37,901 bases of DNA from Verrucomicrobiales bacterium (GTDB lineage: Bacteria > Verrucomicrobiota > Verrucomicrobiia > Verrucomicrobiales > DEV007), in contig JABSSQ010000148.1 in the NCBI GenBank assembly GCA_013213905.1, positions 1 to 37,901 on the forward strand, in the 5' to 3' direction. Below the pieces are notes generated by a model. That model saw nothing but the letters and a program-made list of their open reading frames with translations. It did no database searches and was not told the DNA's origin. Positions 1-37,901 of this stretch are shown piece by piece (positions within the stretch are counted from its first letter, which is position 1; each line of letters begins with the position of its first letter). The translations under genes were made by a program, and so were the position numbers.

Positions 1-86
1 GTCAGACACCCGATGATACAAATCAGGATGCTGAGGAAGGGGAAAAGGTTGACCGAAGCGCCTTCGTCCTGTCCGCGTCTAGCCAT
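1..86 (-). CDS. ExbD/TolR-like or related small membrane protein, N-terminus only (cut by window edge)
   Basis: Reverse complement reads MARRGQDEGASVNLFPFLSILICIIGCL, a short cytoplasmic head plus one TM segment; immediately downstream of an ExbB/TolQ-like gene on the same strand. Confidence 0.55.
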   Translation of the reverse strand, partial: MARRGQDEGASVNLFPFLSILICIIGCL

Positions 87-113
87 TCGAGAAGTTGCCT
101 TTTAGGGAAAGCG

Positions 114-1523
114 TCAGCCGCGGCTGAACAAGCCTTTCTTTTTCACCACGACCTGTTTGCCGTTCAGTTCCTTGAGGACGGTGTTAAGATTCTGGATGCC
201 TTCGGAAAGAGGTTTAACCTGAGTCTCAATCACCTGAGTCGAGTCTTTACGCAGGCGCTCGAGGCTGCCGAAAAATTCATCGTCCAGCTTCTTCTCGTAG
301 TTCTCGGCGCGGTCGCCGATGGCTTCGAGCTGCTTCTCCACCGCTGAGGCAACTTTCTCGTACTGCTTGGACTGGTTCTCCAGGCTTTCGGACATTCCTT
401 TTTGGACCCCTTCGAAGCGCGACATGATGTCTTTCTGGTTATTCGCCATCGCTTCTCCCACTGCCTGGAGCAATCCGGCATCAGAACCGAAGTCCTTACT
501 CGGACCGGCGTCTTTGAGACGCTTGAGGAGGTGGTCAATGCAGTATTCGTCGACGTCAGTGACGAGATCGTCTTCCTGGTTCTGCAGGGCAGCTGCCGGG
601 AAGCTGAGAAGGATACTGAAAACAAGCGCAAGTAGCGTGGTGTCGAAAGCCACACCCATTGACTCAAGAACTGTCAGGAGGGGGCCTTTGATTTCGCTCA
701 TATCGCCGCCTTCACCGGCGTTAAAAACCTCACCAAAGCCACCGATCGCGGCACCGATACCAAGAACGGTTCCGATGAAACCCATAATCGGGATCGCCCA
801 GAGGAAGACCTTTACCATGGCGTAGCTGCCTCCAACCTTTGCGGCGTCGATCTCGGATTGAGACGTGATCATCTGGGAAACGTCTTCGGTGTTCTGGCGC
901 ACATAGAAGAATTCGAGCGCCTTGCGGATCCGGTTCACGATGTAGGTGTTTCGCAGCGGAACCGGGAAGTTGATAATGTGCTCGTGAAACTCCTTGAGGT
1001 TCGAGGAATTGATTTCCTCGGAAATGTCAGTCGGCAGGGCCTGGATGAGCATGGCACGGCGCTGCTTCTGGAGGTTGATAACCTTGAGAATGAGAATGCC
1101 GAGACACCAGAACATGAGCAGTGTGGTGACGTACTGAGGCCATCCGCGGTTGGTGAAAAGCTCTTTCATGTAGGCTCCGATACCCATGGTGGCTTCGGGA
1201 TCTGTTGGTGGATCAGGAAGCAGCCACATGACTACGAACCAAAGGAAAGTCGCGCCGACGCCGATTCCACCGCCAATCCAGATGTTCACTGCGGACGGGT
1301 GGGGGCCGTGCGGAGTCGAAGAAATGTCGAGCTCGTCATGATGCATGGGCTCCTCACTGGAGGTATCTTCCATGGCATCGTGATCGCCCTCGGTAGGCGG
1401 CGGCGGGCCGAAATCTTCCGGGATCTGGATACGGGTCGAACAACCCGGGCATTTTACTGTTTTACCTGCCAGGTCGGCTTCGGCCTGGAGCGTGATGCTG
1501 CAAGTAGGGCAAACAAAATTCAT
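114..1523 (-). CDS. MotA/TolQ/ExbB proton channel family protein with N-terminal zinc-ribbon
   Basis: Likely start MNFVCPTCSITLQAEADLAGKTVKCPGC (two CxxC pairs); several TM segments and ExbB-like core (PIMGFIGTVLGIGAAIGGF...LLALVFSILLSFPAA). The ORF track extends to 1907, but the upstream part is implausible. Confidence 0.8.
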   Translation of the reverse strand: MNFVCPTCSITLQAEADLAGKTVKCPGCSTRIQIPEDFGPPPPTEGDHDAMEDTSSEEPMHHDELDISSTPHGPHPSAVNIWIGGGIGVGATFLWFVVMWLLPDPPTDPEATMGIGAYMKELFTNRGWPQYVTTLLMFWCLGILILKVINLQKQRRAMLIQALPTDISEEINSSNLKEFHEHIINFPVPLRNTYIVNRIRKALEFFYVRQNTEDVSQMITSQSEIDAAKVGGSYAMVKVFLWAIPIMGFIGTVLGIGAAIGGFGEVFNAGEGGDMSEIKGPLLTVLESMGVAFDTTLLALVFSILLSFPAAALQNQEDDLVTDVDEYCIDHLLKRLKDAGPSKDFGSDAGLLQAVGEAMANNQKDIMSRFEGVQKGMSESLENQSKQYEKVASAVEKQLEAIGDRAENYEKKLDDEFFGSLERLRKDSTQVIETQVKPLSEGIQNLNTVLKELNGKQVVVKKKGLFSRG

Positions 1524-1659
1524 AGATGTCGATGAATTGGGGGAGGGACGAAACGGGCAGTTCTGAGCCCGAAAATCGCCGTGAACCGACGATGATAGGC
1601 GAGGAAATGAGAAATTTCCGAGAAAAATTTCGAAAAATAAGTGGTGGGAGTGATAGCTT

Positions 1660-3273
1660 TTGAGCGTCCCAAAAGTAAGAACACTCATGAGAGGATCCAT
1701 AACACGGTTTACATGGCAACTGGTACTCATCGCAGTACTGGCTTCCAACATGAGCTGTGCCTTGCGGGTCAAGGTCCGCGAGGACTGGGATGCCTCCAGG
1801 CAGACAGAAATTCCTCTCGACGAAGCGGCCGTGACCTGGCAGCAAATCAGGAAGGGGCAAATGCCCGCTCCGGAGCGGTTGACGGAATACAACACCGCCG
1901 TTCGCAATTCGGTCGTTCAGATCGGGGCGAATTGGGCGGAAGACCGGCCCCTCTCAGTTGTGACTACGGCCCAGGGAAATGTGAAGATTGAGGTGAGGGC
2001 AGATGATGTGCTGTCCCATCAACCTATCGACCAGGTCGTGCCGGCGGAATTCCTGCGTGTGAAACGGGGATTTGATTCTGATGTGTTTGTTGACGGGGTA
2101 GGGGCTCCACTGATCGTGCGCCAACCCAGAACCGACCAAAACCGAATGATCCCGGAATCAGGGCTCTGGTTTCCGGTAACGGCGGTATTGAATCTGGATA
2201 AACCGTCGCGACCTGTCCTCGAACTGATCGATCCAACCCGGCAACGGGTCCTTCCCTACGGAAATCCCCGCTTGGCCTTATCGGCGGACTACACGGCATC
2301 GTTTGCACGAGACTTCTATGACCGCCAGCGACTCATTCCTGATCTGGGCGCACTCTTTAAGTTCGAAAAATACGCTGACCGGATGGGACTCCATCGGGTG
2401 TCGTCATTTGATCCTGACAAACAGGTCTGCATTCTCATCCATGGAATTTACTCAAGTCCTTCAACCTGGGAGATCACGATCAACGAATTTTACAAGGACC
2501 CGGAACTGAGAGAGAAATACGAGTTCTGGACCTTTGGCTATCCGACCGGTGCCTTGATTCCCTACCTCTCTGCTGAGCTGCGGGATGACATTCGCAAGTT
2601 GAGGGCTTTTCGTGCGAGTGAGGGAGCGAGAGACAACTCGATGATTATCGTGGGGCACAGCATGGGAGGATTGCTAGCGAAATCGATGACCCAAAGTGGC
2701 GGTGACTCTGACTGGAATAAACTGTTCAAGGTTCCGATCGAAGATCTCAGGGTTTCCCCGGAGTACCGCGAGACCCTTCGGAGAATGATCTACTATGAGC
2801 CCATGCCGGGAATTGAGAAAGTGATCTTCTGTTCAACTCCACACCGGGGCAGTCGCATCGCCGCGAAACCCGGAGGCCAACTGGCGGCTACCCTGGTCCA
2901 GGTGCCGGTCAATCTCGCCCAGGCAGGATCAGAGATCCTGAATGATGCCGAACGTTCACTGACTCCGCTCGGGTGGCAGATTGCCAAAGGGAACGTCACC
3001 TCGATTAACCAGCTGCAACCGGGCTCCCCACTGACAGAAGGTTATCTGAACAAGCCGCTCAATCCCTCGGTGAGATATTTCTCCGTCATCGGAAGTAAGT
3101 TTTCTCCTGATAAAGAAGTCCCCCTGGAGAAGGTCACTGACGGAGTTGTTGATTATTCGAGTGCTCACATCGAAGGCGTTGAAGAGGAAGTCCTCGTTTA
3201 TGGTGTTCCTCATGGCATGCACCGGGAACCGGAAGGAATCATGGAGCTTGTTCGTCTCATGAAACTCCCGTGA
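1660..3273 (+). CDS. alpha/beta hydrolase (lipase-like), probable lipoprotein
   Basis: ILIHGIYSSPSTWE oxyanion region and GHSMGG nucleophile elbow; N-terminal hydrophobic segment followed by a Cys (LIAVLASNMSC). Start may be 1687. Confidence 0.8.
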   Translation: MSVPKVRTLMRGSITRFTWQLVLIAVLASNMSCALRVKVREDWDASRQTEIPLDEAAVTWQQIRKGQMPAPERLTEYNTAVRNSVVQIGANWAEDRPLSVVTTAQGNVKIEVRADDVLSHQPIDQVVPAEFLRVKRGFDSDVFVDGVGAPLIVRQPRTDQNRMIPESGLWFPVTAVLNLDKPSRPVLELIDPTRQRVLPYGNPRLALSADYTASFARDFYDRQRLIPDLGALFKFEKYADRMGLHRVSSFDPDKQVCILIHGIYSSPSTWEITINEFYKDPELREKYEFWTFGYPTGALIPYLSAELRDDIRKLRAFRASEGARDNSMIIVGHSMGGLLAKSMTQSGGDSDWNKLFKVPIEDLRVSPEYRETLRRMIYYEPMPGIEKVIFCSTPHRGSRIAAKPGGQLAATLVQVPVNLAQAGSEILNDAERSLTPLGWQIAKGNVTSINQLQPGSPLTEGYLNKPLNPSVRYFSVIGSKFSPDKEVPLEKVTDGVVDYSSAHIEGVEEEVLVYGVPHGMHREPEGIMELVRLMKLP

Positions 3274-3334
3274 GATTATTTCTACGGCGCAATTATGCGG
3301 TTTCGAATCTGCGGGAACCCGCTAGCATTCGGTA

Positions 3335-4342
3335 ATGAAACTGATTTCGACTCTCTTCAGTGCCGTCGTCCTCACCGGGCTTGTCCTCGTGCTGGGCGGT
3401 AACTCCGAGGCCAATACTAAGGGGAAGATCGCTGTCCTTCTCGTTGATGGGCAGAATAACCACGCCTGGGTGGACACCAGCCCTGTGCTCAAGAAAATAC
3501 TCGAAGACACGGGCAAGTTTGAAGTGACGGTCAGCACCAGCCCGGCGGGCCTTCCTCGTGCGCCTCGCCCGCCTAAGGAAAAGACACCCGAGGCCAAGGC
3601 TAAGTTTGCTGAGGCAATGAAGGCCTGGGAAACCACGGTAGCTGAGATCAAGAAGACCAGCGCGGCTGAGTGGGAGAAGTGGAATCCTGACTTTGCTTCC
3701 TATGACGTTATTGTTTCGAACTACAACGGTCAGCTCTGGCCCGAAAAAGTTCAGCAGTCCTTCGAATCCTACGTCAAAGGCGGTGGCGGATTCGTCTCCG
3801 TGCACGCAGCCAATAATTCTTTTCCGGAATGGAAAGCCTACAATGAAATGATTGCGGTTGGCGGCTGGGGCGGTCGCAGTGAGCTTTCCGGGCCTTACCT
3901 GCGACTTCGCGACGGCGCATGGACCAAGGACATGACTCCCGGTAAAGGAGGCGCACACGGCAAGAAGCACGAGTTCGTGATCGAAACCCAAATGGCCGAT
4001 CACCCGATCACTGCCGGACTTCCCCGCAAATGGATGCACGCTACCGATGAGCTCTACGACCGACTGCGCGGGCCGGCAAAGAACGTGACGGTCCTCGCCT
4101 CCGCATTCGCCGACGAGGTCACCGGTGGCTCCGGAGAGAGCGAACCTATTCTCATGGTGATCGATTACGGGGATGGACGTGTGTTCCACACCACTCTGGG
4201 GCATGACACCACTTCCATGTCCGGAGTTGGTTTTGCTGAGTCACTCAAGCGTGGTACCGAATGGGCGGCTACCGGTCAGGTGACTTTCGAAGCCGTTTCC
4301 GCTGACGATCTTCCGGCTGACAAAGTGGCAATTCGCCAGTAA
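3335..4342 (+). CDS. ThuA domain-containing protein, secreted
   Basis: N-terminal signal peptide; IAVLLVDGQNNHAW, GGGFVSVHAANNSFPEW and GDGRVFHTTLGHD motifs typical of ThuA-like proteins. Confidence 0.8.
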   Translation: MKLISTLFSAVVLTGLVLVLGGNSEANTKGKIAVLLVDGQNNHAWVDTSPVLKKILEDTGKFEVTVSTSPAGLPRAPRPPKEKTPEAKAKFAEAMKAWETTVAEIKKTSAAEWEKWNPDFASYDVIVSNYNGQLWPEKVQQSFESYVKGGGGFVSVHAANNSFPEWKAYNEMIAVGGWGGRSELSGPYLRLRDGAWTKDMTPGKGGAHGKKHEFVIETQMADHPITAGLPRKWMHATDELYDRLRGPAKNVTVLASAFADEVTGGSGESEPILMVIDYGDGRVFHTTLGHDTTSMSGVGFAESLKRGTEWAATGQVTFEAVSADDLPADKVAIRQ

Positions 4343-4437
4343 GCGGTGCGCCTGAAAAGGAAACAGGGTTAGGTGCTGGGCCAAACCCTGTCTAAAGTTT
4401 TGGCGGGACTGGAGAAGTCCTGCGGTTTAGGCCCGTT

Positions 4438-4878
4438 TTAGGCCATCACGGGATCAGGATCGCCCGGTGTGGCATCACCGGGATCGGTGGACTCACCCTC
4501 GGCTTTGCGGCGTTCGGCTCTGTCTTTGCGATCACGGATGATTGTCTCTGCCGCTTTGCGGCCGGCGTCAGTGCCTTCCTTAAATCCGTCACAAAGAGTG
4601 TCCGGCGTCAGCTCCTTGAGGAGGGCAGCCCCGAAAGCTGAAGCATAGGCCACGGCGTAAGCCACGTCGTGAACGCCCTGGGTAAGATCTTCCTTGGCCT
4701 TGGGGATTGCTTTGTCGAAAGCTTTGCGGGCGTCTTCGCTGCCGGTCTTGAAGGCATCCTGGACCGACTTGCCGAAGTCTTCGAAGGGACGGCTGGAATC
4801 TTCTGAGGCGTTCTTAGCCTCCGGATTTTCATCAGAAGGCTCGTTGATGGGAGGGGGAGTTTGGGAATCGTCGTTCAT
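4438..4878 (-). CDS. hypothetical protein, 146 aa, hydrophilic with amphipathic middle
   Basis: ORF with plausible ATG start (MNDDSQTPPPINEPSDENPE) and no overlap with neighbours. Confidence 0.6.
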   Translation of the reverse strand: MNDDSQTPPPINEPSDENPEAKNASEDSSRPFEDFGKSVQDAFKTGSEDARKAFDKAIPKAKEDLTQGVHDVAYAVAYASAFGAALLKELTPDTLCDGFKEGTDAGRKAAETIIRDRKDRAERRKAEGESTDPGDATPGDPDPVMA

Positions 4879-4962
4879 GGGAGTGGTGATGTTTTAGCGG
4901 TGACAGTTTTTACCGGTTTTCCGGCAATGACGATTACAAAGCCCACATTGGATTGTAACCCT

Positions 4963-5793
4963 TCACTCGGTGCCTGGTGAGGGAGGCGGCGCTGGGGAGG
5001 ACTTTCCGGTGACGGCTTCGACCAGGGTGCTCTTAAAGTTATCCCAGTGGGGAGAAACAGATTTGAACGCGCCGAACTCGGAGGCCAACCAGAGTGCTGC
5101 CACAGCCAGGATGCCGATCCAGAGCTTCTTCTTGCCGGACTTCTTGAGCGAATCGATCTGAGATTCCAATTCGGAAAGGCGGACCTCGTTGTTTGCCGCG
5201 ATCACCTCCATTTGTGCGATGCGTTGATCCGCATGACTCTCGGCAGAGGGTTCGGGAAGATTGTCAAAGAATCGGGGCTCCTCCTCATCGGGGTTGTCCT
5301 GTTTCGTTTTTGCCTTCTCCAGTTCGTCGTGAGCGGCAAGCATGAGGGGCTCCAGCATCTCAAACTCCACCGGTTTACTGAGAAATTTATTGGTCAACAG
5401 GGTCGGCGAACGAAAGTTGTAGAATTCCTCTTCCAATTCATCGGAAGGATACCCTGTCACCATCATGACACTGATTGGTCGGGGGCAACGGCTGCGGAGT
5501 TCTCGCAGAACTTCAATCCCGTCCATTCCCGGCATTTGATAGTCCAGCGTGACGAGTTCAATGGAATCGTCAGCTTCAATAAGGTCGAGGGCGTCCCTGC
5601 CGTTAGCGGCAGTGTAGACTTTTTCGAAGCCCACGTATTCCCGGAGAAAGGTCTTCAAACCGAGCTGAAACGCGGGGTCTTCGTCGACGATTAGGATTCC
5701 GGTAAGGGTGGGGGTAGAGGGTGCCTGGTTGGAAGCTGACGTGGCGTCATCTGCATCCAGAATCTGCCCTTGGGAAGGGAGGCCAATGCTCAT
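4963..5793 (-). CDS. response regulator receiver domain with coiled coil and C-terminal TM segment
   Basis: GILIVDEDPAF..., LVTLDYQMPGMDG, MMVTGYPS, LSKPVEF receiver motifs; hydrophobic segment KLWIGILAVAALWLASEFGAF near the C-terminus. Confidence 0.85.
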   Translation of the reverse strand: MSIGLPSQGQILDADDATSASNQAPSTPTLTGILIVDEDPAFQLGLKTFLREYVGFEKVYTAANGRDALDLIEADDSIELVTLDYQMPGMDGIEVLRELRSRCPRPISVMMVTGYPSDELEEEFYNFRSPTLLTNKFLSKPVEFEMLEPLMLAAHDELEKAKTKQDNPDEEEPRFFDNLPEPSAESHADQRIAQMEVIAANNEVRLSELESQIDSLKKSGKKKLWIGILAVAALWLASEFGAFKSVSPHWDNFKSTLVEAVTGKSSPAPPPSPGTE

Positions 5794-5917
5794 GTGGAGT
5801 AGAGTGATGTCTTATTAGTGTCGTTAGAGTAGGCATGGAAGTCCAGTCCTGAATCCGCGAAGGTGCGGGATCCTTTGCCTTGCGGGGAATGGGGCTTTGC
5901 GCTTCCGTTTGGGTCTG

Positions 5918-7120
5918 ATGCGTCTGAAGCACAATATTGATCTCGGCTACTGCACCAATATCCATCGCGGGGAAACCTGGGAGGAGACTTTTGATGGTCT
6001 GCAGCGCTATACGGATGAGGTCAGAAAGCGCGTCAGTCCGGATCAACCCTACGGAATAGGCCTGCGCCTTGGGCACGATGCCTGCCGCGAACTGGCTTCA
6101 GATGCAGCGGCAAAAGACGGTTTCCGCAGGTGGCTCGACGATCGGAATGCCTACGTCTTTACGATTAACGGGTTCCCCTACGGCAAGTTTCACGGAAGCC
6201 GGGTTAAGGAGCAGGTATATGCGCCTGACTGGACGACCACTGAACGCCTCGATTACACGAAGCAGTTGTTCGACTTGATGGTGGAGTTGTCTCCCGGGGG
6301 ACAGTCGATCAGTGTCAGCACCGTCCCGGGCTCCTTTAAAGGTTTCATCAAACCGGAAACACGGCAGGAACAACTCGAGGCAATGTATCGCAACCTGACA
6401 GCATGTGCGGATCACATTGAGTCGCTGAGGGAGAAGACAGGGCGGGATATTCATCTCGGGCTCGAACCGGAGCCTCTTTGCCTGTTCGAGACAAGTGAGG
6501 AGACAATTGAGTTTTTCGATGGCTATCTGTCAGGGCGTGAAGGCGATGAGCGTTCACGAATCCTTTCCAATATCGGGGTGAACTATGACACCTGCCACCT
6601 CGCCATTGAATATGAGGATCCCGGGTCATCAGTTGAAGGCCTCCTCGATGCCGGCATCAGGATCAGTAAGATTCACCTCAGTTCGGCATTGAAGCTGACA
6701 CCCAACCCGGAGTCCGTGAAGCGCCTCGAAGCATTCCAGGATGAAGTGTATCTCCACCAGGTCGTGGTTCGGTCAGGAGATTCGGTGACGCATCGATTTG
6801 TGGATCTGCCGGATGCTTTCTCTTGGTTTGAGGAAAATTCTGCCAATGCCGGTGACGAATGGCGGGTTCATTTCCATGTGCCTCTGCACGCACGGGCGGT
6901 CGAGTATTTTGACGATACCCGTGATCAAATTTCCGGGGTGTTCCAATTGCTGAAGGATGCTTCCTCCACGGACGGAGAGTTGTTTTGCCAGCACTTCGAA
7001 ATGGAAACCTACACCTGGGAAGTGCTACCCGAGGAGATTCGTTCCCGGGATGTGGTGGACCAACTCGAGGCAGAATACGGCTGGACTCTCAGCGAATTCC
7101 GTCGCTACGGTTTGGCCTGA
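5918..7120 (+). CDS. eboE: EboE-like metabolite traffic protein (TIM-barrel/xylose-isomerase-like)
   Basis: MRLKHNIDLGYCTNIHRGETWEETFDGL...GIGLRLGHDACRELA...FTINGFPYGKFHGSRVKEQVYAPDW matches the EboE family pattern. The ORF track starts at 5897; an internal Met at 5918 fits better. Confidence 0.75.
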   Translation: MRLKHNIDLGYCTNIHRGETWEETFDGLQRYTDEVRKRVSPDQPYGIGLRLGHDACRELASDAAAKDGFRRWLDDRNAYVFTINGFPYGKFHGSRVKEQVYAPDWTTTERLDYTKQLFDLMVELSPGGQSISVSTVPGSFKGFIKPETRQEQLEAMYRNLTACADHIESLREKTGRDIHLGLEPEPLCLFETSEETIEFFDGYLSGREGDERSRILSNIGVNYDTCHLAIEYEDPGSSVEGLLDAGIRISKIHLSSALKLTPNPESVKRLEAFQDEVYLHQVVVRSGDSVTHRFVDLPDAFSWFEENSANAGDEWRVHFHVPLHARAVEYFDDTRDQISGVFQLLKDASSTDGELFCQHFEMETYTWEVLPEEIRSRDVVDQLEAEYGWTLSEFRRYGLA

Positions 7121-7138
7121 TAGACGTTTCGCCAGGAC

Positions 7139-7762
7139 CTACCACGGGTTTTCGGTGGGACCGTCTTCGCCGGGGCGATCGGGAAAAGAGAAATCGGGAG
7201 CAGATCCGTTGGCGCCGAAGCCTTCGTCGGCGCGCGGGCCGGGAGTGGCAAATGATCCGGCGTCACGCTCAGGAAGATCGAGAATCGGCTCCGACTTGTC
7301 GGCCGCTTCAGGCATGGAGCTGAAGTCTGGCAACTCTGCCGGGGGAGGAGCCGTTTCGATCTGGCGGGGATCGCTGTCGGAAAGGTCCGTGGGGGTGCTG
7401 GCGAGCTGCGCCTCGATGGTGTTCATGAGCTCGGTCAGCTGAACCGGCTTGGAAAGGATTTCGCTTTTGATTCCTCCTGTATCGGCGAGAGCTTGAGCTT
7501 CCCGTGCGATAGCTGTCAACAGGACCACGGGAATGTAGCGAAGTGAGAGATCGGAACGAAGGTCGGCGAGGACGCGTCCGCCGTCACGTTCAGGCATCAT
7601 CACGTCGAGAAGGATGAGATCCGGAAGGTGGTGACGGGCAGAGTTGATCGCAAGCAGGGGATTGTTCTCCACTACCGGCTCGTAGCCGAATTTGCTGAGG
7701 GTTTTTGCCAATAGTGTTGTCAGGGCAACGTTGTCGTCGATGATCTGGATCGTTGTCTTCAT
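7139..7762 (-). CDS. response regulator, receiver domain protein
   Basis: IQIIDDNVAL..., LILLDVMMPERDGG, VVLLTA, LSKPVQL receiver motifs; long acidic/Pro-rich tail. Confidence 0.85.
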   Translation of the reverse strand: MKTTIQIIDDNVALTTLLAKTLSKFGYEPVVENNPLLAINSARHHLPDLILLDVMMPERDGGRVLADLRSDLSLRYIPVVLLTAIAREAQALADTGGIKSEILSKPVQLTELMNTIEAQLASTPTDLSDSDPRQIETAPPPAELPDFSSMPEAADKSEPILDLPERDAGSFATPGPRADEGFGANGSAPDFSFPDRPGEDGPTENPW

Positions 7763-7888
7763 TCAGAGTTCGAATCTCAAATATACATGAATATTATGGT
7801 TTTTACAAAAATTACCATAAAAATTTTAAGAATATTGAAAGGAAAGTCTTGAAACCGCCGGCCCGCGGGGGATTTGGGCAAAAGAAAA

Positions 7889-7923
7889 CCCGCTCCGGAA
7901 TGGCTACTGCCGTCCGGAGCGGG
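7889..7923 (-). terminator. intrinsic terminator of the cupredoxin gene
   Basis: Perfect 11-bp stem cccgctccgga / tccggagcggg followed on the minus strand by a T-rich tract. Confidence 0.8.
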
Positions 7924-7947
7924 TCTTAAAAAGTTCAGTGAAACGGA

Positions 7948-8409
7948 TTATTCCGCGACTTTCATCACACCGTTCATGATGGCCCAGTGGCCGGGGTAGG
8001 TGCAGATGTAGGGGTAGTCACCCGGCTCGGTAGGAGCGGTGAACTCAAGCACATCTTCAGCATCGGGCTGAACGAGTTTCGAAGCGAAGAGCACATCATC
8101 GGAATCCGGGACCGCGTGCTTGGTGGTGAGGAATTCAGGATCGGAGAGGCCTGCATTTGAAGCCATGCCCACGGCATCCTTGGTGCCGGGCTTGCAGATC
8201 AATATATTGTGAGGCTGGCGGGTAACGCTATCGCCGGGGTTGATCAGGGTGATTTTGACCTTCTGACCGGGCTTTACGGTGAATTCCTTCACATCGTAGA
8301 GGAATTGAACCTTGTCGGCGGTGATCGTAATTTCGAAGTCCTCAGCCACTGCGGTCAGGGAGGAGGAGAGGATGGCCACGGCAGCCAGGGCGAGCAGAGT
8401 CTTTTTCAT
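7948..8409 (-). CDS. azurin/plastocyanin-like cupredoxin, secreted
   Basis: Signal peptide; type 1 Cu ligand pattern PHN...YICTYPGHWAIMNGVM. Confidence 0.85.
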   Translation of the reverse strand: MKKTLLALAAVAILSSSLTAVAEDFEITITADKVQFLYDVKEFTVKPGQKVKITLINPGDSVTRQPHNILICKPGTKDAVGMASNAGLSDPEFLTTKHAVPDSDDVLFASKLVQPDAEDVLEFTAPTEPGDYPYICTYPGHWAIMNGVMKVAE

Positions 8410-8642
8410 AAGGATGTAGATGCTTTGGTATCAAAGGTAGCAGGCCTTTCGCGGCCCGCCGTCCCAAGAGCGGGACAATTTATGATACGAACGCCGGCAT
8501 GCAATGATCATCTATTGCTGAAATCCGCCTATGAGAAATTCTAAAAATTTTTAAAAAATGATTTGGAAAAAATTCAATAAACGGTAATTTTATGGTAATT
8601 CGACTATTTACCGTTAATTTAATCCAATTTTATAAGTTTGAG

Positions 8643-9407
8643 ATGAACCGGGTTTTGATTGTTGCAGGAGAACGCACCACGGGTGAGCGATTTCAAGAGG
8701 CGCTGGGCCAAAGAGGTTACCAGACCGCTGTGGTTTGGAATCCCATGCAGATGGTGGAATTCTGCCGCCAGCACACCCCGGATATCATCGTGATGGATCT
8801 GGATCTTGCAGAGCACGGCCTCTGGAGCTCAATTCAGGCGGTAAAAGGAATGGGCACTCTGGCCAACATTCCGCTCTTCGGACTTTCATCGACCGGTCAC
8901 CCTCAGTTGCTTGAAAAAGCCAAGGCTGCCGGATTCTCAGCGGTTTACCCAACTCACGAGGGCACTCAGTCAGTGCTCGCAGCCCTGGAAGGACGTATGG
9001 AAGAGGAAAATGGACTCGAAGAAGAGCCCGAAGCTGACGTGGTCAGTCGCGACCCTTCATTGAATCGCCTACGCGGACTGACGCGAGACGTGATCAATAC
9101 AACGGTTCGGCTTAAAGCTCACATGGCAGAGTACGGTGCCGACGGTCCGGAACTGTTTGGATACATTGAGAGCGCTGGGATCGCGATTCGCAAGAAACTG
9201 AACACGGTTGAAGACTTTTCTCTCCACGACAAAGAGCTTCGTCACGACTTTCGCAACATGATTGGCTCAGTGACTGGATTCGCTGAACTCATCCTGATGG
9301 AGCCCGGTGTTTCTCCAGCGCCTGCTCAGGGGATGACCCAGCTTCGCGAGTGGTCCAAAGAGTTTGTCAACATTCTCGACGAGCAAAAGGCCGAAGCCAC
9401 CACGTAA
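8643..9407 (+). CDS. degenerate receiver-like domain fused to DHp-like helix (HDFRN motif)
   Basis: MNRVLIVAGERTTGERF..., PDIIVMDLDLAEHGLW; C-terminal LRHDFRNMIGSVTGFAELIL resembles a histidine-kinase H-box; no ATPase domain follows. Confidence 0.7.
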   Translation: MNRVLIVAGERTTGERFQEALGQRGYQTAVVWNPMQMVEFCRQHTPDIIVMDLDLAEHGLWSSIQAVKGMGTLANIPLFGLSSTGHPQLLEKAKAAGFSAVYPTHEGTQSVLAALEGRMEEENGLEEEPEADVVSRDPSLNRLRGLTRDVINTTVRLKAHMAEYGADGPELFGYIESAGIAIRKKLNTVEDFSLHDKELRHDFRNMIGSVTGFAELILMEPGVSPAPAQGMTQLREWSKEFVNILDEQKAEATT

Positions 9408-9527
9408 CCAGCTACGCCTGCCGGCTTCTTTTGGATAGGAGCCCTTCACGCCACGCGATATCGCTTGGCAGTGCTTCAGTTCAGTCCTAGCTTTCGACTA
9501 TGACCTCAAGGTTGGGGCGGCAGTCGA

Positions 9528-10517
9528 ATGAGAATAGGTATCACGGGAGCTCGAGGTTTTCTCGGGACGGCAATCACAGCGGAGGCAAAAAAACGCCACT
9601 GGGAGGTTGTTGGTTATACCCGCTTTGAGGGCCAGGAAGTGGAAGGGGCGGACGAAGTTCGCTCGATTCAGGATACTGAGGCACTCGACTTTTCGGATAT
9701 TGATGCGCTGATCCACCTGGCGGGTGAACCCATTGTCGGGCTTTGGACCAAAGAGAAACTCCGACGCGTCCGGGACAGTCGCGTTGATCTCACCAACGAT
9801 CTGGTCGAAGCCCTTGGCAGGCTCTCTGAAGAAAACCGGCCGAAGGTCCTCATCTCAGCTTCAGCGATTGGATTCTACGGGAACCGTGGAGATGAACTAC
9901 TCGATGAAGACGCCGATGTTGGTTTTGGATTCGTTCCGGAATTGTGCCGCGATTGGGAAGCTTCTGCCGGCGAGGCGAAACGTCTCGGAATTCGGGTGGT
10001 GACCCCTCGCGTCGGTTTGGTGCTCGGAGACCGTGGGTTGTTGCAGAAAATCCGGTTGCTGTTCAAGCTGGGCCTTGGCGGAAAGTTGGGATCCGGTAAC
10101 CAGTGGATGTCCTGGATCCACATTGATGATATTGCTGGAATCTTTGCGGAGTGTGTCGTCCAAACCGGGCTTCACGGGGCGGTCAACGCGGTCGGACCCA
10201 ATCCGGTGACAAATCGGGATTTTACGAAGACCTATGCCAGGGTCCTGAAACGTCTCGCCCCGTTTCCGGTGCCAAAATTTGTCTTTAACATGATGCCGGG
10301 CGGCATGGGCTGCCTCTTTCTGGACAGCCAGAGAGTTGAGCCTGTCGTGATGAATGCGTTCAGCTATGACTGGAAGTTTCCGGACCTGGAGAGCGCTTTG
10401 CGGAATGTGGAGGGGAAGGAGACCGTCGAGGAAGACGCCGCTGAGGCCGAGGCCAAGGTTGATCCTGAGGAGCCGGCGGACGATGATTCCCGCGAAGAAG
10501 AGGTTTCGGATTCGTGA
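9528..10517 (+). CDS. TIGR01777 family NAD(P)-dependent epimerase/oxidoreductase
   Basis: MRIGITGARGFLGTAI, LIHLAGEPIVGLWTKEKLRRVRDSRV, ISASAIGFYGNRGDELLDE, NQWMSWIHIDDI; acidic C-terminal tail. Confidence 0.9.
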   Translation: MRIGITGARGFLGTAITAEAKKRHWEVVGYTRFEGQEVEGADEVRSIQDTEALDFSDIDALIHLAGEPIVGLWTKEKLRRVRDSRVDLTNDLVEALGRLSEENRPKVLISASAIGFYGNRGDELLDEDADVGFGFVPELCRDWEASAGEAKRLGIRVVTPRVGLVLGDRGLLQKIRLLFKLGLGGKLGSGNQWMSWIHIDDIAGIFAECVVQTGLHGAVNAVGPNPVTNRDFTKTYARVLKRLAPFPVPKFVFNMMPGGMGCLFLDSQRVEPVVMNAFSYDWKFPDLESALRNVEGKETVEEDAAEAEAKVDPEEPADDDSREEEVSDS

Positions 10518-10583
10518 CGGGGTCGTGAGATCCTCGGCTGCAATCCGGCGGCTTTCGTGTTAGATTGCCGCCGTTCGAAGACT

Positions 10584-11462
10584 ATGGCTTCACCGCAGAA
10601 TACCATTGGGATCGTTTACGACTACGACCAGACTCTAAGCCCGACCTACATGCAGGACGAGGTATTGTTTCCCCACTTCGGGATCAATCCTTCGGAGTTC
10701 TGGAAACGTTGCAAGAAGCTGGTCGATGAGGACGGATACGAGAACGAGCTCGCCTATCTCAAGGCGATGATTGACTACCTCGAGATGGACGGTCCCAGCA
10801 ACGCGGATCTCGAAGAGCTCGGCAAAGGGCTGAAATTTTTCCCGGGTCTTCCCGGAATGTTCGACGAACTGGACACGCTCTTGACCGACGAGCATCGAGC
10901 CATGGGCGTGAACATTGAACATTACATTGTGTCCAGTGGCCTTAAGGCATTGATCGACGGGAGCGAGTTGAAGCCTCACTTCAAAGAGGTCTTCGGATGC
11001 GAATTCGCGGAAAACAGTTCAGGGCGTATTTCATTTCCTCGTCGTGTCATTTCCCACACGGCGAAGACGCAATATCTCTTTCGTATCAACAAGGGGATGC
11101 TCGATCCAACCGAGGATGTGAATGATCACATGCCTGATGAGTTGCGCCCCATTCCCTTTTCTAACATGATCTACCTCGGTGACGGGCCGACTGATGTGCC
11201 GTGTTTCACCGTGATGAATCGTTTTGGCGGCCACAGCATCGCGGTATACAACCCGAATGATGAATCGCGCACCAGTTTTCGAAAGGCGTTTCAGCTATCG
11301 GGTGTTTCCGGGCGGATTAAGTATATTGCTCCGGCAGACTATCGTCCTGGCAGCCATCTCCGCTTGATCCTCGAAGAGACCGTGTTGGAGATTGCGTCCC
11401 GAATTGTGGAGACGCGTCGGCGCGAGTTGATTGATGCCACCGTAGCGGCACCCACTCACTAG
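10584..11462 (+). CDS. HAD-like hydrolase
   Basis: [16 protein letters not shown] motif I, YIVSSGL motif [12 protein letters not shown] motif IV. Confidence 0.8.
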
Positions 11463-11494
11463 TGAGTTAGAGCTGCCTATCACCGAGAGTGATG

Positions 11495-12184
11495 CTACAA
11501 GTCCGAGATCAGCCTGGTAAGATCTTCGGCTGACCACTGACCCGGGGCATTCGGTGTTTTGAGATAGCCGTAGTTGAGGCAGGAGCCTGCTTTGGCAAGA
11601 ACGAGGCGTGAGAGCTTTCCCAGCGGCCCCATTCCCATTGCAGATATGAGGCGTCCTTCGCTGCGGTGGTGTGAGACGAGTTCCGCGAGGTCGAAGAGGT
11701 CCGACATTTCCTCGATAACGATGGCGACTTTGGGCACCGAAGCACCAAGTTCGTAGGCCCGGTCGACTTTGGCGCGGATCGTGTCTAAACCGGGCCAGCC
11801 GCTGAAGTCGTGGAAGGAGGCGACGAGAACGGAATCATTCTCTTCAACCTTCGAGACGAAGCCGGCGAAGGCCTCTGATTCGAGCGAATTGATTTCCGTA
11901 TCAATCACTTCAGTGCCGCTCATGTGATCGGAATACAGGCCGACTCTAGCTTCATCATCGAGATCATTGGCACCACCTTCGTCGGGTCGACGAACGGTCA
12001 GAAGCGTTGGACGCTCGACGGTCCGCATCACCTTGGTCGATTGCTCGGCCAGCTCAACCAGGTTATCGAGGCGAAATTCGAGAATGTTCGAAGGAACGGC
12101 ATAACCCGCAGCGAGGAACTCGAGGTCCTCGGGCTGCGTGACTGTTGCGACGCTGAGCGGCTTTTCTGTGAGCGAGAGATTCAA
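11495..12184 (-). CDS. aroD: type I 3-dehydroquinate dehydratase
   Basis: LEFRLDNL, LTVRRPDEGG, LVASFHDFSGWP, VPKVAIV and MGMGPLGKLSRLV motifs of class I dehydroquinase. Confidence 0.85.
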   Translation of the reverse strand: MNLSLTEKPLSVATVTQPEDLEFLAAGYAVPSNILEFRLDNLVELAEQSTKVMRTVERPTLLTVRRPDEGGANDLDDEARVGLYSDHMSGTEVIDTEINSLESEAFAGFVSKVEENDSVLVASFHDFSGWPGLDTIRAKVDRAYELGASVPKVAIVIEEMSDLFDLAELVSHHRSEGRLISAMGMGPLGKLSRLVLAKAGSCLNYGYLKTPNAPGQWSAEDLTRLISDL

Positions 12185-12248
12185 CTGATTAAAGAAAACG
12201 ATGATTTTGGCAGGAAATCAATTCGCATCTCAGTCGTTGAAAACAAAA

Positions 12249-12275
12249 GAGCCCCGTCGTGATGACGAGGCTCTG
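12249..12275 (-). terminator. intrinsic terminator of the Gfo/Idh/MocA gene
   Basis: agagccccgtc gtgat gacgaggctct stem (one wobble), followed on the minus strand by TTTTGTTTT. Confidence 0.75.
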
Positions 12276-12302
12276 TAAAAGAAAGCGGGGTGAGTTCACC
12301 AA

Positions 12303-13643
12303 TCAGGCGTCCGCAAAGACGGTGTCCTGGGTCTCGGCAACACCCGGAATTCGCATCGGGCGAATGACGAGTTCAGCCGTCATATCGACATTATCGGGAA
12401 CGAGCTTTTGATCCGCGTTCCACATGTCATCCCAGGTGATCCGCTTTCCGGAGTAGCAGGCGGTGCGTCCGAGAATGGCCATCACGGTGGAGTGGCCGAT
12501 CCATTCGGCATCATCCTTGCGATCGCCGGAGCGAATTGCCGCGAAAAATTCCTCGTGTTCGATGTCATACATGCTCTTCGGCGTGCGTGGCTTGCGGTAG
12601 GTCCAGGGATTCTCGCCGGCGATACTGGCCTTGCCCGGGGCAAACTTCGCAATGCCCTTGGTGCCGACGATGGTGTCACCGACCGTGTTGTATGACTTCA
12701 CGAACTGGCGCCACTCGCAATGAGCTTTGACGTCGTTGGGGTATTCGTAGGTGATGCTGAAATGGTCGTAAATATTGCCTTCGTTATTCGGACGGACGCG
12801 ACCGCCGCTACCGAAAGCGGCGACAGGATCAGCATCATTAAAGAGCCAACCGATCCGGTCGACGTTGTGGCAACCTTGCTCAACGATTCCGTCTCCTCCA
12901 AGCCAGGTGAAGTTGTACCAATTTTTGATCTGCCACTCGGTATCACTCATCCCGTCAGGTCGGGTCGAAGGATCGGGCATCGGTTTGACCGGACCTGCGT
13001 TGTAGTACGAATGAATGCTCTGAATGTCACCGATGGCGCCATCGTGAATTCGCTCGAACAGGGCACGACCAAGCTGGCTGTAGCGATAGCAAAAGCCACA
13101 TAGAACAGAGAGATCGTTCTCTGCTGCGATTTTGGCGGTTGCGAGGAAGTCCTTCACGCCGGCCATGTCCGTCGCGCAGGGTTTCTCAACGAACGCGTGA
13201 ACACCGGCATCGACGGCTGCCTGGAAATGCTGGGGGCGAAACCCGGGAGGCGTTGTCAGGAGCGCAACGTCGACGCCGGAATCGAGAACCTTCTTATAGG
13301 AATCGATGCCGCCGAAGATGCGGCTGTCGATGCTGTCAGAGACTTTACCCTGCGCCTCGGGAGATTTGCGGACGGACTGCAATTTATTTTCTGCCACCTC
13401 CAGGTAAAGGTCGCCCGCCGCCCAGAGTTCAACGTTGTCGTCGGCTTTGAGGGCATTCAACATGGCACCACCACCTCGTCCGCCGGTTCCAATGACGCCG
13501 ATCTTCAGCTTTTTATCGTTCGGGGCGCCGAGAGTGACTGACGGAAAGCCAATGGCGGTGCCAGCCGCGGCAGCTGCACCGGTGGTTTTGACAAAGTTGC
13601 GTCGTGAACTGTCGGTCGGGAAGGGAGTGTTAGTATCGCTCAT
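12303..13643 (-). CDS. Gfo/Idh/MocA family oxidoreductase with Tat signal
   Basis: SRRNFVKTTGAAAAAG Tat-type signal; KIGVIGTGGRGGG nucleotide-binding motif; AFVEKPCATD. Start at the internal Met, 13643. Confidence 0.88.
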   Translation of the reverse strand: MSDTNTPFPTDSSRRNFVKTTGAAAAAGTAIGFPSVTLGAPNDKKLKIGVIGTGGRGGGAMLNALKADDNVELWAAGDLYLEVAENKLQSVRKSPEAQGKVSDSIDSRIFGGIDSYKKVLDSGVDVALLTTPPGFRPQHFQAAVDAGVHAFVEKPCATDMAGVKDFLATAKIAAENDLSVLCGFCYRYSQLGRALFERIHDGAIGDIQSIHSYYNAGPVKPMPDPSTRPDGMSDTEWQIKNWYNFTWLGGDGIVEQGCHNVDRIGWLFNDADPVAAFGSGGRVRPNNEGNIYDHFSITYEYPNDVKAHCEWRQFVKSYNTVGDTIVGTKGIAKFAPGKASIAGENPWTYRKPRTPKSMYDIEHEEFFAAIRSGDRKDDAEWIGHSTVMAILGRTACYSGKRITWDDMWNADQKLVPDNVDMTAELVIRPMRIPGVAETQDTVFADA

Positions 13644-13770
13644 GGTAAGACAGGTAGTGGGAACCGTTGTTGCCCGCATCGGAAAACGTGTCTCAGGGCA
13701 CCAGTCGTGTCAAAACGGTGGGTGGGATGACTCCCTGTTCCCTTAAGGGACAGGTTGGTGTGATCCCGAA

Positions 13771-14367
13771 CTAAAGATGGGGAGAGACTTCGGTGAGGAA
13801 CGCCTCGTGATTGTTCAGGTCATAGGTGATCGAAGTGAACCCCGCCGCAATCCCCGCTGCAATATTCTCTGGCTTGTCGTCAATGTAGATCGTGTTAGCC
13901 GGGTCGAGATCCAGCGTTTTGATCGTGTGGATGAAAATCTTCGGATCGGGTTTCATGAGGCGGGCTTCATGAGAGTAGACTCTCCCATCGAAGAGACCGA
14001 AGACGGGGTAGTTGGCCTCGAAGAACGGCACATGGATTCCGTTTGTGTTGGATAAAAGGAATAGAGGTGAGCCGGCCGCTTTCTGCTTTTCGATGAACCG
14101 AACGATGGGCGTGTTCAGTTCAAAGATGTCGGCGATTGAGTCACGGAAGAATTCCGGTGTGCCACGGTAGCCGATCATGTTTGAAGCCTCGCTGATGAAC
14201 TCGTCGGTGGTCAGATCTCCGAGTTCGAGTGGGATTGAGAGCTCGGTGACGCGCTGCAGGGCTTCATCGGCAGAGACTTCGATGTGAGGAGCGAGCTTGC
14301 GGGCGGCAATGCCAAAGTCGAAAGCGATGATGACGTTGCCGACATCGAAAAGGAAAGCACGAGACAT
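13771..14367 (-). CDS. HAD family hydrolase (subfamily IA-like)
   Basis: MSRAFLFDVGNVIIAFD, LFLLSNTN, HEARLMKPDPKIF, YIDDKPENIAAG. Confidence 0.85.
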   Translation of the reverse strand: MSRAFLFDVGNVIIAFDFGIAARKLAPHIEVSADEALQRVTELSIPLELGDLTTDEFISEASNMIGYRGTPEFFRDSIADIFELNTPIVRFIEKQKAAGSPLFLLSNTNGIHVPFFEANYPVFGLFDGRVYSHEARLMKPDPKIFIHTIKTLDLDPANTIYIDDKPENIAAGIAAGFTSITYDLNNHEAFLTEVSPHL

Positions 14368-14627
14368 GGGAAGGGAGCCTTAGACTGAATCAGATGGGCA
14401 AAGAGAAGTCAATTGGCCTGAAATTGTGTCAATCTGTCCCCACTGTTTGTCTCGGTCGTGCTGTCATTTGTGACAAAATGACTCTATTTGGAGCCTGGAT
14501 GTCCTGATGGATTGTGTTGCAAGTCATTGATTGTTAGATGTTTGAAGTTCTTGATCGGTTGGCTGGCATGAAGGCTGCATCAAGAACTGGCGAGAGTAAA
14601 CAGAACTCAAACCCCATAGATATACCC

Positions 14628-15047
14628 ATGAAACTAGTTCGCTATCCCCATTCCAACTCCCTCTTCAGCGATTTTGACTCGCTGTTTGCAGATCATTTCC
14701 GGGCTTTCTCCCCGCTGCTTCGATCGACTCTGCGTTCCTCCACGTCGGCACCGTATTCCGGAGTCGAGTGGTATGAAAACGAAGAGAGCTACGTTGCTCG
14801 CGTGGAACTTCCCGGAGTGAAGAAAGAGAATCTCAAACTCGAGCTCGACGATGGCCTGTTGCGGCTCGCCTTTGAGCGGCGCCGGGGCCTCGACGAGGCC
14901 GGAAGTTTTGAGAAGCGTGAGCAAGTCCTCCGCGTCCCTGAGACCGTCAATCCCGATGGAATCTCAGCAAGCCTCGAAAACGGCATTCTCGAGCTCACCC
15001 TGGCGAAAGCTGACGAAGCCAAGCCGGTCCGAATTGAAATCAAATAA
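14628..15047 (+). CDS. Hsp20/alpha-crystallin family small heat-shock protein
   Basis: EWYENEESYVARVELPGVKKENLKLELDDGLLRLAFE...NPDGISASLENGILELTLAK. The ORF extends to 14538, but the internal Met at 14628 is preferred. Confidence 0.85.
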   Translation: MKLVRYPHSNSLFSDFDSLFADHFRAFSPLLRSTLRSSTSAPYSGVEWYENEESYVARVELPGVKKENLKLELDDGLLRLAFERRRGLDEAGSFEKREQVLRVPETVNPDGISASLENGILELTLAKADEAKPVRIEIK

Positions 15048-15078
15048 AACAATCCCCATCACGAAAGGAGAAATAACC

Positions 15079-15486
15079 ATGAGTGAAAAACAAGATTCAT
15101 GCTGCGGCGGAAGCTGCCACACCAGTGAAGTCGCGGAGACTGCGACTGAAAAACACAGCGGAGTCACAATCCGCCCTCATTACACTTCCCGCTACGACGA
15201 CGAAGCCTGGGAAGTGGCTGTAACGCTTCCGGGCGTAGCGAGGGACCAGGTCAATGTATCCATTGAGAACGAAATCCTCGAAGTTGAAGCTTCCCGGAGC
15301 AATCCCGTTCCCGAAGGCTGGCAGGCCCTGGGCGACTATCCAGTTGAGCGCCGTTACCAACTTCGACTCGATGTCGGCCCTGAGGTCGATCCGGAGCGAA
15401 TCTCCGCTTCCCAGGAGGACGGAGTCTTAACCCTCCGACTTCCGCTGAAGGAAGCGACCAAGCCAAGAACGATCGCGGTTAGCTGA
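15079..15486 (+). CDS. Hsp20/alpha-crystallin family small heat-shock protein (second copy)
   Basis: AAAGGAG ribosome-binding site upstream of ATG 15079; WEVAVTLPGVARDQVNVSIENEILEVEA...ISASQEDGVLTLRLPL. Confidence 0.88.
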   Translation: MSEKQDSCCGGSCHTSEVAETATEKHSGVTIRPHYTSRYDDEAWEVAVTLPGVARDQVNVSIENEILEVEASRSNPVPEGWQALGDYPVERRYQLRLDVGPEVDPERISASQEDGVLTLRLPLKEATKPRTIAVS

Positions 15487-15520
15487 AGTTTTCGGTTTCA
15501 TTATCTCATTAGCAAAGCCG

Positions 15521-15555
15521 GGCCGGGTATCTCTTGCAGATGCCCGGCCTTCTTT
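15521..15555 (+). terminator. intrinsic terminator after the hsp20 pair
   Basis: 12-bp stem ggccgggtatct / agatgcccggcc followed by ttcttttt. Confidence 0.85.
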
Positions 15556-15620
15556 TTGGGCCCGGGCGGAAGGAACGCAGGCGGGTTGCGCGAAGGAACC
15601 GGTTTTGCTAGGTTCGCGCG

Positions 15621-17123
15621 ATGCGGTGGATGTTTCCGGCATGTCCGACTTGGGGTTTCGTGGCTGGTTTGGCCGCGGGGCTCATTTGTGCTTCGGGCTC
15701 TCCTGCCCAGGATGCCACCAGTGGGGGCGGGACTTCAGCGGGGCAGCAAACTGCCCGCTCCTCTGTCGACGATGTGCGGCGCGCCGCTGAATGGGGCGAG
15801 TCCTACCAGATCCGGGCTTTTGGACAGAATCCCCAGGCCCGGGTCATGTTCAGCACGTTTGCCAACGACATCAGGGATTCATTCCGATCCTCGGTTTACC
15901 GGATCCGGCCCAACGGTCCCATCGTCAGGGGTGGCTGGGCCATTCCGATCGCGATCGAGCTTTGGGGAGATGCCCGCGATGTCTACATCGGCGAGGATGT
16001 GATCAATTCCCTGGAACTTCGCGCCGACAATCGAATCGTCGCGAAGATCTCGGTTCGGATGCACGATGAGTTTACCGAACGCCGGTTTCGCCTGGCCGTC
16101 ATCCGGGCTTTACTTGTGGACTTGATGCTGGCTCCATACGTAAAAGATCCGTCATTTCTTGAGGGCAAGGATCTCGAAGTCCCGGAATGGCTGGTTCACG
16201 GTTTCGACCTCTACATTGAGCATCGCGACGGCGGACGCCCCAGCGCTTACTTCGAAGGGATTCTCAAAAGCGGTCAGATGTTGAAGCCGGAGGAGCTCTT
16301 CGATGTGACGGATCCGGATTCTCTTGATCCTGTCAGTTACACCATTTTCCGGAGTTCTGCCGGAGCGATGGTGGCGGCCCTGATTGATCAGCCGGAAGGC
16401 GATCACGCATTAAGAACTCTGTTAGGCGACCTTCCCGGCACCGGGAGAAGAGCGATGGCACCTCTGCTTCGTCAGCATTTTCCTGCTTTCCGGGAAATGG
16501 ATGAAGGGATGGAGAAGTGGTGGGCTCTCCAGGTTGCCAGTTTCGGCCAGCAGCAGAGTTTCGAGTTCATGGAGTGGGATGAAACAGAGCACTGGCTGAA
16601 CGAAGCTCTCAGGGTGCGCTGGGCGCCGCAGGAAGCTCCGGCTGCGGAAAAGTCGAAGTCGGGCTTTTTCAATAAGTTTAAGAAAAAGCCGGAGCAGGCC
16701 GCGGCGGATCCCGGCTGGGAGGGCTCACTGGAGAACTACGCGGAATTTATGAAGCGGGATGGAGCGGTTGAGAAACTGGACCGTTGCTACATCCAGTTGC
16801 AGGCTCTCAAGCGGACTGGTTTCCCGCTTTACCGGCCGGTGTTCGACCGTTACTGCGCGGTTATTGAAAAGATCGCCAGCAAGAAGATCGAGGGAGTCGA
16901 TGCGGAGTTGGCCGACCTTCAGGAATTGAGAGGCAAGATTCGTAATACCCTGGTTCAGACATCCGACTATCTGAATTTCTTCGAAGCGACCAGGGCTCCC
17001 GAACGCAGCAAGGCTTTCGATGAGTATTCAAAGATGCGCCGGGAGCTCGAAGAGAAGCCGTCTCCAAGGCGAAACGATCGCATCACACGCTATCTCGACT
17101 ACCTTGAACCCGAATTCCGCTAG
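15621..17123 (+). CDS. hypothetical secreted protein, weakly reminiscent of gluzincin/peptidase-MA-like folds
   Basis: Hydrophobic N-terminus ending in SPAQ; EVPEWLVHGFDLYIEHR resembles the 'P-WL-EG' helix of gluzincins, but no HExxH is present. Confidence 0.7.
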   Translation: MRWMFPACPTWGFVAGLAAGLICASGSPAQDATSGGGTSAGQQTARSSVDDVRRAAEWGESYQIRAFGQNPQARVMFSTFANDIRDSFRSSVYRIRPNGPIVRGGWAIPIAIELWGDARDVYIGEDVINSLELRADNRIVAKISVRMHDEFTERRFRLAVIRALLVDLMLAPYVKDPSFLEGKDLEVPEWLVHGFDLYIEHRDGGRPSAYFEGILKSGQMLKPEELFDVTDPDSLDPVSYTIFRSSAGAMVAALIDQPEGDHALRTLLGDLPGTGRRAMAPLLRQHFPAFREMDEGMEKWWALQVASFGQQQSFEFMEWDETEHWLNEALRVRWAPQEAPAAEKSKSGFFNKFKKKPEQAAADPGWEGSLENYAEFMKRDGAVEKLDRCYIQLQALKRTGFPLYRPVFDRYCAVIEKIASKKIEGVDAELADLQELRGKIRNTLVQTSDYLNFFEATRAPERSKAFDEYSKMRRELEEKPSPRRNDRITRYLDYLEPEFR

Positions 17124-18532
17124 GAGTTATCCTCAGTTGACTTCTCTTTGGTAGACGGATTGTTTTCCTCAAACTGCTTTCGCCAGTGATCCAGGCGTTC
17201 CGCGACGCGCTGCTCGAGACCATTGCTCGAGGGTTCGTAGTAAACGCGCCCTTCAGGCAGGTAAGCCTGGGGAACATAGCCATCCTCGTAGTCGTGACCG
17301 TAGAGGTAGGCGGTTTCGTCATTCTCAACCGCGCCGCCCTCGACGCCGAGTTTCTTCCTCGTCTTGGTGCGAAGATGAGGCGGGACGGCGAGCGTACGAC
17401 CTTCCGCAATATCCTTCATCGCTGCGTTGATCCCGGCGTAGGCCCGGTTGCTCTTGGGAGCGGTGGCAAGGTAAACGGCAGCGTGGGCGAGGGGAATGCG
17501 CGCTTCGGGCATGCCAATAAATTCAACCGCCTGCTGCGCGGCAACGGCGACACGGAGGGCGTTGCTGTCCGCCATGCCCACGTCTTCGCTGGCGGCGATG
17601 ACAATGCGTCGGGCAATGAATCGAATGTCTTCGCCGGCGTAAAGCATCTTGGCGAGCCAGTAGAGGGTCGCGTCCGGGTCGCAGCCGCGCATGGACTTGA
17701 TGAAGGCTGAGATCGTGTCGTAATGACCGTCTCCGTCGGCATCATAGACCACGGTCTTGCGTTGGATGGAGTCTTCCGCAACGGCGAGGTCGATGGTGAT
17801 TTCTCCAGTGTCTTCGTCTGGCTCGGTGGTGAGGACGGCCAGTTCAAAAGAAGTCAGCAGCTTGCGGGCATCGCCGTCGCACATGCGGACGAGGTGGGAG
17901 GCGGCATCATCGTGAAGATTGAGAGCCTTTTTTCCGAATCCACGCTCCGGGTCCTCGACCGCGGAACGCAGAAGCCCTGCGAGATCCTCTTCAGTGAGGG
18001 GTTCCAGTTGGAAAACCTGGCTGCGTGAAGTGAGTGGGCTATTGACGTAGAAATACGGATTGTGTGTCGTCGCGCCGATGAAACGAACCGTTCCTCGCTC
18101 GATGTGGGGGAGAAGAACGTCCTGCTGTGACTTGTTGAAGCGGTGAATCTCGTCGACGAAAAGGGTAGTCACTTCTCCGCGCGTCCGCTGAAACTGTCGG
18201 GCCGCTTCGACTGCCTTGCGGATCTCGGCGACGTTACTCTCAACGCCGGATAGGTTAATAAATCGCGATTCGGTCCGCTGGGCGATCAGTTCAGCGAGAC
18301 TGGTTTTTCCAACGCCGGGAGGTCCGTAAAAGATGAGAGAAGTGAAACGGTCCGCTTCAATCGCTCTCCGCAGAAGCCTGCCTTCGCCCAGGATGTGTTC
18401 CTGGCCAACGTATTCCTCGAGCACACGCGGACGCATCCTGGCAGCCAGAGGCATCGTAGGGGAGAGCTTTTGGGGGCCGGATGAGGCTGGTGAGGCCGTT
18501 TCCGCCTCCTGATCTGTGAAAAGATCGTCCAT
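17120..18532 (-). CDS. rarA: replication-associated recombination protein A (AAA+ ATPase)
   Basis: PLAARMRPRVLEEYVGQEHILGEGRLLRRAIEADRFTSLIFYGPPGVGKTSLAELIA; FVDEIHRFNKSQQD; KSMRGCDPDATLYWLAKMLYAGED. Confidence 0.95.
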   Translation of the reverse strand: MDDLFTDQEAETASPASSGPQKLSPTMPLAARMRPRVLEEYVGQEHILGEGRLLRRAIEADRFTSLIFYGPPGVGKTSLAELIAQRTESRFINLSGVESNVAEIRKAVEAARQFQRTRGEVTTLFVDEIHRFNKSQQDVLLPHIERGTVRFIGATTHNPYFYVNSPLTSRSQVFQLEPLTEEDLAGLLRSAVEDPERGFGKKALNLHDDAASHLVRMCDGDARKLLTSFELAVLTTEPDEDTGEITIDLAVAEDSIQRKTVVYDADGDGHYDTISAFIKSMRGCDPDATLYWLAKMLYAGEDIRFIARRIVIAASEDVGMADSNALRVAVAAQQAVEFIGMPEARIPLAHAAVYLATAPKSNRAYAGINAAMKDIAEGRTLAVPPHLRTKTRKKLGVEGGAVENDETAYLYGHDYEDGYVPQAYLPEGRVYYEPSSNGLEQRVAERLDHWRKQFEENNPSTKEKSTEDNS

Positions 18533-18799
18533 GGAACGGGTGAGAAATCAGGGTAGTCAGAATTTGGGCCTTGTAACGCGAATTCCCCGCCAAGGCAGGT
18601 TTTTCGGGAGCTGAGACCATTATTAGGCTTCAAAAACTGGGTCGGAAACCCGAATAATTAAAATATTTTCAATAATTACAATAATTTATTTGATTATCCG
18701 TAAGAAAAGCCGTAGAATTTTAAAATAATTAAGAATCGTTAATTGTCCGAGCGCTGAACCGCTTCGCACGACCAACCATCCCCATCACCGCCGCAAATC

Positions 18800-19282
18800 A
18801 TGAATACCTTGATCCCCGATCTTGAGCAGTTCCAGTTGGAAGAACTGGGTCAGACCCCCGCGGTCGACAATCCGAATGCTGAAGTGAGCTTCAAAGTCGA
18901 TATCGAGCCCTCCCGCGTGACCCGTCGCGTGGTGGTCGGCATCCTCGATGAGAGCAAGAAGCGCGGTATCACTGTAGCGATTTACCCTGCCACGGGCGAA
19001 GTCTGCGACGTGACTAACGGTGGCGGTGTCATCGGATACCTTTCCAAGTCGCCTCTCAGCCCGGGGGTTCCGGTTCCCTGCGATCTGACTCTTTACCGCT
19101 TCGGAAAAAATTTCGTCTGCAGCGTTCGCATTCACGGGGAGATTTTCCTCTACCCGGCTTTCTCCATGGACGGAAATGCTCGTCTCACTGCCTTTGTCGG
19201 ACAGGAGAGCGAAGACGGCAATCAGGCACTGAGCTGGTCCCGCCTTCGTCTCGACGTGCTCGAACAGCCCGTCGCTGCGTAA
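18800..19282 (+). CDS. hypothetical protein, 160 aa
   Basis: ORF starting MNTLIPDLEQFQLEELG, preceded by a long AT-rich tract and followed by a strong hairpin. Confidence 0.75.
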   Translation: MNTLIPDLEQFQLEELGQTPAVDNPNAEVSFKVDIEPSRVTRRVVVGILDESKKRGITVAIYPATGEVCDVTNGGGVIGYLSKSPLSPGVPVPCDLTLYRFGKNFVCSVRIHGEIFLYPAFSMDGNARLTAFVGQESEDGNQALSWSRLRLDVLEQPVAA

Positions 19283-19314
19283 GCTAAGAATTTCATCTTT
19301 GTCGTTGGTATGTA

Positions 19315-19344
19315 AAACGGCGCGGGTTTCGATCCGCGCCGTTT
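19315..19344 (+). terminator. hairpin/terminator after the 160-aa gene
   Basis: 11-bp stem aaacggcgcgg / ccgcgccgttt with 8-nt loop. Confidence 0.7.
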
Positions 19345-19477
19345 CTCGTTCTGTGGTGGGTAGTAGCGTATCGATACCTTCTGCGCGGCAATGGAGCTTC
19401 TCAGGGTGTTGTCTTTGATCGCGACGATCTTCAAACGAGTGCAAAACGCGGGGCAGGTCGTCACGTTGCCGCTACAC

Positions 19478-19509
19478 AAAAAAGCCGGACGTTTCCGCCC
19501 GGCTTTTTT
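19478..19509 (-). terminator. intrinsic terminator of the EF-G gene
   Basis: aaaaaagccgg / ccggctttttt perfect 11-bp stem 22 nt past the EF-G stop codon. Confidence 0.85.
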
Positions 19510-19531
19510 CGAATTGGTTCTGTGAAGACGC

Positions 19532-21610
<2,079 letters not shown>

Positions 21611-21756
21611 CTACCTGTTTAGTTTGGATTGGAACCGAATTTTCGAAGCGTATAGTTGTTCAAAGCAGCCGTAAGGCAACAGGGAATTCCCGTTTTATGA
21701 TAATTATTCTCGACGCCCCGATTGGGTTCGTTTAGAGGCGCGGGCTTCTAAAATGT

Positions 21757-22836
21757 TCAAAACAGCTCTTTTTGGCCTGGCAGGAGGCGGCGAAAGGCCG
21801 CGGTGGAGAGGGATTTGACGGGTTTTCCCAGTCCGTGACGGCGGATGGAAATCGCGATGAGGTGCTGAATTTGTTCCGCCAACGGTCCTCTACCCGTCAT
21901 CCTGGCGCCGAACTGACTGTCATTGAGTTGGCCTCCTCTAAGTTCCCGAATGCGGTCCAGGACCAGCTCCTTGCGTTCCGGGAAGTGCTGGTCGAGCCAA
22001 TCCGAGAAAATCTCCCGGACCTGGTAGGGGAGTCGAACCACGGATCCAGACGCAAATTGAGCCCCGCGTTCGGCCACCGCCTCGACGATTGCGGGGATTT
22101 CGTGCTCATTCAGGCCGGGGATAACGGGTGCGATGGAGATTCCGACGGGAATTCCGGCCCGGTGCAGCTTTTCCACGGCCTCCAGACGGGCCTGAGGACG
22201 CGAGGCACGAGGCTCGAGCAGGTTGCTCAGTTTCGGGTCCAGGCTCGTAATGGAGAGGACGACCGCGGCGGCGCCGTGCTCTGCGAGGCGGGAGAGCACG
22301 TCAATATCCCGGGTGACGAGGGCATTTTTGGTCACGATACCGACGGGATTCCTGAATTCGGCGAGGACTTCGAGGCACTGACGCGTGATTTGGAACTGTC
22401 GCTCGAAGGGTTGGTAACAGTCGGTAACACCGCTGCAAACCACGGACTGGGGCGTCCACGATTTGCGGGCGAGTTCCTGTTCAAGCAGTTCGGGGGCTTT
22501 CTCCTTCACCATGATGCGGGTTTCAAAGTCGAGCCCGGAATTGAAACCGAGGTATTCGTGGTAAGGGCGGGCATAGCAGTAGGCGCACCCGTGTTCGCAG
22601 CCTCGATAGGGGTTCACACTGCGGTCAAAACCGAGATCAGGGCTCTGATTGGATGAAATGATGCTCTTGCTGTCGTCGCGGTAGAACCGCGTTTTCGGGC
22701 GCCTCTCGACCGCGTCGGGATCAATCGCGGCGATTTCCTCCCAGGCTCCGGCATCCTCTTCGACGTGAAGTGGCTCAAAGCGGTTTCCGGGATTGGTCAC
22801 GGTTCCGCGCCCGTGGTTGGAGTAGGGAGACGTCAT
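21757..22836 (-). CDS. PA0069-like radical SAM protein
   Basis: NPYRGCEHGCAYCYARPYHEYLGFNSGLDFETRIMVKEKAPELLEQEL contains CxxxCxxC in the family-specific context. Start at the internal Met (MTSPYSNHGRGT), 22836. Confidence 0.88.
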   Translation of the reverse strand: MTSPYSNHGRGTVTNPGNRFEPLHVEEDAGAWEEIAAIDPDAVERRPKTRFYRDDSKSIISSNQSPDLGFDRSVNPYRGCEHGCAYCYARPYHEYLGFNSGLDFETRIMVKEKAPELLEQELARKSWTPQSVVCSGVTDCYQPFERQFQITRQCLEVLAEFRNPVGIVTKNALVTRDIDVLSRLAEHGAAAVVLSITSLDPKLSNLLEPRASRPQARLEAVEKLHRAGIPVGISIAPVIPGLNEHEIPAIVEAVAERGAQFASGSVVRLPYQVREIFSDWLDQHFPERKELVLDRIRELRGGQLNDSQFGARMTGRGPLAEQIQHLIAISIRRHGLGKPVKSLSTAAFRRLLPGQKELF

Positions 22837-22883
22837 GGACTGTTCTAGTGAACAGTCTTCAGCTGCCTTGTCAAGAGGTTGGG

Positions 22884-25800
22884 CTATCGATCGAGTCGGT
22901 TCTGGACTCGATCGTTGATGGCTGTGATGAGTTCGTCCGCAGACCTCTGGCCTTTCTTGAGAATCGTGGTGACGCGCTCTCGCAGGAAGGCCTGCTCCTT
23001 CTCCGACGGATCTTTCCCGGAGAGGACAATCACAGGAATCGAGCACAGATGCTCATCGGCCTGGAGCTTTTCGAGAAATTCAAAGCCGTCCATGACAGGC
23101 ATGAGCAAATCGAGGACGATGGCTGCCGGACGGGTTTTCTTCAGTAGATCAAGAGCCTCCGCTCCGTCGTGGGCCCGGGTGGTTTTCCAGCCGGCTTCAT
23201 CAAGGATGCGACTCATCGCCTTGAGGCTGGCTTCATCGTCGTCGACAAGGAGAAGGCTCTGACTGTTCGATTGGCCGGTCGCCCGTTCAATCACCCGACT
23301 GAGTCGTTTCATGTCGATGGGTTTGACGAGATAGTCCTCAACATCGAGCGCGCTGCCGTTTTCCTGCTCGGCCATGACGGACACCATGACCACGGGGATG
23401 GACTGGGTATCCTTTGACTCCTTGAGATGGTTGAGAACCTCCCAGCCATCCATGCCGCCGGGCATGACCACATCTAGGGTGATGGCATCCGGACGATGTT
23501 CCCTTGCCATTTCCAGTCCAGTGTTCCCGTCGACGGCGGCGAGGACGCGGTAACCCTGAGCTTCAAGCATACGGGTGAGCATTTCGCGAACTTTCTGATC
23601 GTCGTCGATGACCAGAATCGTCGCGTCGCGCGGGGTCGGACTGTCGCCATTGCTGGACGAAGGGCTGATCGGGCTGGTCTCCGGTGCCTCTTTCGATTCG
23701 TAGTGTTCGGACACCGGCTCGCACGGGAGGAAAATGCTGAAGTGTGTGCCTTTGCCCACTTCGCTGACAAATCCGATGCGCCCTCCCATCTGCGAAATCA
23801 GCTCCTTGCAGATTGAAAGGCCCAGGCCGCTGCCGCCGGCGTTGTCTTTCTTGTTTGAGACAAAGGGGACAAACGCCTTGGCCTGTTCTTCCGGGCCCAT
23901 GCCGCGTCCCGTATCCGAGACCGTGAATTCGACCCAGGCGGCATCATTGATCTCACGGGGGCGGGCATCCAGCGTGACGGTTCCCTCTTTGGTGAACTTG
24001 ATAGAGTTTCCAATGAGGTTGCCAAGCACCTGTCTGACCCGGCGATCGTCGGCAATAATAGAGGGAAGAGTATCGCTCCCGCTTTTGACGAAAGAGAGCC
24101 CCTTGTTCTTCGCCTCTGCCGCAAAGGTCTCCTCGAGGTCTTTGAGAAGGGAAGAGACCTCAATCTCATCCTTGCTGAGGGTCTCAGCGCCCATGATGAT
24201 TTTCTGGTATTCGAGAATGTCGTTCACCAGGTTCAGTTCCCGGGCGGCGTGGGCGTGAATGCGGTCGACGTCCTGGCTCTGCTCTTCATCGAGGTCGGAG
24301 AGGCGCAAAGCCTCCACCTGGAGAAAGATGGCATTGAGCGGTTGGCGGAGGTCATGGCTCACCTTCGCAACGAAGGCATCTTTCTCGTGACTCAGGGTCA
24401 TGAGCTTTTCGTAGGCTTTCTCCAACTCGCTGTTAGCGCGACGAAGTTCGCGGGTGCGATCACTGACGCGTTGTTCCAGTTCCTCCTGAAAGGCGATGAG
24501 CTCTTCGAAAAGGCGTTTCGAAGCGCGGGCGATGTCGCCGACTTCATCCTGGCGCTTGATGTCGAGGCCCCGGGCAAGGTCGGCGACCCTTTGATGGAAG
24601 GTTTCCCGCTTTGACTCGGTGATAGCCTGCGCCGTGCCGGTCATGCGTTTGAGCGGGCGAATGAAGTGCATGGCAATCAGAAACCCAATGAAACCAAAGC
24701 CGGCAGCGACGAAGATCGCGATGGTCTGAAGCGACAGCATCTCATAGGCGATGGAGGAGGCGAGCTCATCCTCAAGGACGGCGTAGTGGAGTAGATATTC
24801 CTGGGGCGCGCGGTATTGGCCAACGAGTGCACGAACGGTCCAGACACTGATCTGGTCGCACTCGACTCGACCACGCCAGTCGAGGCCGTCGAACTCCTCG
24901 CCAAAATTTTCTGCCAACGCTGCGGTGATACCTTCCTGAAGCTTATCCAGCTTTTCCTGTGAAGGCGCCAGCAGCCGGATTTCGCCGGCGTGGGTCGAGA
25001 GCCCGCCGAAGGTGCCATGTTCGTGAAGCTGAGTTCGCAGCAGGTCGGAAAAGTCGCCGAGCTCATTCGGGTCTGCGTTGCGAAGCGCCTCAGCGAAGCG
25101 CTCGTTGGGCAGGGCCTCCTGGAAATAGTAAGCTTTTTTCAGATCAATGACTTCCTGCCGAGCCAGTCGCTCTACCTTGGGTTCGACTTCGTCGGGCTGA
25201 GGATTGGCGGTTCTCTTCCGGGCGCGCTCGAGGGCTTCGTGGAGTTTCTCATCGTCGTGAAGGGAAAGAAAGATCTCGTCGTTGTCAGTGCCAGTCTCGT
25301 CTTCGTCGTGGCGGATGATTTGGTTCCCGTCGGCGTCTTCGAGGACAAGAAAGTGGCGCGGAGAAGTGACGGGCGGGATTGCCGTCATCATCCGCACATA
25401 GGCGGGCGTGCCTTCCTTTTCGCCGAGATAAGTCATTGCCCAAACGACCGGTGTCCAGCGCATTGCCGAATCGCCGCCGGGTAGGTCGAGCCGCTCCAGC
25501 TGGGTGCGCATAATGGGGGACAGGCGAACGCGAGGACCGGCTTCGGGGCCGGGGAGCCACGGCTCGCTCGTGGTCAGCCTGGCTTTCTCGGACAGGATAA
25601 TCGATTCAGAAGCTTCATCCCCGAAGGTGACGACCTCGACCCGAAGGTGATTCTTCCAGTAGCGTTTGCAGAGACCTCGAGCCAGGACGAGCAGCTTCTC
25701 CGGATCTGCATTGTCGGCGACGCTTTGTTGAAACACCTCGCTGTTCGCGATGCTATTGAGGTCGTCGCGCAGGCCGTCAATCTGGTCGATCATTTCCCAG

Positions 25801-25997
25801 GCCCGCAGTTCTGCTTCGTCGCCGAGATCGACCAGTTCGTGATCGCGAAGAACGGACTCCGCTTTGGAGGAAAGTACTTTTGCTACGAGCAGCGCAGACG
25901 CAGCCGTAGCCAGCATGACCAGCAAAGCCACTTTTCCTCGAATTCCAAAATACATCAGCTGTCTGAGTAGGACGAACTCAGTGTTCCATTGATTCAA
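22884..25997 (-). CDS. hybrid sensor histidine kinase (TM-sensor-TM-HAMP-HisKA-HATPase-REC-REC)
   Basis: FVAKVSHDLRQPLNAIF H-box; VLGNLIGNSIKFTKEG N-box; SGLGLSICKELI G-box; two C-terminal receivers (TILVIDDDQ...LDVVMPGGMDG and SLLLVDDDE...LDLLMPVMDG). Start may be at the internal Met, 25955. Confidence 0.92.
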   Translation of the reverse strand: MNQWNTEFVLLRQLMYFGIRGKVALLVMLATAASALLVAKVLSSKAESVLRDHELVDLGDEAELRAWEMIDQIDGLRDDLNSIANSEVFQQSVADNADPEKLLVLARGLCKRYWKNHLRVEVVTFGDEASESIILSEKARLTTSEPWLPGPEAGPRVRLSPIMRTQLERLDLPGGDSAMRWTPVVWAMTYLGEKEGTPAYVRMMTAIPPVTSPRHFLVLEDADGNQIIRHDEDETGTDNDEIFLSLHDDEKLHEALERARKRTANPQPDEVEPKVERLARQEVIDLKKAYYFQEALPNERFAEALRNADPNELGDFSDLLRTQLHEHGTFGGLSTHAGEIRLLAPSQEKLDKLQEGITAALAENFGEEFDGLDWRGRVECDQISVWTVRALVGQYRAPQEYLLHYAVLEDELASSIAYEMLSLQTIAIFVAAGFGFIGFLIAMHFIRPLKRMTGTAQAITESKRETFHQRVADLARGLDIKRQDEVGDIARASKRLFEELIAFQEELEQRVSDRTRELRRANSELEKAYEKLMTLSHEKDAFVAKVSHDLRQPLNAIFLQVEALRLSDLDEEQSQDVDRIHAHAARELNLVNDILEYQKIIMGAETLSKDEIEVSSLLKDLEETFAAEAKNKGLSFVKSGSDTLPSIIADDRRVRQVLGNLIGNSIKFTKEGTVTLDARPREINDAAWVEFTVSDTGRGMGPEEQAKAFVPFVSNKKDNAGGSGLGLSICKELISQMGGRIGFVSEVGKGTHFSIFLPCEPVSEHYESKEAPETSPISPSSSNGDSPTPRDATILVIDDDQKVREMLTRMLEAQGYRVLAAVDGNTGLEMAREHRPDAITLDVVMPGGMDGWEVLNHLKESKDTQSIPVVMVSVMAEQENGSALDVEDYLVKPIDMKRLSRVIERATGQSNSQSLLLVDDDEASLKAMSRILDEAGWKTTRAHDGAEALDLLKKTRPAAIVLDLLMPVMDGFEFLEKLQADEHLCSIPVIVLSGKDPSEKEQAFLRERVTTILKKGQRSADELITAINDRVQNRLDR

Positions 25998-26049
25998 AAA
26001 AACCGGAAGCCCAAATCATCCGGGTTGAGCATTTAGTTAGTCTGGCGGA

Positions 26050-26535
26050 TCAGGAGCGTTCCCAGGTGTCGGAGTCCCGGAGTCGCTTGATGCCGAAGAA
26101 GTCTTTGAAAACTCTCCGGAACACCTTCCGCTTAAATTTGGGAACCCCGCCGAGATCGAAGTGCTCCGGCTTGATCCACGTGAAATCGACGAACTCCTGC
26201 ACGTGCGCCTTGAGGTTGATGTCCTGCTTGGTGCCGTAGTAGTCGCAGAGAAAGTAGGTTTGGGTCTGACCGCAAAACTGTCCTTTCTTGAGGTGGCCGT
26301 TAGGAAACTTGTAACGGTAGTCCGTTCGACAGGAGATGATTCGGTAGAGATCCGGGCTGATTCCAGTCTCTTCCGCGACTTCCCGATAGAGTGCTCCAAT
26401 AAGATCCTCGCCCTTGTCCACACCTCCCTGCGGAAACTGCCAGCATCCACGATGGTCTTTCCTCTCAAAGATGAGGACCTTGCCGTTCTTCGGTTTACGA
26501 AGAATGACAGCGACGTTAGGGCGGTACGTAGCCAT
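26050..26535 (-). CDS. rppH: Nudix hydrolase, RppH-like RNA pyrophosphohydrolase
   Basis: YRPNVAVILRKPKNGKVLIFERKDHRGCWQFPQGGVDKGEDLIGALYREVAEETGI contains a complete Nudix box in RppH context. Confidence 0.82.
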   Translation of the reverse strand: MATYRPNVAVILRKPKNGKVLIFERKDHRGCWQFPQGGVDKGEDLIGALYREVAEETGISPDLYRIISCRTDYRYKFPNGHLKKGQFCGQTQTYFLCDYYGTKQDINLKAHVQEFVDFTWIKPEHFDLGGVPKFKRKVFRRVFKDFFGIKRLRDSDTWERS

Positions 26536-26609
26536 TTAGCGGAAACAAGGGTTGAACAACGCGCTAACGAAGATTTACAACGCGTTGCTACTTGTGAAAG
26601 ATAACAGCA

Positions 26610-27161
26610 GTGAACATTACGAAACGCAATTCTTATTTCGGAGGACTTCGCCTGACATTCGGGCTCATTCTTGCAGGTGTCATCCTCATCGTTTCCTTCG
26701 TCGTTTGGCAAACGCGACCGGCTCGCGTGGTCACGAAGAAGCAGGCTGACTTGATTTCAGGCATCGAGAGCCGGAATGTCGCGCGAATTCGACGGCTCGT
26801 TTCAGACAGCTACAATGACAAATGGGACTTTGATGCCGACGACGTCGCCGAGGCGGTGGTGGATGTCGGGAGCCAGTTCATGACCCTGGTGCTGACGCCG
26901 GAAGAGCAGGAGTTGCTGATTGAGGACGGTGCAGCCGTGGTCTCTGTCCGCCTCACAGTGAGCGGCAATGCGGTCGGGCCGGCCGGGGGTGAAGTGACTC
27001 GCCGGATCAACCGGCTGGAGGAACCGTTTCTTTTCACTTGGAAGAAAGAGACGTTTCTGCCGTCGAGTTGGCGGCTGGTGCAAATTCACCAGTCAGAACT
27101 GCCCTCCGAACTATACGGGTATGAACCCGGTGATATTCGCCGGGCCATGAGCGGGGAGTGA
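26610..27161 (+). CDS. hypothetical membrane-anchored protein, 183 aa
   Basis: ORF with N-terminal TM (LRLTFGLILAGVILIVSFVVW) and a soluble C-terminal domain. Confidence 0.65.
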   Translation: MNITKRNSYFGGLRLTFGLILAGVILIVSFVVWQTRPARVVTKKQADLISGIESRNVARIRRLVSDSYNDKWDFDADDVAEAVVDVGSQFMTLVLTPEEQELLIEDGAAVVSVRLTVSGNAVGPAGGEVTRRINRLEEPFLFTWKKETFLPSSWRLVQIHQSELPSELYGYEPGDIRRAMSGE

Positions 27162-27328
27162 TTCAGAGGGAGCGGTCGAACCGGGCTGCCTGGTTTGTTC
27201 ACTTCTCGGGCACATTCTGGTTCCTGACGCCGCGAAAGTGAGGTTTGTGTCTGAGTGCTTTGCTCTGTTGCGCGGGTGATCGAACGGATTTGATTGAGCT
27301 CGCGGGCGGATTTCGCCTAGAGTGTGAC

Positions 27329-27571
27329 ATGACCACAGACTCACTGATCGCATTCTTTGGCTGGTGTTTTTTGATAAACCTGGGCCTGTTGATTTTTTCA
27401 ATGTTGGTGATGATGCTCTGTCGAGGTCGGGCCTTGCATCTTTATGGTAAAATATTCGGGCTTACTGAGGAGGAGGTCGGGAGCATCTATCTTCGCTGCC
27501 TCGCTTACTACAAGATAGTCATTATCGCTTTCAACCTCGTGCCCTATTTGGCACTCAGGGTTATCGCATAA
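27329..27571 (+). CDS. small membrane protein, DUF6868-like
   Basis: MTTDSLIAFFGWCFLINLGLLIFSMLVMMLCRGRALHLYGKIFGLTEEEVGSIYLRCLAYYKIVIIAFNLVPYLALRVIA; two TM segments. Family name from memory. Confidence 0.7.
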   Translation: MTTDSLIAFFGWCFLINLGLLIFSMLVMMLCRGRALHLYGKIFGLTEEEVGSIYLRCLAYYKIVIIAFNLVPYLALRVIA

Positions 27572-27619
27572 AGCGTGGGCTATCGTTGCGAAGTGCGCGA
27601 CTGGCGATACGGTGGCGCG

Positions 27620-28090
27620 ATGCAATTTCCCGACGAGAGCAATGCCTTTCAGGCGCTTCATGTGAAGCTTCTTCTGCGAAGTTTCGAGGAGCTGACTGGA
27701 CGATCGTTAGTGACGCGATCCGGAAATGAAAGGGAGGATGCTCGCGCTCTTTTTACCTCTCCTTTTTTTGTCGCGTCCCATAACACGGAGGAAGATCCCG
27801 TGCTGACCTACGGAAATCAGACGGCTCTCGATCTTTTCGAGATGGAATGGGATGAGTTCACGTCAACTCCTTCTCGGTTCACCGCGGAGACTCCTGAGCG
27901 AGCCGAGAGAGAGCGACTGCTGGAAGCGGTCAGGACAAGCGGATTCATTGACGACTACTCGGGTATTCGGATCTCGAAAACCGGGAAGCGGTTCCTCATC
28001 AAGCAGGCTACCGTATGGAACCTGATTGATGAAACTGGAAGCCGGGTGGGTCAGGCGGCAACTTTTGCCGGCTGGGAGCCGTTGTCCTGA
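27620..28090 (+). CDS. MEKHLA domain-containing protein (PAS-like)
   Basis: FVASHNTEEDPVLTYGNQTALDLFEMEWDEFTSTPSRFTAE...GFIDDYSGIRISKTGKRFLIKQATVWNLID. GTG start at 27575 is also possible. Confidence 0.8.
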   Translation: MQFPDESNAFQALHVKLLLRSFEELTGRSLVTRSGNEREDARALFTSPFFVASHNTEEDPVLTYGNQTALDLFEMEWDEFTSTPSRFTAETPERAERERLLEAVRTSGFIDDYSGIRISKTGKRFLIKQATVWNLIDETGSRVGQAATFAGWEPLS

Positions 28091-28164
28091 AACTTTCTGG
28101 TCAGGTAAGGGTTTCATGGATCGCGCATAGACAGTGCGAACGGTTTGCGATACCCTGCACCGAT

Positions 28165-28704
28165 ATGAAAATTCCCTCAGTCCTCGTTGTCCTTTTTACC
28201 CTGGCCCTGGGTTCCCTTTCTGCCCAAAACCAGCCCCAGACCCAGGAAGACGGTGCCTATGCCGGTATCGCCGGTTTCTGGGAGGTGGTGACTTCCAACG
28301 GACGATTCGTGGCCCGCCTTGATCAGATCGCTTCGGTGAGTCAGCACGAATACCTGATCGACGGAGGCATTCGTGTTTATGAGGTGACGGTCGACACTGA
28401 TGGTGCTCAGACGGCACGTTTTTACTACATCGAGTCAGTGAATGAAACCTCCTCGGTCACGACAGGCAGCGCGACGTTCAATCGCATCAAGGATCTCGCC
28501 AACCAGGCGACGGAGAAAGCGGGCATGGGTGACGTGGATTCCATCGTGACCAAGCATTATCCCGACACGACTCACGCGAAGACTTCCGAATACCGCATGA
28601 GCAACAAAGCTACCATCAGCCAGATCTACGATCACGTGCATCGCGTCTGGGCTGAAGAGCGGGGCCGCGGAAAGCAGAACAAGCTCATCATCCGCAACGG
28701 TTAG
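28165..28704 (+). CDS. hypothetical secreted protein, 179 aa
   Basis: Signal peptide MKIPSVLVVLFTLALGSLSAQ; no family recognised. Confidence 0.65.
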   Translation: MKIPSVLVVLFTLALGSLSAQNQPQTQEDGAYAGIAGFWEVVTSNGRFVARLDQIASVSQHEYLIDGGIRVYEVTVDTDGAQTARFYYIESVNETSSVTTGSATFNRIKDLANQATEKAGMGDVDSIVTKHYPDTTHAKTSEYRMSNKATISQIYDHVHRVWAEERGRGKQNKLIIRNG

Positions 28705-28743
28705 GTGCTGTTCACGTTCCCGTTTCTTTTCTGAGATTTCTCA

Positions 28744-29781
28744 ATGGAATACCGCGAGATCCCGCGTAGCGACCTCAAGGTCAGCCTGATCGGATTGGGC
28801 ACGATGACCTGGGGGGAGCAGAATACTGAGGCCGAAGGCCACGAACAGATGGACTACGCTCTCGAGCAGGGCGTCAACCTCTTCGACGTGGCTGAAATGT
28901 ATCCGGTCCCGCCGGTAGCGGAGACCTGTCACGAAACGGAAAGAATCATCGGGACCTGGTTTGCAGACCGGGGCAAGAGAGACCAGGTGATTCTTGCCAC
29001 CAAGGTGGTGGGCCCCGGAACCCATGTGACCCACATTCGCGACGGAGCCCGACTGGATCGCCCCAACATCATGACGGCGGTCGAAGGCAGCCTGAAGCGA
29101 CTGCAAACAGATTACATCGATCTGTATCAGCTCCACTGGCCCGATCGACCGGTGCCCCTGTTCGGTGGGCGTGATTACAATCCTCCGAGAAGGGATGATT
29201 CTGTTCCGATTGAGGAGACTTTGAAAGTTCTTGGCGAACTGGTGGCGCAGGGGAAAGTGCGTTACATTGGGCTTTCCAACGAAACCCCTTGGGGGGCGAT
29301 GAAGTTTCTTCAGGCTGCCGAGGGTTTTGGGTTGCCGCGGATCGTTACGATCCAGAACTCGTATAACCTCCTGAACCGAACCTTTGATGCCGGACTTTCG
29401 GAGGTGTGTCATTACGAGGACGTTCGTTCCCTGCCGTATTCTCCGCTGGCATTTGGGCGTCTCACCGGAAAATATCGTGGCGGGGTCATGCCGGATGGCG
29501 CACGACTGACCTTGTGGGAACGTTTCGCCCGATATAACGGACCCAACAGCGATGCGGCGATTGAAGAATACGCGAGAATCGCTGGCGAGGCCGGGATGAG
29601 TCTTACCCAGATGAGTCTGGCCTGGATCAATCAGCGCCACCACGTTGCCAGCAATTTGATCGGAGCGACGTCGATGGAGCAGCTCAAAGAAAACATCGCC
29701 AGTGTGGAGGTGAACTTGCCGGGTGAAGTGAGAAAAGCGATCGATACTGTTCATCACCGCTTCCCGAATCCGTGCCCCTAG
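28744..29781 (+). CDS. tas: Tas-like NADP(H)-dependent aldo/keto reductase
   Basis: MEYREIPRSDLKVSLIGLGTMTWGEQNTEAEGHEQMDYALEQGVNLFDVAEMYPVPP, closely Tas-like; YIDLYQLHWPDRPVPLFG. Confidence 0.9.
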   Translation: MEYREIPRSDLKVSLIGLGTMTWGEQNTEAEGHEQMDYALEQGVNLFDVAEMYPVPPVAETCHETERIIGTWFADRGKRDQVILATKVVGPGTHVTHIRDGARLDRPNIMTAVEGSLKRLQTDYIDLYQLHWPDRPVPLFGGRDYNPPRRDDSVPIEETLKVLGELVAQGKVRYIGLSNETPWGAMKFLQAAEGFGLPRIVTIQNSYNLLNRTFDAGLSEVCHYEDVRSLPYSPLAFGRLTGKYRGGVMPDGARLTLWERFARYNGPNSDAAIEEYARIAGEAGMSLTQMSLAWINQRHHVASNLIGATSMEQLKENIASVEVNLPGEVRKAIDTVHHRFPNPCP

Positions 29782-29858
29782 GTGCTAATTCGGACCATCC
29801 CGGTCTGGCGCATTTTTTGACCGGCCTTCATCAGCAATTCGTCGTATACTGCCTTTCA

Positions 29859-31774
<1,916 letters not shown>

Positions 31775-31877
31775 GCAAAAAGCCGAGGGCTTTTGCCAGT
31801 GATTAGTCATTTGTTTTTGAAATGAGGAGCGCGGGTTTCCCGCGCTCTTTTTTGTAGCGGAAGATGCCAATTTTCCG
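31775..31877 (+). repeat. composite intergenic repeat, copy A (hairpin + heptads + hairpin/terminator + imperfect hairpin)
   Basis: gcaaaaagccgagggcttttgccagtgattagtcatt...gagcgcgggtttcccgcgctctttttt-gtagcggaagatgccaattttccgg; near-identical modules recur at 32601-32717. Confidence 0.85.
31827..31853 (+). terminator. leuB intrinsic terminator (embedded in repeat copy A)
   Basis: gagcgcggg ttt cccgcgctc then tttttt; perfect 9-bp stem. Confidence 0.85.
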
Positions 31878-31916
31878 GGCTCCGGGGATTGCTGATCTTG
31901 ACAAAAGAGACTTGAT

Positions 31917-31931
31917 GTAAGAAAATCTTAC
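31917..31931 (+). promoter_or_regulatory. putative operator of the vapBC pair
   Basis: Perfect palindrome gtaaga aaa tcttac ending 3 nt before the antitoxin ATG; TTGACA at 31898-31903 upstream. Confidence 0.6.
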
Positions 31932-31933
31932 TC

Positions 31934-32176
31934 ATGACAACGGTCCTTTCACAAAAGGGGCAGGTCGTGATTCCGAGTGCGGTTCGGGAGCGGCTTTCTC
32001 TTGAAGCAGGAGACGATATGGAGATTCTTATCGAGGATGAGGACACCATCGTTTTGCGGCGCATTTCGCGCCGACCGAATGAAGGTCTGGTGGATCACCT
32101 CGTGACCTGTCCTGAGCCTTTTGACATCCCTGAGCGCTCGACCGAAGAAGCACGGGAGGTTGACCTGGCTCTATGA
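31934..32176 (+). CDS. vapB: AbrB/MazE/SpoVT-fold antitoxin (VapB-type)
   Basis: MTTVLSQKGQVVIPSAVRERLSLEAGDDMEILIEDEDTIVLRRI; overlaps the following PIN toxin by 4 bp (ATGA). Confidence 0.88.
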   Translation: MTTVLSQKGQVVIPSAVRERLSLEAGDDMEILIEDEDTIVLRRISRRPNEGLVDHLVTCPEPFDIPERSTEEAREVDLAL

Positions 32177-32586
32177 GCTTGCTGGTCGATACCAATATCT
32201 TCAGCGAGCTGGTCAAGCCGACGCCGGATTCCGGTGTTATTGAGTGGGCACGTGAGCATCAGGCGGATTTTCATGTCTCCACTATCACGATTGGAGAATT
32301 GAAATACGGCATCGCTGTCCTTGAGGAGGGAAAGCGGAAAGAAGCGCTTCAGAAGTGGCTCAAAGAGACGTGCCGGATCATGGAGGGCCGCACCCTGTCA
32401 TTCAATCGTTCTGTTGCCTACGTGTGGGCAGATCTCCGGGCGTCGATGAAGCGGAGTGGTCACCGTATGCCTCTGGCCGACAGTTTGATTGCTGCCACGG
32501 CCAAGCGTCATCAGTTGGCGATTGCGACTCGCAACGTCGACGATTTCAACGGGACGGGTATACGAGTGGTGAACCCCTTTGATTGA
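32173..32586 (+). CDS. vapC: PIN-domain ribonuclease toxin, VapC family
   Basis: MSLLVDTNIFSELVKPTPDSGVIEWA; TITIGELKYGI; RMPLADSLIAATAKRHQLAIATRNVDDF. Confidence 0.9.
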   Translation: MSLLVDTNIFSELVKPTPDSGVIEWAREHQADFHVSTITIGELKYGIAVLEEGKRKEALQKWLKETCRIMEGRTLSFNRSVAYVWADLRASMKRSGHRMPLADSLIAATAKRHQLAIATRNVDDFNGTGIRVVNPFD

Positions 32587-32600
32587 GTGGGCGGGCGTAG

Positions 32601-32755
32601 GCAAAAGCCGAAGGCTTTTGCCAGTGATTGGTCATTAGTGGTTAGAGATTAGTTTCGAATTCAGGAGTGCGGGTTTCCCGCGCTCTTTTTTTGTAGCGGA
32701 AGATGCCAATCTTCCGGCGGTCGCGGAGGACCGCGACCCTCCACGCCTTCGGCGT
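32601..32755 (+). repeat. composite intergenic repeat, copy B, with five consecutive hairpins
   Basis: Hairpins 32601-32621, 32665-32685, 32697-32716, 32719-32738 and 32743-32755; the first ~117 nt match copy A, with an insertion of extra heptads. Confidence 0.85.
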
Positions 32756-32883
32756 CAGCCAACCAAAGGCGAATCGCTAAAAACGAATCACTGACGAGGC
32801 GAAGGCTCGGAATCAGGGTTGACTCTGCGACCTAACCCTGTTGAGTGCAGCACTGAACCCTGTTGGGTTTACCTCTCGACTGC

Positions 32884-33669
32884 ATGACTTACGCCGACAC
32901 GCTCCGCCAACGAATCGCCGAGACTGGCAGCGCCCTTTGTGTGGGGCTGGATCCACGACCGGACCGTCATGAATCGGTCGAGGCGATTGAGTCTTTTTGT
33001 GAGCAGGTGATCGCAGAGACGGCGGAGTTTGCGGCCGTTTTCAAGCCGAACATCGCTTACTTCGAAGCTCTCGGTGTGGACGGTTACGCAATGATCGAAC
33101 GCCTCATCGGTAAGATGAAGGCGACGGGTGTTCCCATCGTGCTCGACGCCAAGCGTGGAGACATCGGCACGACCCAGGATCATTATGCGAAGGGCTATTT
33201 CGAAAACTGGGACGTCGATGCGGTGACCCTGAGTCCTTACATGGGCTTCGATTCTGTTGAGCCTTTTCTCAAATACCCGGGCAAGGGCGTTTACCTGCTC
33301 GGGGTGACTTCCAACGCGGGGGCCGCCGACCTCGAAACGCACGACCTCGCCAGTGGGCGCAAGGTGTTCGAGCTGGTTGGTGATATGACGACCCGGGCAG
33401 CTGACACCGCAGCGGGTGAGGGGAGTATCGGACTCGTCCTCGGCCTGACCAATGCCTCCGGCGAAGTCTTGGCCCGTATGCCCGACGTGCCGCTCCTGAT
33501 TCCCGGACTCGGCGCGCAGGGAGGAGACCTCGAAGCGCTTCGGGGTGCCGACCGGAGTGCGCCTTCTGTGATTAATGTTTCCCGCGGCATCCTCTATGCC
33601 GACTCAGATCAATCCTTCAGCCAACTAGCCAAAGATTATGCGGACCGAATTGCCAGCGTCACAGGATGA
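32884..33669 (+). CDS. pyrF: orotidine-5'-phosphate decarboxylase
   Basis: ALCVGLDPRPDRH; FKPNIAYFEALGVDG; IVLDAKRGDIGTTQDHYAKGYFE; GLGAQGGD; INVSRGILYA. Confidence 0.93.
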   Translation: MTYADTLRQRIAETGSALCVGLDPRPDRHESVEAIESFCEQVIAETAEFAAVFKPNIAYFEALGVDGYAMIERLIGKMKATGVPIVLDAKRGDIGTTQDHYAKGYFENWDVDAVTLSPYMGFDSVEPFLKYPGKGVYLLGVTSNAGAADLETHDLASGRKVFELVGDMTTRAADTAAGEGSIGLVLGLTNASGEVLARMPDVPLLIPGLGAQGGDLEALRGADRSAPSVINVSRGILYADSDQSFSQLAKDYADRIASVTG

Positions 33670-34240
33670 GACCATCGAACTGCTCAAGGACTACGGAGCA
33701 GTCGAAGAAGGTCACTTTATTCTCGCGAGTGGAAACCACTCCAACTACTACGTCAAAAAGGGCAAGCTCGTGCAGCACCCCTTTGAGCTGCAGCAGATGA
33801 TCGAGCAGCGCGTCGACGAGATGAAGGCGCTGGGACAGATTGACGTGGTCCTGAGTCCTGCCATGGGCGGTGTGCCCGTCGGTCAGCAAGTCGGGCTCGC
33901 CGTTCACGCCCGCACCATTTACGCCGAGCGAAACGCCGAGACCAACGAACTCGAGCTGAAGCGCGGTTTTGAAATCAAGCCGGGTGAGCGACTGCTTCTC
34001 GTCGAAGATGTCATCACGACCGGTGGCACCTTGCTTGAGTTGACTGACTTCATTGCTTCGCAAGGTGGCGAAGTGGCCGGAGTGTTTGTCGTGGTGAACC
34101 GCTCCGGCAAGGACAAGGTCGGTGATTTTCCCGTCGTATCCTGCATGGAGATCCAGTTTCCGGTGTATGCTCCGGACGAGGTGCCGGAGTGGCTTCAGGA
34201 GATTCCCGCAGTGCGCCCGGGAACGAAGAAGGTCGAATAG
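33638..34240 (+). CDS. pyrE: orotate phosphoribosyltransferase
   Basis: HFILASGNHSNYYVKKGKLVQHP; LSPAMGGVPVGQQVG; GERLLLVEDVITTGGTLLE (PRPP loop). Confidence 0.93.
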   Translation: MRTELPASQDETIELLKDYGAVEEGHFILASGNHSNYYVKKGKLVQHPFELQQMIEQRVDEMKALGQIDVVLSPAMGGVPVGQQVGLAVHARTIYAERNAETNELELKRGFEIKPGERLLLVEDVITTGGTLLELTDFIASQGGEVAGVFVVVNRSGKDKVGDFPVVSCMEIQFPVYAPDEVPEWLQEIPAVRPGTKKVE

Positions 34241-34259
34241 GGGTTTAGGTATTTTGGTC

Positions 34260-34286
34260 GGAAGAGGCGCTGGCGCCCTTCCTTTT
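34260..34286 (+). terminator. pyrE terminator
   Basis: ggaagaggcg...cgcccttcc stem (bulged) followed by tttt. Confidence 0.6.
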
Positions 34287-34319
34287 AGGTGGCTGGGGGA
34301 GCGGGTTTCTCTCATTCTC

Positions 34320-34359
34320 CTAAATTGCTAAACTCCTAAAACCCTAAATACCTCCCAAC
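34320..34359 (+). repeat. degenerate 8-nt tandem array CTAAANNN
   Basis: CTAAATTG CTAAACTC CTAAAACC CTAAATAC CTCCCAAC with exact 8-nt spacing. Confidence 0.75.
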
Positions 34360-34406
34360 GCGAAACTTTCGCTTGATCATCCTGCGGTCCCTCCTAAACA
34401 TTATCT

Positions 34407-35858
34407 ATGGGTGATCTTCCTCTTGGTCTCAGTTTTGACGACGTTCTTCTGGTCCCGCAACGCAGCGAGGTCCTTCCGGCTGAAGTCGATATTTCGACAC
34501 GGCTGACCAAAGATATTCCGCTGAATATTCCAGTAATTTCCTCGGCCATGGACACAGTCACCGAGGACGAGCTTGCCATCGCTCTCGCTCGCGAAGGCGG
34601 TATCGGGGTCATTCACCGAAATATGCCGATCGAGGACCAGGCAGACATGGTTGCCAAGGTGAAGCGATCCGAGAATACGGTGATCACCGATCCGTTTACG
34701 ATGTCGGCGGATCTGAATATTGCTGAGCTTCAGCGGATTATGTTCGAAAAGGGAGTGAATGGATTCCCTGTGGTCGACGATCAGAATGTTCTGATCGGCA
34801 TCGTGACGAGCCGCGATATCTGGCATATCGAGAACGAAAATGCGCCGGTCTCCGAAGTGATGACTCCGAAAGACCGCCTCGTCAGTGCTCCTGAAACCAC
34901 CGGCCTCGAAGAGGCCCGTCGCATTCTCCAGAAGAACCGCATCGAAAAACTGCCGCTCGTCGATACCGAGGGCAAGCTGGCCGGACTCATCACCGCTCAG
35001 GACATCGAGAAGCGGGACATGTATCTCAATTCTGCCAAGGATGACCACGGCCAACTCCGCGTTGGCGCGGCCATCGGGGTGGGCGAAGACTATTTTGAGC
35101 GTGCCAAGGGCGTGATCGAAGCCGGCGCTGACGCCGTCTTTATCGACGCCGCGACGGGACATACCGAGCGTGTGCTCTCCGTGATCGAGCGTCTCAACAG
35201 CGAATTCGGCAAGCCGGTTGTCGCCGGAAACGTGGTCACCGCCGACGGTGCTGCCGATCTCATCGCTGCCGGTGCTGCCGCCGTGAAGGTCGGAGTTGGG
35301 CCCGGATCGATCTGCACCACTCGCGTCATTGCCGGGGTGGGAACGCCGCAGTTCAGTGCGATCAAGAATGCGGCCAAGGTTTGCCGCGACGCCGGTGTGC
35401 CTCTCATTGCTGACGGTGGGATTCGCTACTCAGGCGATGTGGTCAAGGCCATGGCTGCCGGAGCTGACCTCGTCATGCTCGGATCGCTCCTGGCGGGTTG
35501 TCGCGAGAGTCCCGGCGAGATGGTCAATTACCAGGGACGCGCCTGGAAGGAATACCGTGGCATGGGATCGCTCAAGGCGATGCGCAAAGGCTCCGGTGAC
35601 CGCTACGGTCAAAACTCATCCGGTAAGCTGGTGGCCGAGGGCGTTGAGGCCCGGGTTCCTTACCGCGGTCCGCTGGCTGATACGGTCTTCCAGCTTCTTG
35701 GCGGTCTTCGCAGCGGCATGGGTTATGTCGGTGCTGAGAACCTCCAGTATCTCCGCGAGCGGGCTAAGTTTGTTCGCATTACGCCCGGTGGCCTCAAGGA
35801 GAGCCACGCGCACGACATCACCATTACCGAGGAACCGGTCAACTACCAGACCAGCTAA
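34407..35858 (+). CDS. guaB: IMP dehydrogenase
   Basis: [21 protein letters not shown]; two CBS domains; [43 protein letters not shown]. Confidence 0.96.
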
Positions 35859-35877
35859 CTTATCGGGCTGCCCGTTG

Positions 35878-35903
35878 AAAGGGGCGGCCGCCCCTTTTCT
35901 TTT
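35878..35903 (+). terminator. guaB intrinsic terminator
   Basis: aaaggggcgg ccgccccttt palindrome followed by tctttttc. Confidence 0.75.
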
Positions 35904-35914
35904 TCTATTCTGCC

Positions 35915-37435
35915 ATGGAACATCCAATCGCCGTTATCGATTACGGATCTCAGTACACTCAGCTCATTGTGCGTCGCATTCGTGAACTGGGATACTTTTC
36001 CCGCCTTTATCAGCCGACTGAACTTCGCGAGACGGGTTCTCCCGCTGCCGTGATCCTTTCAGGTGGGCCGCGCTCGACCCTGGAGGATGATGCTCCCGAT
36101 ATCGATTTTGAATATCTCCGGGAAATGGGAGTTCCGGTGCTGGGTGTTTGTTACGGCATGCAATTGCTGAACGGGAAGTTCGGCGGCACGGTCGCTCCCG
36201 GAAACACTCGTGAGTACGGTCCTGCCACGCTCATGATCGAGGAGGGCGTCGACGGAATCTTCAACGGCCTCAAGGGACATTCCCAGATCTGGATGAGTCA
36301 CTCCGACACCGTGAGTGAACTCCCTGAAGGATGTGAAGTGATGGGCCGCAACCTCGATGGTGTGCCGGTGGCACTGCGCTGGAATGAGCGCTTCTTTGGT
36401 ATCCAGTTTCACCCTGAGGTGTCTCACACCGATGAGGGCACAGACATTCTGAGGAACTTCCTCGACCGGGCCAAGGACCTGCCGACGTTTAAGATCGATT
36501 CGTTCAAGGACGAGTTGGCCGCCAAGGTTCGCGACGAAGTCGCGGGTCGAAAGGTGGTCTGTGGCGTTTCCGGTGGTGTTGATTCTTCCGTGCTCGCAGC
36601 GTTGTTACACGAGTCTAAGGTTGATACCCGCAACATTTTCGTCGATACCGGTTTACTGAGAAAAGACGAAGCCGCCGAGGTGAAGTCCCTCTTTTCCGGT
36701 ATCGGGATCGAGATCGAGACAATCGACGCGTCCGAGAGGTTTCTCTCGGCGCTCTCCGGAGTGACTGATCCTGAGGAGAAGCGCCGCATCATTGGCCGCC
36801 TCTTCGTCGATGTCTTCTTTGATGCCGTGGGTGATGATGTTGAACTGCTAGCGCAGGGCACGCTTTATCCGGACGTGATTGAGAGCGCCACGAGCGGTTC
36901 GATTGCCTCGACGATCAAGACACACCACAACCGTGTCGATCGCATCATGGAGCTGAAGGAGCAGGGCCGTGTCATCGAGCCGCTCGACGAACTCTTCAAG
37001 GATGAAGTCCGGCAACTCGGTCGAGTCCTCGGGCTTCCCGAGCGAGTTGTTGGTCGCCACCCTTTCCCCGGTCCCGGACTGGCAGTTCGCTGCCCCGGTG
37101 AGGTGACCGAGGAGAAGCTGAAGATCATCCGCGAGGCCGACGATATCTTTATCGGGCTGCTCCGCGAACGTCACTGGTATGATTCCGTGTGGCAGGCCTA
37201 TGCTGCTCTCATTCCAACCAAGACCGTCGGGGTCAAGGGAGACGAACGCAGCTACGAGTATGCTCTCAGCTTGCGTGCTGTGACCAGTGAGGATGCCATG
37301 ACCGCTGAGTGGGTGCATTTGCCCTACGAGCTTCTTGGCGAGATTTCCAATCGCATCCTCAATGAAGTGCCCGGCGTGAACCGCGTCCTCTACGATATCT
37401 CCACCAAGCCGCCTGCGAGCATTGAGTGGGAGTGA
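35915..37435 (+). CDS. guaA: GMP synthase (glutamine-hydrolysing)
   Basis: IAVIDYGSQYTQLIVRRIRELG; GVCYGMQLL; CGVSGGVDSSVLAALLH; HPFPGPGLAVRCPGEVTEEKL; C-term KPPASIEWE. Confidence 0.97.
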   Translation: MEHPIAVIDYGSQYTQLIVRRIRELGYFSRLYQPTELRETGSPAAVILSGGPRSTLEDDAPDIDFEYLREMGVPVLGVCYGMQLLNGKFGGTVAPGNTREYGPATLMIEEGVDGIFNGLKGHSQIWMSHSDTVSELPEGCEVMGRNLDGVPVALRWNERFFGIQFHPEVSHTDEGTDILRNFLDRAKDLPTFKIDSFKDELAAKVRDEVAGRKVVCGVSGGVDSSVLAALLHESKVDTRNIFVDTGLLRKDEAAEVKSLFSGIGIEIETIDASERFLSALSGVTDPEEKRRIIGRLFVDVFFDAVGDDVELLAQGTLYPDVIESATSGSIASTIKTHHNRVDRIMELKEQGRVIEPLDELFKDEVRQLGRVLGLPERVVGRHPFPGPGLAVRCPGEVTEEKLKIIREADDIFIGLLRERHWYDSVWQAYAALIPTKTVGVKGDERSYEYALSLRAVTSEDAMTAEWVHLPYELLGEISNRILNEVPGVNRVLYDISTKPPASIEWE

Positions 37436-37453
37436 CGCGGCGAAGCTGTGTCC

Positions 37454-37488
37454 AGTGAGTGGTGAGTAGTCAGTAGTGGATAGTGGGG
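37454..37488 (+). repeat. degenerate 7-nt tandem array (AGTGANT-like), 5 units
   Basis: AGTGAGT GGTGAGT AGTCAGT AGTGGAT AGTGGGG with exact 7-nt spacing; related arrays at 31798 and 32623. Confidence 0.75.
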
Positions 37489-37544
37489 CAGAGTTGCCTG
37501 CTGACTATTGATTTGTTAGAAGCAGGGGGGAGATTCTCTGTGAG

Positions 37545-37891
37545 GTGGTGATCAGTTGGGTCTTGTTGGGTCCGGCTGCCGTTTGGGCCGATTGATTTCT
37601 GGAGACGGATTTTGAGCCGCTTGAGAAGTGGTTGGAAAAGAGAGTTTTGAGGTGGATTACCAAAATATGCCTCTCCAGTTGGTCTTCGATCAGGTCCCGC
37701 TGAATGACATCTTCTATCAGTTCGAATTTAAGCAATGAAAGTGGGAGCCGTTTTCTTTGACGGATTCGGATATTTCCCGCCGGGAATTGCTCCGCAAGAT
37801 TGCCGAATTTTACGAATTTGATATGTCGGTGAAACTGAGTGCGGGTGGCGAACCTGAAGCGGTCATTGTGGCGGACTGTGATCCGAAATAG
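37545..37891 (+). pseudogene. interrupted small secreted-protein gene (signal-peptide-like start, then STN-like segment)
   Basis: VVISWVLLGPAAVWAD*FLETDFEPLEKWLEK, then a frame change to ESFEVDYQNMPLQLVFDQVPLNDIFYQFEFKQ*KWEPFSLTDSDISRRELLRKIAEFYEFDMSVKLSAGGEPEAVIVADCDPK*; TGA at 37593-37595 and 37736-37738. Confidence 0.5.
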
Positions 37892-37901
37892 TCAGCTTCG
37901 A

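Follow-up and report, generated by a model that had tools for sequence, protein, structure and literature searches.

How a vapBC toxin-antitoxin module came to lie between two copies of a composite repeat, directly behind leuB, is the question raised by this locus of a Verrucomicrobiales bacterium. The entry into chromosomes of small toxin-antitoxin modules that carry no recombinase of their own is poorly understood. The stretch of DNA that was analyzed (here called the window; 37,901 nucleotides) is contig C55 of a 4.96-Mb MAG, which consists of 535 contigs, is 91% complete, and was searched as a whole. A preliminary description of the window had claimed that the two copies, A and B, share one order of modules and have vapBC between them, and both BLAST and the coordinates bear out the modules, their order, and their position. 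The block holding A, vapBC, B, and a tail starts directly 3' of the leuB stop codon, within the following setting.

30671 to 31774, plus strand: leuB (3-isopropylmalate dehydrogenase; PF00180, E value 4e-140), with its stop codon at 31772-31774; left border of the insertion
31775 to 32794, no strand: lineage-specific insertion, about 1.02 kb long, which separates leuB from the ancestral leuB-pyrF spacer; its right end is uncertain (about 32756-32795)
32887 to 33669, plus strand: pyrF (orotidine 5'-phosphate decarboxylase; PF00215, E value 6e-29), the right neighbor

Copies A and B are direct repeats of a four-module block

Copy A extends from 31775 to 31878 and copy B from 32600 to 32717, and the two are 94% identical across two blocks (BLAST within the window, 34 bp at 94% with an E value of 1e-9 and 55 bp at 94.5% with an E value of 2e-17); no third comparable block was found by BLAST elsewhere in the window. 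Copy A begins directly at the leuB stop codon, and copy B begins 13 nucleotides 3' of the vapC stop codon. Each runs from a short palindrome through TTAGTGA-type heptads and a strong intrinsic terminator to GTAGCGGAAGATGCCAATCTTCCG. The palindrome module (AAAAGCC-GAR-GGCTTTT) is itself a terminator-like hairpin, and the last module is composed of GTAG followed by CGGAAGAT-GCCA-ATCTTCCG, an 8-bp hairpin that is perfect in B and has one G-T pair in A. Because the heptad arrays differ in length, the middle parts of A and B differ by about 13 bp. Only B goes on into a second, minus-strand REP (32718-32742) and a small hairpin (32743-32755), both of which A lacks. When folded, the copies were far more stable than their dinucleotide shuffles (z = -3.7 for A and -6.1 for B). 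Rfam returned only subthreshold L20-leader matches (E values, 0.14 and 0.42), which were taken as chance. The individual modules are as follows.

31775 to 31796, plus strand: palindrome of copy A, GCAAAAAGCCGAGGGCTTTTGC, a weak terminator-like hairpin directly 3' of the leuB stop codon
31796 to 31811, plus strand: heptad remnant of copy A, CCAGTGATTAGTCATT (sequence comparison)
31827 to 31853, plus strand: predicted intrinsic terminator of copy A, GAGCGCGGGTTTCCCGCGCTC plus T6 (fold)
31854 to 31877, plus strand: REP of copy A, GTAGCGGAAGATGCCAATTTTCCG, intergenic (A/B BLAST; genome-wide pattern search)
32600 to 32622, plus strand: palindrome of copy B, GGCAAAAGCCGAAGGCTTTTGCC (sequence; predicted fold)
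32621 to 32655, plus strand: heptad array of copy B, CCAGTGATTGGTCATTAGTGGTTAGAGATTAG (sequence comparison)
32663 to 32692, plus strand: predicted intrinsic terminator of copy B, 11 pairs and T7 (fold; the only terminator found here by the consensus scan)
32693 to 32716, plus strand: REP of copy B, GTAGCGGAAGATGCCAATCTTCCG (A/B BLAST; genome-wide search; stem covariation)
32718 to 32742, minus strand: second, GGAG-headed REP, GGAGGGTCGCGGTCCTCCGCGACCG, of a dispersed family that also flanks the RAYT gene on contig C359
32743 to 32755, minus strand: small hairpin, ACGCCGAAGGCGT, found ahead of GGAG in many members of the second REP family

The enclosed vapBC pair looks autonomous

Between the two copies, a predicted PIN-domain toxin gene directly follows the gene for an AbrB/MazE-type antitoxin (PF01850 and PF04014). 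Neither VapB nor VapC was matched by PADLOC, and no near donor was found among 387 genomes of the order, in which no VapC exceeded 57% identity.

31898 to 31926, plus strand: predicted vapB promoter, TTGACA-17-GAAAAT (consensus scan)
31917 to 31931, plus strand: predicted VapB operator, GTAAGAAAATCTTAC, a perfect palindrome with a 3-nucleotide center (recurrence in related loci)
31934 to 32176, plus strand: vapB, AbrB/MazE-type antitoxin of 80 amino acids (PF04014, E value 7e-11; TIGR01439)
32173 to 32586, plus strand: vapC, PIN-domain toxin of 137 amino acids (PF01850, E value 1e-13), overlapping vapB by 4 nucleotides

Taken alone, the promoter prediction is weak, since one was found versus 0.5 expected in shuffles. 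In 28 of 34 related vapBC loci, the window counted, whose VapC proteins are mostly 50 to 57% identical, a conserved palindrome, GTARGATTTTCYTAC, was present 16 to 18 nucleotides 5' of the vapB start codon. Its recurrence at the same place makes a role as the VapB operator of this vapBC family very likely. With a predicted promoter, operator, and terminator of its own, the vapBC unit thus looks autonomous, judging from these sequence signals.

Related genomes have an empty leuB-pyrF site

Among the same-genus genomes, 13 carry leuB and pyrF on one locus, and in these the leuB-pyrF spacer is 20 to 72 bp long, apart from one of 202 bp that holds an unrelated hairpin (G002); in the window it measures 1,115 bp. 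VapBC, A, and B were absent from this site in all 13 of these comparable genomes, and homology of the window to the spacer of the nearest relative (G014) resumes near 32795. About 1.02 kb was therefore inserted directly 3' of the leuB stop codon in this lineage. Repeated AACCCTGTTGA and CAGGGTTGACT motifs lie 5' of pyrF (32812-32885); they also occur in the spacers of relatives and near position 4350 of the window.

The preliminary description had expected an empty site with one copy of the repeat, and this expectation failed, in that the 13 relatives hold zero copies. It had also named two patterns that would speak against its reading, namely, only two copies genome-wide with all relatives arranged alike, or both copies in relatives without vapBC; the relatives, rather, were without A, B, and vapBC altogether. 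Since none of the 13 has any copy, A and B came with, or after, the split from them. In the nearest relative, LeuB is 95% identical and the fourfold sites of leuB are 62% identical; compared with the latter value, the roughly 94% identity of A and B makes their duplication look younger than the split from that relative, unless the copies are kept alike, as they could be by gene conversion or by selection holding the hairpins. No relative in an intermediate state, with one copy or with both but without vapBC, was found, and for this reason the order of the steps is not fixed.

A misjoin of the vapBC segment between two repeat copies during assembly was also considered, given that the MAG is in 535 contigs and that repeats lie at the junctions. 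Such an artifact is highly improbable; the sequences on the leuB side and on the pyrF side keep the gene order of the relatives, and ordinary reads should span A and B because the blocks are just 34 and 55 bp long and differ at several bases.

On balance, we lean toward the reading that duplication or recombination at a gene end with terminator and REP brought vapBC in, after the split from the nearest sequenced relative. A self-contained vapBC cassette would have been inserted into the short leuB-pyrF spacer, right at the leuB stop codon. Copies A and B would be two copies of a single gene-3'-end block, made up of tandem terminators parted by heptads and then a RAYT-type REP hairpin, and they would stem from local duplication or recombination, either while vapBC was being inserted or beside it, with one event presumably yielding both. 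Copy A would then terminate leuB, and B would terminate vapBC, presumably keeping leuB read-through from reaching pyrF. The REPs themselves would be nonautonomous repeats that are spread by RAYT enzymes.

A gene-end cassette, not one mobile element

All four modules, this REP included, stand together only at A and B in the whole genome. Of the dispersal proposed for the element in the preliminary description, the search of the whole genome bore out that of the REP module alone. At the 3' end of a secDF-like gene (contig C154), the palindrome, heptads, and the same terminator are followed by a different GTAG hairpin, and a gene on contig C43 ends in heptads and terminator only. A third gene, secDF, thus shows this module order at its end, which makes the composite a cassette of gene ends and not one mobile element, and terminator plus heptads is, as far as these sequences indicate, a gene-end style of this genome. 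The earlier view of the element as a mobile or RAYT-like repeat carrying a terminator consequently stands for its REP module, the whole being a stack of terminator gene end, heptads, and REP.

Two further observations concern the single modules. TTAGTGA-type heptad arrays are dispersed in intergenic DNA of contigs C366, C171, C154, and C43 of this genome. The palindrome gave little sign of being a repeat family by itself; in a strict search of the genome (23 matches, versus 13 for the reversed control), it did hardly better than the control beyond A and B.

The recurrence of the heptad-and-terminator style at secDF and on C43, together with the frequent position of REPs just behind genes, would also fit independent accretion, in which leuB and vapC each gained a generic terminator-heptad 3' end, REPs landed there separately, and the bracket is a coincidence. 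However, A and B have a terminator loop, REP variant, and spacing in common at 94% identity, no other gene end of the genome comes as close, and both are missing from all 13 comparable relatives. We consider independent accretion rather unlikely, and continue to prefer duplication or recombination of one gene end.

Two REP families and their RAYT genes are present

The last module of A and B is a REP element of the GTAG class. At both 31854 and 32693, GTAG is followed by an 8-bp stem with a 4-nucleotide loop, as expected of REPs, which have GT(A/G)G at the foot of a palindrome of about 20 to 40 nucleotides. A search of the genome at up to 2 mismatches gave 29 matches, whereas the reversed pattern gave 0. 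Sister genomes hold up to 45 copies in both orientations, with arrays of roughly 100 bp. By a simple open reading frame test, 22 of 24 copies checked in this genome were intergenic, and many copies form inverted doublets with a distance of about 11 bp. Both freely searched stem pairs were Watson-Crick in 73 of 80 distinct copies (shuffles: mean, 18; maximum, 30). Relatives with the same repeat are MAGs of Verrucomicrobiales, Verrucomicrobiaceae, or Akkermansiaceae, plus one stray Planctomycetaceae record. The GGAG-headed repeat behind B (GGAGGGTCGCGGTCCTCCGCGACCG) belongs to a second dispersed family, in which the stems vary yet stay paired and which often follows ACGCCGAAGGCGT.

RAYT genes were first detected with PF01797, which has eight matches in this genome, and those genes had no GTAGCGGAA flanks; a flanked class came to light in relatives with a profile based on other RAYTs. 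The profile search also identified the gene on contig C359, a REP-associated tyrosine transposase (NCBIfam NF047646, above cutoff) that is flanked by GGAG hairpins of the family to which the REP behind B belongs. Another RAYT gene, on contig C228, lies between one GGAG and one GTAG hairpin. The suggestion that a dispersed, structured REP/RAYT-like family is involved, and that a REP-associated transposase should be sought, was therefore well founded, with 29 copies against none in the control and RAYT genes in both the genome and the genus.

The distinct class found in relatives (alignment A2) has strong matches in 12 of 34 genomes of the genus. In most inspected cases, GTAG hairpins lie at its flanks, and in two genomes (G006 and G040) these are of the GTAGCGGAA family. 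A profile search of this genome, which is 91% complete, gave no strong match to an A2-class RAYT. The GTAGCGGAA family may thus be orphaned here, unless its RAYT is encoded in the missing part. In one relative (L290; G006:C64), a RAYT gene is accompanied by an array of alternating GTAGCGGAA REPs at steps of about 115 bp, likely a cognate REPtron. For this uncultured genus of Verrucomicrobiales, two REP families are thereby documented along with their RAYTs, one class of which is linked to the GTAGCGGAA family.

With vapBC between two direct GTAG REPs, with RAYTs in the genome, and with a second vapBC (G240) also between direct copies of a GTAG REP, vapBC might be regarded as a passenger between two REPs, a composite-transposon-like unit moved by a REP transposase. 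The insertion boundaries do not support RAYT-driven transport: the insert starts at the palindrome rather than at a REP and runs past the REP of B to about 32794, so that the boundaries lie well outside the REPs, and the palindrome and heptads are also within the insert. Moreover, RAYT genes here lie between inverted, not direct, REPs, the cognate RAYT of the GTAGCGGAA family was not found in this genome, and such hairpins are near only 2 of 43 vapC loci. No target-site duplication was recognized by eye in the junction alignment. RAYT-mediated movement is accordingly improbable, and of the earlier proposal that vapBC was inserted at, or moved between, dispersed repeats, the insertion is upheld by the empty leuB-pyrF site of relatives. 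We retain duplication or recombination at the gene end as the preferred reading.

Direct repeats bracket some other vapBC loci

Among vapBC loci of this family with enough flanking DNA, 5 of the 30 others are bracketed by direct repeats, compared with 2 of 374 control windows (both in one locus). With the window included, the DNA before vapB and after vapC has direct repeats in 6 of 31 loci and inverted repeats in none. The five loci other than the window give a Fisher P value of 3e-5 against controls that were random places rather than matched intergenic sites. These five (in G015, G025, G074, G240, and G266) have unrelated repeats, each different from the others. In G240 (L328, G240:C8, 1092-1971), vapBC lies between two 62-nucleotide direct repeats that are 90% identical and 818 bp apart; they begin with a GTAG REP, and the second GTAG supplies the stop codon of vapC. 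In G266 (L331, G266:C5), a fragment from the 3' end of the gene that precedes vapBC is found again behind vapC, and the locus in G025 resembles what is left of a tandem vapBC copy. A general enrichment of perfect GTAG or GGAG hairpins at vapC loci was rejected (2/43).

It is conceivable, if rather doubtful, that whenever a vapBC module of this Verrucomicrobiota family enters a chromosome, the adjoining DNA is duplicated (about 24 to 100 bp of a gene 3' end, terminator, or REP). Each insertion would then bear a direct-repeat scar of its own; REPs would be the site in some cases, and RAYTs might assist. Because the control was unmatched for intergenic position and the repeats differ, a mechanism common to the bracketed loci is put forward as a hypothesis. 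In the literature searched, which covered few subscription journals, no precedent was found for toxin-antitoxin modules bracketed by REPs or flank duplications. Clean empty sites, a direct-repeat scar, and five further bracketed loci in the order make the entry of vapBC testable by comparison of closely related strains.

Comparison with known systems

REPs, RAYTs, and VapBC are known kinds of elements; what deserves further attention is that flank duplications recur where vapBC was inserted. The pair resembles type II VapBC modules in its domains, overlapping genes, operator-like palindrome near the start, and patchy distribution, but differs from them in being enclosed by a directly repeated gene-end block and in that the nearest VapC, among 387 genomes of the order, reaches only 57% identity. 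Intergenic heptamer repeats of the TAACTGA type have been described for Beggiatoaceae, Cyanobacteria, and Bacteroidetes (PMC4679880). Like these, the heptads here are short tandem 7-mers in intergenic DNA, whereas they are of the TTAGTGA type and lie in gene 3' ends before terminators, TAACTGA being found before start codons.

GTAG repeats have been reported in Verrucomicrobia, in O. terrae (PMC3733652), and RAYT genes flanked by inverted REPs are likewise known (PMC2817692). Among REP/RAYT systems (TnpA-REP, REPtron), the closest form is the Sm REP of Stenotrophomonas maltophilia, a perfect 8-bp palindrome that is cut by its RAYT (PMC8266576, PMC2817692). The REPs described here differ in their 4-nucleotide loop (3 in Sm REP), in a modest copy number of about 30, in the presence of a second, GGAG-headed family, and in that no cognate GTAGCGGAA RAYT was found in this genome. 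They agree with REP/RAYT systems in the GTAG head, the perfect 8-bp stem with a short loop, the dispersed intergenic placement, the inverted doublets and arrays, the covarying stems, and the RAYT genes of the same genus that lie between inverted copies.
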